64,000 bases of DNA from Roseibium denhamense (lineage in GTDB: Bacteria; Pseudomonadota; Alphaproteobacteria; Rhizobiales; Stappiaceae): positions 1 through 64,000 of the forward strand of contig NZ_SMLZ01000115.1 in NCBI RefSeq assembly GCF_009711415.1, given 5' to 3'. Below are positions 1 through 64,000 of the stretch, in pieces. The first letter of the stretch is position 1. Each line of letters opens with the position of its first letter. The translations under genes and the position numbers were made by a program. The notes under the pieces are model-generated. The model was not told the DNA's origin. It saw only the letters and a program-made list of their open reading frames with translations, and did no database searches.

Positions 1-431
1 ATCTCGCGGTCCCTAATGCGCAGACCGAAATAGTTTTCCGGCCGCACAATGCCCTTCACATAGGTTTCCGTATCAACGCCCCACACAACCTGCACAATGG
101 CACGGATCATCAGGGCGATGCCGAGAGAGGCCATGACCGTCACGATTTTCGGGCGTTCGCGCAAATGCTCGTAAAACACCTTGTCGATGCCAACGGCAAC
201 GGCTGCCGTTCCGATAATGGCAATCGGCAGTGCGACCATCGGAGACACACCAAGGGCGGTGACAACAGCCAGGGCCATGAAAGCCCCGAGTGTTGCAAGA
301 TCGCCGTGGGCCAGATGCGCATATCGCAGGATCGCGAAGATCAGCGTGATGCCGACCGCGCCCAGCGCATAGATAGATCCAAGCACGATGCCTGGAATGA
401 CGTAGAAATTCAAAAGCTCGAAAAGATCCAT
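1..431 (-). CDS. livH: Branched-chain amino acid ABC transporter permease LivH (partial, runs off window)
   Basis: The first 143 codons of an inner-membrane permease for branched-chain or related amino acids; the C-terminal part lies left of the window. The ATG at 431 opens with MDLFELLNFYVIPGIVLGS and continues with hydrophobic segments and the family-typical IYALGAVGITLIF and AHLAHGDLATLGAF stretches. It starts 5 bp after the livF stop, so it is co-transcribed with livG and livF. The order G-F-H differs from the common H-M-G-F order; livM and a binding protein would be expected further left. The exact substrate cannot be read from the permease. Confidence 0.85.
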   Translation of the reverse strand, partial: MDLFELLNFYVIPGIVLGSIYALGAVGITLIFAILRYAHLAHGDLATLGAFMALAVVTALGVSPMVALPIAIIGTAAVAVGIDKVFYEHLRERPKIVTVMASLGIALMIRAIVQVVWGVDTETYVKGIVRPENYFGLRIRDRE

Positions 432-436
432 ACCGG

Positions 437-1144
437 TCAGCCCCCCAGAAACATTTCAGCGACTTCGCGGTCGGCCAGCAAATCGGCCCCCGTGCCCTCA
501 TGGCGGTTCTTGCCCGCGGCCAGAACATAGCCACGGTCACAAAAGGCCAATGCCTGCTTCGCGTGCTGTTCCACCAGGAGAATGGCAACACCCGTGTCGC
601 GCACGTCCCGGCAGATCTGGAAGATCTGTTCCATGTATTTCGGAGACAGACCGGCTGTCGGCTCATCGAGCAACAAAAGCTTCGGGTCGAGCATAAGCGC
701 GCGCCCCATGGCAACCATCTGGCGCTGGCCGCCCGAAAGCGCGCCCGCCATGGTCTTCCGCCGTTCCTTCAGATCGGGAAACAGGGTGTAGACGCGGTCA
801 TAAGCAGCGCTCAGGTCACCCTTTTTCAGGAACCCGCCCATTTCCAGATTCTCGTGGATCGACATCTCGCGGAAGATGTTGTCCACCTGCGGCACATAGC
901 AGATGCCGCGCTGGACAATCCTGTTCGGCGTCCAGCGGGTAATATCGTCGCCATCAAACACCATCTTGCCGCCGCGAATGGTCAGCATGCCGAAGACGGA
1001 TTTCATGGCTGTTGATTTGCCCGCACCATTCGGCCCGACAATCACAACGATTTCATCCTGGCTGACATGCAGCGAAACGTCCTGGAGGATATCGGCATCG
1101 CCATACCCGCCCGTAATGCTCTCCATCGACAAAAGCGCACTCAT
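437..1144 (-). CDS. livF: Branched-chain amino acid ABC transporter ATP-binding protein LivF
   Basis: A 235-residue cytoplasmic ATPase that powers uptake of branched-chain or related amino acids with LivG and the LivHM permeases. Walker A GPNGAGKST is at residues 37-45, the signature LSGGQ at 136-140, Walker B LLLLDEP near 157-162, and the switch histidine lies in LLVEQHAKQ. The length is normal for LivF. The ATG overlaps the livG stop by 4 bp (ATGA), indicating translational coupling. The C-terminal tail REVAEMFLGG is typical of LivF. A related solute such as urea or an amide cannot be excluded. Confidence 0.93.
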   Translation of the reverse strand: MSALLSMESITGGYGDADILQDVSLHVSQDEIVVIVGPNGAGKSTAMKSVFGMLTIRGGKMVFDGDDITRWTPNRIVQRGICYVPQVDNIFREMSIHENLEMGGFLKKGDLSAAYDRVYTLFPDLKERRKTMAGALSGGQRQMVAMGRALMLDPKLLLLDEPTAGLSPKYMEQIFQICRDVRDTGVAILLVEQHAKQALAFCDRGYVLAAGKNRHEGTGADLLADREVAEMFLGG

Positions 1145-1911
1145 GCTGCGTCTCCGGTCGTTTCCCCAAGATAGGCTTCAAGCACCTGGGGATTTGAGCG
1201 GACGGTCTGAAAATCGCCTTGGATCAGAACCTTGCCTTCCGCCATGCAGACCACCGGGTCGCATAGTTTTTCAATCATTTCCATATCGTGTTCGATCAGG
1301 ATAAAGGTGTAGCCGCGCTCCTTGTTCAGGAGTTCGATCTTAGATTCCAGCTTCCTCAGAAGCGTCCGGTTGACGCCGGCAGCTGGCTCATCAAGCAGCA
1401 CCAGTTTGGCGGAGGTCATCATGGTCCGGCCAAGTTCAAGCAGCTTCTTCTGCCCGCCGGACAAATTGCCGGCCCGCTGATGTGCGATGTGCGTCAGCTC
1501 CAGAAACTCAAGGGTTTCATAGGCTTTCTTTTCGACATCAACCTCAGTGGACTTGACCCGCCCCCAGGAAAACCAGTTCGACAGGAGGCTTTCCCCCGGC
1601 TGAGCGGGCGGCACCATCATGAGGTTTTCTAAGGCTGTCAGCTTGTGGAATTCATGCGGGATCTGAAATGTCCGCACCAATCCCTTGTGAAAAAGCTGGT
1701 GACTCGCCAGCGGCGTGACATCCTCGCCCAGGAACCGGATCGTCCCGCTTGTGGGCTGCAAGGCCCCGGCAATCAGATTGAACAACGTGGTTTTTCCGGC
1801 CCCGTTCGGTCCAATCAACCCTGTTATACTGCCTTCTTCAACGCGGAATGTGCAGCCGTTGACGGCCTTAAACCCGCTAAAATCCATCACGAGCTGATCA
1901 AGCTCAAGCAT
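1141..1911 (-). CDS. livG: Branched-chain amino acid ABC transporter ATP-binding protein LivG
   Basis: A 256-residue ATPase, partner of LivF. Walker A GPNGAGKT is at residues 34-41, the signature LSGGQ at 150-154, Walker B VLLDEPAAGV at 171-180, and FILIEHDMEMI holds the switch histidine. The long insertion between Walker A and the signature (about 110 residues) and the C-terminal segment ending in VLEAYLGE are LivG traits. It is the first gene of the minus-strand cluster, so the operon promoter should lie in 1912-2525. Confidence 0.93.
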   Translation of the reverse strand: MLELDQLVMDFSGFKAVNGCTFRVEEGSITGLIGPNGAGKTTLFNLIAGALQPTSGTIRFLGEDVTPLASHQLFHKGLVRTFQIPHEFHKLTALENLMMVPPAQPGESLLSNWFSWGRVKSTEVDVEKKAYETLEFLELTHIAHQRAGNLSGGQKKLLELGRTMMTSAKLVLLDEPAAGVNRTLLRKLESKIELLNKERGYTFILIEHDMEMIEKLCDPVVCMAEGKVLIQGDFQTVRSNPQVLEAYLGETTGDAA

Positions 1912-2525
1912 CTATGCTCCTCGCCGCGCCCCTGAGCGGTCTTTCTTTTTTCGTCTTGGCCCGCACCAGCCCCTCCCAGAGCCTCTCACGCGGGTCGTTG
2001 GATGCCCGCCACGGTGCTGCGCCCCGTCCTTCTAGCTTCATTGGCCACGCAATCAACTCATAATCGGCGTGAAACAGCGCAGATAAGGCAAGATTTTCCA
2101 GAATCTGAACCACTTTGAAACGGCTGCCCTCAATGTGCTGCGTCCAAAGCCGGCGGGACCCGTCTCTTTTTGGAAAGAATACGAGGTGTCTTTTTCCATT
2201 CCGGACACTTGGGAGAGAGCCGGGTTTGCCAATGTGCACTTGTGGCGCGCAAATTGGATCCGAAGCCGAGTTTTGGAGCCCTGTCCAAACCAAAGGCGGC
2301 CCCTAGGTAAGACCGGAAATACACCTTCCACAGAGGGGCAGTCCAGCCTCGATCAAGCCAGGATGGTATTAGTCCACCAAGCAACCTTAACGATACAAGC
2401 GCAACGCTAAAAACAATGCAAAGACCTTTCTCAACCCTTCATTGTACGTTACTTATAAGCGGTACATTAAAAATATTCAGGGTAACCTGCTGTTCCGAAC
2501 ACAGACCAATTCGAGAATTTGACCA
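1912..2525. other. Intergenic region between divergent livG and GGDEF-EAL gene
   Basis: About 610 bp without a convincing gene. Open frames on the minus strand (for instance about 1904-2293) give no recognisable protein and lack good ribosome sites. The region must carry the liv promoter on the minus strand and the promoter of the GGDEF-EAL gene on the plus strand. Around 2443-2466 an imperfect dyad (TGTAC and GTACA, 14 bp apart) sits in an AT-rich stretch about 60 bp before the start of the GGDEF-EAL gene. It may be an operator, but nothing identifies the protein. Confidence 0.4.
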
Positions 2526-4610
2526 ATGATTGCCGAGCCGGCACAGTCTTTACAACTCAGCGGAAGCCCGGACCATATTGTTGACTCCGATCTAAAACTG
2601 TTTGTCTTGGACCAGCTCGAGAGTGCTGTCTGGATTTTCGATTTCGAGCAGAAGCGTATCCTCTGGGCCAATCAGGCCGCGCTGAATGTTTACGATGCGC
2701 AGTCCCTTGATGACCTGCGCTCCCGTGATCTTGCGGCCGACATGTCTCATTCGGTCGAATTGCGGCTCAAGCAGTATCAGCAGGATTTCAGTCAATCCAA
2801 CGTGCGGTTCTCTGAAATCTGGACGCTCTACCCCAAGGGAAAAGCCCGCGTCCTCCAAATGACCATGAGCGGGGTCAGATTAACTGACGGCCGTCTGGCA
2901 CTTCTTTGCGAAGGCCGGGAACACCACGAACAACAGCCCGAAACTTTGCGCAGCGCAGAGGCCCTGCTGCATACCACGGTGATGATTTCGCTGTTCTCGC
3001 TGGACGGCAACCCGCTTTACCGGAACACCGCTTCGCGTTCGGCCTGTATCGGACTGGAAGCCTCTTTCGGCGACCAGTTCGTCAATCCGAAAGAGGCCAA
3101 GGAGCTGTGGGACAGCGTTGCCGAGGAACGCAGCACCCGCCGTGTCGCCCAGGTCCGCACCAATTCAGGGCACCGATGGCACGAACTGACGCTGCGCAGC
3201 TGCCATGACCCGGTTTCCGGCCAGCCGGCCTATCTGGTCAGCGAGATTGACGTTACCGAGCTTCATGAAACCAAGGAACGGGCCCAGTACCTTGCGAGCC
3301 ACGACCCGCTGACCGGTCTGTCGAACCGCACGTTCCTCACCGACAAGCTCAACAGAATGCTGGAGACGGGTGAGGCCCAGGGCCGGACCGCATCGCTCTA
3401 TCTGATCGATCTGGATGAATTCAAACTGGTCAACGACAATCTAGGACACTCGGCTGGCGACGAGCTTCTGCAGCTGGTTGCCAACAAGCTGCGGCGGCTT
3501 GTCGGACCCGATGACATCGCAGCGCGCCTTGGCGGCGACGAGTTTCTGATCTGCCACATGCTGTCCCCGAACAGCGCTGAATCGCCCGAATGGCTCGGAC
3601 AGGCACTGCAAACCGCCTTTTCCAGTCAGCAGATCATCGATGGCAAACCGCGCCATGTTAGCTTGAGCATCGGTTTTGCCCATTACCCCGAAGACGGCGC
3701 GACCATTGGCGACCTGATGCGCAACGCAGACCTTGCGCTTTACCAGGCCAAGACCGAACCGAATACAAAATGCGTGCGGTTCCAGGAAGACATGCGCCGC
3801 GTCCGCGATGAACAGCAGGTCATCACCCAGGACCTGAAACGCGCCGTCCGGGAAGACGAGTTCGTGCTTTACTTCCAGCCGATCGCCTGTACGCGGACAG
3901 AGCGTATCGTCTCGGCCGAGGCACTCATCCGGTGGCAGCATCCGACCAAAGGTCTGATGATGCCCGATGAGTTCATTCCGGTGGCAGAGGATACGGGGCT
4001 GATCAAGGACATCGGCAACTGGGTCGGCCGCGAAGTCATCAACACCCATTGCGAATTGGCGGAGCTGTCGCTCGATCTTCCTCTGGCCATGAACGTATCG
4101 CCCCGGCAATTGTCCGATCCGATGTTTGTTGCCCACATGCAATCACTCGTCGATCAATGCCAGTGCGATGCCAGTTCCATTGCGCTGGAAATCACGGAAA
4201 ACGTCCTGCTTGGTGAAATTCCCAATGCACTTGGCTCCCTCAGAGCGCTGAAGGCTGGCGGATATCGCGTGGTCATCGATGATTTCGGGACCGGATACTC
4301 CAATCTTGCCTATCTGCATAACTATCCCGTCGATGGGATCAAGATCGACCGGATGTTTATGGAAGATATCGGCTCGGGCGGAGAAATCGTGAAACTGATC
4401 CTGTCCCTTGCCAAGGCACTTGGTGCGAGCGTTGTTGCCGAGGGCGTTGAAACCGTCCAGCAGCGCAACTGGCTGTCGGCCCATGGTTGCCACTGGCACC
4501 AGGGGTATCTTTATTCCAAACCTGTTCCCAAGCAGACTTTTGTCGACATGCTGAAAAACCAGCCAGGAGCCCCGGCGCAAAAGCGCCATGTTCCGGACTG
4601 GTCAATCTAA
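2526..4610 (+). CDS. PAS-GGDEF-EAL c-di-GMP signalling protein
   Basis: A 694-residue cytoplasmic protein with two PAS-like sensor regions (roughly residues 25-125 and 140-250), a GGDEF domain and a C-terminal EAL domain. GGDEF is intact at about 336-340, but the residue at the R position of the upstream RxxD inhibitory site is glycine (GPDD), so product inhibition is probably weak or absent. In the EAL domain SAEALIRWQHP (E near 465), LEITENVLL, IDDFGTGYSN, KIDRMF and VAEGVET carry the residues expected of an active phosphodiesterase. It may therefore make and break c-di-GMP, the balance being set by the PAS ligand. No transmembrane segment or signal peptide is seen. It stands alone, divergent from the liv operon. 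The ribosome site before the ATG is weak. Confidence 0.92.
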   Translation: MIAEPAQSLQLSGSPDHIVDSDLKLFVLDQLESAVWIFDFEQKRILWANQAALNVYDAQSLDDLRSRDLAADMSHSVELRLKQYQQDFSQSNVRFSEIWTLYPKGKARVLQMTMSGVRLTDGRLALLCEGREHHEQQPETLRSAEALLHTTVMISLFSLDGNPLYRNTASRSACIGLEASFGDQFVNPKEAKELWDSVAEERSTRRVAQVRTNSGHRWHELTLRSCHDPVSGQPAYLVSEIDVTELHETKERAQYLASHDPLTGLSNRTFLTDKLNRMLETGEAQGRTASLYLIDLDEFKLVNDNLGHSAGDELLQLVANKLRRLVGPDDIAARLGGDEFLICHMLSPNSAESPEWLGQALQTAFSSQQIIDGKPRHVSLSIGFAHYPEDGATIGDLMRNADLALYQAKTEPNTKCVRFQEDMRRVRDEQQVITQDLKRAVREDEFVLYFQPIACTRTERIVSAEALIRWQHPTKGLMMPDEFIPVAEDTGLIKDIGNWVGREVINTHCELAELSLDLPLAMNVSPRQLSDPMFVAHMQSLVDQCQCDASSIALEITENVLLGEIPNALGSLRALKAGGYRVVIDDFGTGYSNLAYLHNYPVDGIKIDRMFMEDIGSGGEIVKLILSLAKALGASVVAEGVETVQQRNWLSAHGCHWHQGYLYSKPVPKQTFVDMLKNQPGAPAQKRHVPDWSI

Positions 4611-4650
4611 CAAAGCCGATGGCCCCATTTATGGGCTGCTGCTCTTGCGC

Positions 4651-5868
4651 TTAGGTGACTTTCGCACGGGTCTTGAATTCGGGTTTGTCCCACCGGCGCG
4701 TTGCCAGGATATCGGCTAGAATGGCCGCGGCATCCACAACGTCCTTGTGGCTGAGATAAAGCGGCGTAAAGCCGAAGCGCATGATATCCGGGGCCCGGAA
4801 ATCACCAATCACCCCTTCCGCGATCAGCGCCTGGACAACCGCATAGCCGTCGTCGAAGCGGAAGGACACCTGGCTTCCGCGCGCCTGCGGATCACGCGGG
4901 CTTCCCAGCTCAAGCTGCGGACATTGCCGTTCCACTTCCTGAATGAACACTTCGCTGAGCGAAACGGACTTCTGACGGATATCGTTCATGTCGACATCTT
5001 CAAACACGTCCAGCGCGGCGTGGAGACTTGAGAGCGACAGGATCGCCGGCGTTCCGACCGTCATCCGGCTGACGCCTGTAACCGGCCGGTAGTCAAGATC
5101 AAAGGCAAATGGCGCCTCGTGGCCCATCCATCCCGCCAGCGGCGAAGCGACCTCTTCCTGAAGATGCGGCGCGACGTATAAAAACGCCGGCGCGCCCGGC
5201 CCGCCGTTCAGATACTTGTAACCGCACCCGACAGCAAAATCGGCTCCGGCTCCGGACAGGTTCACCGGAATGGCACCGGCAGAGTGCGCCAGATCCCAGA
5301 TCGCCAAAGCGCCCTTGTCATGCGCCAGTTGCGTCAGGCCCGCCATGTCATGAACGCGTCCGCTGCGGTAGTCGACCTGGGTTAGCATCATCACCGCGAC
5401 ATCTTCGTTCAATGCAGCTTCCACGTCTTCGGGGGCGACGATCTTCAGCTCATGCCCCTTGTCCAGGAGCGCCTGCAGGCCCTGCGCCACATAAAGATCC
5501 GTCGGAAAGTTTCCGTTGTCGGACAGGATCACCTTGCGGTCCGGGCGCAGGGACAGGGCCGCTGCCAGAACCTTGAAGACGTTGACCGACGTGCTGTCGC
5601 AGGCCACGACGGAACCCTTATCTGCGCCAATGAGCCGGCCGATCCGATCCCCCACCCGTTGGGGCAGGTCGATCCAACTGTGGTCGTTCCACGATTTGAT
5701 GAGGCTCGTGCCCCATTCCCGAGTAACTACCTCCTGCAGCCGGTCCGGGACATGCTTGGGCAGCACACCAAGCGAATTGCCGTCCAGATAAATGACCCCC
5801 TCCGGGATTTGAAAGGCAGCTTTCTTGGCCGCCAGAACATCATTTTGATCAAGAGGGTGAAGGGTCAT
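4651..5868 (-). CDS. kynU: Kynureninase
   Basis: A 405-residue PLP enzyme that cleaves L-kynurenine to anthranilate and alanine in tryptophan breakdown. The fold-type I landmarks are visible: the GNSLG segment near residues 30-34, WDLAHSAGAI at 191-200 with the PLP-pairing aspartate, and GCGYKYLNGGPG with the Schiff-base lysine near 218. I chose the ATG at 5868 because homologous sequence begins at MTLHPLDQ; the frame stays open upstream to 5940 but that extension looks non-coding. The kynA and kynB genes are not in the window, so the rest of the pathway is elsewhere. It is convergent with the GGDEF-EAL gene and divergent from sdaA. Confidence 0.94.
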   Translation of the reverse strand: MTLHPLDQNDVLAAKKAAFQIPEGVIYLDGNSLGVLPKHVPDRLQEVVTREWGTSLIKSWNDHSWIDLPQRVGDRIGRLIGADKGSVVACDSTSVNVFKVLAAALSLRPDRKVILSDNGNFPTDLYVAQGLQALLDKGHELKIVAPEDVEAALNEDVAVMMLTQVDYRSGRVHDMAGLTQLAHDKGALAIWDLAHSAGAIPVNLSGAGADFAVGCGYKYLNGGPGAPAFLYVAPHLQEEVASPLAGWMGHEAPFAFDLDYRPVTGVSRMTVGTPAILSLSSLHAALDVFEDVDMNDIRQKSVSLSEVFIQEVERQCPQLELGSPRDPQARGSQVSFRFDDGYAVVQALIAEGVIGDFRAPDIMRFGFTPLYLSHKDVVDAAAILADILATRRWDKPEFKTRAKVT

Positions 5869-6107
5869 TGCATGTTGCTTTCGAAAGGCTATTCGGCTTG
5901 AGCGGGCGCAGAAGCTAGCAAAGGCGGCTTCCGCAAACAACCGTCAGAACGGGACAGCCTTCCCTCATTTCCGGAGAATTGGGTGATATCTTCCAGCGAT
6001 GTCGCAAACAGCACAAAAATGCGCGTTTGAAGGTCAACGCAAGCTGCGGTATCTGTTATCTCCAGATCAGCATTTTCCCTTATGTGACGACAAACGCGGC
6101 CAGACAG

Positions 6108-7502
6108 ATGTTCATCAGCGTCTTTGATATCTTCAAAATCGGCATCGGACCCTCCAGCTCCCATACGGTCGGTCCAATGGTGGCTGTTCATCGCTATCTG
6201 GACCGCCTGCGGGCCTTGCCCGGCGCCGGCGGACGGGCGGCGCGGATCACCGTGACACTGCATGGATCCCTTGCGTTTACCGGAAAGGGACACGCCACCG
6301 ACAAGGCGGTCTGCCTCGGCCTTCTGGGCGCACGGCCGGATACGATGGACCCGGATCAGGTCGACCCCATGCTGGACGCCCTGCAAGCCAGTCAAACGCT
6401 GACCATCGACGGATTCGCAAAACTTCAATTCAATCCGGAAAAGGACGTGATCTACGATTATGGCCCGGCGCTTCCGCTTCATGCGAACGGCATGACCTTT
6501 CAGCTCTTGGATGCAAATGGCTCTGTGGTCGACAGTTTCGTCTATTACTCCATCGGCGGCGGGTTCGTCGTGAGTGAAGCCGAACTGCGCAAGACAACGA
6601 ATGAGCCGATCAGCGAACTCGCCAAGCAGGAAGTCCCGTTCCCCTTCGCCTCGGCAAAAGAGATGCTCGCCATGGGCAAGGAGGCCGAGCTTTCCATCGC
6701 CGAAATGAAGCTTCAAAACGAGTGCGCCGACAAACCGGAAGAAGAAGTCCTTCAGGGTATCGACAAGCTTTGGGGCGCCATGGATTCCTGCATCAACCGC
6801 GGCATTGCCCAAGGCGGGATCCTTCCCGGCGGCCTGAAAGTGAAGCGCCGGGCGGCCGATATCTACCAGAAGCTGATCAAGGAGGGCCGCACCAATCCTC
6901 CATTCGAACACAGCGTCGTGGATTGGCTTGGCGTCTATGCCATGGCAGTGAACGAAGAAAACGCGGCAGGTGGCCGGGTCGTCACGGCGCCGACCAACGG
7001 CGCGGCCGGGGTCATTCCCGCTGTCACACGGTATTATCTCGACCACTGTCAGGGCGCTGGTCAGGACGGCATCCGGACCTTCCTTCTGACCGCAGCTGCC
7101 ATCGGCGGCATCATCAAGGCGAATGCCTCCATTTCCGGCGCCGAAGTCGGCTGCCAGGGGGAAGTCGGCTCGGCCTCCGCCATGGCGGCAGCCGGGTTAT
7201 GCGCGGCCCTTGGCGGCACTAACGAACAGATTGAAAATGCTGCCGAGATCGCTCTTGAACATCATCTGGGCATGACATGCGATCCGATTGCTGGCCTTGT
7301 TCAAGTCCCCTGCATTGAACGGAACGCCCTTGGCGCGGTAAAAGCCGTGACCGCCGCTTCGCTCGCCCTGCGCGGTGACGGGACGCATTTCGTGCCGCTG
7401 GACGGCTGCATCGAAACGATGCGCCAGACCGGCATGGACATGATGGAGCAGTACAAAGAGACGTCCAAAGGCGGTCTTGCAGTGAACATTGTCGAGTGCT
7501 GA
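6108..7502 (+). CDS. sdaA: L-serine ammonia-lyase (iron-sulfur serine dehydratase)
   Basis: A 464-residue single-chain enzyme that deaminates L-serine to pyruvate and ammonia with a catalytic [4Fe-4S] cluster. The N-terminus [20 protein letters not shown] is the family hallmark and fixes the start at 6108; the frame is open upstream to 5979, but that part does not resemble the family. Cluster cysteines lie in [10 protein letters not shown] and in the pair MTCDP / VPCIERN towards the C-terminus. The length matches bacterial one-chain SdaA. The 240-bp divergent gap to kynU carries both promoters; no operator was recognised. Confidence 0.95.
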
Positions 7503-7610
7503 TCCAGGTTTTTGCCGGGAACCCAGAACCGTATCTCCTCCATGTGCGTAATCGGCATTACCGGCACCTGAATTGCCGGCACGATGCCATAACACTCCGG
7601 AGTGATTTGA

Positions 7611-8015
7611 ATGACGCTCGTCATCACGCCGTTTTATGCAAGCATACTGGCACTTCTTTACATCGCGCTCAGTATCCGCGTGATACGGGCCCGGTTTCAA
7701 CGCCGCATCTCACTTGGTGACAACGGTGATCAGGCCATGCTCAAGCCGATGCGCGTGCATGCCAATTTTGCAGAATACACACCACTTGCCATCATTCTGA
7801 TCGCATTTTTCGAACTTCAGGGCGGTACAGCATGGCTCATCCACGGCCTGGGCGCGCTCTTTCTGATCGGCCGGATCTCTCATGCCTACGGCGTATTGAG
7901 CGAACGGGCGATCAATCCCTTCAGATCTGGCGGGATGGCATGCACGTTCTTCGTTTTGGCGGTCGCAGCTCTCGCCAATCTAGTGCTTGTATTCGCGTCC
8001 GGATCTTTCTTCTAA
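7611..8015 (+). CDS. MAPEG family membrane protein
   Basis: A 134-residue inner-membrane protein of the MAPEG family (membrane-associated proteins in eicosanoid and glutathione metabolism). About four transmembrane segments are visible: residues 6-22, 56-70, 76-92 and 112-131. The family-typical core RVHANFAEYTPLAI lies near residues 46-59, and FLIGRISHAYG near 84-94. A GGAG ribosome site precedes the ATG. Bacterial homologues (YecN type) have no settled reaction; glutathione-dependent activity is possible. It lies 108 bp after sdaA in the same direction and may be co-transcribed. Confidence 0.85.
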   Translation: MTLVITPFYASILALLYIALSIRVIRARFQRRISLGDNGDQAMLKPMRVHANFAEYTPLAIILIAFFELQGGTAWLIHGLGALFLIGRISHAYGVLSERAINPFRSGGMACTFFVLAVAALANLVLVFASGSFF

Positions 8016-8061
8016 AGACGGATCATCGCGCAAAAGACAAAAGGATTAAGTGCTCTGCACT

Positions 8062-8679
8062 TCAGATCTGCTGCAGCCGGGTCTTGTGCGCGTGAGCGAT
8101 ATGGCGGCGGGCGGCGGTTTCAGCGGCTTTGCTGTCGCCCTGCACGATCGCATCGATGATGGCGGCATGTTCTTCAACGGCTATTTCCCGCCGTTCCGGT
8201 GTGTCCAGCGTTGTCCCCGCCATGAGGATCAAGGACAGGCGAAGATGCTCGATCTGATCGACCAGATACCGGTTATGGGAGGCAAGACACAGACGCCGGT
8301 GAAACTCCCGGTTGGACCGCACCAGACTGTCCTTGTCCGAGACGCGCTTGCGGTCGGCTTCCACCAGATCCTGGAGGATTTCGATTTCCGGCTGGGAGGC
8401 ATGCTTGGCGGCAAGTCCTGCGGCCGTTCCTTCCAGAACTTCGCGCATGAAGTAGACTTCATTGATCTGATTATGATCAAGGGTCGGGATAACCATGCCG
8501 CGATTGGGCTCGTGAACGGCAAGGCCCTGGGCTTCCAAGCGCTTGAGCCCCTCGCGGATCGGCGTTCTGGAAACACCGAATTCCTCCGCAAGATCCGCTT
8601 CCCGCAGGCGGTCGCCCGGTTTCAGCGTCCGCTCTTCGATAAGGCCGATAAGTCGTTGATAGATTTCAGAGCCGTTCAT
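8062..8679 (-). CDS. GntR family regulator with FCD ligand-binding domain
   Basis: A 205-residue transcription factor. The N-terminal winged helix (residues 1-65) shows LREADLAEEFGVSRTPIREG, a classic GntR recognition region. The all-helical FCD domain (about 75-200) contains the metal/ligand pattern NREFHRRL (His near 127) and two later histidines in VEEHAAIIDA and RRHIAHAHK. This places it in the FadR subfamily, which usually senses organic acids or amino acids. It is convergent with the MAPEG gene and does not adjoin an obvious target operon, so its regulon is unknown. Confidence 0.9.
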   Translation of the reverse strand: MNGSEIYQRLIGLIEERTLKPGDRLREADLAEEFGVSRTPIREGLKRLEAQGLAVHEPNRGMVIPTLDHNQINEVYFMREVLEGTAAGLAAKHASQPEIEILQDLVEADRKRVSDKDSLVRSNREFHRRLCLASHNRYLVDQIEHLRLSLILMAGTTLDTPERREIAVEEHAAIIDAIVQGDSKAAETAARRHIAHAHKTRLQQI

Positions 8680-9078
8680 GCCAAATCTGATAGCCTGTGG
8701 AGGCCCTTATGCCAAGCAGGATAGTCCGCCCCCTGACGATTTGGCATGCCCCTGCATCCTTTCCCTGTCCTCAACGCAATGCTTTGACGGCTGCCGAACG
8801 CGGAAAGCAAAGCTGCCATGAGAGGTATGGCCGCCGCCACACCCTCCGCAGTCATCTACGCTTGATGCGGGGATCCACCACACGGTCTTCGCCTCACATG
8901 CGGCGCTCTGATAAGACCTGCAGTAACAGGCCTCCGGGAAAGCGGCGATAGCTGTGGCAAGAGGCACCGCGAGTGGACCCCGGATCACGTCCGGGGAGAC
9001 ACAGGGTGCCGAGGTTTGGCAAAGCTTTGCATCTTGCATCTTCCCCTCAAGTGGGGGAGAGGGGAACAAGTGAAGATT
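8680..9078. repeat. Gene-free interval with a dispersed-type palindromic intergenic repeat
   Basis: About 400 bp between two minus-strand genes. It contains a perfect dyad CCCCGGA-N5-TCCGGGG at 8978-8996 and, about 100 bp before it, the related half GATGCGGGGATCCACC at 8872-8887. Such paired segments are typical of the short repeats scattered between genes in Rhizobiales genomes. An open frame crosses it on the minus strand, but its product is low-complexity and matches no family I know. Copy number cannot be tested in one window. Confidence 0.45.
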
Positions 9079-9744
9079 TCAGCAATCTTGAAAAGACAGC
9101 CGTGCCATCAGCTTCTCGATTGTTGCTTTCCGGTGCCTGTACGCGGGCAGTTCATGCGTCTGCGCCAAATCCACGTCCGCCAGTTGCTCGGCAACCGTCA
9201 TCGTCTCTCCCGGCAGGGCAAACACGGACAGATAGCCTTCTGTCGGGCCTTTGGGCGGCCAGACAAGCCGGCCATGGGTGGCGCCTTCTTCGGCAATGGC
9301 GGTGCCATCGGGGAGGGCAATGGCAATGCATGTGACAAACCGGGCGGACCCTGTCTGCAGGTTTTTTTGACCTATTAGCGTTCCAATCCGCTCGATAGCC
9401 ACATCATAATTGCCGTCGGGTCCAGCCCAGTCGAGCGCAGCTGCGCCCGGCAGGTCATCGAGTTCTGAAATGCAGAAGCCGCTGTCATCGCTGATTGCGG
9501 CCTGACCGCTTTGAGCGGCAACATCCCGTGCCTTGATAAGCGCATTTTCGAGAACAGTCGTTCCGTTTTCCTCCGGGCTTGTCAGCTTGAAATCCGCAGC
9601 GGTCAAGACAGGGACCGGGCAACCGGAAAGCGCTTCCTTGAAAGCGCGGATCTTGTTCTTGTTGTGCGAGGCGACCACCAGAGAACCGGCCACGGTCAAG
9701 GTATCGGCCAAAACGCCTTTTGAAGCTTGAGCAATCGAATTCAT
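9079..9744 (-). CDS. Aberrant RdgB/HAM1-like nucleoside triphosphate pyrophosphatase homologue
   Basis: A 221-residue protein of the Ham1/RdgB fold, a family that hydrolyses dITP, XTP and other non-canonical purine triphosphates. SHNKNK (residues 26-31) matches the nucleotide-binding loop and ISDDSGF (84-90) holds the catalytic aspartate pair; FVTCIAIALPDG and GRLVWPPKGP follow. The normal GFGYDPIF motif is replaced by EGYLSVF near 169-175, and the C-terminal SHR motif is replaced by AYRHRKA. I chose the ATG at 9744 for its GGAGG ribosome site and fit to the family; the frame is open upstream to 9951. Probably a divergent paralogue whose activity or specificity has changed. It is divergent from the flavoprotein at 9850. 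Confidence 0.8.
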   Translation of the reverse strand: MNSIAQASKGVLADTLTVAGSLVVASHNKNKIRAFKEALSGCPVPVLTAADFKLTSPEENGTTVLENALIKARDVAAQSGQAAISDDSGFCISELDDLPGAAALDWAGPDGNYDVAIERIGTLIGQKNLQTGSARFVTCIAIALPDGTAIAEEGATHGRLVWPPKGPTEGYLSVFALPGETMTVAEQLADVDLAQTHELPAYRHRKATIEKLMARLSFQDC

Positions 9745-9849
9745 GAAAACCTCCGGTGAAAACAGGCGGGAGAATAACGTCCAAGAGATAATCAAATTCT
9801 TGATGGGGACGCGCTTCCGCAACAAGGGCAAAGCGCCTATAAGCGGCCC

Positions 9850-11028
9850 ATGCGAGATCTGGATGTTCTGGTGCTGGGCGGTGGTGCCGCCGGGCTTATG
9901 TGTGCGATCGAGGCGGGCAAGCGCGGCCGCAAGGTTCTGGTCATTGACCACGCCAAAAGACCGGCTGACAAGATCCGCATTTCAGGCGGCGGCCGCTGCA
10001 ACTTCACCAACCTCCATGCCGGCCCGTCTAACTTTCTGTCGCAAAATCCGCGTTTTTGTGTTTCGGCGCTGAAACGGTACACCCAGCATGATTTTCTGGA
10101 TCTGGTGGAAAAACACCGGATTCCCTGGCACGAGAAGACCCTCGGACAGTTGTTTTGCGACCGGTCCGCGAAAGACATCATTCAAATGCTGCTGGACGAG
10201 CTGGAGGCAGCGGGCGGTCAGCTTGAATTGGAAACCGCGATCACTGCCGTCAGCAAGCCGGATGACCGCTATTCCGTTGCAACGTCGAAAGGGCCGCTCC
10301 GCGCCCGGTCGCTGGTTGTTGCAACCGGCGGGCCGTCGATCCCAAAAATGGGGGCAACGGGGTTCGGCTACGACCTGGCAAAACAGTTCGGTTTGAATGT
10401 TGTCACACCGCGGGCTGCCCTGGTTCCGCTGACGTTCTCCGATGCCAACAAGGATCTGTGCGGGCGTCTGTCCGGCGTCTCGCTTGATGCCATCGTCAGC
10501 TTTGGCAAGACGGCTTTTCAGGAAGGCCTGCTGTTCACCCACCGGGGTTTGTCGGGACCGTCCATTTTGCAGATCTCGTCTTATTGGCAGGAAGGCCAGC
10601 CGATTGCGGTCAATCTGCTGCCGGGCAGCGATGTGCTTTCGACACTGAAAAACGCCCGCCAGGAAACGCCGAAACAGGATCTCAAAACCGCACTTGGGCA
10701 GTTGCTGCCCAACCGCCTGGCCGAAGAGCTGGCGCGTGCCTTTCAGCTCACCGGGCGCCTCGCAGACCTCTCCGACAAAGCGTTGCAGCGGGCGGCGGAT
10801 CAGCTCAGCAGATGGCAGTTGACGCCCGTCGGCACCGAAGGATACCGCACCGCGGAAGTCACCTTGGGCGGTGTCGATACCAAGGAGCTTTCCTCCAAAA
10901 CGATGGAGGTAACAAACGTTCCGGGCCTCTACTTCATTGGTGAAGCCGTGGATGTGACGGGACATCTCGGCGGTTTCAATTTCCAATGGGCCTGGTCCTC
11001 CGGCCATGCAGCAGGTCAAGTGGTTTAA
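9850..11028 (+). CDS. HI0933-family FAD/NAD(P)-dependent oxidoreductase
   Basis: A 392-residue flavoprotein of the HI0933 (YhiN/BaiN-like) family. The dinucleotide-binding motif GGGAAGLMCA is near residues 10-19, the family motif ISGGGRCNFTN at about 45-55, and the C-terminal FAD contact GEAVDVTGHLGGFNFQWAWS near 366-385. Members are annotated as aminoacetone oxidases or flavin reductases; the physiological reaction here is not known. A distant paralogue lies at 23584-24810. The 105-bp gap to the divergent RdgB-like gene must hold both promoters. Confidence 0.85.
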   Translation: MRDLDVLVLGGGAAGLMCAIEAGKRGRKVLVIDHAKRPADKIRISGGGRCNFTNLHAGPSNFLSQNPRFCVSALKRYTQHDFLDLVEKHRIPWHEKTLGQLFCDRSAKDIIQMLLDELEAAGGQLELETAITAVSKPDDRYSVATSKGPLRARSLVVATGGPSIPKMGATGFGYDLAKQFGLNVVTPRAALVPLTFSDANKDLCGRLSGVSLDAIVSFGKTAFQEGLLFTHRGLSGPSILQISSYWQEGQPIAVNLLPGSDVLSTLKNARQETPKQDLKTALGQLLPNRLAEELARAFQLTGRLADLSDKALQRAADQLSRWQLTPVGTEGYRTAEVTLGGVDTKELSSKTMEVTNVPGLYFIGEAVDVTGHLGGFNFQWAWSSGHAAGQVV

Positions 11029-11136
11029 GTCTGCGCACCTCTTGAGCAAAGGCGGGAGAGATGGTTTCCGCGCTGCAGCATTTTTTGATGACCGTGCCTC
11101 ATTCCGCGATATACTGCCGGAATCACAGGGGGCGGA

Positions 11137-12180
11137 ATGAAGCGTGTGACAATTCATGATGTGGCCGAGGCCGCTGGTGTCAGCCTTGCAACGGTCGACC
11201 GGGTCCTCAATGGCCGTCCGGGCGTCCGCAAGGGGACGATCGAAAAAGTGCGGCAAGCGGTCGAAACCCTGAAGTACCAGCCGGACAGTTTTGCAGCGGG
11301 CCTTGCCAAGAAAAGCCGCTACCGGTTTCAGTTTCTGCTGCCTGACGGACCCAACGCCTTCATGGAGGACCTGACCCGCGAAGCCCTGGCGCATGCGCAA
11401 ACCATGAGCGGCGACAGACTGCAGGTCCATGTGGAGCCGATTGATGCCTTTGACGGCCACCGCGTTGCCGGCACCCTTGCGATCCTCGACCGCACTGTCT
11501 GCGATGGCGTGGCTGTGGTTGCACCGGCCTTTCCGGAGGTCCGGGCCGCCATAGACCGTTTGCAGGCACGCGGTGTTCCGGTTGTCACATTGGTCTCGGA
11601 CCACCCGGCCTCCACCCGCCAGCATTTTGTCGGCATCGACAATTATGCAGCTGGATGTACGGCGGGCCGGCTGCTCGGGCGGTTCTTGCCCGAAGCGCCA
11701 GGCAAAATCGGCTTCATTGCCGGATCGCTGGGCCTCCGGGACCACGCCGACCGCTATGCCGGCTGCCAGAAGGTTCTGGCCGAGGGGTTTCCGCATCTTG
11801 AGCTTTTGAAGGTGCGGGAGGGGCGTGATGACAATGACCGGAATGAAAAGCTTGTTGCAACGCTCATTGCAGAGCATCCGGATCTTGCCGGGCTTTATAA
11901 CATCGGTGCTGGCAACAGAGGCGTCGCGGCTGCACTTGTCAACGCGCCACGCGCCAAGCAGATCGTCTTTGTCGGCCACGAGTTGACGCCCTATACGCAC
12001 GATGCCCTGCAGTCCGGGATCATGGATGCGGTGATTGCCCAGGATCCAGGTCATGAGATCCGCAGCGCAATCCGGGTCCTGAAGGCGCTCTGTGATGGCC
12101 GTCCCATCATCGACGGTCAGGAACGCATCCGGATCGACGTCTTCCTTAAGGACAATCTTCCCAGATTGGACGGGTCATAA
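11137..12180 (+). CDS. LacI family transcriptional regulator
   Basis: A 347-residue regulator. The N-terminal helix-turn-helix (residues 3-50) reads TIHDVAEAAGVSLATVDRVL and is followed by the hinge and a periplasmic-binding-protein-like sensor domain (about 60-335), with FVGIDNYAAGCTAGRLLG near 166-183 and GLYNIGAGNRGVAAAL near 252-267. The SLATVDRVLNGRPGVR form is common among alphaproteobacterial LacI regulators of sugars and polyols. A GGGGG ribosome site precedes the ATG at 11137. No transport or catabolic genes adjoin it, so ligand and targets are unknown. Confidence 0.9.
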   Translation: MKRVTIHDVAEAAGVSLATVDRVLNGRPGVRKGTIEKVRQAVETLKYQPDSFAAGLAKKSRYRFQFLLPDGPNAFMEDLTREALAHAQTMSGDRLQVHVEPIDAFDGHRVAGTLAILDRTVCDGVAVVAPAFPEVRAAIDRLQARGVPVVTLVSDHPASTRQHFVGIDNYAAGCTAGRLLGRFLPEAPGKIGFIAGSLGLRDHADRYAGCQKVLAEGFPHLELLKVREGRDDNDRNEKLVATLIAEHPDLAGLYNIGAGNRGVAAALVNAPRAKQIVFVGHELTPYTHDALQSGIMDAVIAQDPGHEIRSAIRVLKALCDGRPIIDGQERIRIDVFLKDNLPRLDGS

Positions 12181-12244
12181 AAGTTCCCTCAAATACTCAA
12201 ATTTTACCATTGACCTTTTCTAAACTGCACCGCATATCTATCAC

Positions 12245-12709
12245 ATGCGACTGACACAACAGACCAATTATGCGGTCCGCGCCCTCATGTATTGCGCGGT
12301 TAACCCGGACAAACCAAGCAAGGTTGCCGATATCGCGGCCAGTTTTGAAATGTCCGAAACGCATCTTTTCAAGATCATGAAAGTCCTGGTCGATTCAAAC
12401 CTGATCAAGACAATCCGTGGCCGGAATGGCGGCGTGATGCTTGCGCGCCCGGCGGAGCAGATTTCCGTTGGCGAAGTGGTTCGCGCAGCGGAAGAGAGCT
12501 TCCTTCTTGCGGAGTGCTTTGATTCTGGACGCAAGGACTGCCCGCTGATCATGTCCTGCGGTTTTAACGGATTGCTGCATGAAGCGCTGGAAGCTTTCAT
12601 GGAAGTGCTTGATGGCAAGTCCATCGCTGACCTGTCCGAGGACCGGTACGGGATGCGGGACTTGTTGAAGATCGGCATGAACGAGACGCCGATTGCGGCC
12701 AACGCCTGA
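12245..12709 (+). CDS. rirA: RirA-like Rrf2 family iron-sulfur regulator
   Basis: A 154-residue Rrf2-family repressor. The winged helix starts at MRLTQQTNYAVRALMYCA. Three cysteines at 91, 99 and 105 (C-x7-C-x5-C) are exactly where the [4Fe-4S] ligands of rhizobial RirA lie, and IRGRNGGV and LAECFDSGRKDCP match RirA closely. RirA represses iron and heme uptake genes when iron is sufficient. Support comes from context: hemP, 650 bp downstream, carries two TGA-N9-TCA boxes, the RirA target form. NsrR is the main alternative because it shares the cysteine pattern. No ribosome site is visible; a possible -35 TTGACC (12210-12215) and a -10 near 12233-12240 would place the transcript start close to the ATG, so the mRNA may be nearly leaderless. 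A clear terminator follows. Confidence 0.82.
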   Translation: MRLTQQTNYAVRALMYCAVNPDKPSKVADIAASFEMSETHLFKIMKVLVDSNLIKTIRGRNGGVMLARPAEQISVGEVVRAAEESFLLAECFDSGRKDCPLIMSCGFNGLLHEALEAFMEVLDGKSIADLSEDRYGMRDLLKIGMNETPIAANA

Positions 12710-12734
12710 TCAACATGCCTTCACAAACGGAAGA

Positions 12735-12763
12735 AGCGCAGCCATCTGGTCTGCGCTTTTTTT
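12735..12763 (+). terminator. Rho-independent terminator of rirA
   Basis: Stem AGCGCAG / CTGCGCT (12735-12741 with 12751-12757), 9-nt loop, followed at once by a run of T to 12763. It lies 26 bp after the rirA stop and separates rirA from the downstream structured element and hemP. Confidence 0.9.
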
Positions 12764-12804
12764 GCATCCCGCATTTGGGTGGGAGCGGATTTGAATGGGG
12801 TCAC

Positions 12805-13077
12805 TTTGGTATAATACCAAAGACAACTGGTTATGACCCATCTGACCGGGTTTGGAGGGCTTTCGGATAGGCGCATGGTGCCGGGCGATACGGTGTATCG
12901 GTCAAGACATGCAACGCAGCCGAAGGCCCTCCAAACCCGGCCTTAGGTGGCCTTTTCTCGCTCCCCGGACATCGTTTCATCGCTTGTCCGGTCAACCAGA
13001 CCGCACGGCGCGATGCGCCTCGCCGGAAAACGAGAAGAGATCATCAGATGGGTTATAATCAATTGGCTTTGGTATAA
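12805..13077. repeat. 273-bp multi-branched inverted-repeat element (possible structured RNA or MITE-like element)
   Basis: An intricate nested palindrome. Outer arms 12812-12845 and 13044-13077 match at 29 of 34 positions. Directly inside, arms 12846-12866 and 12920-12940 match at 20 of 21, enclosing two small hairpins: GGCGC-ATG-GTGCC at 12870-12882 and CGATAC-GGT-GTATCG at 12886-12900. A second branch (TTCTCG 12955-12960 with CGAGAA 13031-13036) encloses CCGGACA/TGTCCGG (12965-12991) and GGCGC-GAT-GCGCC (13007-13019). The left end is also a 19-bp palindrome (12804-12822). The whole can fold as a three-way junction. Three of the four transition differences in the long stems stay paired as G-U if the plus strand is transcribed. 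No gene, target-site duplication or transposase is visible. Confidence 0.75.
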
Positions 13078-13235
13078 GGCCGAGCTGGCTGACCGCTGAG
13101 GGAGAGGAGAGGGCGGTTGGCTTGCCTGGCATTTGGCACCCTGAAACCCTTTGAGGTTTCGGGGGACCCGTTTTCACGAGGGCCAGAGGACGCGATTTCC
13201 AGCCCCGTTTCCATCGGGTGATTATTGTTTAAAAA

Positions 13236-13291
13236 ACTTGAGTGTTATCGTCAAGTATAAAGTTGAGTATCATACTCATATTTTGTATGGT
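13236..13291 (+). promoter_or_regulatory. Two RirA-type iron-responsive operator boxes and promoter of hemP
   Basis: Two copies of TGA-N9-TCA, the operator form known for RirA. Box 1 is ACTTGA-N9-TCAAGT at 13236-13256 (core 13239-13253). Box 2 is TGAGTATCATACTCA at 13264-13278, a perfect palindrome. The boxes share TTGAGT and lie 25 bp apart. A plausible promoter, TTGAGT (13263-13268), 17 bp, TATGGT (13286-13291), puts its -35 inside box 2, so bound repressor would block polymerase. The match is seen; the regulator is inferred from rirA next door. Confidence 0.75.
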
Positions 13292-13360
13292 GATGTCATC
13301 AAGCGGCCGGGGCACGTTGCTCCAGCTTTTGAAAATCCAACAAAATCATGGACTTTTGCG

Positions 13361-13573
13361 ATGACACCGTTGACCAACACCCGCAAGACACGGCTCACCC
13401 TGGCATCCTCTCAGGTCCCTCCGGTTCAAGCGCCTAAGCCGCGGCGAGCCACCAAGCCGGAATTGAAAACCGACGAGCTGTTTGTTGGCACCCGCGAAAT
13501 CCACATTCTCCACAATGAGGACACCTACCGGCTGAGCATCACCAAACAGGGCAAATTGATCCTCACGAAATAG
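13361..13573 (+). CDS. hemP: Hemin uptake protein HemP
   Basis: A 70-residue protein whose last 30 residues are HemP-like: GTREIHILHNEDTYRLSITK followed by QGKLILTK. HemP is needed for, or enhances, expression of heme uptake systems in several proteobacteria. The frame is open upstream to 13151, but the ATG at 13361 gives the usual size. The N-terminal 40 residues are basic and proline-rich, as in relatives. It lies downstream of two RirA-type boxes. The last 11 bp overlap the 3' end of the convergent cyclase gene. The heme receptor and transporter are not in the window. Confidence 0.85.
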   Translation: MTPLTNTRKTRLTLASSQVPPVQAPKPRRATKPELKTDELFVGTREIHILHNEDTYRLSITKQGKLILTK

Positions 13574-14888
13574 GCTGGGGCGCGGAAGAACTTGGATGGG
13601 CATGTCCGGAGGCATAAATCGCAACCGGCTGTCCGACGCCGCGCAAGGCATGATCGCCCATGGCGCTCAGCTCGTCGTGAAACGTGCCCGGTAAGGCCGC
13701 ACGCACCGGTTCGGTCAAAAGCAGTGTCTGGCCAAGCGGCTTACACAAAGCCTCGACCCGGCTGGTTTCATTGACAGCCCGCCCGATGACGGTGAAGTCC
13801 AGCCGGTCTTCACCGCCCACATTTCCGAAAAACACTTCCCCTTGGTGCAGCCCGATCCCGATCCGGATCGGGTGCCACAGGCTTTTGTCCGGCAATCCTT
13901 TGGGGGCCGTGTTCAGCTGGTCGATGGCGGAAAGCGCCGTGCGGGCTGCGGACAGGGCGGCCTCTGCTGCCTTGTCGGCGCCAAGTGCGTTTTGGTCAAA
14001 GACAGCCAGAATGCCGTCTCCCATGAATTTCAGAATGTCGCCGCCATTGTTGAGGACGGCGTCCGACACAAGATCGAAATAGGCGTTCAAGATCGCTGTC
14101 ACATCGGGTCCGCTCAGCCGGTCCGCAAGCCCTGTAAAGCCGCGCATGTCGCACATGAACACGACCGCCTGAATGGATTCGCCATCTCCGCGCTTGATCT
14201 CCCCGTCAAGGACCCGCCGCCCGGCGATGGGCCCAAGATACGTGTCGGCCACATTCTGGGCGATGCGCACGAGGATATGCCGCTCGACGTGAAAGGCAAA
14301 AAGGTCAAGGATTTTACGGATCTCATCCTTTACCTCCTCCGGCCAGCCGCCTGGATGTTTGGTCGCTAAGGTCATGGCATTGCGCATCTGACCCGACCCA
14401 TTGCTGAGTGGCATAGCGCCGTAAAATGTATATCCCTCTTCCGCCAATTCCAACATGATGGGCGCTGACTGGCGCCCTTCCTCGGTTGCAAGATCCACCT
14501 TGATGGTCTCACCTAGCGACATAACCTTGAACAAAGGGCTACGCCGGAAAGCTTCGGATTCCAGTGATCTCGCGTCGGCGGCGATTTCGTCGCACAGGCC
14601 ATCGGTTGCATTCCACATCCAGGAAAAACCGATGAACTGAGGATGCAGAGTACCCACATGCAAGGTCGACCGGTCTATAGCGAGCCCGGCTGCATGGCAG
14701 CGCCACATGAACTCCTCAAAGAGCAGCAACACATCATTGTTGCCGCTGGCCTCGTAAAGCAGCCACTTTCGAACATCATCAAGCGTTTGCTTTTCCGGGG
14801 CACAGGCAGGCCCGCGATCTGACCGGGCCCGCAGGTAGACCGTTGGCACATAGCTGCGCGGGGCGGGATCGATCAGATGGTTGGACAT
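13563..14888 (-). CDS. Class III adenylate/guanylate cyclase
   Basis: A 441-residue protein with an N-terminal region of about 210 residues of unknown function and a C-terminal class III cyclase domain (about 225-400). VVFMCDMRGFTGLADRL and ILKFMGDGILAVF carry the two metal-binding aspartates, IGIGLHQGEVFFGNVG follows, and DFTVIGRAVNETSRVEAL has the Asn/Arg pair that stabilises the transition state, so it should be active, most likely making cAMP. No transmembrane segment is seen. The N-terminal part (rich in Trp, Phe and Met, residues 40-120) resembles the sensor half of the many soluble rhizobial cyclases. It is convergent with hemP and overlaps it by 11 bp. Confidence 0.9.
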   Translation of the reverse strand: MSNHLIDPAPRSYVPTVYLRARSDRGPACAPEKQTLDDVRKWLLYEASGNNDVLLLFEEFMWRCHAAGLAIDRSTLHVGTLHPQFIGFSWMWNATDGLCDEIAADARSLESEAFRRSPLFKVMSLGETIKVDLATEEGRQSAPIMLELAEEGYTFYGAMPLSNGSGQMRNAMTLATKHPGGWPEEVKDEIRKILDLFAFHVERHILVRIAQNVADTYLGPIAGRRVLDGEIKRGDGESIQAVVFMCDMRGFTGLADRLSGPDVTAILNAYFDLVSDAVLNNGGDILKFMGDGILAVFDQNALGADKAAEAALSAARTALSAIDQLNTAPKGLPDKSLWHPIRIGIGLHQGEVFFGNVGGEDRLDFTVIGRAVNETSRVEALCKPLGQTLLLTEPVRAALPGTFHDELSAMGDHALRGVGQPVAIYASGHAHPSSSAPQPIS

Positions 14889-15026
14889 CAGGGCTCCAGG
14901 GCCGGATTATAGTCCCCTTAAAATGAGGCTTCCGACTGGAAGATCAATCCGTAATCGGCCAGGCGCCCGCTGGCTACCCGCACACACAGAACGTGCGGCG
15001 TGCGGGTGTATTTCGGGTGGGGCCGG

Positions 15027-16490
15027 TTAAAACGCAGCTTCCACGTCGCCCATTTCCACATAGACGCTTTTGATCTGGCTGTAATACTCGATCCCGGCGT
15101 GACCATTCTCACGGCCGATACCGGATTTCTTGTATCCGCCGAAGGGCATTTCGATCGGCGTCAGATTGTAGGTGTTGATCCAGCATGTGCCTGCTTGCAG
15201 CTGATCGATCACGCGGTGGGCGCGTTGGATGTCCTTGGTAAAGACACCGGCTGCCAGGCCGAATTCAGTGGCATTGGCACGGGCAACAACATCCGCTTCA
15301 TCGTCAAAGTCGAGAACGCTCAAGACCGGGCCGAAGATTTCCTCCTGCGCGATCCGCATTGTGTCGGTGACATCGGCAAAGACGGTGGGCTGAACAAAAT
15401 AGCCGTCCGGCAGGCTGTCAACGCTGGCAGAACCACCACCGCAAACAAGGCGGGCGCCCTCGTTCTGGCCGATTTTCATGTAGTCCAGCACTTTGTCCAG
15501 CTGCATGCGGGAGACGAGCGGCCCGATATTGGTGGCTTCATCGAGCGGATCTCCGAGGACGGCATCCGCGGTCCGCTCGGAAAGCCGTTTCAGGAAGGCT
15601 TCCTTGATGGCCGTATGGACAAACACCCGGGTGCCATTGGAACAGATCTGACCCGTGGAATAGAAATTCGCGTTGATCGCGGCAGAGACCGCGTTTTCTA
15701 TATCCGCATCATCAAAGACGATCAGCGGCGACTTTCCGCCAAGTTCCAGCGTTGTCTTCTTCAGGTACTCGCCGGCCAATGCCGCGACCTTTGCCCCGGT
15801 GGGAACGGATCCGGTCAGCGAGACTTTCGCGATGTCGGGATGGGCAACCATTTTTGCGCCCACATCCCCAAAGCCTTGAATGACGTTGAAGACCCCGTCT
15901 GGCAGACCGGCTTCGCTCAAGGCTTCGGCCAGTTTGAGGGCGCTCAGCGGCGTGACTTCGGACGGCTTGAAGATCATCGCATTGCCGCAGACCAGCGCCG
16001 GTGCGGCCTTCCAGCAGGCGATCTGGATCGGATAGTTCCAGGCGCCGATACCAAAACAGATGCCCAGCGGTTCACGCTTGGTGTAGGCGAAGGATCCGCC
16101 GAGATCAATGTGTTCGCCCGTCAGCGTTGCGGCAAGGCCACCGTAATATTCCAGGCAGTCCGCACCGGACGCGGCATCCGCCACCAGAGTTTCCTGCAGA
16201 GGTTTGCCGGTGTCCAGCGTTTCCAGAACGGAGAGCTCATGGTTCTTCTCCCGCAGGATTTCGGCAGCCCGGCGCAGAACCCGGCCGCGTTCTGCTGGAG
16301 GCGTGGCGGCCCATACTTTTTGACCGGCCTTGGCAGCTTCGACCGCAGCGCTGATGACGGCATCATCAGCCGATTTGATTTGAGCGATGACCTCGCCGGT
16401 CGCCGGATAGAGCGAGTCGAACGGGGTTCCGGTCTGGCTTTCCAGATAGGCGCCGCCGACGTAGTGGGAGGCTTTGGGCTGGGCACGCAT
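15027..16490 (-). CDS. betB: Betaine aldehyde dehydrogenase
   Basis: A 487-residue NAD(P)-dependent aldehyde dehydrogenase that oxidises betaine aldehyde to glycine betaine, an osmoprotectant and carbon/nitrogen source. [19 protein letters not shown] contains the general-base glutamate and [15 protein letters not shown] the nucleophilic cysteine; [12 protein letters not shown] and [20 protein letters not shown] line the cofactor site. The start at 16490 ([13 protein letters not shown]) has an AGGAG site and gives the normal BetB length; the frame continues upstream into betA. It is the last gene of betI-betA-betB, with a 55-bp gap after betA. Confidence 0.95.
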
Positions 16491-16545
16491 GAGTGGGCTC
16501 CTGAATGTGTCGCGGCGGTTCGATAGATCCTGCCGATAAAAAGAG

Positions 16546-18204
16546 TTAGCGCTGGGCATTTTCCCAGTCCGGGTGGATCCAGGGTTCCTGATTGGACGCG
16601 GGCAACGGGTCCCGGCCGAGGATGTGATCGGACGCCTTTTCCCCCACCATGATCGATGGCCCGTTCAGGTTGCCATTGGTGATTTGCGGGAATTTCGAAC
16701 TGTCGGCAACCCGCAGGCCGTCCACACCGATTACCTTGCACTCAGGATCGACAACCGCCATCGGATCTGTTTTTGCGCCCATCTTGCAGGTCCCGCAAGG
16801 GTGATAGGCGCTTTCCACATGTTCGCGGATAAAGCCGTTGAGGGCGTCATCGCTCTGGATTACGTCACCTGGCTGAATTTCCTTGCCGCGGAACGGCGTA
16901 AAGGCGTCCTGGCCGAAAATTTCGCGGGTCAGGCGGATACAGGTGCGGAAATCCTGCCAGTCTTCTTCGTGGGACATGTAGTTGAACAGGATCGATGGGT
17001 TCGCCTTCGGATCCGAAGACGTGAGTTCGACCCGTCCCCGTGATTTGGAGCGCATCGGGCCCACATGGGCCTGGAAGCCATGACCCTCGGCGGCGGCCTG
17101 ACCGTCATAACGCACTGCGAAGGGCAGGAAGTGGTATTGGATGTCGGGATACTTCACCCCGGCCTTTGACCGGATGAAGGCAGCGCTTTCAAACTGGTTG
17201 GAGGCGCCAAGACCCTGCTTCATGAAGAGCCACTGCGCACCGATCATGGCCTTTGAGAAAAGGTTCCAGTGTTTGTAAAGGGTGATCGGCTGAGTGCAGG
17301 CCTGCTGAATATAAAGTTCCAGGTGATCCTGCAGGTTCTGGCCGACCCCCGGCCGGTCAGCCACGACATTAACGCCCATGCTGGACAAGTGCGCGGCCGG
17401 ACCGATCCCCGACAGCATCAGGATCTTCGGGCTGTTGATCGACGACGCGGCCAAAACCACTTCCCGGTTCGCATGGGCCGTGATGATTTCACCGCCGACT
17501 TCATAGTCGACACCGGTCGCGCGGCCATTTGCGATGTTGACCTTGTGAACCATCGCTCCCTTGATCAGCTGCAGGTTTCCGCGCTTGAGAGCTGGTTTCA
17601 AGTAAGCATTGGCGGCAGACCAGCGGCGGCCCTTATGGACCGTCATCTCCATGTCGGCAAAGCCTTCCTGGCGCTCACCGTTATAGTCTTCCGTAATGCC
17701 GTAGCCCGCCTGTTCACCGGCTTTCTGGAACGCTTCAAACAAGGGGTTCCATTTGGTGCCGCGCTGAACATGGAGCGGACCGGTCGTGCCGCGCCAGCCG
17801 TCCTGGCCGCCATGGCTTGTTTCCTGGCGCTTGTAGTATGGCAAGACGTGCCGGTAGCCCCATCCGCTGGCGCCCATGTCTTCCCAGGTGTCAAAGTCAC
17901 AGGCATGCCCGCGCACATAAACCATGCCGTTGATGGAGGAGGATCCCCCGACAACTTTGCCGCGCGGGGTGGCCAGGCGCCGTCCGCCCAGATGCGGTTC
18001 CGGTTCGCTTTGAAAACCCCAGTCATAGAGCGGCATGTTCATGGGGTAGGACAGGGCCGCCGGCATCTGGATCAGCGGACCTGCATCCGTGCCGCCGAAC
18101 TCCAGCACCAGCACCCTGTTCTTGGGGTCTTCGGAGAGGCGATAGGCAAGGGCACAGCCGGCGGACCCGGCACCTACAATGATAAAGTCGAAACGGTCAC
18201 TCAT
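16546..18204 (-). CDS. betA: Choline dehydrogenase
   Basis: A 552-residue GMC-family flavoprotein that oxidises choline to betaine aldehyde, membrane-associated and linked to the respiratory chain. The FAD-binding [20 protein letters not shown] is at residues 8-27, the GMC signature [19 protein letters not shown] near 80-98, and the catalytic-histidine segment [13 protein letters not shown] near 469-481. The length is typical. Its ATG overlaps the betI stop by 4 bp, so the two are translationally coupled. No choline sulfatase gene (betC) lies in this operon. Confidence 0.95.
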
Positions 18205-18827
18205 TCAGTATCTCCAGCGCCGGTGGATGGACCGGGCTTGCCGGCGGTCTTTGCCGCAATTTGGGTTTCCACATAGTCTTCGACCATGGCGATGGCTGCG
18301 CTCCGGTCGGCCTTCGAGTCGCTCAGCGCTTGCCGGATCCACACGCCGTCGATCATGGAGGCGGTGCCTTCCGCGATCCGTTTCGCCTCCGCACGCGGCA
18401 TGAAGGCGCGCAGATTGTGGGTGAGGTTGGAGGCAAGCCGGGCGGAATAGATCCTAAGGAGGCGGCTGTTGCTGGCTGTCGTGCGGGACTGCACGTAAAA
18501 GGCAAGCCAGGCAGCAATGACCGCGGGCCGGAACTGATCAACGGCGAAGTTGCCCGCGATAATGGCCGAGATGCGGGCCCTGGGTGTTTCAGCGCTCGCA
18601 AGGCCTTCCCGGATTTCGCGGCCCAATTCATTGAGGAGATGCCGCATCGTTGCGGCCAGAAGCTGGTCTTTTGAACCGAAGTAATGATGAACCAGCCCGC
18701 CGGAGACCCCAGCGCGCTTGGCGATCTGTGCCATTGTGATGTCGCTGTATCCACGCTCGTGGATCGCATCTATCGTCGCGTCGATGAGGCTGCGCCGGCG
18801 CTCGGCTTCCATCCCGATCTTGGGCAT
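18201..18827 (-). CDS. betI: Transcriptional repressor BetI
   Basis: A 208-residue TetR-family repressor of the bet genes, released by choline. The N-terminal part [20 protein letters not shown] and the recognition region [20 protein letters not shown] are diagnostic of BetI. The start at 18827 follows a good AGGAG site; a frame extension to 18854 is unlikely. It is the first gene of betI-betA-betB and is divergent from choXWV, so one repressor bound between them could control uptake and oxidation together. Confidence 0.93.
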
Positions 18828-18860
18828 TGCGATCTCCTGTGCTCCTTGGTTCATATTTTT

Positions 18861-18882
18861 AATTGATCAATCAATCAATGAA
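18861..18882. promoter_or_regulatory. Candidate BetI operator
   Basis: The palindrome ATTGATCAAT (18862-18871) runs into the repeated half TCAATCAATGAA, just before betI in the bet/cho divergent gap. Location and dyad symmetry fit a TetR-type operator for BetI; that BetI binds here is inference. Confidence 0.5.
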
Positions 18883-19022
18883 AACTTGCAAATTTTTCAT
18901 ATGAGTGTTTCCATTGCGCACATAACGGCTTCCCGGAGGGGAAAACGCGGTCCTGCTATGTACGGGGCTGTAAAAATATCGGTGGGCCGAATACAAAGTC
19001 ACTTTCCAACGGAGGTAGCAAA

Positions 19023-19967
19023 ATGAAATTGACAGCAAAAATTGCAAGCGGACTGGCGCTGAGCTTTCTCTTGACCGGGACAGCTTTGGCGAGCGAGCCC
19101 GAAGCTTGCAAGACTGTCCGCTTTTCTGATGTCGGATGGACCGACATCACTGCAACAACTGCCGCGACAACGGTGGTTCTGGATGCGCTTGGCTATGAAA
19201 CAGAGATCAAGATCCTGTCCGTGCCGGTGACCTATGCGTCCTTGAAAAACAAGGACATCGACATCTTCCTCGGCAACTGGATGCCAACCATGGAAGGCGA
19301 CATCAAGGCGTATCGCGAGGACGGCTCCGTTGAGACCGTGCGCGCAAACCTTGAAGGCGCCAAGTACACCCTTGCCGTGCCGAAATACACCTATGACAAG
19401 GGCCTGAAGAGCTTTCAGGACATTGCCAAGTTCCAGGAAGAGCTGGACGGCAAGATTTACGGCATTGAGCCGGGCAACGACGGCAACCGTCTGATCATCG
19501 GCATGATCGACGAGAACCTGTTTGGGCTGGATGGCTTCGAAGTGGTCGAATCTTCCGAACAAGGCATGCTGGCGCAGGTCGCGCGGGCGGAACGGCGCGA
19601 AAACGATATTGTTTTCCTCGGCTGGGCCCCGCATCCGATGAACGCGAATTTCGAGATTGAGTACCTGTCCGGCGGGGACGACATCTTCGGCCCGAATTTC
19701 GGTGGTGCGACGGTCTACACAAACGTCCGCGCCGGGTACACCGACGAGTGCCAGAATGTCGGCAAGTTCCTGGAAAATCTCGAATTCTCGCTGCCTATGG
19801 AAAACGAGATCATGGGAGCGATCCTGAACGATGGGGCCGACCCGCAGCAAGCTGCAAAGGCGTGGCTGAAAGAGCATCCGGCAACGTTCGAGCGCTGGCT
19901 GGAAGGCGTCACGACCGTTGATGGCGGCGATAGCTTCGCAGCTGTCAAAGGCGCTCTCGGCCTTTAA
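19023..19967 (+). CDS. choX: Choline ABC transporter periplasmic binding protein ChoX
   Basis: A 314-residue choline-binding protein. Residues 1-23 form a signal peptide ending in the ALA-S cleavage region. FSDVGWTDITATTAATTVVL, FLGNWMPTMEGD and FLGWAPHPMN are the ligand-box segments of the ChoX/ProX family, with tryptophans for cation-pi binding of the trimethylammonium group. A consensus GGAGG site sits before the ATG. It is the first gene of choXWV, divergent from betI-A-B, which supports choline as substrate rather than betaine or proline betaine. Confidence 0.93.
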   Translation: MKLTAKIASGLALSFLLTGTALASEPEACKTVRFSDVGWTDITATTAATTVVLDALGYETEIKILSVPVTYASLKNKDIDIFLGNWMPTMEGDIKAYREDGSVETVRANLEGAKYTLAVPKYTYDKGLKSFQDIAKFQEELDGKIYGIEPGNDGNRLIIGMIDENLFGLDGFEVVESSEQGMLAQVARAERRENDIVFLGWAPHPMNANFEIEYLSGGDDIFGPNFGGATVYTNVRAGYTDECQNVGKFLENLEFSLPMENEIMGAILNDGADPQQAAKAWLKEHPATFERWLEGVTTVDGGDSFAAVKGALGL

Positions 19968-20046
19968 CACTTGACCATCCAGGCGCCGGTGCGGTTCTCC
20001 GCCCGGCGCCAATTCCTTTCAAGAACATAATAAACGGAGTGTCAGG

Positions 20047-20889
20047 GTGGACTGGCTGACAGACCATAAACTGCCGATCGGACCGTGGGCACGTACCTTC
20101 GTCGACTGGCTGACAGACAATGCATATTGGGTGTTCGACGGAATTTCGATTTTCCTGGAAACCCTGATTGACGGGATCCTCTGGCTTCTGCAAGCGCCGC
20201 ATCCGCTGATCATCGTCGTGATCGCAACCGCGCTTGGCTATGCCGTCCACAGGACCTTCACCTTCGCGGCGTTTGTGGCCGTGGCGCTTCTCCTGATCAT
20301 AAACCAGGGGTACTGGGAAGAAACCACGGAAACCCTGGCACTGGTGATGGCAGCGTCGGTCGTGTGTATGGCCGTTGGTGTTCCGATCGGCGTCCTTGGT
20401 GCGCACAATCCGCGCTTTTACGCCGGTTTGCGTCCGGTCCTGGACTTGATGCAGACGATCCCGACGTTCGTTTACCTGATCCCGGCCCTCATTCTCTTTG
20501 GGCTCGGCATGGTGCCCGGACTGATCGCAACGGTAATTTTTGCCATTCCCGCCCCGATCCGCCTGACGCAGCTTGGCGTGTCGTCCACGCCGACGGCCTT
20601 GCTGGAGGCGGGCAAAGCCTTTGGCGCGACGAAATCCCAGCTTTTGTGGAAAATCGAGCTGCCTTACGCCCTGCCACAGATCATGGCTGGCCTGACACAG
20701 ACCATCATGCTGTCCCTGTCGATGGTCGTGATTGCGGCGCTTGTTGGTGCCGATGGTTTGGGTGTGCCGACACTGCGGGCACTGAATACGGTCAACATCG
20801 CCCAGGGCTTTGAAGTCGGCGTGTGCATTGTCTTGATCGCGATTGTCCTCGACCGGTTCTTCCGCAAAGAAGAAGGAGCCAAACGATGA
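20047..20889 (+). CDS. choW: Choline ABC transporter permease ChoW
   Basis: A 280-residue inner-membrane permease of the ProW/OpuAB type. After an amphipathic N-terminus, about six transmembrane segments follow, with the ATPase-contact loop EAGKAFGATKSQLLWKIELP near 182-201. The start is GTG at 20047, preceded by a CGGAG site. The gene lies 79 bp after choX. Its stop overlaps the choV ATG by 4 bp. Confidence 0.93.
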   Translation: MDWLTDHKLPIGPWARTFVDWLTDNAYWVFDGISIFLETLIDGILWLLQAPHPLIIVVIATALGYAVHRTFTFAAFVAVALLLIINQGYWEETTETLALVMAASVVCMAVGVPIGVLGAHNPRFYAGLRPVLDLMQTIPTFVYLIPALILFGLGMVPGLIATVIFAIPAPIRLTQLGVSSTPTALLEAGKAFGATKSQLLWKIELPYALPQIMAGLTQTIMLSLSMVVIAALVGADGLGVPTLRALNTVNIAQGFEVGVCIVLIAIVLDRFFRKEEGAKR

Positions 20890-21923
20890 GCACGTCCTCT
20901 CCAGTTGTTTCCTTCAAGGATGTCGACATTGTTTTCGGTGAAAATCCGCAATCGGCTCTGCCCCTGATCGATGCGGGTAAGTCGCGGCAGGATATTCAGG
21001 CCGAGACCGGACAAATCCTGGGGGTTGCCGGGGCCACATTTGATATCCATGAAGGTGAAGTCATCGTTCTGATGGGCTTGTCGGGCTCCGGAAAGTCGAC
21101 ACTCTTGCGCGCCGTCAATGGTCTCAATCCGGTCATCCGGGGCGAGGTTCAGGTGCATGACGGCACGCAGTATGTGAACCCGGAAACCTGCCCGCCCGCG
21201 GCCTTGCGTCAGCTCCGCCGCCGCAGAATCGGTATGGTGTTCCAGCAGTTCGGCCTGCTGCCATGGCGGACCGTCTCGGAGAATGTCGGCTTCGGTCTGG
21301 AACTGGCAGGCGTTTCGCAAAAGGATCGTGCGGCAAAGGTCGAGCAGCAGCTCAAACTCGTCGGTCTGGCCGGTTGGGGCGAAAAATACGTCCACGAACT
21401 GTCCGGCGGCATGCAACAGCGTGTCGGCCTGGCGCGGGCCTTTGCGACCGATGCACCACTTCTTTTGATGGATGAGCCGTTCTCCGCGCTTGATCCTCTG
21501 ATCCGCGACAAGCTGCAGGACGAACTTCTGGACCTGCAAAAGGAACTCAACCGAACCATCATCTTCGTCAGTCACGACTTGGATGAAGCCGCCAAGATCG
21601 GGTCACGCATCGCGATCATGGAGGGCGGTCGTGTCATCCAGCTCGGCACACCGCAGGAGATCGTCCGCAAACCGGCGACAGACTATGTGGCCGATTTTGT
21701 CAGCCACATGAACCCGCTCAACGTTTTGCGCGCCCGCGATATCATGGCACCTCCCGGCAGCCTTTCCGGTTCGCTCGCGGGCGGCCTGACCTGCGATGCC
21801 GCCACACCGATCCGGGAAGTTGCAAGACTTAAGCAGTCCAGTAAGGATCCGGTCGTCGTTCAGCGCGATGGAGCCATTATCGGCGTCATCGGCGAGAACG
21901 AACTGCTTGAGTGCATGCTTTAA
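20886..21923 (+). CDS. choV: Choline ABC transporter ATP-binding protein ChoV
   Basis: A 345-residue ATPase of the ProV/OpuAA type. Walker A GLSGSGKST is at residues 64-72, the signature ELSGGMQQRVGLARA lies near 171-185, and LLLMDEPFSALDP follows as Walker B and D-loop. The C-terminal 70 residues (RDIMAPPGSL onward) are a shortened CBS-like regulatory segment. The ATG at 20886 overlaps the choW stop (ATGA); the frame is open further upstream only inside choW. A strong terminator follows. Confidence 0.93.
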   Translation: MSTSSPVVSFKDVDIVFGENPQSALPLIDAGKSRQDIQAETGQILGVAGATFDIHEGEVIVLMGLSGSGKSTLLRAVNGLNPVIRGEVQVHDGTQYVNPETCPPAALRQLRRRRIGMVFQQFGLLPWRTVSENVGFGLELAGVSQKDRAAKVEQQLKLVGLAGWGEKYVHELSGGMQQRVGLARAFATDAPLLLMDEPFSALDPLIRDKLQDELLDLQKELNRTIIFVSHDLDEAAKIGSRIAIMEGGRVIQLGTPQEIVRKPATDYVADFVSHMNPLNVLRARDIMAPPGSLSGSLAGGLTCDAATPIREVARLKQSSKDPVVVQRDGAIIGVIGENELLECML

Positions 21924-21990
21924 TGCAGAGCGGCGGGCATTACGGCATTGGGCGTTTTTTGAGAAACACCTAAAGCTGTTCTAGACACAA

Positions 21991-22016
21991 AAAACGGGGC
22001 CGTTTGGCCCCGTTTT
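21991..22016. terminator. Bidirectional rho-independent terminator between choV and cspA
   Basis: Perfect hairpin AAAACGGGGCC-GTTT-GGCCCCGTTTT. The A and T runs flanking the GC stem let it work in both directions, so it can end choXWV on the plus strand and the convergent cold-shock gene on the minus strand. Confidence 0.9.
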
Positions 22017-22070
22017 CCTGTTTGCACCCCCGCGCCACGCGCAGACGGCGGTCGCGGGAAGAATGCCTGA

Positions 22071-22283
22071 CTAGACGATCTCGAGCTGAGCTGCCTGTTT
22101 ACCGCGTCCGCGGCGGTCGTCTTCTGCAACAAACGAAACCTTTGCGCCTTCGACCGGCGTGCCGATGCCTGCTTGTTCAAAAGCGGTTACATGGACAAAT
22201 ACGTCTTTGCCACCGTTTTCCGGGGTGATGAAACCAAAGCCACGGTCGTGATTGAAAAACTTGATGGTACCGTTCTCACGCAT
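22071..22283 (-). CDS. cspA: CspA-family cold-shock protein
   Basis: A 70-residue single-stranded nucleic-acid-binding protein with one OB fold. The RNP1-like GFGFITPE (residues 16-23) and RNP2-like DVFVHVTAF (27-35) motifs are intact, and the start MRENGTIKFFN is typical. It probably melts RNA structure. The gap of more than 370 bp upstream leaves room for a long structured 5' leader, common in cold-shock mRNAs; I did not identify one. Confidence 0.95.
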   Translation of the reverse strand: MRENGTIKFFNHDRGFGFITPENGGKDVFVHVTAFEQAGIGTPVEGAKVSFVAEDDRRGRGKQAAQLEIV

Positions 22284-22654
22284 GGAGAAGCCTTTCCGTA
22301 AAGTTTGCTGCGCCTCCCCGACCCCGGCAAAGCGCGGATGAACGAGAAGTCAGTCAGAAACGGAAAGCTTGGGATTTCAAAGCAGCACTCAAGCGAGTAT
22401 CCACCGAAGTCAGTCTCACCGGGTCTCATGATTGTCCCGTACGGGGCAGTTTGCCCCGATGGGAAGAATGTAGGGTGCCTGGCTGTTCATGCCAAGTGAA
22501 AGAAGTGTGAGAAATTTTATCCGCGCTTTCCGGTCCATTTTTGCCAAAGTGACAGCGTGTGACCCTTATCACAGGCGGAAAGATATTGTGGACGTAGGGT
22601 GAGCCCATGAAGAGAGGCAAGACAAACCGCCTCGCAGTCGAAAGGGACACCGCA
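22284..22654. other. Divergent promoter region, cspA / BA14K gene
   Basis: About 370 bp without a convincing gene. It holds the leader and promoter of cspA on the minus strand and the promoter of the BA14K gene on the plus strand. The imperfect dyad GTGTGACCCTTATCACAG at 22556-22573 lies about 80 bp before the BA14K start and could be an operator. No riboswitch was recognised. Confidence 0.4.
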
Positions 22655-23008
22655 ATGTTCAAGAAGTTCGCAACCACCTCCGTCGCGCTGGCTCTTGTTG
22701 CCGGTGCTTCCCTGGCGCTTCCGGCACAATCCGCAAAGGCAGCTGAAGGCTGGCAAGTCGGTGTCGGCATTGCCGGCGGCCTGGCAGCAGGCGCCATTCT
22801 CGGCTCCGCCCTGTCGCAGCCGCGCTACCATGCCGCCCCGCGCTACTACGCGCCGCCCCCGGTTTACCATCCGGCTCCTGTGGTTACCTACCGCCCGGCA
22901 CCGTGGAGCCCGGCCTGGTATAACTACTGCAGCCGCAAATACCGGTCTTTCAATCCGCGCACAGGCTACTTCCTGGCTTATTCCGGCCAGTACAAGTTCT
23001 GCCGCTAA
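22655..23008 (+). CDS. BA14K-family secreted protein
   Basis: A 117-residue exported protein. Residues 1-30 form a signal peptide with a cleavage region near AKAAEG. A glycine/alanine-rich hydrophobic stretch and a Pro/Tyr-rich linker (about residues 50-85) follow. The C-terminal BA14K motif contains YCSRKYRSFNPRTGYFLAYS with two cysteines, one near the very end. The family is named for a Brucella immunoreactive protein with lectin-like activity; its role here is unknown. The start at 22655 is chosen because the signal peptide begins there; the frame is open to 22607. Confidence 0.85.
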   Translation: MFKKFATTSVALALVAGASLALPAQSAKAAEGWQVGVGIAGGLAAGAILGSALSQPRYHAAPRYYAPPPVYHPAPVVTYRPAPWSPAWYNYCSRKYRSFNPRTGYFLAYSGQYKFCR

Positions 23009-23059
23009 ACCCCATTCCACTTCCAGCTGGTTGGGCGCAACTCACAATGCTGGTAAAGA

Positions 23060-23097
23060 CCCTGCAGGAGCACCGCCCCTCCTCCTGCGGGGTTTTT
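23060..23097 (+). terminator. Rho-independent terminator after BA14K gene
   Basis: Stem CCTGCAGGAG with CTCCTGCGGGG across an 8-10 nt loop, then TTTTT at 23093-23097. It lies about 50 bp after the BA14K stop. Confidence 0.8.
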
Positions 23098-23122
23098 CAT
23101 GCCTTAGGCGCCGGACTGCCGG

Positions 23123-23587
23123 TCAGGATTTCGTCTCTGAGATGCGCTTGGCCGCACGCATGATGGTCTCAAGCTGATTGAGAAACCGGGAGCGGTCCTG
23201 CTTGGTGAAAGCCGGGCCGGATTCCCGGATTTCGCCGATTTCCCGCAAATGCGTGTTCAGATCCCGGATGGCAAGCCGCATGCCCATTGCGTCTTCCCGG
23301 AAGGGCTTCCCATTTGGGGAAATGACCAGCGCACCTTCCTTTACGCAGCGGGCGGCCAGCGGGACATCCGCAGTCACAACCACATCGCCGGCAGATGCCC
23401 GTTCCGCAATCCAGTCATCGGCAACGTCCGGCCCTTCGGGCACCACCACCCGTTCGATAAGGTCGCTGTCAGGCAGCCGCATCCAGCTGTTCGAGACAAT
23501 CTTGATCGGCGTCTTGTGGCGTTCGCCGACGCGGATTGCCTCGTCCTTAACCGGACAGGCATCGGCATCGATAAAAAGCGTGGTCAT
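23123..23587 (-). CDS. YaiI/YqxD family protein (DUF188)
   Basis: A 154-residue protein of the YaiI/YqxD family with a PIN-like fold. TLFIDADACPVKDEAIRVGE (residues 3-22) carries the conserved acidic residues, DVVVTADVPLAARCV lies near 70-84, and the C-terminal helix contains DRSRFLNQLE. A nuclease-type activity is suspected for the fold but not established. The start at 23587 overlaps the stop of the upstream flavoprotein gene by 4 bp, so the two are coupled; the frame extension to 23701 is not coding in this frame. Confidence 0.88.
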   Translation of the reverse strand: MTTLFIDADACPVKDEAIRVGERHKTPIKIVSNSWMRLPDSDLIERVVVPEGPDVADDWIAERASAGDVVVTADVPLAARCVKEGALVISPNGKPFREDAMGMRLAIRDLNTHLREIGEIRESGPAFTKQDRSRFLNQLETIMRAAKRISETKS

Positions 23588-24810
23588 GAGGCGTATGCTT
23601 TGTCTTTGGTTTGTTTCAAATAGTCTTCGATGCCTGCCGCCGCCCGGAACGCGGTCGCAAAACACGCCTGCAGCAGATAGCCGCCTGTTGGTGCTTCCCA
23701 ATCCAGCATTTCTCCCGCGGCAAAAACGCCTGGCACCTTTTTCAGCATCAGCCGGTCATCCACTTCGTTCAGGGCAATACCGCCCGCTGACGAAATCGCA
23801 CGGTCGATCGGGTAGGGTTTTTTGCAGGAGATTTTCAACGCCTTGATGCGCGCGGCCAGATCTTCCGGCGTTGCGGGCAGGGGCCCCGGTTCCCGAAGCA
23901 AGGCTTGCTCGACAGGCAGAAGTTTCAGGGTTTTTTTCAAGAAAGTCGCCATGGATTGCTTGCCGCGCGGTTTCGCCAGCTTTGCTGCAAGGCTGTCATG
24001 GGTCTGTTCCGGCCGGAGATCGAGCAGGATGTCCGTCTGCCCGTGCTCCTTGATGTGCTGGCGGATGCTTGCTGAAATCGCATACACCGCGCCGCCTTCC
24101 AGTCCGCGGTCTGAGACAATCGCCTCGCCGAAGACAGTGTCCTCGCCCAGGGACAGGCGGATCCGTTTCAATGGGAAACCGGAGAAACGGGATGTCAGAT
24201 GATCGCTCCAGGCAACTTCAAAGCCGCAATTGGCGGGCTCGAACGGCGAGATGTGAATGCCGCATTCCTCAAGATGGGGCACCCAGCCTGCATTCGAGCC
24301 AAGTTTTGGCCAGCTGCCACCGCCAAGTGCCAACAAAACGGCGCGGGCGGGCACGGCCTCCGCCGGCTTGCCGTTTTCTGCAATCAGGGCCTTGCCTTTC
24401 TCATCGAGCCCGGCGAACTCGGCCCGCAATGTCATTGACACGCCCTGCGCCTCCAGCCGGCGAAGCCAGGCGCGCAGGAGCGGCGATGCCTTCATGGCTT
24501 TCGGGAAGACACGGCCACTGGTGCCGGTAAAGGTTTCCCCGCCATGGCCATCGCACCAGCGGCGCAGCTCATTGGGCGGAAAGGCCTCGATGAGCGGGGC
24601 CAGAAAACCGGTGGCCTCCCGGTAACGGCCCATAAAGGCAGACAGATCCTCGCTATGGGTCAGGTTGAGCCCGCCGCGCCCGGCCATCAGGAACTTGCGG
24701 GCCGGAGAGGCCATCTTATCGCAAATCCGGACGCAGAGGCCTTTGGCCGAAAGTTGTTCGGCGGCGAACAGGCCGGATGGTCCGGCCCCTATGATCAATA
24801 CATCCAGCAT
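23584..24810 (-). CDS. HI0933-related flavoprotein (TIGR03862-like)
   Basis: A 408-residue FAD-binding protein. The GAGPSGLFAAEQLSAKG dinucleotide motif is at residues 8-24, the family-specific FLMAGRGGLNLTHSED near 40-55, and the C-terminal GVFAAGEMLDWEAPTGGYLL near 370-389. It is a distant paralogue of the flavoprotein at 9850-11028 with GRGGLNLTH in place of GGGRCNFTN, which points to the subfamily annotated as uncharacterised TIGR03862 flavoproteins. Substrate unknown. It is co-transcribed with the downstream YaiI-type gene. Confidence 0.85.
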   Translation of the reverse strand: MLDVLIIGAGPSGLFAAEQLSAKGLCVRICDKMASPARKFLMAGRGGLNLTHSEDLSAFMGRYREATGFLAPLIEAFPPNELRRWCDGHGGETFTGTSGRVFPKAMKASPLLRAWLRRLEAQGVSMTLRAEFAGLDEKGKALIAENGKPAEAVPARAVLLALGGGSWPKLGSNAGWVPHLEECGIHISPFEPANCGFEVAWSDHLTSRFSGFPLKRIRLSLGEDTVFGEAIVSDRGLEGGAVYAISASIRQHIKEHGQTDILLDLRPEQTHDSLAAKLAKPRGKQSMATFLKKTLKLLPVEQALLREPGPLPATPEDLAARIKALKISCKKPYPIDRAISSAGGIALNEVDDRLMLKKVPGVFAAGEMLDWEAPTGGYLLQACFATAFRAAAGIEDYLKQTKDKAYAS

Positions 24811-24993
24811 GCGGCCTTATAGTCCGCGCCCTTGGCAGATGGCCACAACGGTTTTCGGCAAAGACGCGTGAGGGCCACGGAAAAGCAACGGAAAATCTCA
24901 AGCATTTGTTATAGGTCTTCTGCCACAATCTGCTTAGGCTCGAAAGATTTGCGCAGACCAACGCAGCACAGGCAGCGAGAGGAGGCTGCCGCA

Positions 24994-26199
24994 ATGGAGC
25001 AGACCAAAAAGCAGGCTAAAGAACTGATTATAGTCGCGGATCCGGATCAGAAGGTTCAGGAGGGCTTCAAACGTTTGTTTTCAAGCCACTACCGGATCCA
25101 GTGTTTCTCTGAGTCGGATGCTGGTCTGCGGTTTATAAAGGATAATCCGTCCGCCGCCGTTATCTTTAGCTGTTACAATTTGCCGGGCCGGGGTGGGGTT
25201 GCCTTTCTTAGGGCCTCCGAAACGATCGTACCGCTGGCCACAAGGATCATGCTGACCCGGGAATCCTCTGTAGAGGCGGTCAAGAAGAGCCTCAATGAGG
25301 CACATGCCTTCATGTTTCTGGACAAGCCGGTCAAATCGACCGACTTGATTTCGGCGCTTGAGACCGCGCTGGCGCATCACACTTTCATGTCGAAAGAACG
25401 TGCGCTTCTGGAACGCACGCTCTCCGGTTCGATCAAGATGCTGATCGATATGCTGGCGGTTTTTCACCCGGATGCCTTCCGCCGGACGGCTCCGATGCGC
25501 AAGCAGGCGCTCATGCTTGCCAAGGCAACAAGCCTCCGCAAGACATGGGAGTTGGAGATCGCGGTTATGCTATCTCCGCTTGGCGAAGCCTTGCTACCGA
25601 AAGAAATTATTGCAAAGTATCGGGCGGCGCGCAGTCTGACCGAGCAGGAACGCGACGTTTTAAATAAGTCTCCGGACCAGACTCGGGAACTTCTCAAGAA
25701 CATTCCCCAGCTGGAGAAGGTGTCGGAGTATCTGTACCTGTCCGGCCGCGGCTTTGACGGATCCGGTTTCCCAAAGGATGGTCCGGTTGGTGAGGATATC
25801 CCAGTTGCCGCCCGGATTATCAGGCTGCTGACTGATCTCTGGTATGCGAGCCCTGAAGATGGTCCAGATGCGGCCGCGTTCGAAGCACTTGCAATCAATC
25901 GCCAGAAATATGATCCAAACCTCCTACATCTTGCTCAGCATCATCTTCTTGGTGACATAGAAGAGCATCGGAAGAAGCACATTTCGCATTGCTACATCAA
26001 TTCATTGCGCCCCGGCGATATTCTGGTGGATGATGTGTTGACCGAAGGACGGCATGAGCTAGTACTCTCGCGGGGGCACCCGCTAACTCTAACAACGATC
26101 CGTCGACTGGATCATTTCAACCGCACAGCCGGTGTGCGTCAGCCAGTGAGAGTGATTAGGCACGAAGTGCCTGCAGAAGCGCTTGCAGACACTGCCTAG
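24994..26199 (+). CDS. Degenerate receiver plus HD-GYP-like protein
   Basis: A 401-residue soluble protein. Residues 10-130 form a receiver domain: ADPDQ gives the acidic pocket and FLDKPVK the conserved lysine. The phospho-acceptor position in VIFSCYNLPG is Cys60 where Asp is normal. Residues about 150-350 align with HD-GYP regulators (GRGFDGSGFPKDGPVGEDIP), but the HD metal site is gone (LSPLGEALLP where HDIGK is expected) and the GYP-region histidines are missing. It is therefore probably neither phosphorylated nor a c-di-GMP phosphodiesterase, but may bind a partner. The start at 24994 has a GAGGAGG site; the frame is open to 24832. Confidence 0.82.
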   Translation: MEQTKKQAKELIIVADPDQKVQEGFKRLFSSHYRIQCFSESDAGLRFIKDNPSAAVIFSCYNLPGRGGVAFLRASETIVPLATRIMLTRESSVEAVKKSLNEAHAFMFLDKPVKSTDLISALETALAHHTFMSKERALLERTLSGSIKMLIDMLAVFHPDAFRRTAPMRKQALMLAKATSLRKTWELEIAVMLSPLGEALLPKEIIAKYRAARSLTEQERDVLNKSPDQTRELLKNIPQLEKVSEYLYLSGRGFDGSGFPKDGPVGEDIPVAARIIRLLTDLWYASPEDGPDAAAFEALAINRQKYDPNLLHLAQHHLLGDIEEHRKKHISHCYINSLRPGDILVDDVLTEGRHELVLSRGHPLTLTTIRRLDHFNRTAGVRQPVRVIRHEVPAEALADTA

Positions 26200-26988
26200 T
26201 TAACCTTTTTCGGACCTTTTGGTCAGGTCGGCTTCATAGGCTTTGGCGACGCGCAAGAAACGCGCATGGGCGTAGTTCACCGACAAGATCAGCCCCCACC
26301 AGCCATACTTCACGTATTTGCGGACGAAATAGGCCTTCAAAAAACTCACCGGAAATTCGGTCAAGAGCCGGTAGCGGGGCAGGGTACGGCCGCGGGCGGC
26401 CATGTCCGCAACCTGCATGTCCGAATAACGATTGTACTTGCCGACCTGAAACTCCAGCGAGCGGATCGACCGGTGCGCCATGATCCCGTTCAGGTTTGAA
26501 ATGTGGGCGCCTTCATTCGGGCGGACCGTGTCGTGAATGCTGGAGTGCGAGAACCGCCCCTTCCGGCGGTCATAAAGGCGGATCTGGTGATATCCGTAAG
26601 CCCAGGGCGCCGGGGCTATTTCATGAGCATAGATATCCCGGATCATGATGCGCCAACCGTCGGCATCCTGGTAGCTGCCGTTCGCGAACTTGGCCTTGAT
26701 TTCCTCCGCCAACTCCGGAGTGACTTCCTCATCCGCATCCAGATTGAGAAGCCAATCGTTCCGGCATTGATCCTCGCCGAAGCGTTTTTGCGGGCCGTAG
26801 CCGGGCCAATCGTTGTGGATCACCCGTGCCCCCAAAGCTGCGGCAACTTCTGGGGTCGCATCGGTTGAGCCGCTGTCGATCACAATGACCTCTTCCACCC
26901 AGTCAATCACGCTGCGGATCGGTTTTTCGATCCGGTCGGCTTCATCCTTGGCGATGATGAAAACGGAAAGCGGCAAGCGGTGGGTCAT
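26200..26988 (-). CDS. Family 2 glycosyltransferase (WaaE/KdtX-like)
   Basis: A 262-residue GT-A enzyme that would transfer a sugar from a nucleotide donor, probably to lipopolysaccharide core or another envelope glycan. SVFIIAKDEADRIEKPI opens the Rossmann half, VIDSGSTDATPE follows, and WLLNLDADEEVTPEL has the DxD-type metal site. The C-terminal third (AYFVRKYVKYG) is basic and amphipathic, suiting membrane contact. The start is ATG 26988; GTG at 27003 is possible. Its stop abuts the convergent receiver-protein stop with no gap. No other envelope genes adjoin it. Confidence 0.87.
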   Translation of the reverse strand: MTHRLPLSVFIIAKDEADRIEKPIRSVIDWVEEVIVIDSGSTDATPEVAAALGARVIHNDWPGYGPQKRFGEDQCRNDWLLNLDADEEVTPELAEEIKAKFANGSYQDADGWRIMIRDIYAHEIAPAPWAYGYHQIRLYDRRKGRFSHSSIHDTVRPNEGAHISNLNGIMAHRSIRSLEFQVGKYNRYSDMQVADMAARGRTLPRYRLLTEFPVSFLKAYFVRKYVKYGWWGLILSVNYAHARFLRVAKAYEADLTKRSEKG

Positions 26989-27073
26989 GCGGGTCCGGGG
27001 CACAGGATTGACGGCGGCCGGGTCAGCCCGGCGCGTCTATTTAGCCGCGCCGGTCCCGTTTTTGAAGCCGGAA

Positions 27074-28714
27074 TCAGCCTTTTGCCGTGGCGAAGACAGC
27101 ATCCAGCGCTGGAACGGTGACCTTTGATCCGCTCACGCTGCCCTTGAACCCCGGTGCATCGAGATTGGACAAGCTCACGCCTGGAACCTGGAAAGTTTCC
27201 GAGGTTGCTCCAAGATTGAACACGCACAGGACCGTCTGCCCTTCAAAGCTCCGGGTGAAGGCCAGAACATTTTCCGGCGCGTCCACGAATGCCATATCGC
27301 CTTTTTGCAGCGCTGTGTGTGGCTTGCGCCAGGTGTAAAAGGCTCTGTTCCGGTTCAATATCGAATGTTCATCCGCGTCCTGCGCAAACGCGGCCATGGT
27401 CAGATGATCGGGCGCGACCGGCAGCCACGGCTCGACATCGGGCTCGGAAAACCCGCCATTGGCGTTGTCTTTTGTCCAGGGCATGGGCGTCCGGCACCCG
27501 TCGCGTCCCTTGTATTCCGGCCAGAAGCGGATGCCATAAGGGTCTTGCAGTTTCTCGTAAGGAACATCTGCCTGTTTCAAGCCAAGCTCTTCACCCTGAT
27601 ACAGGCAGGGTGTGCCGCGCAGGCTGGCACACAGCGCTGTTTCCAAAGGTGCGAACCGGGCCGGATCAAGATCTTCGCCCCAGCGGCTGGCAACCCTTTT
27701 CACGTCATGGTTCGACAAGGCCCAGCTCGCCCAGCCTGATCCAATGCCGTCATTCATCTCCGACACAATCCGGCGGATGTAGTGCGCGGAGTGTTGCGGG
27801 GTCAAAAGATCAAAGCTGTAGGCCATGTGAATACGCTTGCCAGCCTCGGTGTAAGAGGCGGTCAGTTCGACAGCCTGTCCATCCGCACCGATCTCGCCGA
27901 CCGATGTGGTGCCCGGATACTCATCCAGAAGCGCCCGAAGCCTTTCCAGGAAGACCAGGTTCTCCGGTTGCGTCTTGTCGTAGAGATGATCCTGATAGCC
28001 GTAGGGATTGGTTTTTTCGACCGTCGACGGCGCCTGATCGAGGCTCAGGGGCGGGTTGTCGCGCAGCTTCTGGTCATGGAAGTAGAAGTTCACCGTATCA
28101 AGGCGGAACCCGTCCACACCGCGCTCGAGCCAAAACCGGGCCGCCGACAGAACCGCGTCTTGAACCTCCTTGTTATGGAAGTTCAAATCGGGCTGGCTGG
28201 TCAGGAAATTGTGCATGTAATACTGGCAGCGGCGGCTGTCCCATTCCCAGGCCGGGCCACCAAAGATGGACAGCCAGTTGGTGGGCGGCGTGCCGTCCGG
28301 CTTGGCATCGGCCCACACATACCAGTCGGCCTTTGGATTGTCCGCCGACGACCGGCTTTCCTTGAACCAGGGGTGCTGGTCTGAGGTGTGGGAAATCACG
28401 AGATCGATCATGACCTTCAGACCGCGCGCATGGGCGGCTTCCGTCATGCGGTCAAAGTCGGCCAGCGTCCCGAACATGGGGTCGACATCTTCGTAATCGG
28501 AGACGTCATATCCGAAATCGTCCATTGGCGACGTGAAGAAGGGCGAAAGCCAGATCGCATCGACACCAAGCGAGGCAATGTAGTCCATCCGCTCGGTGAT
28601 GCCGTTAAGATCGCCGATGCCGTCTCCGTTCGTGTCGTTAAATGAGCGTGGGTAAATCTGGTAGATGACGGCGCCGCGCCACCAGTCGGGATCAGTCATG
28701 AGTGTGTCGGGCAT
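27074..28714 (-). CDS. GH13 alpha-glucosidase
   Basis: A 546-residue cytoplasmic glycoside hydrolase of the oligo-1,6-glucosidase / alpha-glucosidase group. The catalytic triad is visible: Asp206 in GFRLDTVNF, Glu274 in TSVGEIGADG and Asp337 in LSNHDVKR. VIYQIYPRSFNDTNGDGIGD at residues 17-36 and DLVISHTSDQHPWF are further GH13 signatures. It may hydrolyse maltose, sucrose or trehalulose-type sugars. No sugar transporter or regulator adjoins it in the window. The rhizobial AglA is a good comparison. Confidence 0.93.
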   Translation of the reverse strand: MPDTLMTDPDWWRGAVIYQIYPRSFNDTNGDGIGDLNGITERMDYIASLGVDAIWLSPFFTSPMDDFGYDVSDYEDVDPMFGTLADFDRMTEAAHARGLKVMIDLVISHTSDQHPWFKESRSSADNPKADWYVWADAKPDGTPPTNWLSIFGGPAWEWDSRRCQYYMHNFLTSQPDLNFHNKEVQDAVLSAARFWLERGVDGFRLDTVNFYFHDQKLRDNPPLSLDQAPSTVEKTNPYGYQDHLYDKTQPENLVFLERLRALLDEYPGTTSVGEIGADGQAVELTASYTEAGKRIHMAYSFDLLTPQHSAHYIRRIVSEMNDGIGSGWASWALSNHDVKRVASRWGEDLDPARFAPLETALCASLRGTPCLYQGEELGLKQADVPYEKLQDPYGIRFWPEYKGRDGCRTPMPWTKDNANGGFSEPDVEPWLPVAPDHLTMAAFAQDADEHSILNRNRAFYTWRKPHTALQKGDMAFVDAPENVLAFTRSFEGQTVLCVFNLGATSETFQVPGVSLSNLDAPGFKGSVSGSKVTVPALDAVFATAKG

Positions 28715-28906
28715 ACGGGCCTCCTGGCAAAGTGCGGCAGTTTCAAAAATGGGAAACTAAGTGTGCGGACCATCGCCTTGTTTAAAATCCAAAGCGCTTT
28801 GAGTGGCTATAGGCCAAGCGGCTTCCCGTCAAGCAAAAGGCGATTTGAAGGAAAGTCCGGCAGGGGAAATCTGGTGGAAACGCATGAATGAAAAAAGCTT
28901 TCCGGC

Positions 28907-28939
28907 ATAAAAAAACCGGCCCTGCAAAGCAGGACCGGC
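28907..28939 (-). terminator. Orphan rho-independent terminator, minus strand
   Basis: Read on the minus strand, CCGGTCCTGC-TTT-GCAGGGCCGG (28916-28938, one bulge-like mismatch) is followed by seven T. No annotated gene ends here: the alpha-glucosidase starts about 190 bp further on in the same direction. It therefore either ends an unannotated transcript or insulates the glucosidase gene. Confidence 0.75.
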
Positions 28940-29122
28940 GTCTTCTTGAAAAAGGACCTAAATACAAATTGTGATGAACAGGGTCTGGATAGCCGCCATT
29001 CGTGACAGGTGTATGAAGCAAACGTTAACGCAGCCCCCCTTTGTGTCCATCGATCCGATGTTTTTAGTTGTCTGGGGCTGTCCGAGGAGAGGGAAAAGAA
29101 GGATATTAAATAATTGAAATAA
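28907..29122 (-). ncRNA. Candidate small RNA (promoter to orphan terminator)
   Basis: On the minus strand a promoter-like pair TTGACC (29157-29152) and GATTTA (29134-29129), spaced 17 bp, lies about 215 nt before the orphan terminator at 28907-28939. No plausible protein is encoded between them. That arrangement is what a small RNA gene looks like, but promoter prediction by eye is weak evidence and no known RNA family is recognised. Confidence 0.3.
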
Positions 29123-29283
29123 AAACCATAAATCAAACATAATGACGTAATGGTCAAAAATATGCTTGCATTCAAGCGGACGAACTGGAACTGTGCGCGC
29201 GGAATTCATATGCGCAGAAGCGCTGACCGGGCCCAGCCCGTGCGGAGCGCACGGCTCGGGCGTTGCAATCTAGGGAGAGCAAA

Positions 29284-30450
29284 ATGACGGCAGCCATGGT
29301 GGGATGGGCGCATTTGCCCTTTGGAAAACACACGGATGAGACGGTCGAGAGCATGATCGTCAAGGCGGCAAGCGCGGCGATCGAGGACGCTGGCATTGCG
29401 GCAGAAGACGTGGATGAAATTCTGCTCGGTCACTTCAATGCTGGTTTCTCCGCGCAGGACTTTACCGCAGCCCTGGTGCTGCAGGCCGATCCGCAGCTGC
29501 GGTTCAAACCTGCCACCCGGGTTGAAAACGCCTGCGCGACCGGCTCGGCCGCTGTTCATCAGGGCGTGCGGGCCATTGCGTCCGGTGACGCGAAGATTGT
29601 TTTGGTGGTCGGTGTCGAGCAAATGACGTCCACACCGGGACCGGAGATCGGCAAGAACCTCTTGAAAGCTTCCTACCTTCCCGAGGATGGCGATATACCT
29701 GCCGGATTCGCCGGAGTTTTCGGCCAGATCGCCGACGGGTACTTCCAACGGCATGGCGACCAATCCGATGCCTTGGCGAAAATTGCCGCCAAGAACCACA
29801 AGAACGGGGTGTCAAATCCCTACGCTCAGATGCGCAAGGACCTTGGCTACGAATTCTGCCGCGCGGAATCTGAAAAGAATCCCTTTGTTGCCGGACCTTT
29901 GAAGCGCACGGATTGTTCGCTTGTGTCCGATGGCGCTGCGGCCATGGTCCTGACCGATCCGGCAACGGCACTCGGCATGAAGAAGGCGGTCGCCTTCCGC
30001 TCAATGGCGCATGTGCAGGACTTTCTGCCCATGTCGAAACGGGACATCCTGAAGTTCGAAGGCTGCTCGAAAGCCTGGGGATCCGCTCTGGGCGATGCTG
30101 GGCTGACGCTCGACGACCTGTCGTTTGTGGAGACCCACGACTGCTTCACGATTGCCGAGTTGATCGAATATGAGGCCATGGGGCTGACAGCCGAAGGCAA
30201 GGGCGCACAAGCCATCCTGGAGGGCTGGACCGAAATGGACGGCAAGTTGCCGGTCAATCCGTCCGGAGGTCTAAAGGCCAAAGGCCATCCGATCGGGGCA
30301 ACCGGTGTCTCCATGCACGTCCTGACCGCCATGCAGCTGACCGGAACTGCGGACGATATTCAGGTGAAAGACGCCGAACTCGGCGGCATCTTCAATATGG
30401 GCGGGGCTGCGGTCGCCAATTATGTCTCCATCCTCCAGGCGATGAAGTAA
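29284..30450 (+). CDS. SCP-x-type thiolase / acetyl-CoA acetyltransferase
   Basis: A 388-residue thiolase-fold enzyme that would cleave or form 3-oxoacyl-CoA thioesters. VENACATGSAAVHQGVRAI contains the nucleophilic cysteine near 86, ETHDCFTIAELIEYEAMGL the SCP-x type HDCF motif near 288, and GGLKAKGHPIGATGVS the active-site histidine near 338. The start at 29284 has a GGGAG site. Members of this group often work with a small OB-fold partner on branched or steroid-like acyl chains; no such partner gene is adjacent, so the substrate is open. A GC hairpin precedes the ribosome site. Confidence 0.9.
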   Translation: MTAAMVGWAHLPFGKHTDETVESMIVKAASAAIEDAGIAAEDVDEILLGHFNAGFSAQDFTAALVLQADPQLRFKPATRVENACATGSAAVHQGVRAIASGDAKIVLVVGVEQMTSTPGPEIGKNLLKASYLPEDGDIPAGFAGVFGQIADGYFQRHGDQSDALAKIAAKNHKNGVSNPYAQMRKDLGYEFCRAESEKNPFVAGPLKRTDCSLVSDGAAAMVLTDPATALGMKKAVAFRSMAHVQDFLPMSKRDILKFEGCSKAWGSALGDAGLTLDDLSFVETHDCFTIAELIEYEAMGLTAEGKGAQAILEGWTEMDGKLPVNPSGGLKAKGHPIGATGVSMHVLTAMQLTGTADDIQVKDAELGGIFNMGGAAVANYVSILQAMK

Positions 30451-30473
30451 CGAAGACATAGCTTTGTAACGGT

Positions 30474-30509
30474 CCGGGCCGCAGCAGTTCCTTTGCGGTC
30501 CGGGTCTTT
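30474..30509 (+). terminator. Hairpin terminator after thiolase gene
   Basis: Stem CCGGGCCGC with GCGGTCCGG (30474-30482 and 30495-30503), followed by GTCTTTAT. Its position 24 bp after the thiolase stop fits termination; the T run is short. Confidence 0.5.
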
Positions 30510-30525
30510 ATCCTGGTCCCTGATT

Positions 30526-31617
30526 TTAATCCGCGGCGGCGGCTGCGGCGGCGTAGAAGTCCGGGTCGGTCAGTTCCGGTGGAGACACCGGGGCGCCGCC
30601 GCCTTCGCCGACATAGGTATCGGCGACTCCGTAGACATGAACCCCGCCCGCGCCGCGCTTCACGATTGCGACCCGCTCAATCAGCTGGAAATCCCCTGCC
30701 TCGCAATTGGCATAGCTTGAAAAGACGTCCTTGCCGCCTTCGGTCACGCGTTCGGTTCCGGAGGAGAAGCTGCCGTCACAATTCTCGGCAGAATCCGCGA
30801 TGATCAGCGACATCAGCTTTTGTTCGCTCTCATAACTTCCCGATGCGAAGATATGCGCAACGAGCGTCCTGGCATCATCTGCAGCCACCGCATGAAGGCC
30901 GTTCAGATCCTCTTCACGCTGGCCATCTGGGATCAGCTTCAGGCCGGAGATGCCAGCACTTCCCATGAGGTTAAACAGAGCCTGGGTTGCCTCGATGGCC
31001 AGCTGCGGATCGGCCGCAGCCGCCGTGTTTTGAGCAGGTGCCGGATCCGCCTGGCCAAGCCCGCCGGACGGGGCGGCAGGTGCGGCGGCCGCAGTTCCCA
31101 CGCCTGGCGCTGCGCCATAGCGGGCAACATTCCGTTCCACACATTTGGCAAGCCGCGCCATCAGCCGTGACGTGCCGGTCAGCCGGAATTCGTAGTTATA
31201 GGCGCCATCATAGACATACATGGTCCGGCCGCGCCGGAAGCGGGTAATGATGTAGCTGCCCTGGGGCATCTGCATCCGGGCCAGATCCTTGGAAGTCGCC
31301 TTGGCAACGCCTTGCTGCCATGCCCCCCGGTCGATGCGGTATTGCAAGGGGATGTCGGAGCCGACGTCCATGTTCCAGTGCGGCGCTGAAAAACCGATCG
31401 CCCAGCTGTAACTGGTGTCCACTTGAACATAGAGGGTAATGCCGCTCTGGTAGGTCGCCGCGGCAACGCATGTGCTGAGACGGCCGGTGGCATCATCGGT
31501 GTAGGCGCTGCCGTTCCAGCCGCCGGACCGGAATGATTCCACCACGGCTGCGGAAGCAGCTGAAACAAAGAGACATAACACACCGCTAGCAAGTGCCAGC
31601 TTCGTCCAAAACCGCAT
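30526..31617 (-). CDS. Secreted protein of unknown function
   Basis: A 363-residue exported protein not assigned to a family. Residues 1-23 are a signal peptide (MRFWTKLALASGVL, cleavage after SAASA). A first domain (about 24-165) is rich in Tyr, Trp and Arg, with cysteines near 50 and 156. An Ala/Pro/Gly linker (about 168-205) is followed by a second domain (205-345) with two cysteines in AENCDGSF and YANCEAGDF that could form a disulfide. The tail is acidic and alanine-rich. A GGGGGAAG site supports the start at 31617; the frame is open to 31653. It is divergent from cysG by 291 bp and convergent with the thiolase gene. Confidence 0.75.
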   Translation of the reverse strand: MRFWTKLALASGVLCLFVSAASAAVVESFRSGGWNGSAYTDDATGRLSTCVAAATYQSGITLYVQVDTSYSWAIGFSAPHWNMDVGSDIPLQYRIDRGAWQQGVAKATSKDLARMQMPQGSYIITRFRRGRTMYVYDGAYNYEFRLTGTSRLMARLAKCVERNVARYGAAPGVGTAAAAPAAPSGGLGQADPAPAQNTAAAADPQLAIEATQALFNLMGSAGISGLKLIPDGQREEDLNGLHAVAADDARTLVAHIFASGSYESEQKLMSLIIADSAENCDGSFSSGTERVTEGGKDVFSSYANCEAGDFQLIERVAIVKRGAGGVHVYGVADTYVGEGGGAPVSPPELTDPDFYAAAAAAAD

Positions 31618-31908
31618 AGCTTCCCCCAAAGCGTTGCTGAAACAAATGCGCACACCTGCGCTTCGTCAAAAGCTATGCGAATTCCGTTAGGGCAGCAAGT
31701 TCGGCAGTTTTCCCAAAGCCCGGGTCTTCAGCCGCCACGTCCCGCAAACGCCCGGTTTATCCGTAACGGCATCCGAAAACCGCGTGAATGTGCCATTCGG
31801 GAAAAATCTTTTCTCCATATGCGCTCAGCTTTGAAAACCAGTGCCCGGCGTTCTCGCAGGCCGCCGCTTACATTGAGCCTAGCAAAATGGGATTGGAGAC
31901 CCGACACG

Positions 31909-33396
31909 ATGGCCCGCCGCCTTACCGAAAAAACCAAGACTTTGAAAAAGCCTGAAGACCGTCTCGACGTCTTTCCTGCTTTCATGAAGGTTGCCGGCAA
32001 GCGCGTTCTTGTTGTCGGACACGGCGGCGAGGCGGCTGCGAAGGTCCGTCTGCTCGGCGAAACCAATGCCCATATCGTTGTCATCGGAAAGGACATCGAA
32101 CCCGATCTTCAGGAAGCCGTCACGCTCTTCAAGGCCGAGCACATCGACAGTGATTTCCTACCAAAGCACCTTACCAATGCCGCCATGGTGTTCTCGGCGC
32201 GGGAAGACTGGGATCTCGACAAGGCGGTTGTCGTTGCGGCCCGGATCATGGGGGTGCCTGTCAATGCCGTCGACAAACCTGAGCTCTGCGATTTTTATAC
32301 GGGTGCGCTGGTAAACCGGGCACCGATTGCCGTTGCCATTACGTCCACCGGTGTCGGGCCGGTGCTGGCGCGTCACATCCGGGCCCGGATCGAGGGCATG
32401 CTGCCACGTGCAACCGGCGAACTGGCCCGCCTTGCCGAAAGCTTCCGTGATGCTGCGGCCAAGGTTATCACCGACGGCAACTTGCGCCGGAACTTCTGGG
32501 CGCGGTTCTTTTCCGGATCCGTTGCAAACAATCTTTATGCCGGCAAGGCCGATGCCGCCCGGGCCGAAGCCCAGCGGCTCTTGAACGGCATGGCGGACGA
32601 GCCGGGGTTTGCCTGGCTCGTTGGGGCCGGTCCCGGCGCTGAGGATCTTCTCACGCTTCGCGCGCAGCGCCTCCTGCAGGAAGCGGATGTGATTGTGCAT
32701 GACGCTCTGGTGCCAGCCGATGTGGTGGCCATGGGCCGCCGCGACGCGGAGCGGATTTCCGTTGGCAAGCGCAAGGGCGCGCATTCTGTGCCGCAATCTG
32801 AAATTTCCGAGTTGCTGGTGAAGCTCGGCCGCGATGGTCTGAAGGTGGTGCGCCTCAAGGCGGGTGACCCGATGATCTTTGGCAGGGCGGCAGAAGAAAT
32901 GGAGGCGCTCCGCGCGGGAGGGGTCGGTTTTGAAATCGTTCCCGGCGTCACAGCAGCCTTTGCCGCCGCAGCCTCGGCGCAGATTCCGCTGACCTTGCGC
33001 GGTGTCGCCTCCAACCTTGTCTTTGCCACCGGCCACAACGCGAAGTCCGAAACGCTTCCGGATTGGGCCGGGCTGGCGCTGAAAGGCGCAACCGTTGCCG
33101 TCTATATGGGCCGCACGGTGGCTGCGTCCGTTGCAGGGCGCATGGTCGGCGCGGGCTTGAAGCCGGATACGCCGGTTGCCGTGATCGAAAACGCCGCGCA
33201 CCCGGATGAACGGCAATTTGCAGGAACCCTTTCCGAACTCGCGGTCCTGTCGAACCGCACTGAGATTGATGGGCCGGTCCTGATTGTGATTGGCGAGGCC
33301 GTCGGCCACGCCGCCCTGGAACATGCCGAGCCGCTGGCGCCGGTGAAAGCGCCGGTCAAAGTGGGGACGCTCAGCGCCCGCGTCGCCGCGGCTTGA
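31909..33396 (+). CDS. cysG: Siroheme synthase CysG
   Basis: A 495-residue multifunctional enzyme making siroheme, the cofactor of the sulfite reductase encoded downstream. The N-terminal half (about 15-220) is the precorrin-2 dehydrogenase/ferrochelatase module with GKRVLVVGHGGEAAAKVRLL as NAD site. The C-terminal half (from about 240) is uroporphyrinogen-III methyltransferase: VGAGPGAEDLLTLRA, VVRLKAGDPMIFGRAAEE and AAASAQIPLTLRG. The ATG at 31909 has a GGAG site and gives a length slightly above enteric CysG; the open frame extends to 31675 but is not family-like. First gene of the sulfur operon. Confidence 0.95.
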   Translation: MARRLTEKTKTLKKPEDRLDVFPAFMKVAGKRVLVVGHGGEAAAKVRLLGETNAHIVVIGKDIEPDLQEAVTLFKAEHIDSDFLPKHLTNAAMVFSAREDWDLDKAVVVAARIMGVPVNAVDKPELCDFYTGALVNRAPIAVAITSTGVGPVLARHIRARIEGMLPRATGELARLAESFRDAAAKVITDGNLRRNFWARFFSGSVANNLYAGKADAARAEAQRLLNGMADEPGFAWLVGAGPGAEDLLTLRAQRLLQEADVIVHDALVPADVVAMGRRDAERISVGKRKGAHSVPQSEISELLVKLGRDGLKVVRLKAGDPMIFGRAAEEMEALRAGGVGFEIVPGVTAAFAAAASAQIPLTLRGVASNLVFATGHNAKSETLPDWAGLALKGATVAVYMGRTVAASVAGRMVGAGLKPDTPVAVIENAAHPDERQFAGTLSELAVLSNRTEIDGPVLIVIGEAVGHAALEHAEPLAPVKAPVKVGTLSARVAAA

Positions 33397-33406
33397 GGAG
33401 AAAGAG

Positions 33407-33706
33407 ATGAAAGTCATTACCGCCAACCGCCTTTTGAATGGCGATGTCGTCTGGCTGGGCGCAGGCAAAACCTGGGTCGAGCGCATCACCCTGGCCGAAG
33501 TGTTTGATGGCACGGACGCTGTTGCCGACGCCTTGGCTGTCGGGGCTGCTGCCGAGAAGAACCAGGAAGTCGTCGGCGTTTATGAAATGGACGTGGCCGT
33601 TGAAGACGGTGTGATCGTTCCGGTCCGCCTTCGCGAGCGCATCCGTGCGGCAGGCCCAACCACCCATCCCAATCTTGGCAAACAGGCCCAGGCTGTATCG
33701 GCCTGA
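33407..33706 (+). CDS. DUF2849 protein of the sulfite reductase operon
   Basis: A 99-residue soluble protein of family DUF2849. It is 10 bp after cysG, preceded by GAGGAGAAAG, and 60 bp before cysI. The sequence MKVITANRLLNGDVVWLGAG and the acidic mid region are typical. The family is confined largely to alphaproteobacteria and nearly always sits between cysG and the nitrite/sulfite reductase gene. A role in maturation or electron supply to CysI is likely from context only. Confidence 0.88.
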   Translation: MKVITANRLLNGDVVWLGAGKTWVERITLAEVFDGTDAVADALAVGAAAEKNQEVVGVYEMDVAVEDGVIVPVRLRERIRAAGPTTHPNLGKQAQAVSA

Positions 33707-33766
33707 CCTCAATTTTGAACGTTATGGCAGCGCCGGCCGCCGGCAGCGCCTGAAGGAGACGCGAAT

Positions 33767-35425
33767 ATGTACCGCTACGACGAATTTGACGCGAGTTTCG
33801 TCAACCAGCGCACAGAGCAGTTCAAGGACCAGGTCCGCCGCCGTCTGGCCGGTGAGCTCTCCGAGGACGAGTTCAAGCCGCTCCGGCTGATGAACGGCCT
33901 CTACCTTCAGCTTCATGCCTACATGCTGCGGGTCGCCATTCCCTACGGCACGCTGAATGGCCGCCAGATGCGCAAGCTCGCGCATATCGCGCGGACCTAT
34001 GACAAGGGCTACGGCCACTTCACGACCCGTCAGAACATCCAGTTCAACTGGCCGAAGCTTGAGGATACGCCGAAGATCCTCGAGGAGCTGGCGGAAGTGG
34101 AAATGCATGCCATTCAGACCTCCGGCAACTGCATCCGGAACGTGACAGCCGACCATTTTGCAGGGGCTGCCGCCGACGAGATCGCAGATCCGCGCCCCTA
34201 TGCGGAGATCTTGCGCCAGTGGTCTTCGCTCCATCCCGAATTCTCGTTCCTGCCGCGCAAGTTCAAGATCGCGATCACCGGCGCACCGAATGACCGGGCA
34301 GCCGTTCAGGTCCATGACATCGGCCTGCAACTCACCCGCAATGAAGCGGGCGAGATCGGCTTTGAGGTCTTCGTTGGGGGTGGTCTTGGCCGTACGCCCA
34401 TGATCGGCCGCAAGGTGCGTGACTTCCTGCCGGAAGAGGACCTGCTTGCTTATTCCGAAGCGATCCTGCGCGTTTACAACCGCTATGGACGCCGGGACAA
34501 CAAGTACAAGGCGCGGATCAAGATTCTGGTTCACGAGACCGGTCTGGAAGAGCTGAAAGCCGATATTGAGGCCGAGTTCGAAAAGATCCGCTTTGGTGTC
34601 CTGCGCTTGCCGGATGAAGAAGTGCGCCGCATCGAGGCCTATTTTGCGCCGCCCCCCCTGGAAGTCCGGGCCGAAACGTCGGCGGCTGTTGATGCGCGCC
34701 GTGAGAGCGATGCCGCCTTTGCGCAGTTCGTGGCCCATAACCTCAACCCGCACCGGGTGCCGGGCTATACATCCGTGACCCTGTCCATGAAGCCGATCGG
34801 CGGCATTCCGGGCGATGCGTCCGATGCGCAGATGGATGTGATCGCGGATCTTGCCGAAAAGTTCGGCCATGACGAGATCCGCATCAGCCACGAGCAGAAT
34901 GTGATCCTGCCGCATGTGAAACTGGAAGACCTGCCAGCGCTGTTCGACGAGCTGGTGGCGGCTGAAATCGCCGAAGGCAATGCCGGTCTAATCACCGACA
35001 TCATCGCCTGCCCGGGCATGGATTTCTGCGCGCTTGCAACGGCACGGTCCATTCCAGTCGCGCAGCGGATTTCGGAACGGTTCGGCACGCCCGAGCGTCA
35101 GGCCGAAATCGGAGAGCTGAAGATCAAGATCTCCGGCTGCATCAACGCTTGCGGACACCATCATGTCGGTCACATCGGCATTCTGGGCCTGGAGAAGAAG
35201 GGCGAGGAGTTCTACCAGATCACGCTTGGCGGCTCGGCCAATGAGAACGCATCCATCGGCAAGATTGCCGGACGCGGCTTCTCTTCGGAAAAAGTCGTCG
35301 ATGCCATTGAAACGCTTGTCGATACCTATCTCGGCCTGCGCGAGGCAAAGGAAGAAACCTTCCTGGAGGCGTACCGCCGGGTAGGCGAGGAACCGTTCAA
35401 GGAGGCCCTTTATGGGGTTGCATGA
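33767..35425 (+). CDS. cysI: Sulfite reductase hemoprotein subunit (nitrite/sulfite reductase family)
   Basis: A 552-residue siroheme/[4Fe-4S] enzyme that reduces sulfite to sulfide in six electrons. GHFTTRQNIQFNW near 83-95 and the arginine/lysine residues around it bind siroheme and sulfite. Cluster ligands are Cys415 and Cys421 (CPGMDFC) and Cys458 and Cys462 (SGCINACG). The internal two-fold repeat of the family is evident. Nitrite reduction is the alternative, but cysG and cysH beside it favour sulfite. No cysJ flavoprotein is in the operon, so electrons probably come from ferredoxin or another reductase. Its 3' end overlaps cysH by 14 bp. Confidence 0.93.
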   Translation: MYRYDEFDASFVNQRTEQFKDQVRRRLAGELSEDEFKPLRLMNGLYLQLHAYMLRVAIPYGTLNGRQMRKLAHIARTYDKGYGHFTTRQNIQFNWPKLEDTPKILEELAEVEMHAIQTSGNCIRNVTADHFAGAAADEIADPRPYAEILRQWSSLHPEFSFLPRKFKIAITGAPNDRAAVQVHDIGLQLTRNEAGEIGFEVFVGGGLGRTPMIGRKVRDFLPEEDLLAYSEAILRVYNRYGRRDNKYKARIKILVHETGLEELKADIEAEFEKIRFGVLRLPDEEVRRIEAYFAPPPLEVRAETSAAVDARRESDAAFAQFVAHNLNPHRVPGYTSVTLSMKPIGGIPGDASDAQMDVIADLAEKFGHDEIRISHEQNVILPHVKLEDLPALFDELVAAEIAEGNAGLITDIIACPGMDFCALATARSIPVAQRISERFGTPERQAEIGELKIKISGCINACGHHHVGHIGILGLEKKGEEFYQITLGGSANENASIGKIAGRGFSSEKVVDAIETLVDTYLGLREAKEETFLEAYRRVGEEPFKEALYGVA

Positions 35426-36173
35426 AGCCTTTAGCTTCGTCGTTGATCCGGAGCTGGGATTGCAGGCCGAAGTCGCGGCCTTGAATTCCCAGTTCGAAGA
35501 GGCAACGGCGCAGGAAATCCTGATGGCCTCGATCCGGCACCAATTCGCCGGCGAGATCGCCATGGTTTCCAGCTTTGGGGCCGATTCAGCTGTCCTTCTG
35601 CACATGGTTTCTCAGGTCGACCCGTCGACGCCGGTCCAGTTCATGGACACGGTGAAGCTGTTTCCGGCAACAATCTTGTACCGGGATCAGCTGGTCGAAA
35701 AGCTGGGTCTCACCGATGTGCGCACGCACAAGCCGGAACCGGAAGACCTGAAGGCAAAAGACCCGGCCGGCATGTTGTGGATGAGCGACACGGATGCGTG
35801 CTGCCACATCCGCAAGGTTGTTCCCCTTGAGACGGCGTTGACCGGCTTCGAGGCCTGGATTTCCGGCCGCAAGCGCCATCAAAGCTCGACCCGTGCCAAT
35901 CTCGAGCATTTCGAGATCGATGCCGGACGCGTCAAGATCAACCCTCTGGCCGATTGGTCGGCAGCTGAAGTCCTGGACTATGCCAAGTCCCATGACCTGC
36001 CGCCGCATCCGCTGGTCGCGCAGGGCTATCCCTCCATCGGCTGCATGCCCTGCACCAGCAAGGTGGCCCCGGGGGAGGACGCGCGCGCCGGACGCTGGCG
36101 CGGCCAGGACAAGACCGAATGCGGCATTCACTGGCCGACCCACGGAAAAGAGATCGACGGCAGCGGGATATGA
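35412..36173 (+). CDS. cysH: Adenylyl-sulfate reductase (CysH family, iron-sulfur type)
   Basis: A 253-residue cytoplasmic thiol-dependent reductase that gives sulfite and AMP. Two cysteine pairs, DACCHIRKV near 135-141 and GCMPCTSKV near 212-218, are the [4Fe-4S] ligands that mark the APS-using form, rather than the PAPS-using enteric enzyme. The nucleophilic cysteine lies in TECGIHWP near 236. SGRKRHQSSTRA is the substrate-binding loop. Because APS is the likely substrate, no APS kinase is needed. The start inside cysI implies translational coupling. The sulfate adenylyltransferase genes are not in the window. Confidence 0.93.
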   Translation: MGLHEAFSFVVDPELGLQAEVAALNSQFEEATAQEILMASIRHQFAGEIAMVSSFGADSAVLLHMVSQVDPSTPVQFMDTVKLFPATILYRDQLVEKLGLTDVRTHKPEPEDLKAKDPAGMLWMSDTDACCHIRKVVPLETALTGFEAWISGRKRHQSSTRANLEHFEIDAGRVKINPLADWSAAEVLDYAKSHDLPPHPLVAQGYPSIGCMPCTSKVAPGEDARAGRWRGQDKTECGIHWPTHGKEIDGSGI

Positions 36174-36293
36174 TCTTGCGCCATTGGCCTGACGGCCTAT
36201 TTCGCCTCTGGGGAGAGGCGGCGAACACAAAAGATGATTTGGCGGCGCGATGCCTGCCTGAGACCGGATAAAGAAGATTTAGGACGCGAACAG

Positions 36294-36824
36294 ATGACAA
36301 CGATCTTCAAGGATGGCGAATTCGCCGAGGAAGCCTGGACCCGGGTGGATGCTGAAACCGGCCAGGTAGACGGCAACGCCCTGGTGCCGCAAAAGCTGTT
36401 TCTGGCCGAGCCCGAGGCCTACCTGTCCGGGCCGGCGCAGACAGCCGTTGTGGTCGAACCTGGAGACGACGTTGAAGAGCTTGGCGCATATCTTGACCGG
36501 CTTGCCTATGTCGGCGTGGATTTCCCGAGCTTTGCGGATGGGCGCGGCTTTTCCGCCGCCCGCGTTTTGCGGGAACAGATGGGCTATAAAGGCGACATCC
36601 GGGCCATCGGCAAATACATCCTGGATCAGGTGCCGCTTGCCCGCCGGTGCGGTGTGTCAAGTTTCGAGATCTCCAAGCCGGAGGTCCTCAAGGCCCTGAA
36701 GGCTGGAGAGTGGCCGGAAGTCACCAAGTACCTGCAGCCGGTCGGAACGGTCGACGAGATCCCGGAAGGCACACGTCCCTGGGCCCGCCGCTCGATCCGC
36801 GACATTGCCGTGGCTGCCGAGTAA
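36294..36824 (+). CDS. DUF934 protein of the sulfur operon
   Basis: A 176-residue soluble protein of family DUF934. LGAYLDRLAYVGVDFPSFAD near 65-84 and GRGFSAARVLREQMGYKGDI near 86-105 are the conserved core. It is the last gene of cysG-DUF2849-cysI-cysH-DUF934, after a 120-bp gap. The family is found with sulfite reductase in many proteobacteria lacking cysJ and has been suggested to assist the hemoprotein, but its biochemical role is not settled. The start at 36294 matches relatives; the frame is open to 36234. Confidence 0.9.
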   Translation: MTTIFKDGEFAEEAWTRVDAETGQVDGNALVPQKLFLAEPEAYLSGPAQTAVVVEPGDDVEELGAYLDRLAYVGVDFPSFADGRGFSAARVLREQMGYKGDIRAIGKYILDQVPLARRCGVSSFEISKPEVLKALKAGEWPEVTKYLQPVGTVDEIPEGTRPWARRSIRDIAVAAE

Positions 36825-36993
36825 GGCCTCTGGTGTCCGGTCAAGGCTGGAAACGGTAACGCCCGCGCAAGTAAAGATGCGCGGCGCCGATGCTGGCTTA
36901 AGTGGTGTGTTAATACTGATTCAACTGAAGCTTGAAATAACCCCGTTGCGGCATGATATCTAATCTATCTGTTAACAGGGGAATGCGTTTGCG

Positions 36994-37236
36994 ATGATCG
37001 AAACATTTAACAAGTTGATCGCAATTCCGCTTCAGGTCTGGATCGGCCTGACCGTTTTTGTCGTTGGGCTTATCGTTTTCATGAGAGCCACGAATCCGGC
37101 TAGGGCGAAGGGCGATTTTCGCGTCTCCAAACCGGAACGTCCCTTAAAGAATGGATCACCTTATCGAGGGTTGGGGCCTTCTGAAGACGCGGAACAAAAT
37201 CTGATCAGCGGAAACGATAGGCTCTTTCGTAAATGA
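36994..37236 (+). CDS. Small single-pass membrane protein, hypothetical
   Basis: An 80-residue predicted protein with one transmembrane segment (about residues 11-29, PLQVWIGLTVFVVGLIVFM) and a basic C-terminal tail that should be cytoplasmic. AGGGGA lies about 12 nt before the ATG, a little far. No family is recognised. It stands alone in an AT-richer stretch after the sulfur operon. A real but lineage-specific gene is more likely than chance given the clean membrane segment. Confidence 0.55.
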   Translation: MIETFNKLIAIPLQVWIGLTVFVVGLIVFMRATNPARAKGDFRVSKPERPLKNGSPYRGLGPSEDAEQNLISGNDRLFRK

Positions 37237-37552
37237 AATTTTTTTTGTGGTGGCGTCTTCTCCTCGAGTGGGACTCGATGGGGCACCTGCCCGGAATCCT
37301 GCAAATATTCAAGGTGCCCGGTTTGAACGGCCTTAACCCATCCTCGTGACGGGAAATGGGCGCGTATTTATGGCCTGGCAGGCGCGGCAAATGCGCTCAG
37401 CCGCGCGGGAAACAACCGGATTTGCGCCGGTTGGGTGATCATCCTCAGGGATGTCCACGTAAACTCTTCCAACAGTCAAGCTATCCGGCCCGTGCTCTAA
37501 TCAGGCGCTGCGGGAGCCGGCGGCGCATGGATTATTGACCTTCGGGAGCAGA
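37237..37552. other. Intergenic region with two hairpins
   Basis: About 315 bp with no gene. After a run of T (37238-37245), two dyads follow closely: TCGAGT-GGG-ACTCGA at 37264-37278 and GGGCACCT with AGGTGCCC at 37281-37288 and 37312-37319. They could form consecutive hairpins in a leader of the downstream gene. No known riboswitch core was recognised. Confidence 0.4.
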
Positions 37553-38206
37553 ATGATGGCCAAAATACTCGTGATTGGTGCCAGCCGCGGGATCGGAAAA
37601 GCCGTAAGCGAGGAAGCCGCTGCGCGGGGGCATGAAGTCAGGGCGATGTCACGCAGCGGTGCGGTTACCCGGCGCCGCGATGACCGGATCGAAGGTTTTT
37701 CCGGCAATGCCTTGAAGGCTGCGGACATGGAGCGTGCCCTTGAGGGCATCGATACGGTTGTCCAGGCGCTTGGCGTGGAAGCCTCGTTGAAGATGATCAC
37801 GGAGCCTGTCACTCTATTTTCCGAGGCAACCCGCGTGCTTTTGCCCGCTATGGAAAAGACGGGCGTCGGGCGCCTCGTCGCGGTTACCGGTTTTGGTGCC
37901 GGAGACTGCGCTTCCTCGGTGAACTTGCTGCAGCGTTTGCCGTTCCGCGCGCTGCTCGGACGGGCCTATGACGACAAGACCATCCAGGAGACGCTGATCG
38001 AGGGATCTGACCTTGACTGGTTGATCGTGCGCCCGGGCGTTTTGACCAATGGTCCCAAGTCCAACTGCTACCGGGTCTTGAGCGAGCCTGCCGAGTGGCG
38101 GAACGGTATTGTGTCCCGCGCGGATGTCGCGGATTTCATCGTGAGCCAGTTGGACAATGACCGCCTAGGCCGGAAAAAGCCGGTCATAATCCGCCTGCCT
38201 CTGTGA
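37553..38206 (+). CDS. NAD(P)-binding atypical SDR-like protein
   Basis: A 217-residue Rossmann protein of the atypical short-chain dehydrogenase / NmrA-like group. KILVIGASRGIGKAVSEEAA (near 4-23) is the cofactor loop. RLVAVTGFGAGDCASS lies near 110-125 and IVRPGVLTNGPKS near 163-175. The catalytic YxxxK of classical SDRs is not evident, so it may act as an oxidoreductase on an unknown substrate or as a redox sensor. Two ATG codons (37553 and 37556) follow GGGAG; either may serve. It stands as a single gene. Confidence 0.85.
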   Translation: MMAKILVIGASRGIGKAVSEEAAARGHEVRAMSRSGAVTRRRDDRIEGFSGNALKAADMERALEGIDTVVQALGVEASLKMITEPVTLFSEATRVLLPAMEKTGVGRLVAVTGFGAGDCASSVNLLQRLPFRALLGRAYDDKTIQETLIEGSDLDWLIVRPGVLTNGPKSNCYRVLSEPAEWRNGIVSRADVADFIVSQLDNDRLGRKKPVIIRLPL

Positions 38207-38300
38207 GCCCTGTCCGCGCTGGGCGGCCTAAAGCTGCTCGTGCACTCCATATGAGATCAGCTTTGGGCGGTAAATCGGGGCCGGTTAATCGCCCGCTGAC

Positions 38301-38660
38301 CTAAGCCTTGCTGTCGATACTCGGCAGCGCGAGCCGTTCAAAAAGGCTTGGCTTGGAAACGCCCAGTGCCTCTCTGCGGGCAGTCACCGGCTCCATGACG
38401 TAGCGCAGCGAAAACCGGCAGCAATCAGTGATCAGCCAGATCGTCTGCGGGAAGTAGCTCGATACCAGGAAGTACAGGATCGAGTAGTCCTGACCGTAGG
38501 CCGATGCGCCGAACGCGGTGATAAACGCCGTTATGATCATCGAGGCGAAGTGAACCCACAAGAACGGCACATATTCGATCAGGCGGACCGGATACCGGCG
38601 TTTGAGTTCTTTGGTGAAAATGTAGGTAAAGGCAAGACCGACAACAAAAATCCAAAGCAT
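38301..38660 (-). CDS. Small integral membrane protein, hypothetical
   Basis: A 119-residue protein with three predicted transmembrane segments (about residues 2-15, 29-52 and 59-79) and a cytoplasmic C-terminal tail of about 35 residues. A strong AGGAG site lies before the ATG. Two adjacent cysteines (TDCCRF, near 79-80) sit at the membrane edge. No family is recognised and its neighbours give no clue. Confidence 0.65.
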   Translation of the reverse strand: MLWIFVVGLAFTYIFTKELKRRYPVRLIEYVPFLWVHFASMIITAFITAFGASAYGQDYSILYFLVSSYFPQTIWLITDCCRFSLRYVMEPVTARREALGVSKPSLFERLALPSIDSKA

Positions 38661-38835
38661 TGCGTTCTCCTCAAATCCCCGAAACGCTACCGCCTTCTCT
38701 GGCCGGTGTAAATTCCTTAAGTTGGTTCATCTTAAACGCCGTCTCTTGGCGAGTATCCGTGCCGGGATAAAACAGACCCGGCGCGGGGAAGATTTTGATT
38801 TAAGAAAAGTTCTCCTACGGCAGTCCGGGTCAGTT

Positions 38836-39753
38836 TTAATGGGCAGAGAGGGACGTGCCGGGCAGGCGCGCCGGGCGCGCGCCGAACCGTTTCGCAAGTT
38901 CTTCGATATGCGATGGGCCAACTTCACAACATCCGCCGAGTATGGTTGCTCCGTACCCCACCCATCTGGCGGCGTGGTTCGCATAGGCGTCGGGAGAAAA
39001 ATCGGTCCGGGCGGACAGCTTGGAGACACTGCTTCCCTTTTCCATAAATTCGGGCCTGATGGCCGTGAAGCCATTTGCATAGGCGCCGGTTCGCAGGTGT
39101 GACGTCCGCATGACCGCAAGGCCATCACCGATGGCCTCGGGTGTCGAGCAGTTCAGCAAAACGGCGTCGGGGGCCAGGGTCTCAATCTCCTGCAAGGCTT
39201 CGGACAAGGGTTCGCCTGAGCGAAGGTGCGTCCCGTTGAAGTCGTCGACCGTAAGACCGATCCAGACCGGCTTGCCAAACGGCAGTGCGGCCGTCAGGGA
39301 CGCGCGTGCCTGAGAAATGGAAGCCATGGTTTCGATCAGGAACATGTCGACCCTGTCACGCTGAAGATCGCAAATTTCCCGGTAAAGAGCGACGGACTCA
39401 TCTTCGGGCGGTGCGCCGTCATGGCTGTAGGACCAGCCGAGGGGCCCAATGCATCCCGCAACCGTTCCTGCGCCAAACGCATCCCTGGCCTCACATGCCA
39501 GATCGCATGCCAGCTTGTGCACCGCTTCGAACTCATCCCCAAGACCGGCGGGGTTTAAACGGTCCCGGTGCAGCGTGTAGCTGTTCACCGAGACGATATC
39601 AGCGCCTGCGGCAAGGAAGTCGTCATGCACGGCGCGGACGAGATCCGGGCGCTCCATCATCAATTCACAGGACCACAACCCGCTGGGAACACGGCCGCTC
39701 CGCCGCACCAGTTCCTGTCCCATCCCGCCATCGAGGATCGTGATCTCACTCAT
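38836..39753 (-). CDS. Homocysteine S-methyltransferase family protein
   Basis: A 305-residue Zn-dependent TIM-barrel enzyme. The start MSEITILDGGMGQELVRRSG is typical. Zinc ligands are the cysteine in LLNCSTPEA near 206 and the pair in LGGCCEVGPSHIEEL near 279-280. Family members use S-methylmethionine, betaine or related donors to methylate homocysteine; betaine as donor would fit the choline/betaine genes in this window but is speculation. The ATG at 39753 follows AGGGGC; the frame extension to 39774 is unlikely. Confidence 0.88.
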   Translation of the reverse strand: MSEITILDGGMGQELVRRSGRVPSGLWSCELMMERPDLVRAVHDDFLAAGADIVSVNSYTLHRDRLNPAGLGDEFEAVHKLACDLACEARDAFGAGTVAGCIGPLGWSYSHDGAPPEDESVALYREICDLQRDRVDMFLIETMASISQARASLTAALPFGKPVWIGLTVDDFNGTHLRSGEPLSEALQEIETLAPDAVLLNCSTPEAIGDGLAVMRTSHLRTGAYANGFTAIRPEFMEKGSSVSKLSARTDFSPDAYANHAARWVGYGATILGGCCEVGPSHIEELAKRFGARPARLPGTSLSAH

Positions 39754-39992
39754 GTTTGCCCCTGTGTCCGGCACGGTGTGCCTCCCCGATCCTATCGCAC
39801 GGTGTTGTTGTTTTGCCGCATCATTTTATGGTGACCCGGGTATTCAAAAGCCCGGAGAAACGCCCAAAGCCAACCGCTTACGCGAAAACGCCTCTGCTGG
39901 ATTTGGAACGGTCCGTGATTGACCGGCAGGACCGCGGCAGGCGGGGAGTGCCGGCCTGGCGTGATGCCTGGCCAGCAAAAAGCAGTCCGTGT

Positions 39993-41111
39993 TCAGGGGT
40001 GCAGCCGCGCCGCGCGTTCCGCTTCATAGGCGTTGGCGGTTTCCAGATCGGCCAAAGGGGAAAACATGTCGAAACTGAATTCGCTCAGGGCGGTTTTCTC
40101 CTGGACCCGTTTGGGCCAGTCCGGTGAGGCGAGTGCGGATTTGCCAAGCGCAACGAGGTCGGCATTTTCATCCGCGAGCATTCTGGAGGCGTGCGCCGGA
40201 TCTCCCAATCCGCCATTTGCGATCACCGGCAGCCCGGAGAGCAGCCGCGCCAGTCTCGCCAAGGGATAGCCGGAGGCGAAGGCCGGTGCGTCGGCCTGAA
40301 ACTCAGTTGTGTGAATGTAGCTGGCCCCAGCCTTTGCAAGCTGCGGGAAAATGATTCTGGCATCGTCTTCTGCCGCCGCCCATTTGTGTTCGAAATCGTT
40401 GACTTTTCCCTGGGAAATTCGAACGCCGACTGCGAAGGCGGGGCCGGTGGCCTCGCGGACGCGTTCAATGGCTTCGCATGTTAGCCGGACACGATGCAGC
40501 GTGTTGCCGCCATAGGCGTCCTTGCGCTGATTGGTGTAGTCGGTCAGGAACTGATCAAGGAGATATCCGTTCGCACCATGCACCTCGACCCCGTCCGCAC
40601 CGGCGTCTTGTGCCCGGCGGGCAGCGTCTGCAAATCCTTTCAGCACCGCGTCGATTTCTGACGGAACGAGTTCCTGCGGTGCGGGGTAGGCTCCTGTTCC
40701 GCGATAGAACGCCATCTGGCGGCCCTTTGGAACAACAGGCGAAGGGCCACGTGTGTCTGCTTTAAAGGGATTGTATTGCGACAAGGCCCCCGCATGCATG
40801 AGCTGTACGATGACGCGCGCGCCTGCCGCCTGCACTTGCCCGATTAGTTTCGACCAGCCCGCGGCCTGGACAATATCGGCGAGGCCCGGCTGATACCGGT
40901 ATCCCTGGCTGAAGGCCTTGTCCGTATAGACACCTTCGGTGATGACGGCTCCAAAACCACCCTCGGCGAACGAGCGGTAGTAGGGGAACATCAAGTCACT
41001 GACACAGCCGTCGTCAGTCGCGCTGACGCGGGTCATGGGGGCGACGAGCACACGGTTCTTCAGCGGGATCGAGGCGAGACGAAAGGGATTAAACAAGGAG
41101 GAATGGGACAT
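39993..41111 (-). CDS. Old Yellow Enzyme family NADH:flavin oxidoreductase
   Basis: A 372-residue FMN-dependent TIM barrel that reduces activated alkenes or related electrophiles. LKNRVLVAPMTRVSATDDG opens the barrel, VHGANGYLLDQFLTDYTNQR near 178-197 holds the conserved substrate-binding segment, and the C-terminal LPVIANGGL and ADLVALGKSAL loops bind FMN phosphate. It is divergent from a LysR gene 99 bp away, the usual arrangement in which the regulator senses the enzyme's substrate. Confidence 0.92.
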   Translation of the reverse strand: MSHSSLFNPFRLASIPLKNRVLVAPMTRVSATDDGCVSDLMFPYYRSFAEGGFGAVITEGVYTDKAFSQGYRYQPGLADIVQAAGWSKLIGQVQAAGARVIVQLMHAGALSQYNPFKADTRGPSPVVPKGRQMAFYRGTGAYPAPQELVPSEIDAVLKGFADAARRAQDAGADGVEVHGANGYLLDQFLTDYTNQRKDAYGGNTLHRVRLTCEAIERVREATGPAFAVGVRISQGKVNDFEHKWAAAEDDARIIFPQLAKAGASYIHTTEFQADAPAFASGYPLARLARLLSGLPVIANGGLGDPAHASRMLADENADLVALGKSALASPDWPKRVQEKTALSEFSFDMFSPLADLETANAYEAERAARLHP

Positions 41112-41210
41112 GATTGGCTTCCGGTTGACAACTGTCAGCCAATCTATTTTTTGATGATTGATGTGATAATATCACTAAATGAGCATTCATCTTATACGAT
41201 TCATAAAATA

Positions 41211-42110
41211 ATGAGCTCTGAAAATCTCACCGAGTATCTGCGCATCTTCCGCGCTGTGGTTGACCGGGAAAGCTTTTCCGCGGCCGCGAGGGAATTGAAC
41301 ATGACGCCCGCCTGGGTCGCCCGGCAAGTCACCCGCCTTGAAGAGCATGTGAACGCGACGCTGCTGATCCGCACCACACGGCACCTGCGGCTGACGGATG
41401 CCGGACAGGACTGTTACCGCACGGCCGGCCGGGTGGCTGAGGAATTGCAGGCGCTGCGCGACCATCTTCAAAAGGACACCACGTCCATCACCGGCACTGT
41501 CCGGCTGAATGTGCCGACCGTGTTTGCGCTCAGCCGCCTTGGCGGGCAGCTGGCCGCCTTCCAGAAGACCTACCCGAACCTGACGCTCGACGTTACGGTG
41601 AGCGATCGTTTTGTCGATCTGTTTAACGATGGGGCCGACATCTTTTTGCGGATCGCCCATACGCTGGAAGACAGCAATGCCGTCGTGCAGAAGGTCTGCG
41701 ATGTGCCGAGGGTCCTGTGCGCTGCGCCCGGCTATCTTGCCCGTGGCGGCACCATAGCGCGGCTGTCTGATATCCAAGATCACAAGGCACTGGTTTTCAG
41801 CGGTTTGCAAAGCCCGAACCAGTGGCACTTGTCGGATGGCAAGACTACCGCCTGGGTGGATCCCAATGCGGTTCTGCGTGCCAATAACAGCCTGCTTCTG
41901 AAAAAGACCGCCCTGTCCGGTGCCGGACTGGCCTTTTTGCCGAGGATGATCGTTGAGGAAGAGCTCCAGTCCGGCGGTCTAGTTCAGCTGGATCGGTTCG
42001 TGGATTGCTCGCCCTTTCAAATGTACTTGTTGCGGCCGCCGCTCAAACATCTTCCGGCGAGAACACGGATCGTCTGGGATTTTCTGTCAGCTGGGGCCAA
42101 CGCTGCCTGA
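41211..42110 (+). CDS. LysR family transcriptional regulator
   Basis: A 299-residue regulator with an N-terminal winged helix (residues 5-62; SFSAAARELNMTPAWVARQV) and a C-terminal LysR substrate-binding domain (about 90-295). It belongs to the CrgA/AaeR-like group that often controls oxidoreductases under quinone or aldehyde stress. I chose the ATG at 41211 since MSSENLTEYLRIF aligns with the family; the open frame runs back to 41103. The divergent OYE gene is the probable target. The AT-rich stretch at 41139-41210 holds the promoters. Confidence 0.9.
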   Translation: MSSENLTEYLRIFRAVVDRESFSAAARELNMTPAWVARQVTRLEEHVNATLLIRTTRHLRLTDAGQDCYRTAGRVAEELQALRDHLQKDTTSITGTVRLNVPTVFALSRLGGQLAAFQKTYPNLTLDVTVSDRFVDLFNDGADIFLRIAHTLEDSNAVVQKVCDVPRVLCAAPGYLARGGTIARLSDIQDHKALVFSGLQSPNQWHLSDGKTTAWVDPNAVLRANNSLLLKKTALSGAGLAFLPRMIVEEELQSGGLVQLDRFVDCSPFQMYLLRPPLKHLPARTRIVWDFLSAGANAA

Positions 42111-42254
42111 TACGAGGTTTTGGCGGGTGGGGCTGCCAGGCCTCCTGGTCACCTGACACTGGCGTTCGGCTCCTGTCCCGGCATTCTAATCCGGCTTGCC
42201 GGGGACTGCCGTAGAAATAGAAATGGAAAAGGCCTTCAAGAGGGTGCGGCGGAC

Positions 42255-43754
42255 ATGACGGCAAGGGGCAATCGGGCAAATCCCATCAGGCATTTCGCCG
42301 TTGCTTGCCTCGCCGTCGTACTGGTTGCTGCAGGCGTTTGGCATCTGGAAGGCCAGCGTGCCGGTCTCGCGATTGAACACACCTCTATCGGCACGACCCC
42401 GGTGACCTTTTTCCTGAAACAGGGTGCCCAACCCGCGCCGCTTGTCGTCGTGGCGCATGGCTTTGCCGGGTCCCGCCAGCTGATGGAGGCCTACTCGCTG
42501 GCGCTTGCAAGGGCCGGATATGTCGTGGCCGCTTTCGATTTTGAGGGGCATGGCCGCAATCCGGTGCCGATGTCCGGTGATGTGGACGCCATTGAGGGAA
42601 CGACACAGCTCCTCGTTGCCGAAACGCTGAAGGTGATGCAAGCCGGTCTCGACCGGCCGGAAACCGATGGCCGCGTTGCGATCCTGGGCCACTCCATGGC
42701 AAGCGACATCATTATCCGGGCGGCAGCCGAAGATCCGCGCATTGGCCCGGTCGTTGCCATATCGGCCTTTTCGCAAGCCGTCACCAAGGAGCACCCGGAA
42801 AATCTTCTCTTGATCAGCGGAGCGTGGGAAGGCGGCCTGCGGGCGTTCGCGCTCGGTGCCGTCAAAATGCTTGCGCCGGAGGCCGGTGAAGGAGAAACCG
42901 TGCGGTCGGCGGACGGAAGCGTGGTGCGCCGCGCATTCGTGGCGCCCAATGCCGAGCATGTCGGTGTGCTCTTCAGTCGGGCCGGCGTGGCGGAGGCGGT
43001 CAACTGGCTCAACACCGCCTTTGAAAAGACGGGCACCGCCGAAATACCGCAGCGCGGGGGATGGATCTTTGCCGTGCTGTTCGGACTTGTTCTCTTGGTT
43101 TGGCCGCTGAGCGCTCTCCTGCCGGATCGTGCGCCGCCGCATAAAGGCTTGAGCCCTAAGGTCTTCGCCGCAGCCCTTCTCGCGCCGATGCTCGCAGCAC
43201 CCGCCCTTGCGATCTTCCTGCCAAGAGGGTTCCTGCCGGTTCTGGTGGCCGATTATCTGGCGGTTCACATGCTCCTATACGGAGGTATCCAGCTCGTGAT
43301 CCTGCGCGGTCTCGGCCTCCAGGTCACCGTGTATTCGCTGAGTGTGGGCGCGCTTCTGGCAGCTTATGGCATCCTGGGTCTTGGCTTTGCCTTCGACCGG
43401 TATTTCATCAGTTTCGCCCCGCATGCGGACCGCCTTCCAATCATTGCCGTGCTTGCCGCCGGTGCGCTTGCCTTCATGCTTGCGGACAGCGCGATGGCCC
43501 ATGCCTGTCCGAAGCTGTGGCAGCGCGCGCTGATCCGTCTTTCCTTTCTGGCGTCGCTGGCAATCGCGGTTGCTCTGGATTTTGAGCGGCTGTTTTTCCT
43601 GGTGCTCATCATCCCGATCATTCTGGCCTTCTTCCTGGTGTTCGGGCTCATGGGCCGCTGGGTTGAAGCCCGCGCCGGGCCATTCGCCTCCGGTTTCGGC
43701 CTGGCGCTTCTACTGGCCTGGTCGCTTGGCGTGACCTTTCCGATGTTTTCCTGA
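42255..43754 (+). CDS. Alpha/beta hydrolase fused to a multi-pass membrane domain
   Basis: A 499-residue membrane protein. An N-terminal anchor (about 12-29) is followed by an alpha/beta-hydrolase domain (about 60-300): VVAHGFAGSRQLME is the oxyanion region and AILGHSMAS holds the nucleophile Ser147. From about residue 310 there are seven or eight hydrophobic segments up to the C-terminus. The anchor should place the hydrolase outside the cytoplasm, so it could act on lipids or envelope esters. The function is unknown; I know no characterised protein of this architecture. The start at 42255 is chosen for the anchor; the frame is open to 42120. Confidence 0.82.
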   Translation: MTARGNRANPIRHFAVACLAVVLVAAGVWHLEGQRAGLAIEHTSIGTTPVTFFLKQGAQPAPLVVVAHGFAGSRQLMEAYSLALARAGYVVAAFDFEGHGRNPVPMSGDVDAIEGTTQLLVAETLKVMQAGLDRPETDGRVAILGHSMASDIIIRAAAEDPRIGPVVAISAFSQAVTKEHPENLLLISGAWEGGLRAFALGAVKMLAPEAGEGETVRSADGSVVRRAFVAPNAEHVGVLFSRAGVAEAVNWLNTAFEKTGTAEIPQRGGWIFAVLFGLVLLVWPLSALLPDRAPPHKGLSPKVFAAALLAPMLAAPALAIFLPRGFLPVLVADYLAVHMLLYGGIQLVILRGLGLQVTVYSLSVGALLAAYGILGLGFAFDRYFISFAPHADRLPIIAVLAAGALAFMLADSAMAHACPKLWQRALIRLSFLASLAIAVALDFERLFFLVLIIPIILAFFLVFGLMGRWVEARAGPFASGFGLALLLAWSLGVTFPMFS

Positions 43755-43761
43755 AGAACGG

Positions 43762-43785
43762 CGGGGCCGGTAATAACAGGCCCCG
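43762..43785 (+). terminator. Hairpin after hydrolase gene
   Basis: Stem CGGGGCC / GGCCCCG with a 10-nt loop, starting 8 bp after the stop codon. Only a short pyrimidine tract (TCTCTCC) follows, so termination may be weak or Rho-assisted. Confidence 0.45.
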
Positions 43786-43965
43786 TCTCTCCAGCCATAA
43801 AGCCAAGCAGCGCTGCCTGGCCAGTGTTGTCACGGGCGCGCGAGGCCCGCGAGAGATATCGTTCTCGTTCGGTATAAGCTTAGGAGTTTAGCCGGGTAAA
43901 TATGGGTGGTGGTTGCCCGCAGCTTGACTGGGCACGGCCTGTCTCAGGGCGCGTCTCAGGTCCCG

Positions 43966-44565
43966 TTACTTGTCCAGATAGGTGAAGACCGGGAAGATGT
44001 CTTCCAGCTTCGGGTCCATGCCGGTTTCCGCGTTGGAGGTGTAGAACTGCTTGTTCGCCTTCAAAATCGCGTAGCCGTGAATGAAGGTCCACAGCATGGT
44101 CTCCGTTGACAGCTGGCCTTGCGGATTTTCGCAGTTTTCAGGGGACAGGCCTTTGGAGACCTCGCGCAGGACTGCATAAGCCTCCCGGCTTGCCGGAAGC
44201 AGGTCCGGGTAGATATCGAGCCGCCGCTCCATGGAGAACATCAGCCGGAACAGGTCCTTGTTGTCCTCCACGAATGCGACGTAACCCCGCGCGCTTGCCA
44301 TTACCTGCGATTTCGCATCTGCCGGGGCCCCGGCCATATGGGCCCGCATTGTCGACGCAAACCGCTTGAACCCCTCCGTGGCAAGAGCGCCTTGCAGCAC
44401 GGCCAGATTGGCGAAATGGTTCTTCGGCGCCCCATGAGACACGCCGGCCCGGTTGGCGCAGGCCCTGAGCGACAATTTCTCCAAGCCCTCCTCACGCAGG
44501 ATCTCCAGGCCGGCTTCGATTAGGGCCTGTTTCAGATTGCCGTGATGGTATTTCGTGTCGCTCAG
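43966..44565 (-). CDS. TetR family regulator with apparent CTG start
   Basis: A 199-residue TetR-family repressor. From a CTG at 44565 the frame reads SDTKYHHGNLKQALIEAG after the initiator, a very typical TetR N-terminus, and GGAGAG lies 5 nt before that CTG. There is no ATG or GTG in frame upstream before a stop. The nearest alternative, TTG at 44484, would cut off the first helix of the DNA-binding domain. The recognition region is RACANRAGVSHGAPKNHF. The C-terminal domain is WHG-like. Either CTG is used or the gene has a point change or 1-bp frameshift near its start: an ATG at 44575 is in another frame. It is divergent from mipA. Confidence 0.82.
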   Translation of the reverse strand: MSDTKYHHGNLKQALIEAGLEILREEGLEKLSLRACANRAGVSHGAPKNHFANLAVLQGALATEGFKRFASTMRAHMAGAPADAKSQVMASARGYVAFVEDNKDLFRLMFSMERRLDIYPDLLPASREAYAVLREVSKGLSPENCENPQGQLSTETMLWTFIHGYAILKANKQFYTSNAETGMDPKLEDIFPVFTYLDK

Positions 44566-44584
44566 ACGTTCTCTCCATTAAAAA

Positions 44585-44647
44585 ATAGACACTGTCAACA
44601 TTTCCGGTTGACGGTGCATGCGGTTGTATATAGACACTGACAACATT
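44585..44647. promoter_or_regulatory. Candidate TetR operator region between tetR-like gene and mipA
   Basis: The dyad CACTGTCAAC-N7-GTTGACGGTG (44590-44616; arms match at 9 of 10) overlaps the first of two 18-bp direct repeats, 44585-44602 and 44630-44647, which agree at 17 of 18 positions (ATAGACACTG, T or A, CAACATT). Lying between the divergent genes, they are probably sites for the TetR protein controlling itself and mipA. Confidence 0.6.
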
Positions 44648-44678
44648 GAAGTGCCTCAGTGTTTTTAAGGACATTCCT

Positions 44679-45494
44679 ATGGCGACTAAGTGTTATGGTT
44701 GGGCCGCGGGGCTGGCAAGCCTTGGCCTCGTGGCTTCACAGGCTTTTGCGCAGGAAACAGTATCCCCGGACACCATGGACAAGGATTGGACCGTTCTGGT
44801 CGGGGCGGGAGCCTTTGTAGGACCGGAATATCTCGGCTCCAAGGACTATGCGTTCCAGCCCGCGCCCATCGGCACCATTCAAAAAGGACCCTTCTTCGTC
44901 AAATTGACCGGCACGACACTGACCGCAAATGTGCTGCCATTGGAGACCATTTATGCAGGACCCTTGATCGGTTATGGCGGCGGGCGCAAGGATGTAAAGG
45001 ACAATGTCGTCAAGAAGCTGGACGAGGTCGATGCCGAACTCTGGCTCGGCGGCGTCGTCGGTGCAGGCTATGATGGTCTGATGTTGCAGCGCGACCGGAT
45101 AGGCGCCCGGATCGAAATAGCGCATGACGTCATGGGTGACAGCGGCACAACGGCCACCTTCAGCGCAGGGTATGAAATCAACGCGACCGAACGGCTGGCC
45201 TTCGGGGTTGATCTGTCGACCACCTATGTCACGGCGGATTATGCCGATGCCTATTACTCGGTGTCCGCGTCCGGCTCTGCGGCCAGCGGCCTGTCCCGAT
45301 ACAAAGCAGATGCAGGCTTCCGGGACATATCCTTGAATGTGTCGTCCCGCTTTGCCGTGACCGAGAACTGGGGGGTCGGGGGAACGGCCGGAGCGTCCTA
45401 TCTGCTCGGGGACATGGCGGACAGCCCGATTGTCGAAGAGCGGGGTGCCCGGACCAACGCCCAGGGCGGTCTGTTTCTTTACTACAATTTCTGA
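44679..45494 (+). CDS. MipA/OmpV family outer membrane protein
   Basis: A 271-residue beta-barrel precursor. Residues 1-24 form a signal peptide (cleavage after QAFA). DWTVLVGAGAFVGPEYLGSK is the conserved MipA/OmpV start, followed by alternating polar/aromatic strands and a C-terminal phenylalanine (LFLYYNF), the outer-membrane assembly signal. MipA relatives scaffold murein enzymes or act as porins induced by stress. The start at 44679 has AAGGA; the frame is open to 44646. The TetR gene next door probably controls it. Confidence 0.88.
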   Translation: MATKCYGWAAGLASLGLVASQAFAQETVSPDTMDKDWTVLVGAGAFVGPEYLGSKDYAFQPAPIGTIQKGPFFVKLTGTTLTANVLPLETIYAGPLIGYGGGRKDVKDNVVKKLDEVDAELWLGGVVGAGYDGLMLQRDRIGARIEIAHDVMGDSGTTATFSAGYEINATERLAFGVDLSTTYVTADYADAYYSVSASGSAASGLSRYKADAGFRDISLNVSSRFAVTENWGVGGTAGASYLLGDMADSPIVEERGARTNAQGGLFLYYNF

Positions 45495-45977
45495 CCGGCC
45501 GCGCTCCAGCCAAAAAAGATCCGGAAAACTTATCCCCGTGGCGCCAAGTGGCCGTATCATAAGTTCGTTCCCGCCGTCACGGGGCCGACAGCGGACCGTC
45601 CGTTCGTGGGTGGCGGGGACCGGAGATCAGAAGACGGGGCGGGGTAACGGCCCGGCCGGTCTTCTGCAGCGGTCAGCCGGATTTGATGGATCGCATGCGG
45701 GTTCCAGACGCATGCAGACCAGGGCCCGGAAGAGCGCTTGGACGTCCACCTTGCGGTTGTCCGCAGGTGCCGGCCAGGTGCGAAAAGACCGCTGTCCGGG
45801 AAAGATCTTCGGGCAGGCGTGCTCCTTGCCACTCTCTCCCAACCTAAAACCACGCCCGGCAAGTCCGGTGCGCCTGCCATCCCGTCCTTGGAGACGGCCT
45901 CATCAGCAAAAAACGCCGGAGGGAACCCTCGCGGCGCTTCATGTGCTGGCTGGGTCGGACCCCACGGCCAACGATGA
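45495..45977. other. Intergenic region between convergent mipA-like and aminotransferase genes
   Basis: About 480 bp with no convincing gene; short open frames are arginine/proline-rich in the way of non-coding GC-rich DNA. The only clear element is the minus-strand terminator at 45908-45936. No plus-strand terminator for the mipA-like gene was identified. Confidence 0.4.
45908..45936 (-). terminator. Rho-independent terminator of the aminotransferase gene
   Basis: On the minus strand, CGCCGCGAGGG and CCCTCCGGCG pair almost throughout around a tiny loop and are followed by six T. It lies about 40 bp after the aminotransferase stop. Confidence 0.8.
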
Positions 45978-47372
45978 TCAGTCGAGCCAGCCGTCGCGTT
46001 TCAGGATCCGGTAGGTATCGTTCAGCGTCTTTTCGGCAGTTGCGATCAGGAAGTCGGCTTCCTCGTGGGTCAGGACCAGAGGCGGGGATATGATCATGCT
46101 GTCACGCACCGCGCGCATCACCATGCCATGCTCGAAGGAAATGTCCCGGCACAACAGCCCCGGTACGCCGACATCCTTGAACGGTTTGTGCGGGTTTTTC
46201 TTGTCCGGCACCAGTTCCAGTGCCCCCACAATTCCGCTCATGCGCGCTTCACCGACAAGTTCATGCTCACCGAGCTTCAGCCAGCGCTCCTGCAGATAAG
46301 GGCCGATATCGTTCTTCACCCGTCCGACCAGGCCTTCGCGCTCGATGATGTCGAGATTGGCAAGGGCCGCTGCCGCGCAGGCGGGATGGCCGGAATATGT
46401 ATAACCGTGGTTGAAGTCGCCGCCGGCCAGCATCAGGCCTTCAGCCACCTTGTCCGACACCATGACACCGCCCATCGGCAGGTAGCCGGAGGTCAGGCCC
46501 TTGGCGATCGGCATGAGGTCCGGCTTGATCCCGTAATAGGTGGAGCCGAACCATTCACCGAGACGGCCGAACCCGCAGATGACCTCGTCCGCCACGAACA
46601 GGATTTCGCGTTCTTCCAGGATGCGCCGGACTTCCGGCCAATAGGTCTCCGGCGGGATGATGACACCGCCTGCGCCCTGGATCGGCTCGGCAATGAAGGC
46701 GGCAACCTTGTCTTCCCCGATCTCGTCAATTGCCTGTTCCAGCTTGCGGGCGACGTGAATGCCGAAGTCATCCGGGCTCATGTCGTGGCCTTCGCCAAAC
46801 CAGTAGGGCTGGTCGATGTGGTGAACGCCGGCAACCGGAAGGTCGCCCTGCTCATGCATGCCCTTCATGCCGCCAAGGCTGGTGCCGGCGAGCGTCGAAC
46901 CGTGATAGCCGTTCCAGCGGCCGATGATCACCTTCTTGTCCGGTTTGCCCTGCTTGTCCCAATAGGTGCGCACCATCCGGAACACGGTATCGTTGGCTTC
47001 CGAGCCGGACGAGCAGAAAAAGACCGTATTCAGATGGTCCGGCGCCAGCTTTGCCAGCCGCTCCGCCAGGGCGATGGCCGGTGGATGTGTCGTCTTGAAG
47101 AAGGTGTTGTAATAGGACAGTTCCACCATCTGCTTGTGGACCGCATCGGCAATTTCCTTGCGGCCGTGACCGACCTGGACGCACCACAACCCGGCCATGC
47201 CGTCGAGGATCTTCTTGCCTTCCGAATCTGTCAGCCAGACGCCATCGGCACTTGTGATGATCCGGCTGCCCTCATCGTTGAGCGACTTCATGTCGGAGAA
47301 GGGATGCCAGTGATGGGCGGCATCCAGCTCTTGCAGGGCCTTGGTCGGATAAATGTTCGATTGCGCCGTCAT
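45978..47372 (-). CDS. Class III polyamine:pyruvate-type aminotransferase (SpuC-like)
   Basis: A 464-residue PLP enzyme of the omega-amino acid / polyamine transaminase group. FCSSGSEANDTVFRMVRTYW (near 119-138) binds PLP phosphate, FVADEVICGFGRLGEWFGS holds the aspartate for the pyridine nitrogen, and MPIAKGLTSGYLPMGG the Schiff-base lysine near 290. Location beside gamma-glutamylpolyamine synthetases and a Pot transporter favours putrescine/cadaverine:pyruvate transamination, as for SpuC of Pseudomonas. Beta-alanine or GABA transamination is possible. It lies 116 bp downstream of the first glutamine-synthetase-like gene. Confidence 0.9.
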   Translation of the reverse strand: MTAQSNIYPTKALQELDAAHHWHPFSDMKSLNDEGSRIITSADGVWLTDSEGKKILDGMAGLWCVQVGHGRKEIADAVHKQMVELSYYNTFFKTTHPPAIALAERLAKLAPDHLNTVFFCSSGSEANDTVFRMVRTYWDKQGKPDKKVIIGRWNGYHGSTLAGTSLGGMKGMHEQGDLPVAGVHHIDQPYWFGEGHDMSPDDFGIHVARKLEQAIDEIGEDKVAAFIAEPIQGAGGVIIPPETYWPEVRRILEEREILFVADEVICGFGRLGEWFGSTYYGIKPDLMPIAKGLTSGYLPMGGVMVSDKVAEGLMLAGGDFNHGYTYSGHPACAAAALANLDIIEREGLVGRVKNDIGPYLQERWLKLGEHELVGEARMSGIVGALELVPDKKNPHKPFKDVGVPGLLCRDISFEHGMVMRAVRDSMIISPPLVLTHEEADFLIATAEKTLNDTYRILKRDGWLD

Positions 47373-47487
47373 GGCATTGGCTCCAGTTGACTAAGACCGT
47401 TTGCCAGCATTGAAGCTGGGCTTCATTTGTTATCCCGGATCTCCGATGGGCCGGGCGGACACTTCCGGACCAGGTATCGGGCCGCCC

Positions 47488-48894
47488 TTACACATTGAGC
47501 AGGAGATACTCCCGCTCCCAGGGGCTGATGACCGACATGAAGGTCTCGAATTCCTCGTATTTGATCGCCCGGTAGGTGGCGACGAAGGTCTCGCCGAACA
47601 CCTCGACCATTTCTTCAGAACGTTCGAATTTTGAAAGGGCTTCCGGCAGACCGCGAGGCAAAGACTTGGCGAGTTCGGTGCAATCATCCGCGCGTGGCGT
47701 ATCCGGCTTCAAGCCCTTTGTAATCCCGAGATATCCGCAGGCAAGAGATGCGGCGATTGCCAAGTAGGGATTTGCATCAGATCCCGGGATGCGATTTTCG
47801 AGGCGCCGTGCGTCCGGGCTCGAATACGGCACCCTGAGGCCGACGGTTCGATTGTCATAACCCCAGTAGACATTGACGGGTGATGTCGAGGTTTTTGAAA
47901 AGCGCCGATAGGAATTTACGAAGGGTGCCATGATCGCCGTGACATGCGGCAGGAATTTCTGGTGGCCGGCAATGAAGGAGAGAAAGGCATCCGTCTCCGT
48001 GCCGGTATCGCTGGCAAAGATGTTCTGGCCTGTTGCCACATCCAAGACCGACTGGTGAATATGCATGGCCGATCCGGGCTGATTCGACATGGGCTTCGAC
48101 ATGAATGTGGCATACATTTCATGGCGGAGCGCTGCCTCGCGGATGGTGCGCTTGAACAGGAAGACCTGATCGGCAAGTGCCAGAGGGTCGCCGTGCCGCA
48201 GATTAATTTCCATCTGCGCAGCGCCTTCCTCGTGGATCATCGTATCGATCTCAAGGCCCTGTTTTTCGGACAGATCATAGATGTCATCGATCAGGTCATC
48301 GAACTCATTCAACGCGGAGATGGAATAGGACTGGCGGCCGACTTCGGGGCGTCCTGACCGTCCGGTGGGTGGCTCGAGTGGATAGTCGGGATCCGTATTC
48401 GGCCGCACCAGATAGAACTCGATCTCCGGCGCGATGACCGGGGCCCAGCCTTTGTCCTCATAGAGCTTCAGGATCCGTTTCAGGACGTTGCGGGGGGCTG
48501 TCTCCACCGGAACGCCGTCCCGGGTTTGTGCATCGTGGATCAATTGGGCGGTCGGATCGCTTTCCCAAGGTACGGTGGTCAGCGTCGAATAGTCGGCCTT
48601 GAAGTAAAGATCCCCGTCAATCGGATTGTGCTGAAAACGATCATCATCGTCGGGATAGTCGCCGGAAATGGTTTGCGCGAAGATCGAAGCCGGCATGGTC
48701 ATGACCGGGCCGGAGAAGAACTTTTCGGTCGGCATCATCTTGCCGCGTGCAACCCCGGCAATATCCGGCACGATACACTCGATATCCTGGATGTTGCGGG
48801 CCTCCAGCCAGGCTTTGGCAGCCGCTTCATCCGGAACACCGCGAACGGTTTCAGGTAGGTGCTGTCTCTCCGTATCAGAGGTGGTGTCACTCAC
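47488..48894 (-). CDS. puuA: Gamma-glutamylpolyamine synthetase, glutamine synthetase family (copy 1)
   Basis: A 468-residue glutamine-synthetase-like ligase that would join glutamate to a polyamine at ATP cost. APEIEFYLV supplies metal-binding glutamates, SAMHIHQSV a metal histidine, and YWGYDNRTVGLRVP and ENRIPGSDANPYL the ATP/glutamate site. The adenylylation tyrosine loop of ordinary GlnA is absent, and the C-terminus ISPWEREYLLLNV is typical of PuuA/SpuB proteins. It is distinct from the copy at 49917. Which copy takes putrescine, spermidine or another amine cannot be told. TGTGATCACA lies upstream. Confidence 0.85.
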   Translation of the reverse strand: MSDTTSDTERQHLPETVRGVPDEAAAKAWLEARNIQDIECIVPDIAGVARGKMMPTEKFFSGPVMTMPASIFAQTISGDYPDDDDRFQHNPIDGDLYFKADYSTLTTVPWESDPTAQLIHDAQTRDGVPVETAPRNVLKRILKLYEDKGWAPVIAPEIEFYLVRPNTDPDYPLEPPTGRSGRPEVGRQSYSISALNEFDDLIDDIYDLSEKQGLEIDTMIHEEGAAQMEINLRHGDPLALADQVFLFKRTIREAALRHEMYATFMSKPMSNQPGSAMHIHQSVLDVATGQNIFASDTGTETDAFLSFIAGHQKFLPHVTAIMAPFVNSYRRFSKTSTSPVNVYWGYDNRTVGLRVPYSSPDARRLENRIPGSDANPYLAIAASLACGYLGITKGLKPDTPRADDCTELAKSLPRGLPEALSKFERSEEMVEVFGETFVATYRAIKYEEFETFMSVISPWEREYLLLNV

Positions 48895-48949
48895 AGGTCG
48901 GCTCCGGGTGTTCGCATTCGCTTGGGTTCAGTGGTCTAGGGTGCGGCTC

Positions 48950-49030
48950 TTATCACAAAAACACTTTTGGAAATCCAAACTGCCCAGCGTGTCATTCCAA
49001 GACTGTCCAATACAAATATTGTGATCACAA
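48950..49030. promoter_or_regulatory. Candidate GntR operators before glutamylpolyamine synthetase copy 1
   Basis: The perfect palindrome TTGTGATCACAA lies at 49019-49030, with a related half-site TTATCACAAAA at 48950-48960 and a second dyad TTTGGA-AA-TCCAAA between them (about 48966-48979). The same TGTGATC/GATCACA words recur in front of the GntR gene and copy 2, pointing to shared control. Confidence 0.6.
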
Positions 49031-49053
49031 AATGACACGGTGGATGAAATTGA

Positions 49054-49761
49054 TCAAGCGGGGGGCTTCGATGAGAGAATCTCGCGTCCCAAAAGACCCA
49101 TTCCATCCTGTATATCTGCGCGTATCGCTGCCCGGAGAGCCGAAGCGTTGCCATCCCTTATGGCAGCTATAGCCGCCTTGTGCTGGTCAACTAGATTGGC
49201 GGTTCCTACCCGCCCGTAAACTGTCCGCATAAAGGGAGAAAACTGTAGCCAAAGGCTGTCGATCAAAGGCAACAGGACCTCGCTTCCAGAGGCACGGTAC
49301 ATTGCAAAGTGAAAGGCATGATTGAGGCGCAGGTAGCTCTCCGCATCGCCATTGCTTAGCCGGACATCGATGTCATCATCAATTTCGGTCAGCGCATCCG
49401 CATCGGCTGCAGACAAGGAGGGGAGAGCCAGAACGGCAAGTTCCGGCTCCAGCAGCAGCCTAGCGGTCAGAACCTCGTCGAACCGGGCCGGGGTCATGGA
49501 CGGCACCTGCACGCGGCCGTTCGATTTCACTTCCAGCACGTTTTCGGCGGACAGGCGCTGCAGCACTTCGCGCACCGGCATCGGGCTGACCCCGAGGTCG
49601 GCCGCCAGCCCGCGGATGGTCACGGACTTGCCCGGAATGAAGCGGCCGGTCAAAAGCCGCGTGCGCACAGCCTGGTCCACCTGAGCGCGCGTGGACGCGC
49701 GTTTGGAGGCGGTTGCCGGTGACCGCTTTTCCGGGCCTGAACTGAGAGCGGACCGCCGCAT
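49054..49761 (-). CDS. GntR family regulator (FCD type) of the polyamine locus
   Basis: A 235-residue regulator. The winged helix (about 25-90) contains TIRGLAADLGVSPMPVREVL, and the FCD sensor (about 100-225) carries NHAFHFAMYRASG with the metal/ligand histidines. It sits between the two glutamylpolyamine synthetase genes and is divergent from copy 2, so it most likely controls polyamine catabolism, possibly responding to a polyamine or a glutamylated intermediate. The ATG at 49761 is chosen because helix-turn-helix proteins of this group start about here; the frame is open to 49860. Confidence 0.88.
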   Translation of the reverse strand: MRRSALSSGPEKRSPATASKRASTRAQVDQAVRTRLLTGRFIPGKSVTIRGLAADLGVSPMPVREVLQRLSAENVLEVKSNGRVQVPSMTPARFDEVLTARLLLEPELAVLALPSLSAADADALTEIDDDIDVRLSNGDAESYLRLNHAFHFAMYRASGSEVLLPLIDSLWLQFSPFMRTVYGRVGTANLVDQHKAAIAAIRDGNASALRAAIRADIQDGMGLLGREILSSKPPA

Positions 49762-49799
49762 TGCCACCAGGTGTATCCTTTCCGTAATTCGAAGGCTGG

Positions 49800-49840
49800 G
49801 TGTGATCTTTCTTGACAGTCTTTCCAGAAAGTGATCACAT
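49800..49840. promoter_or_regulatory. Candidate GntR operators in the divergent GntR / synthetase copy 2 gap
   Basis: TGTGATCTTTCT (49801-49812) and AGAAAGTGATCACA (49826-49839) form an inverted pair over about 40 bp, and the right half contains GTGATCAC, matching the palindrome in front of copy 1. The position between divergent genes suits autoregulation plus control of copy 2. Confidence 0.6.
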
Positions 49841-49916
49841 TTTTGCCAAGGACGCAACATAGGTGACGAGCGGAGTGGCTTGAAGGGTCAAACGTTCCTC
49901 GCCGGACAAGGCATTC

Positions 49917-51305
49917 ATGAACGAACTTCCCCACCAGATCCTGAACCACCCGGCGGCTCCAGGGTGGAAGACCGGCTTTGAAGCCTTTTTGAAAGAGCAT
50001 CCGGATCTCGATACACTGGAAGTCATCCTGCCCGACACCAATGGCGTTCTGCGTGGCAAGTGGCTGCCGGGCAAGGCGCTTCCCAAGGTGTTCGAGCAGG
50101 GGGTTGCCTTTCCGTATTCGCTTTTCGGTCTGGATGTTTGGGGGCGCGAAGTCGAAGCGACCGGCATGCATCTGGAAACCGGTGACAAGGACGGTGTCTG
50201 CTGGCCGATCCCGGAAAGCCTGAAACTGGTTCCGTGGACGGACCGCAAGACCGCACAAGTGCTTCTGTCTGTCTATGACCGGGATGGCGAGCCCTTCATG
50301 GCCGATCCGCGCCATGTGCTGGAGCGCATTGTCAAGAAGCTCCAGGACGAACACGGCCTGACCGCGACCTGTGCTTTTGAGCTGGAATTCTATCTTTTCG
50401 AGGAAAGCGACGGCGATTGGACCGAACAGCCCAAACCGCTGTTTTCCACCCATCTGGGCCCGGCCCGCCAGAACATGTATGCCCTGTCGGATCTTGAGGC
50501 GCTTCTGCCGGTGGTGGACGATTTGCGACGGGCCTGCGAGGCCCAGGGCATTCCGGCCGATGCCGCGGTTTCAGAAGCGGCGCCCGGCCAGTTCGAACTC
50601 AATCTACATCACCGGAGCGACCCGCTTCTGGCCGCAGATGACGTGGTGCTGTTGCGCCGTCTGGTGGCCGGTGTCGCCCGCAAACATCAGCTCAAAGCCT
50701 CCTTCATGGCCAAGCCCTTCGTGGAATGGCCCGGAAACGGCATGCATGTTCACTGCTCGCTGGGTGATAAAACCGGCAATATCTTTGCTGATGAAAAGGA
50801 GGGAGCGGACCTTCTTGGCTATGCCATCAACGGCCTCATGAGAACGATGCCGGAAGCCTTGCTGCTGTTCATCTCCACCTTCAACGGCTTCCGGCGCATG
50901 CAGCCTGGCTCCTATGCACCAGCGTCGATCTGCTGGGGCTACGACAACAGATCCGTGGCTCTGCGGGTTCCCGCCTCTACGCCGGATGCGGCCCGTGTCG
51001 AGCACCGGATCGCAGGCGCGGACGCCAATCCGTATCTTGTGCTGACCGGGATTCTCGCCGGGATGATGGAAGGCCTGAAACTGAAGAAGGATCCGCCGGC
51101 CGCCGTGACGGGCAATGCCTATGAAAAGCGCAGAAAACGACTGACACCCTGGATGGATGAAGCGATTGATGCCTTTGAAGCGTCCAAGCTCATGAAACAG
51201 GCAGTTGGCAAGGAAATGCACAAGGTTCTGACCGAGATCAAGCGCGAGGAATTGAATGAATTCGGCCGCGAGATCTCGTCGCTTGAGCGCCAGACATATC
51301 TTTGA
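49917..51305 (+). CDS. Gamma-glutamylpolyamine synthetase, glutamine synthetase family (copy 2)
   Basis: A 462-residue glutamine-synthetase-like ligase. The metal glutamates (CAFELEFYLF), AAPGQFELNLHH, GMHVHCSLGDK and CWGYDNRSVALRVP mark an intact active site, and EHRIAGADANPYLVLTGIL closes it. The C-terminal ISSLERQTYL differs from copy 1 (ISPWEREYLLLNV), showing that the two are old paralogues rather than a recent duplication. It heads a plus-strand cluster leading to potFGHI (149-bp gap). Its partner enzymes for oxidation and hydrolysis of the glutamylated product (PuuB, PuuD types) are not in the window. Confidence 0.85.
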   Translation: MNELPHQILNHPAAPGWKTGFEAFLKEHPDLDTLEVILPDTNGVLRGKWLPGKALPKVFEQGVAFPYSLFGLDVWGREVEATGMHLETGDKDGVCWPIPESLKLVPWTDRKTAQVLLSVYDRDGEPFMADPRHVLERIVKKLQDEHGLTATCAFELEFYLFEESDGDWTEQPKPLFSTHLGPARQNMYALSDLEALLPVVDDLRRACEAQGIPADAAVSEAAPGQFELNLHHRSDPLLAADDVVLLRRLVAGVARKHQLKASFMAKPFVEWPGNGMHVHCSLGDKTGNIFADEKEGADLLGYAINGLMRTMPEALLLFISTFNGFRRMQPGSYAPASICWGYDNRSVALRVPASTPDAARVEHRIAGADANPYLVLTGILAGMMEGLKLKKDPPAAVTGNAYEKRRKRLTPWMDEAIDAFEASKLMKQAVGKEMHKVLTEIKREELNEFGREISSLERQTYL

Positions 51306-51453
51306 GGCACTCAGTGCTCAAAATCCGCTCTGGACAAAAATCCGGAGCATCGCCAATCTTCGGATTGGATCGTCAAGCAGACGGAAAACCGTTTGCGAAC
51401 AGGGATAAGGCCGGGAAAGGGCCACCCCAGGACCTCTTGAGGGGAGTTTCGAA

Positions 51454-52548
51454 ATGAAGATGACATCTTTTCTGACAAGCGTCGCTGCACTCAGCCTGAT
51501 GACCGGGGCCGCTCTGGCCCAGGACCGGTCCGTGAACATCTACAACTGGTCCGACTACATTGATGAATCGATTCTGGAGGATTTCACGAAGGAAACCGGC
51601 ATTGAAGTCGTGTATGACGTCTTCGACAGCAACGAGGTTCTGGAAACCAAGCTGCTGGCAGGCGGAACCGGCTATGACATCGTGGTGCCGACCGGAACCT
51701 TCCTGTCCCGTCAGATCCAGGCCGGGGTGTTTTCCGAACTCGATAAGTCAAAGCTGAGCAACCTGTCCAACATGTGGAAGGACATTGAGGCGCGCGTTGA
51801 GAAATACGATCCGGGCAACGCCTATTCCATCAACTACATGTGGGGCACCACCGGTCTTGGCTACAACGTTGAGAAAGTGAAGGAAATTCTCGGCGAAGAC
51901 GCACCTGTCGACAGCTGGGACCTTCTGTTCAAGCCGGAAAATGCCGAAAAGCTGGCCGAGTGCGGCATCCATGTTCTGGATGCGCCGACCGAACTTTTCC
52001 CCGCTGCGCTGAACTATCTGGGGCTTGATCCAGACAGCAAGGACACGGGCGACATCGAAAAGGCGGGCGAACTTCTCAAGACTGTCCGTCCCCATGTCCA
52101 GAAGTTCCACTCGTCGGAATACATCAACGCGCTGGCCAATGGTGATATTTGCCTCGCGGTTGGCTGGTCCGGCGATGTGCTGCAAGCGCGTGACCGCGCT
52201 GCGGAAGCAGATAATGGTGTGACCGTTGAATACGCCATTCCGAAGGAAGGGGCGTTGATGTGGTTTGACCAGATGGCGATCCCGGCCGACGCGAAAAACA
52301 CTGAAGAGGCGCATGAGTTCCTCAACTACATCATGCGTCCGGACGTCATGGCCAAGGCATCGAACTATGTCTACTACGCCAACGGCAACAAGGCCTCGCA
52401 AGAGCTTCTCAACGAAGACGTGATCGGGGATCCGGCGATCTACCCGCCAGCGGAAGCCGTTGAAAACCTCTACACGGTCACTTCCTATGCGCCGAAAGTG
52501 AACCGGATCGTCACCCGGACCTGGACCTCTGTGAAAAGCGGCCAGTAA
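51454..52548 (+). CDS. potF: Polyamine ABC transporter periplasmic binding protein (PotF-like)
   Basis: A 364-residue periplasmic protein with a signal peptide (residues 1-22, cleavage after ALA). VNIYNWSDYIDESILEDFTK is the PotD/PotF start; the aromatic and acidic residues of NWSDY, the segment LAVGWSGDVLQA and EGALMWFDQMAIP form the diamine site. These fit putrescine or spermidine. A GAGGGGAG site precedes the ATG. A perfect GC hairpin follows the stop, likely to raise its mRNA level over that of potGHI. Confidence 0.93.
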   Translation: MKMTSFLTSVAALSLMTGAALAQDRSVNIYNWSDYIDESILEDFTKETGIEVVYDVFDSNEVLETKLLAGGTGYDIVVPTGTFLSRQIQAGVFSELDKSKLSNLSNMWKDIEARVEKYDPGNAYSINYMWGTTGLGYNVEKVKEILGEDAPVDSWDLLFKPENAEKLAECGIHVLDAPTELFPAALNYLGLDPDSKDTGDIEKAGELLKTVRPHVQKFHSSEYINALANGDICLAVGWSGDVLQARDRAAEADNGVTVEYAIPKEGALMWFDQMAIPADAKNTEEAHEFLNYIMRPDVMAKASNYVYYANGNKASQELLNEDVIGDPAIYPPAEAVENLYTVTSYAPKVNRIVTRTWTSVKSGQ

Positions 52549-52559
52549 GCCAAGATGGC

Positions 52560-52583
52560 GCCGGGCCGCTTCTGCGGCCCGGC
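52560..52583 (+). promoter_or_regulatory. Intercistronic hairpin potF-potG
   Basis: A perfect 10-bp stem GCCGGGCCGC-TTCT-GCGGCCCGGC starts 11 bp after the potF stop and has no T run. Such hairpins after binding-protein genes protect the upstream mRNA from 3' exonucleases, giving more binding protein than membrane components. Confidence 0.8.
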
Positions 52584-52608
52584 ATAGCCTTGGAAGAGCG
52601 AACAAGGG

Positions 52609-53778
52609 GTGGGGGCAGTTTTGGCGAAAAAGTCCATCGGGCCGGTGCGGCGGGAATTCGTGCCATGGGAAGATCCCGATCATCCGCCATTTATCGAATT
52701 CCGGAATGTTACCAAGAAGTTCGGGGATTTTACGGCGGTCAACAATCTCTCGCTGAAGATCTATGAGCGCGAATTTTTCGCCCTGCTCGGCGGTTCGGGC
52801 TGCGGTAAAACCACCTTGATGCGCATGCTAGCCGGATTCGAGACGCCGACCACAGGGCAGATCTTCCTGGATGGCCAGGACCTTGCCGGCATTCCGCCTT
52901 TCCGCCGCCCTTCCAACATGATGTTCCAGTCCTACGCCTTGTTCCCCCATATGAATGTGGAGAAGAACATCGCGTTCGGCCTCAAACAGGACAACATGCC
53001 GGCCGGTGAAATCGAGGCACGGGTGCAGGAGATGCTGCGCCTGACCAAGCTGGAACAGTTTGCCAAGCGCAAGCCGCACCAGCTGTCCGGCGGCCAGCGC
53101 CAGCGGGTGGCTCTTGCACGGTCCTTGGCAAAGCGCCCGAAGGTTCTGCTTCTGGACGAGCCTCTGGGAGCGCTTGACCGGAAACTGCGCGAAGAGACAC
53201 AGTTCGAGCTGATGGCGCTTCAGGAAGACCTGAAAATGACCTTCCTGATTGTGACGCACGATCAGGAAGAAGCGATGACGGTGGCCGACCGGATTGCGGT
53301 CATGGACAAGGGCGAACTGGTTCAGGTCGCGACCCCTGGCGAAATCTACGAGACGCCGAATTCAAGGTTCGTGGCGGACTTCATTGGCGATGTGAACCTG
53401 ATTGAAGCCAAGGTCATGGAGACCTCCGAAGCCGGAACGCGGCTGAAGGCCGGGATCGGCGGCTACGACATCGACACGGCACAGACAACCGATGCGTCTG
53501 CGGGCGACACGGTCTGGTATGCCATCCGCCCGGAAAAAGTGCGCATTCATCTTGGCGAACCGGGTGAGGGCACCGTCAATCAGGCGGGTGGGCTCGTCTG
53601 GGATATTGCCTATCTCGGCGACATGTCGGTGATCCATGCCAAGATCGGCGAGGGGGACCATGACGTTCTGAAGGCAACATTTGCCAACGTGTCCCGGATG
53701 GTCGAACAACCGATCACCTGGGATGACAAGGTCGTCCTGTCCTTTGACCGGGACGCCGGCGTGATCTTGAGGAGGTAA
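52609..53778 (+). CDS. potG: Polyamine ABC transporter ATP-binding protein (PotG-like)
   Basis: A 389-residue ATPase with the MalK-type C-terminal TOBE regulatory domain (about 290-385). Walker A GGSGCGKTT is near residues 63-71, the signature HQLSGGQRQRVALARS near 156-171, Walker B VLLLDEPLGALD near 179-190, and IVTHDQEEAMTVADRIA the switch histidine. The start is uncertain: GTG at 52609 or TTG at 52621 (MAKKSIGPV), the latter having GGGGG at a better distance. Second gene of potFGHI. Confidence 0.92.
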   Translation: MGAVLAKKSIGPVRREFVPWEDPDHPPFIEFRNVTKKFGDFTAVNNLSLKIYEREFFALLGGSGCGKTTLMRMLAGFETPTTGQIFLDGQDLAGIPPFRRPSNMMFQSYALFPHMNVEKNIAFGLKQDNMPAGEIEARVQEMLRLTKLEQFAKRKPHQLSGGQRQRVALARSLAKRPKVLLLDEPLGALDRKLREETQFELMALQEDLKMTFLIVTHDQEEAMTVADRIAVMDKGELVQVATPGEIYETPNSRFVADFIGDVNLIEAKVMETSEAGTRLKAGIGGYDIDTAQTTDASAGDTVWYAIRPEKVRIHLGEPGEGTVNQAGGLVWDIAYLGDMSVIHAKIGEGDHDVLKATFANVSRMVEQPITWDDKVVLSFDRDAGVILRR

Positions 53779-53785
53779 CGGCGGC

Positions 53786-54715
53786 ATGGATGAACCGGTG
53801 ACCCCGCCTTCGAAAAAACGCAGCCTTGGCAGCTGGGCCCTGATTGCCGTGCCTTATTTCTGGCTCGCACTATTCTTTCTGGTTCCCTTCCTGATCGTTT
53901 TCAAGATCTCGCTGTCTCAGATTGCAGTTGCGATCCCGCCATATACGCCGGCCTTCGATCTGTCGGCAGGCTGGCAGGCCTTCCGGGAGAGCCTCAGTGA
54001 GCTGTCACTGGAAAATTATGTGTGGCTGACCGAGGACGATCTTTACTGGAAGTCGTATCTCTCATCGGTGATCATCGCCGCCGTTTCTACCTTCATCACG
54101 CTTCTGGTCGGTTATCCGATTGCCTACGGCATGGCGCGCAGTCCAGCCGCCTGGCGGCCAACATTGCTGATGCTGGTGATCCTGCCGTTCTGGACGAGCT
54201 TCCTGATCCGTGTCTATGCGTGGATCGGCATCTTGAAAAACGAGGGATTGCTTAATCAGCTGCTGATGAGCCTGGGCCTGATCAGTGAGCCGCTGACGAT
54301 CCTGAACACCAACATCGCGGTTTATATCGGCATTGTTTATTCCTATCTGCCGTTTCTGGTTCTGCCGCTTTACGCCAGCTTAGAACGGCTCGACGGAAGT
54401 CTGCTGGAAGCGGCCGAGGATCTGGGCTGTCCGCCGTGGCAGGCCTTTTGGAAAATCACGTTGCCGCTGTCTTTGCCCGGTGTGATTGCAGGGTGTTTTC
54501 TGGTCTTCATTCCGGCGGTCGGCGAGTTCGTCATTCCGGATCTGCTTGGCGGCTCGAACACGCTCATGATCGGCAAGACCCTCTGGGTTGAGTTCTTCAA
54601 CAACCGGGACTGGCCCGTGTCGTCTGCGGTTGCCGTGATCCTGCTTCTGATCCTGGTGGTCCCGATCATCCTGTTCCAGAACCAGCAGCAAAAGATGCAG
54701 GAGCGGGACGGATGA
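53786..54715 (+). CDS. potH: Polyamine ABC transporter permease (PotH-like)
   Basis: A 309-residue inner-membrane permease with six transmembrane segments. SPAAWRPTLLMLVILPFWTS is family-typical, and EAAEDLGCPPWQAFWKITLP near 206-225 is the EAA loop that meets the ATPase. It starts 7 bp after potG; the GAGGAGG ribosome site lies at the potG stop. Its stop overlaps the potI ATG. Confidence 0.93.
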   Translation: MDEPVTPPSKKRSLGSWALIAVPYFWLALFFLVPFLIVFKISLSQIAVAIPPYTPAFDLSAGWQAFRESLSELSLENYVWLTEDDLYWKSYLSSVIIAAVSTFITLLVGYPIAYGMARSPAAWRPTLLMLVILPFWTSFLIRVYAWIGILKNEGLLNQLLMSLGLISEPLTILNTNIAVYIGIVYSYLPFLVLPLYASLERLDGSLLEAAEDLGCPPWQAFWKITLPLSLPGVIAGCFLVFIPAVGEFVIPDLLGGSNTLMIGKTLWVEFFNNRDWPVSSAVAVILLLILVVPIILFQNQQQKMQERDG

Positions 54716-55536
54716 CGCGCGGCCCTACCTGGTTCAATCTGACATCGCTCGTGCTCGGCTTTTCGTTCCTGTACCTGCCGATCGTGCTTCTGGTGATCTA
54801 TTCCTTCAACGAAAGCCGTCTGGTGACGGTCTGGGGCGGCTTCTCCACCAAGTGGTATGCCGCGCTTTTGGAAAACGATCAGCTTCTGGACGCGGCCTGG
54901 GTGACGCTCCGCGTTGCCTTTGTCTCGGCAAGCGTTGCCACGGTTCTGGGCACCATGGCGGCGCTGGTGCTGGTCCGGTCCGGACGGTTCCGGGGACGGT
55001 CCCTGTTCTCGGGCATGATCTTCGCGCCGCTGGTCATGCCGGAAGTCATCCTTGGCCTGTCGCTGCTGCTCTTGTTCGTTGCCATGGATCAGGCCCGCGG
55101 GTTCTGGACGGTGATGATCGCGCATACCACCTTTGCCATGTGTTATGTGGCCGTGGTCGTGCAGTCGCGTCTGGTCGGCTTTGACAAGTCGGTGGAAGAG
55201 GCGGCGGAGGATCTCGGCTGCCCGCCGGTGAAGACCTTCTTCCTGATCACCTTGCCGATCATTCTGCCGGGCGTGATCGCGGGCTGGATGCTGGCTTTCA
55301 CCCTCTCGCTCGATGATCTTGTAATCGCCAGCTTCACCACCGGGCCGGGGGCGACGACCTTGCCGATGAAGATCTACTCCCAGGTCCGCCTTGGGGTCAC
55401 GCCTGAGATCAACGCTGTCTGTACGATCCTCGTTGCCTTTGTGACCGTTGGGGTGATTGCCGCCTCGATTGTCTCGAAACGTCAGCAGGTCCAGCGGGAG
55501 CGGGATGAACGCGCGGCTTTCGGCGCAGAGGGATAA
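54712..55536 (+). CDS. potI: Polyamine ABC transporter permease (PotI-like)
   Basis: A 274-residue permease, partner of PotH. About six transmembrane segments are present, with the EAA loop EAAEDLGCPPVKTFFLITLP near 163-182 and the family segment FTLSLDDLVIASFTTGPGAT near 197-216. The ATG overlaps potH by 4 bp. It ends the operon and is convergent with the small membrane protein gene at 55548. Confidence 0.93.
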   Translation: MTRGPTWFNLTSLVLGFSFLYLPIVLLVIYSFNESRLVTVWGGFSTKWYAALLENDQLLDAAWVTLRVAFVSASVATVLGTMAALVLVRSGRFRGRSLFSGMIFAPLVMPEVILGLSLLLLFVAMDQARGFWTVMIAHTTFAMCYVAVVVQSRLVGFDKSVEEAAEDLGCPPVKTFFLITLPIILPGVIAGWMLAFTLSLDDLVIASFTTGPGATTLPMKIYSQVRLGVTPEINAVCTILVAFVTVGVIAASIVSKRQQVQRERDERAAFGAEG

Positions 55537-55547
55537 GTTCTGGAGTG

Positions 55548-55790
55548 TCAAGCCCTCGGCGGATTGAACAGGTAGATCACGATCCAAACGGGCACGACGA
55601 TGAAGGACCCCAGGATCATGTTCGGTACCGCCCAGTCCCAGAACTCCAGCAGGTAGATCCACAGCTCCAGCGGGCTGAGGCCGATTGAGCCGAGCACATC
55701 TTCTGCGGACACATTGATAAAGGACAGACCCGCGCCGACCAGCAGCGAAAAGGCGGCAATCTTGAAAAGGGTCCAGAAAAACGGATGCAC
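55548..55790 (-). CDS. Small membrane protein (DUF6460-like)
   Basis: An 80-residue protein with two transmembrane segments (about 8-25 and 58-76) joined by an amphipathic stretch. FKIAAFSLLVGAGLSFINVS and NMILGSFIVVPVWIVIYL resemble the alphaproteobacterial DUF6460 proteins, whose role is unknown. The start codon appears to be GTG at 55790, with a weak ribosome site. It is convergent with potI, 11 bp apart. Confidence 0.65.
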   Translation of the reverse strand: MHPFFWTLFKIAAFSLLVGAGLSFINVSAEDVLGSIGLSPLELWIYLLEFWDWAVPNMILGSFIVVPVWIVIYLFNPPRA

Positions 55791-56076
55791 GGGGCGTCAG
55801 GTCTCGCTGCGGGTTCAAGGGGTTTGGCCGGTTCGAACCGGGCACCAAACATTGAATTCTTATCATATCCGGACCGGTCTGAACCCGCGCTGGAGGCCGT
55901 TCCGGCCGGTTTTCCAGAGGCAATCGCGCGGGGGGGCTTGAGAATCCCTCGGGCTGCATCGGGAATGACTGTTCACTCATGTTTTTCGCTGCGATGCACC
56001 AAAGATCCCTTGACCGGGCGGGAGCAAGCAGCGAATGTGCCGGTCACGCATCCAGCGGTCTAAATGGGAGTGAAAC

Positions 56077-56772
56077 ATGAACAAAATTTATCCGGATGCG
56101 AAGGCGGCTTTGGACGGCCTGACCTTCGATGGCATGACTGTGATGGCAGGCGGCTTTGGCCTGTGCGGCATTCCGGAAAATCTGGTCGTGGCGCTCCGGG
56201 ATTCCGGCGCCAAGGACATCACCGCAGTCTCGAACAATGCCGGTGTTGACGACTTTGGCCTGGGGCTTTTGCTGCAGACACGCCAGATCAAGAAGATGGT
56301 CTCGTCCTATGTCGGCGAGAACGCCACATTTGAAAAACAGTATCTTAATGGCGAGCTGGAGCTGGAATTCAACCCGCAAGGCACCTTGGCCGAGCGCATC
56401 CGCGCGGGCGGCGCCGGCATTCCGGGCTTTTACACCAAGACCGGTGTCGGCACCCTGATTGCCGAGGGCAAGGAACACAAGGATTTCAACGGCGAAACCT
56501 ACATCATGGAAACCGGCCTGGTGGCCGACGTGTCGCTGGTCAAGGCCTGGAAGGCGGACAAGGAAGGCAACCTCGTCTACCGGAAAACCGCGCGCAACTT
56601 CAATCCGATGATGGCAACGGCCGGTAAGACCACCGTGGTCGAGGTCGAGGAGCTGGTGGAAATCGGGGATCTGGACCCGGACAACATCCACACCGCCGGT
56701 ATCTTTGTCGACCGGATCATCGTCGGCGATCACGAAAAACGCATCGAAAAGCGCACAACGCGCGCAGCCTGA
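56077..56772 (+). CDS. scoA: 3-oxoacid CoA-transferase subunit A
   Basis: A 231-residue alpha subunit of a class I CoA-transferase that moves CoA between succinyl- or acetyl-CoA and a 3-oxoacid such as acetoacetate. [18 protein letters not shown] near 20-37 is the conserved GxGGF-type loop, [16 protein letters not shown] follows near 49-64, and [20 protein letters not shown] lies near 97-116. Subunit B follows after 13 bp. Together they would open ketone-body or polyhydroxybutyrate breakdown. Confidence 0.93.
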
Positions 56773-56785
56773 GGGAGGATACATC

Positions 56786-57415
56786 ATGGCTTGGACACGT
56801 GATGACATGGCAAAACGCGCTGCGCAGGAACTGGAAGACGGTTTTTACGTCAACCTGGGCATCGGCATTCCGACACTTGTTTCCAACTACATTCCGGACG
56901 GTGTCCATGTGACGCTTCAGTCGGAAAACGGCATGCTCGGCATGGGCCCGTTCCCGACCGAGGACGAGGTGGATGCCGACCTGATCAACGCCGGCAAGCA
57001 GACCATCACCGAGCTGCCGCAAACCAGCTACTTCTCGTCCGCCGACAGCTTCGGCATGATCCGCGGCGGTCATATCGACCTGTCCATTCTGGGCGCGATG
57101 GAAGTGGCCGAAACAGGTGATCTCGCCAACTGGATGATCCCGGGCAAGATGGTCAAGGGCATGGGCGGCGCGATGGATCTCGTCGCTGGCGTGAAGCGCG
57201 TCGTGGTGATCATGGATCACACATCAAAGGCCGGTGATCCGAAGCTCCTGAAAGCCTGCAGCCTGCCGCTGACTGGGGTGAGCTGCGTGGACCGTGTCAT
57301 CACCAATCTTGGAGTGTTCGATGTGGTCGAGGGCGGCATGAAGGTGGTCGAACTGGCCCCGGACATCACCATGGAGATGGTCAAGGACCAGACCGAAGCA
57401 ACGCTCGTCGGTTAA
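56786..57415 (+). CDS. scoB: 3-oxoacid CoA-transferase subunit B
   Basis: A 209-residue beta subunit. The catalytic glutamate lies in [14 protein letters not shown] near 47-50 (the SENG motif), preceded by [31 protein letters not shown] and [14 protein letters not shown] are further signatures. The start at 56786 has a GAGGGAGG site; the open frame extends back into scoA. It closes the two-gene operon; a hairpin follows. Confidence 0.93.
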
Positions 57416-57470
57416 GGGCCACCGCGTTTTTGTCCAAACACCCGGAGCCGGGTGACACCACACTGAAAGA

Positions 57471-57512
57471 TCAGCGGGCGGGAGACGGTAGATAGAAGCC
57501 GCCCGCTGATTT
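57471..57512 (+). terminator. Inverted repeat / terminator after scoB
   Basis: A perfect 11-bp stem TCAGCGGGCGG / CCGCCCGCTGA (57471-57481 and 57499-57509) with a 17-nt loop lies 55 bp after the scoB stop. Only TTTC follows, so efficiency is doubtful. Confidence 0.55.
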
Positions 57513-57654
57513 CATTGGCCCCGCTTGGCCGCTAGCGGCAACTTGGCGGGGTCCACATTTTCTACTCCGTGAAAATCAGGGTATATACGCAGTAACCACA
57601 ACTTGTTCTTGACGTAGCTGCATGCTGGGATTTGGCCATCGGGAGGTGGAAGTG

Positions 57655-57933
57655 ATGGTCCGAGGTGGCAGTAAAACTGATCAAGCGTATCGATCGCCGC
57701 ATGAGGATCTCTTGGTCAGATGTTTAATGCCCCGGGTCGCAAAAGAGCTGCAAAAGCGCTTTAAAGACAGACTGGACGACGCTCCGAAAGAAATTCAAGG
57801 CGCAGACCGGCAAACCATTGACACCGTGCCTCCGGTCAGGGTCTGCGTGCCCTATCCGGTGCTAGATCTCCTACCGGTCAACATCCCGGCCGCTTCTCCG
57901 TTAGCACCGCTCCGGCAGGCGTATCGCGCTTAA
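57655..57933 (+). CDS. Hypothetical protein
   Basis: A possible 92-residue soluble protein. The ATG at 57655 is preceded at good distance by GGGAGGTGG, a strong ribosome site. The product is basic and mixed (AKELQKRFKDRLDDAPKEIQ) with a proline-rich second half. No family is recognised. The third-position base use is less GC-biased than in the neighbours, so it may be a recent or foreign gene, or not a gene. Confidence 0.4.
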   Translation: MVRGGSKTDQAYRSPHEDLLVRCLMPRVAKELQKRFKDRLDDAPKEIQGADRQTIDTVPPVRVCVPYPVLDLLPVNIPAASPLAPLRQAYRA

Positions 57934-58055
57934 AATCTGGACCAGGGTCCGCCCCGGCCGGTTCCAGACACTTCTCCGGTTCGGCTCATGTTCCCGCTTT
58001 GAATTTCGTTCTGGTAGTTGCCTCACGTGTCAGAAGACATTCAACTCCCGCCCCA

Positions 58056-58676
58056 TCAGGAACGGATGGCCGCATGAAGGAAGTCCGTCAGACCGGCAAG
58101 CTTAGACGCTACGGTTGTTTTGCTTAAAACGGCGCGGAACGCGGCCGCTTCCACAAGTTCAATGATCATCTGCGCTGACGCATCCGGATCAAGACTGGTC
58201 CGGAAATCGCCATTGCTCATTCCTTGCCGGAGAACCGAGGCAAGTGCGGCGGTCAAATCCCTACGGTTGGCAACGAACAATTCTCCGATGTCCGGTTTTC
58301 GAATGGCCTCGCTGGTGAGCTCAATTGTCAAAATGACATTTTCCGGCTTGCCCAGATAGGCAGCATAGGCAGCCACAAAATCATCGATTGTCTTTGCGGG
58401 TGCATCAGAACCCGCAAGCAGGTCGAGAAACGGGGTGAGTTCAGCCCGTTCCAGTGCCGCGATTTCCGCAAGAACGTCGTGCTTGCCCGGAAAGTGATTG
58501 TACAGATTGCCCAGGCTCACACCGGCGCGTTTCGCGATGTCCCGGACCCCGGTCTGATGGTAGCCGTTCTCGATAAAACACAGCATGGCGGCGTCGAGGA
58601 TGGTCCGGCGGCGCTGGGCAACTGCCTTGTCACGTTTGGTTCCAGGGTCTGCCAGGTCTTTTGTCACGTTTCTCAC
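58056..58676 (-). CDS. TetR family regulator of the RND pump
   Basis: A 206-residue TetR-family repressor. The DNA-binding domain (about 20-66) shows RRTILDAAMLCFIENGYHQT and [20 protein letters not shown], the latter close to AcrR-type regulators. The C-terminal ligand domain is variable. It is divergent from the RND adaptor gene with a palindrome between, the standard layout for a drug-responsive efflux repressor. The inducer is unknown. Confidence 0.9.
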   Translation of the reverse strand: MRNVTKDLADPGTKRDKAVAQRRRTILDAAMLCFIENGYHQTGVRDIAKRAGVSLGNLYNHFPGKHDVLAEIAALERAELTPFLDLLAGSDAPAKTIDDFVAAYAAYLGKPENVILTIELTSEAIRKPDIGELFVANRRDLTAALASVLRQGMSNGDFRTSLDPDASAQMIIELVEAAAFRAVLSKTTVASKLAGLTDFLHAAIRS

Positions 58677-58684
58677 TCTTTACT

Positions 58685-58702
58685 TGAACGAACGAACGTT
58701 CA
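58685..58702. promoter_or_regulatory. Candidate TetR operator before RND genes
   Basis: TGAACGAACGAACGTTCA carries a perfect TGAACG...CGTTCA dyad, 8 bp before the TetR start codon in the TetR/RND divergent gap. TGAACG-type half-sites are common for AcrR-like repressors; binding is inferred. Confidence 0.65.
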
Positions 58703-58767
58703 TAATATATGTCACGGCGTGGGAGGCGCGAATATGCGCTTCTCGAGTTTGCGATACTAGGGCCGGA

Positions 58768-59913
58768 ATGAGCGACACATATATCCAAAAATCAGAGACG
58801 TCCGCGCGGCAATGGATCTGGATCATATTGTCAATTACCGTTTTGGGCGCAATCCTTTTGCTTGTTCTTGAGGCAGAAGACACAGCCAATGTAACAATTG
58901 AAGAGACGCCGCCGCCACGGCCTGTCGTCACAATTGTGGAAGTGGTGCCTGCCGACGCCGTTGCGAAGATATCTGCTTTTGCCGAACTCCGCCCCCGCTG
59001 GGATGCGGAAATCCGCGCCGCTGTGTCCGGACGGATTACAAAGGTCCATCCGGCCGCCCTGGCTGGCGAACGCGTCGCTGCGGGAACGCCCCTCTTTTCA
59101 ATCGATAAGAACCAGTACGAAACGGACGTGGCAGCCGCCGAGCTCAGGCTGGAGGAAGCCAAGCTGTCCCGCTGGCGGGCGCAAAATGCCGTCGCACTTG
59201 CCCGGCGCGACTATGCGCGGGCAGGTACTGAGCCGCCAAATGAGCTGGCGTTGCGGTTGCCTGAATTGCGCATAGCAGAGCGGCTGGTGGCATCGGCCGA
59301 GGCAGGCCTCAGATCCTCGCAACACCAGCTGGCAGACACGGACGTTGTTGCTCCGTTCTCCGGCTTTGTAACCCGCCGTATGGCAAGCCTTGGCCAGACG
59401 GTGACGGCCGGTGAGGGCCTCATTCACCTGTCTGACGATCATCAGTATGAGCTGATGGTGGAACTCAGCCAGACTGATTGGGCCTTGCTCGATCATCCGG
59501 TTGCCGGACAAGAAGCCGATATCCTCCACCGGGACGGAACACAGCTTGGTCAGGCGCGTGTCCGGCAGGGCGGTGGGTTTTTGGACCCGCAAACGCGGCA
59601 GCAGAGACTATTTCTCGATGTGATTGGGCCAAATGCCGCCCTGCTTGCCGGAGATTTTGTGCAGGCCGTGTTTCTGGGCCGGACCATTCCGGCCACGTTG
59701 ACGCTGCCTGAAACCGCGCTCACGCGGGAAGGGCATGTCTGGCTGGTGGACCCGGACGAACTGCTGGTGCGCACGACGCCGGAGATTTTGTTCCGCAGCG
59801 GTTCCAGCATCACGATTGCGGCAAACAGCACGGAGCCGAAGCGCATCGCGGTCACGCCGCTTGCGTCCTTTATGCCGGGCCAGCAGGTGTCCCCGCGGCC
59901 GGTGGAGGAGTAA
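58768..59913 (+). CDS. RND efflux periplasmic adaptor (membrane fusion protein)
   Basis: A 381-residue adaptor. One N-terminal membrane anchor (about 16-34) is followed by the lipoyl/hairpin region (AAVSGRITKVHPAALAGERV near 88-107, a helical hairpin near 125-185, then DTDVVAPFSGFVTRRMASLG near 191-210), a beta-barrel and a membrane-proximal domain. It links the RND pump to an outer-membrane channel. I chose the ATG at 58768 to start at MSDTYIQKSE; the frame is open to 58585. The adaptor stop and the pump ATG are 3 bp apart. Confidence 0.92.
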   Translation: MSDTYIQKSETSARQWIWIILSITVLGAILLLVLEAEDTANVTIEETPPPRPVVTIVEVVPADAVAKISAFAELRPRWDAEIRAAVSGRITKVHPAALAGERVAAGTPLFSIDKNQYETDVAAAELRLEEAKLSRWRAQNAVALARRDYARAGTEPPNELALRLPELRIAERLVASAEAGLRSSQHQLADTDVVAPFSGFVTRRMASLGQTVTAGEGLIHLSDDHQYELMVELSQTDWALLDHPVAGQEADILHRDGTQLGQARVRQGGGFLDPQTRQQRLFLDVIGPNAALLAGDFVQAVFLGRTIPATLTLPETALTREGHVWLVDPDELLVRTTPEILFRSGSSITIAANSTEPKRIAVTPLASFMPGQQVSPRPVEE

Positions 59914-59916
59914 GTG

Positions 59917-62900
59917 ATGCACGCACTTACCGGCTGGTTCATTCGCAACCCGGTTGCCGCCAATCTCCTGATGCTGCTGATCCTGTTTCTGGGGCTGCAA
60001 ACATTGTTCTCGATCCGGATCGAGGGGTTCCCGCGTGTGCCGCCGGAAACGGTGGACATCAGTGTCGAGTATCCGAACGCGACCGCCGAACAGGTCGACC
60101 AGCTGCTCACGCAGAAGATTGAACAGGGACTTGAGGGGCTGGAGGGCGTGCGCTCGATCACGTCGCAATCAACCAACGGCCTTGCCATCCTTTCTGTCCG
60201 CCGGGCAGGCGGCGAGGACCTGCAAGCGGTGCTGGACCGGGTGCGCTTGCGGATCGATGGCCTCACCGATCTGCCGGAACAGGCCCGCAGGCCGGTCATT
60301 GAGACGTCTGCCTTCGACTTCCCGGCTCTTTACGTGAACCTTTATGGCCAGGCGGACCCGGATACGTTGCGGACCTTGGCGCAAGGGCTGAAGGAAGAGC
60401 TGCTGGCGCGTGAAGAGCTGTCGCGGCTCAAGATTTGGGGGCTGTTGCCACGCAACTTGCGGATTGAAGTCGACCCGGACCGCCTACGGCAATTCGGGCT
60501 GACCGTCGCGGACGTAACCGATGCCATTCAGGCCAACTCGCTTGATTTCCAGGCGGGCCGTCTGCGGACGGAAGGAGGCACCATCTTCCTGAGGGCCGAT
60601 GACCGGGCGCTCTATGCACCGGGTTATGCGGCTTTACCAATCATCGAGAGGCCGGACGGGTCGCGCGTGCTGCTGGCCGACCTCGCGGTGATCGATGACG
60701 GCTTCGAGGAAGGAGATTTTCTGTTCCGGTTCAAGGGGCAGCCAACGGTCGGCATGGAGGTGCTGGTCGGGCAAAAAGAGAACCTTCTGGACATAAGCCG
60801 TGTCGTGCGTACGGTGGCGGCCGATTTCGAACCGCAGCTGCCCCGCGGAATTCATGTGGCAATCTGGGCCGACAGCGCCGGATACATCGCAGACCGGCTT
60901 GCGCTTCTGCGCTCAAACGGTGTGCAGGGGCTGCTTCTGGTCCTGCTAATGCTGTCCGTCTTTTTGAATGTCCGTCTTGCCTTATGGGTTGCCATGGGCA
61001 TTCCGGTTGCAATCGCAGGCGCTATTGCCGTTTCCGGATCGCGGTGGGCGGATTATTCGCTCAATGACGTCACCACCTTTGGTCTGATCATTGCGCTGGG
61101 CATTCTGGTCGATGATGCAGTCGTGGTCGGCGAAAGCGTTTTTGAAGAACGGAGCAGGACACCGGACCCCATCAAGGGCACTGAGGCCGGTGTGCAGCGT
61201 GTCGCCGTCGCCACCGTCTTTGGGGTGCTGACCACGATTGCAGCGTTTTACCCGATGCTTTTGATCGATAATCCCTTGGGCAAGGCGCTTGCCGGGTTCT
61301 CGGGCGTTGTCATTTTCGCGCTGATCTTCTCCCTGGTCGAAAGCAAGTTCATCCTCCCGGCCCATCTGGCCCAAACCCGCATCGACGCCGGACGGGCCCA
61401 CCTGCCCGCGCGGTGGTGGGGGGCTGTTCAAGATATTGCGCAATCCGGACTGACATGGGTCCGGGACGCGGTCTACCAGCCTGTTCTCATCTGGTCGGTG
61501 CGCCACCGGTATGCGGTTCTCGTTCTGTTTGTGGCCGCAGCCGTTGGGGGACTTGGCCTGATGATAAAGGGCAAGGTTCAAACGGTCTTTTTTCCCGAAG
61601 TTCCGGGGCAGGTCATCACGGTAAGCCTGGAAATGGACGCGCGTGCGCCCTTTGCGCTGACCCGCAGAAACATTGAACGGATCGAACAAGCCGGCCGCGA
61701 GCTGAATGCGGATCTCAAGCAACAGGCGGGTCTGGACAGGGCGCCGATCAGGACGTTTTTCACCATCATTGAAAGCGCAGCTGGTGCGCAGATTTATGCC
61801 GAACTCGGCCCGGTTTCCGAGCGGGAAGAGGTTGCCGTGCTTGATGTTGTCCGCCAGTGGCGGGAGCGTGCCGGTGCTGTGGAAGGGGCGACAGAACTTG
61901 AATTCAGCGGATCGGAGGCACTTGCGGGCGGCTTCCAGCTGAGACTGGTGTCGCGGGACACCGGGCTCTTGCGTCTTGCCAGCAATGAAATCCGCGCGTT
62001 TCTGTCCACGATCAAAGGCGTGTCCAACATTCGGGACAGCCTTGCAGGCGGTCAGCCTGAATTGAGGCTCCGCCTGCGGCCCGAAGCCCGCAATCTGGGC
62101 TTTACCGCTGAAACACTGGCCAGCCAGATCGGATACGGATTTGGAGGTGCAGAGGTTACACGGGTGCGCCGCGATGGGGCCGAAGTGCGGGTGGTCGTGC
62201 AAAATGCACAAGCCGCGCGCGACACGATCGATGACCTGATGCAAAGCCGTTTGCGCAGCAAGACAGGCGCCTGGGTGCCACTGAAAACTGTCGCCAGTGT
62301 CGAGGGCGCCTACGCGTCCGGCGCCGTGGTGCGCCGTGACGGCAAGCGCATGAACATCGTGTCCGCGTCCATAGACCGGGGCACCGCCGCTCCGGAAGAG
62401 GTGGCGCAGGCCGTGTTTGAAGACTTGGTTCCGCAGCTCTCGGTCAAATATCCCAGCGTAGACGTGATTGCCGGCGGAGAGCTGGAGGAGATGTTTGAAA
62501 TCCGCGGCGGCCTAGTCAAGGCCCTGATACTGTCAGCCGTGCTGATCTATGTCCTGATGGCCGTGCCTCTCAAGAGCTACTGGCAACCCCTGGTCATCCT
62601 CGTCATTGTGCCCTTCGGGTTTGTCGCGGCAGCTGCCGGGCACATGATCATCGGGGTGCCGCTGTCGCTCCTGTCCTTCTTTGGGATGCTCGCCCTCACC
62701 GGCGTCATCGTGAATGACAGCCTTGTCTTGATCACACGATACAATCAGGCACGGGCCGAAGGCGAATCCGTTCGCAAAGCCCTCCACACGGCGGGCACAA
62801 GGCGGTTCCGGGCCATTTTCCTGACCACCGCAACAACGGCGATCGGCTTGACACCACTTCTCTTGGAGACCTCCGAGCAGGCGCAATATCTGATCCCCGC

Positions 62901-63045
62901 CGCCGTATCGCTGACCTTCGGGGAGCTGTTCGGCACGGTGTTGATGCTGATCCTTGTGCCTGTGCTCATTGCCGTGGGCGAGGACATTCTTGCCGTGTTT
63001 GGCCGGTCAGCGGAGACGAAAACTGCAGAACGTGCTGTCCCATGA
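59917..63045 (+). CDS. RND efflux pump inner-membrane permease
   Basis: A 1042-residue proton-driven transporter with 12 predicted transmembrane segments and two large periplasmic loops. WFIRNPVAANLLMLLILFLG is the first segment; GLIIALGILVDDAVVVGESV holds the TM4 acidic pair for proton relay, and LTGVIVNDSLVLITRYNQAR lies in TM10. It belongs to the AcrB/HAE-like superfamily, nearer to the uncharacterised HAE branch than to AcrB. Substrates are unknown. No outer-membrane factor gene is in the window, so a shared TolC is likely. The start at 59917 follows GGAGG; GTG 59914 is possible. Confidence 0.93.
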   Translation: MHALTGWFIRNPVAANLLMLLILFLGLQTLFSIRIEGFPRVPPETVDISVEYPNATAEQVDQLLTQKIEQGLEGLEGVRSITSQSTNGLAILSVRRAGGEDLQAVLDRVRLRIDGLTDLPEQARRPVIETSAFDFPALYVNLYGQADPDTLRTLAQGLKEELLAREELSRLKIWGLLPRNLRIEVDPDRLRQFGLTVADVTDAIQANSLDFQAGRLRTEGGTIFLRADDRALYAPGYAALPIIERPDGSRVLLADLAVIDDGFEEGDFLFRFKGQPTVGMEVLVGQKENLLDISRVVRTVAADFEPQLPRGIHVAIWADSAGYIADRLALLRSNGVQGLLLVLLMLSVFLNVRLALWVAMGIPVAIAGAIAVSGSRWADYSLNDVTTFGLIIALGILVDDAVVVGESVFEERSRTPDPIKGTEAGVQRVAVATVFGVLTTIAAFYPMLLIDNPLGKALAGFSGVVIFALIFSLVESKFILPAHLAQTRIDAGRAHLPARWWGAVQDIAQSGLTWVRDAVYQPVLIWSVRHRYAVLVLFVAAAVGGLGLMIKGKVQTVFFPEVPGQVITVSLEMDARAPFALTRRNIERIEQAGRELNADLKQQAGLDRAPIRTFFTIIESAAGAQIYAELGPVSEREEVAVLDVVRQWRERAGAVEGATELEFSGSEALAGGFQLRLVSRDTGLLRLASNEIRAFLSTIKGVSNIRDSLAGGQPELRLRLRPEARNLGFTAETLASQIGYGFGGAEVTRVRRDGAEVRVVVQNAQAARDTIDDLMQSRLRSKTGAWVPLKTVASVEGAYASGAVVRRDGKRMNIVSASIDRGTAAPEEVAQAVFEDLVPQLSVKYPSVDVIAGGELEEMFEIRGGLVKALILSAVLIYVLMAVPLKSYWQPLVILVIVPFGFVAAAAGHMIIGVPLSLLSFFGMLALTGVIVNDSLVLITRYNQARAEGESVRKALHTAGTRRFRAIFLTTATTAIGLTPLLLETSEQAQYLIPAAVSLTFGELFGTVLMLILVPVLIAVGEDILAVFGRSAETKTAERAVP

Positions 63046-63078
63046 CACGGCCAGCCAGATTGGCCGGGCAGATCCGGC

Positions 63079-64000
63079 ATGACCCCGGTGACCAGTCCTG
63101 CGCGCCTAAGCCCGTTGGTCCGCCAGAGATCCTTAACCCCGTACATGCAGGCTGACATGCTTACAGACCGACCGCTTACCATCGGCACCCTGCTGCGTGT
63201 TTTTTCCAGGCGCATCGTCCTGACCTGGCTGATGACACTTGCCGAAACAACGCTCATGGCGCTGATCCCGCTGTTCATCGGCTTTGCCATTGACGACCTT
63301 GTGGAAGGGCGCATGGAGAACTTCTGGCAGCTTGCCGGCATCATGGCTGCCCTGATCGTGTTCGCTGTCATCCGCCGGATCTATGACACCCGCGCTTACG
63401 GCTCGGTCCGGGTGGCATTGGGCAAGGAGCAGGCGGTCCGGTCTTCCAGCCTCCCGGTTTCAGCCCTAAATGCCCGGTTGAGCATGGGGCGGGAGCTGGT
63501 CGATTTTCTGGAGCAAAACCTGCCCGATGCCATGACCGCAGCGGTTCAACTGACTGTTTCCGTTATCGTGCTTTATGCGTTTGCGCCAATGCTCGCCGTG
63601 GCTGCAGGTGCGGCGGCTGTTGCCATGGTGCTGATCTATGCTTTGTTCCATGGTCGCTTTTTCCGTCTGAACAGCGCGCTCAACCGGCAAAGCGAAAAAC
63701 AGGTGAGTGTTTTTGAGCAACGCAAAAGCCGGCCCATTCATGTGCATCTCATGCGGCTGCGGCAGCATGAAATCCGGCTTTCGGATACCGAAGCTGTGCT
63801 TTACGGCCTGATCTTTGTCGTTCTGCTCGGCCTGATCCTGTTTAATCTCTGGTTTGCTGCTTCCAGGCTGGACATGACGGTCGGCACCATCTTTTCAATC
63901 ATCAGCTATTCGTGGGAATTCGTGGAGAGCGCGCTGGCGTTGCCGGTCACCTTGCAAACCTGGTCGAGACTGTCTGAAATCATGCGCCGGCTGAACAGTG
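63079..64000 (+). CDS. ABC transporter six-transmembrane domain protein (partial)
   Basis: The first 307 codons of a membrane protein that runs off the window. About six hydrophobic segments appear: after LRVFSRRIVLTWLMTLAETT, then LAGIMAALIVFAVI, VQLTVSVIVLYAF, AVAAGAAAVAMVLIYALF, YGLIFVVLLGLILFNLWF and a last segment near IFSIISYSWEF. This is the exporter-type ABC transmembrane domain. Whether an ATPase domain follows cannot be seen; a known subgroup has only this domain. Start candidates are ATG 63079, 63145 and 63157, all in frame. It lies 33 bp after the RND gene and may be in the same operon. Confidence 0.75.
   Translation, partial: MTPVTSPARLSPLVRQRSLTPYMQADMLTDRPLTIGTLLRVFSRRIVLTWLMTLAETTLMALIPLFIGFAIDDLVEGRMENFWQLAGIMAALIVFAVIRRIYDTRAYGSVRVALGKEQAVRSSSLPVSALNARLSMGRELVDFLEQNLPDAMTAAVQLTVSVIVLYAFAPMLAVAAGAAAVAMVLIYALFHGRFFRLNSALNRQSEKQVSVFEQRKSRPIHVHLMRLRQHEIRLSDTEAVLYGLIFVVLLGLILFNLWFAASRLDMTVGTIFSIISYSWEFVESALALPVTLQTWSRLSEIMRRLNS

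Follow-up and report, generated by a model that had tools for sequence, protein, structure and literature searches.

A MITE with paired, inverted hairpin modules downstream of rirA in Roseibium denhamense

Between rirA and hemP of Roseibium denhamense lies a compact palindrome, which follows the rirA terminator and ends about 160 bp before two iron boxes. Does it encode an RNA that takes part in iron control, or is it a mobile repeat? The sequence-only reading of the window, that is, the whole stretch of 64,000 nucleotides analysed here (contig NZ_SMLZ01000115.1, positions 1 to 64,000), had proposed either or both. We conclude that the palindrome is a MITE, a non-autonomous, gene-less transposable repeat found in dispersed copies, and that its interior contains a single hairpin module twice, in opposite orientations.

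Ends and fold of the palindrome

Comparison of about 60 copies places the ends of the element at 12814 and 13075, with TAA on both sides. The palindrome previously read at 12805-13077 is real, but positions 12805-12811 are flanking DNA that extends it by happenstance. From left to right, an outer arm is followed by hairpin A, the mini-hairpin, hairpin B and the other outer arm; bit scores in the following list refer to R1, a covariance model built from hairpin A.

12814-13075, no strand: whole mobile element, ATACCAAAG...CTTTGGTAT, 262 bp; ends from comparing about 60 copies
12812-12814, no strand: left TAA, TNA target duplication; from comparison of copies
13075-13077, no strand: right TAA, TNA target duplication; from comparison of copies
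12814-12845, plus strand: left outer arm (terminal inverted repeat); pairing, with two-sided changes in 19 of 27 consensus pairs (35 copies)
13044-13075, minus strand: right outer arm (terminal inverted repeat); pairing and two-sided changes
12847-12939, plus strand: hairpin module A, sense on plus; R1 91.6 bits, covariation
12940-12948, no strand: mini-hairpin linker between the modules; consensus columns 130-138
12949-13042, minus strand: hairpin module B, inverted copy of A, sense on minus; R1 58.3 bits

The outer arms are 32 nt long with 88% complementarity, and the inner stem (12846-12866/12920-12940) spans 21 nt with one difference. Both had been described from the sequence, as had the three-way layout and the G-U pairing on the plus strand at three of the four long-stem transition differences, and all of these are indeed present. 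What had been missed is that the inner hairpin at 12949-13042 repeats the one at 12847-12939 in inverted orientation. Given that R1 finds the former on the opposite strand (E 8.7e-15), the interior of the element consists of two inverted module copies of about 93 nt each. On either strand, the inverted repeats fold far better than chance would allow: the plus-strand RNA has an MFE of -142.5 kcal/mol (z -10.4) and the minus-strand RNA one of -140 kcal/mol (z -10.05), and none of 200 shuffles matched the element.

The left flank has a feature of its own. Positions 12803-12814, CTTTGGTATAA, are identical to the family's right end with TAA added, and could be what is left of an earlier copy, or else a target that is itself palindromic. 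Another locus (L014) shows a similar junction, GGTATAATACC.

Dispersed copies and insertion sites

The element has no coding capacity, and its copies are multiple and dispersed. Sequence searches of the same genome revealed a second, nearly full-length copy at 90% identity, together with a partial copy of 181 bp (98%) and a deletion derivative of 81 bp. Across the sampled genus (Roseibium/Labrenzia), BLASTN matched whole or partial copies in 18 of 36 other genomes, some of which carry at least a dozen, and the covariance model matched 54 and 39 modules in two Roseibium genomes. Target duplication is evident from the flanks: of the 55 copies whose ends are good, 43 are flanked by TNA on either side, and the middle base is identical in 34 of these 43, as compared to a permutation mean of 16.05 (0 of 20000 permutations reached 34). 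In 33 relatives, the rirA locus gave no match to the element, and in the 16 whose sites were read, a conserved block, ...AAAAGGCCGGGCTGGCT, comes after the rirA terminator, either immediately or past unrelated sequence. The rirA-hemP element is a recent insertion in this Roseibium lineage. Dispersed gene-less copies, terminal inverted repeats, a duplicated target and an empty orthologous site are the marks of a bacterial MITE, and the mobile-palindrome option of the sequence-only reading is borne out by copies at unrelated sites with target duplication and by the empty site in relatives.

Insertions avoid genes, and other copies adjoin unrelated genes, in gaps whose flanking genes are tandem, convergent or divergent. 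The target TNA is the exact stop codon of the adjacent gene in 20 of 50 insertions, where 10.6 would be expected (z 4.5) if all TNA sites within the same gap were equal, with genes taken from a simple gene caller. This excess could be due to target choice or to the survival of harmless insertions. Eight deletion derivatives of 81-173 bp lack at least one of the two modules, the missing DNA having apparently been deleted between short repeats at the base of the hairpins, and in one copy (L052:1048-1310) module A is inverted, leaving both modules sense on the same strand.

The family extends well beyond the genus. R1 matches were obtained in 30 of 289 alphaproteobacterial genomes (about 10%; 27 of 224 genera) and in 25 of 299 Pseudomonadota genomes, other classes included, with tens of modules in some. 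Loci in those genomes mostly have the same layout at 250-290 bp, with terminal sequences that differ between groups (TACCAA, TAGAGC, CTAGGG and TTAGCCC). A plasmid of Thalassospira marina bears one such repeat, and the plasmid and phage collections gave no match outside this species. Rfam, at gathering score, gave no match for the element or for its relatives in ten other loci.

The rirA-hemP gap itself varies. Downstream of rirA, other sequences occupy it at four loci (L143, L149, L150 and L201), and a palindromic repeat, GTCATTGC.GGACTTGATCC.GCAATCCA, is present there in the last three, which suggests that insertions often land in this gap. Between the element and hemP, window positions 13077-13290 form a segment conserved in 35 Roseibium genomes, in which 43-56 bp are 90-98% identical between species with about 78% identity in their rirA DNA. 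On its minus strand, the segment starts at the iron-box side and continues with a conserved GGAAATCGCGTCCTC, then a variable hairpin, CCTCTCCTCTCCC in a loop and a terminator-like GGCC plus T-run. Judged by these motifs, it looks like a small RNA gene; it had no Rfam match. The mobile element is located exactly at the T-run.

Covariation and wobble in the hairpin modules

Covariation, which the sequence-only reading had named as a check, proved to be massive in whole copies as well as in modules. In the set of 35 full copies from Roseibium, two-sided changes occur at 60 of the 83 pairs and 93.9% of cells are paired, versus 78.6% when shuffled and 33-43% when slid; among 125 distinct modules, all 35 pairs change two-sidedly, with 89.8% of cells paired versus 63.2% (shuffled) and 35-43% (slid). 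The predicted module helices are thus kept by compensating changes across Pseudomonadota. Beyond Watson-Crick pairs, the top covariation is that of columns 30/86, which exchange C-A (40 clusters) for A-G (28 of 75 clusters). Columns 42/73 show this exchange too and switch together with 30/86, and the conserved G-A positions 29/87 and 41/74 adjoin them. We infer that these columns form tandem G-A-type internal loops.

Wobble pairs were counted on the 35 pairs predicted identically from sense and antisense alignments; a count on the plus strand alone was discarded as biased for module B, the pairs having been predicted on that strand. Read inward from their own end, the modules contain 409 G-T cells versus 69 A-C cells, and the excess is present in A modules, in B modules and in modules of other genera. 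Among clusters at 80% identity, 59 favour G-T, five favour A-C and 11 tie. Base composition accounts for part of this excess and not for all of it, as cluster representatives show a G-T:A-C ratio of 217:44, compared to 333:202 after shuffling. The outer arms have little strand bias (tip changes WC>GT 23.6 versus WC>AC 19.1). Given that G-T is tolerated and A-C is not, the modules would be constrained as single strands, A on plus and B on minus, indicating a single-stranded fold for which RNA and ssDNA are equal candidates on sequence grounds. The plus-strand RNA hinted at earlier holds up for module A, which appears constrained on plus, but not for module B, which appears constrained on minus, nor for the near-neutral outer arms. 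The pattern is therefore one of predicted strand-specific folding of the modules and not of one plus-strand RNA.

On a tree of 52 copies, pair-keeping changes outnumber pair-breaking (non-wobble) changes by 97 to 16 on internal branches, with 62 versus 77 on terminal branches, which include long ones. We take this as an indication of selection on the fold in the spreading lineage that is relaxed in resident copies.

Movement, alternatives and known relatives

TNA and TA targets fit the IS5 family. In two non-Roseibium genera, the short ends of the repeat appear to resemble, in part, those of IS5-family (DUF4096) elements of the same genome: in G567, the repeat end CTAGGGTCCGTACTCA and the insertion sequence end CTAGGGTCAGGACCCATTG both begin CTAGGGTC, and in G587 the corresponding ends are CTAGGGTCTGGACCCATAAA and CTTAGGCTTCAGACCCATAA. 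An autonomous element with TACCAA ends was not found in Roseibium, be it with the pattern TNATACCAAMSNSAA in six genomes, with TNATACCAACCG, one mismatch allowed, in the richest genome, or by a TIR search at DUF4096 and DDE_Tnp_1 transposase loci. The sole long end pair (L081:809-2185) is a 160-bp deletion copy split by an unrelated IS5-family IS (255-aa transposase, TA duplicated) and not a parent.

We consider it likely that a MITE inserted downstream of the rirA terminator, that its modules fold single-stranded and aid its spread, and that a transposase of the IS5 kind serves it in trans. For the insertion just 3' of the terminator in this Roseibium lineage, a DDE transposase of this kind would have cut the ends and joined them at TNA/TA. 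Each module, read inward from the nearer end, would fold as a single strand and promote spread, as RNA in read-through transcripts or, alternatively, as an ssDNA hairpin in transposition or replication. The fold seems to be required by the propagating lineage and to decay in the resident copy, and it implies no function in iron control. The outer arms could stay alike through symmetric transposase binding without any folding. A bolder version is possible, if rather doubtful: the repeats might be gene-less transposons of one superfamily that relies for its mobility on a conserved module, folded as a single strand (RNA or ssDNA) and containing two tandem G-A-type internal loops. One module per strand would lie just inside each end, and the ends would be swapped to match different IS5-like transposases.

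The adjacent rirA gene, the nearby iron boxes, the strong fold and the strand-specific wobble of the modules would all suit an RNA of this locus, cis-regulatory or small, that takes part in iron control. Such an RNA is nonetheless highly improbable and we reject it, given that the element is absent from the orthologous sites and that other copies lie beside unrelated genes in gaps of all three orientations; because it belongs to a mobile repeat family spread across Pseudomonadota, the element is no iron-control RNA peculiar to the rirA-hemP gap. The modules might instead act mainly as RNA in resident copies, protecting or terminating the transcripts of neighbours in either orientation, with hosts retaining the insertions. 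One sense module near the 5' end of each strand, the avoidance of genes and the stop-codon excess agree with this, as does a wobble excess of module A that lasts on terminal branches (about 17 versus 3); yet pair-breaking changes are common on those branches, divergent gaps carry copies too and no T-run follows the hairpins, and we hold such a role to be quite unlikely.

Could the repeat be a plain decaying MITE with a functionless fold, its arms complementary via shared transposase binding or via template-switch repair of palindromes during replication? Deletion derivatives are common, the inverted module A of L052 is a DNA-level rearrangement at a palindrome and outer-arm changes are nearly strand-neutral, all in keeping with this explanation. 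However, the module stems covary though they are not terminal repeats, and template switching would account neither for a six-to-one preference of G-T over A-C nor for the coupling of columns 30/86 and 42/73, which are non-canonical, so that this explanation, too, is unlikely. A MITE whose modules fold as single strands and aid its spread is the reading that we prefer.

Bacterial MITEs are usually viewed as insertion-sequence debris. In the present family, compensating and even non-canonical covariation maintains an RNA-like module across bacterial classes in an element that has no genes and whose ends change, so that the idea of a structured strand as a working part of a DNA transposon becomes testable. 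If the module is necessary for movement, the finding would be stronger than that of an ordinary MITE. The repeat model can be used for annotating many alphaproteobacterial genomes. It also carries a caution, namely that strong covariation alone is no proof of a host regulatory RNA.

Searches of the open literature returned related kinds only (MITEs, CIR, REPINs and Br-REPs) and no description of a paired-hairpin repeat. Known bacterial MITEs, including Correia/NEMIS, RUP, ERIC and others (PMC2229807, PMC10969869), are likewise short, gene-less and intergenic, with terminal inverted repeats, target duplication and transcripts that would form long stem-loops. The Roseibium element differs from them in its build, with a conserved hairpin module present twice, in inverted orientation, within about 260 bp, in the deep covariation across Pseudomonadota classes and in ends that vary by group around a persistent core. 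CIR repeats of Caulobacter and other alphaproteobacteria are also intergenic, with two arms joined by a linker, but they are described as about 110 bp long, with GANTC at the hairpin loop and no end-to-end pairing (PMC2229807), whereas our element pairs its ends and measures 262 bp, which sets it apart. GANTC is absent from 46 of 56 elements, the window copy included. REPINs are not known to leave a target duplication. Similar to our element, the mobile unit of REPINs and BIMEs, which are mobilised by RAYTs, comprises two inverted hairpins (PMC3116915, PMC2817692); in contrast to these, the Roseibium element duplicates its target and has terminal repeats, and no match to Y1_Tnp (PF01797, RAYT-type) was found in its own genome or in seven of the 11 others tested. 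Br-REP1 and Br-REP2 of Bradyrhizobium (PMC5082802) are alphaproteobacterial repeats as well, forming stem-loops in 3' UTRs, and their published consensus, compared by eye, is unlike the module. We would class the element as a new, structured variety of MITE.
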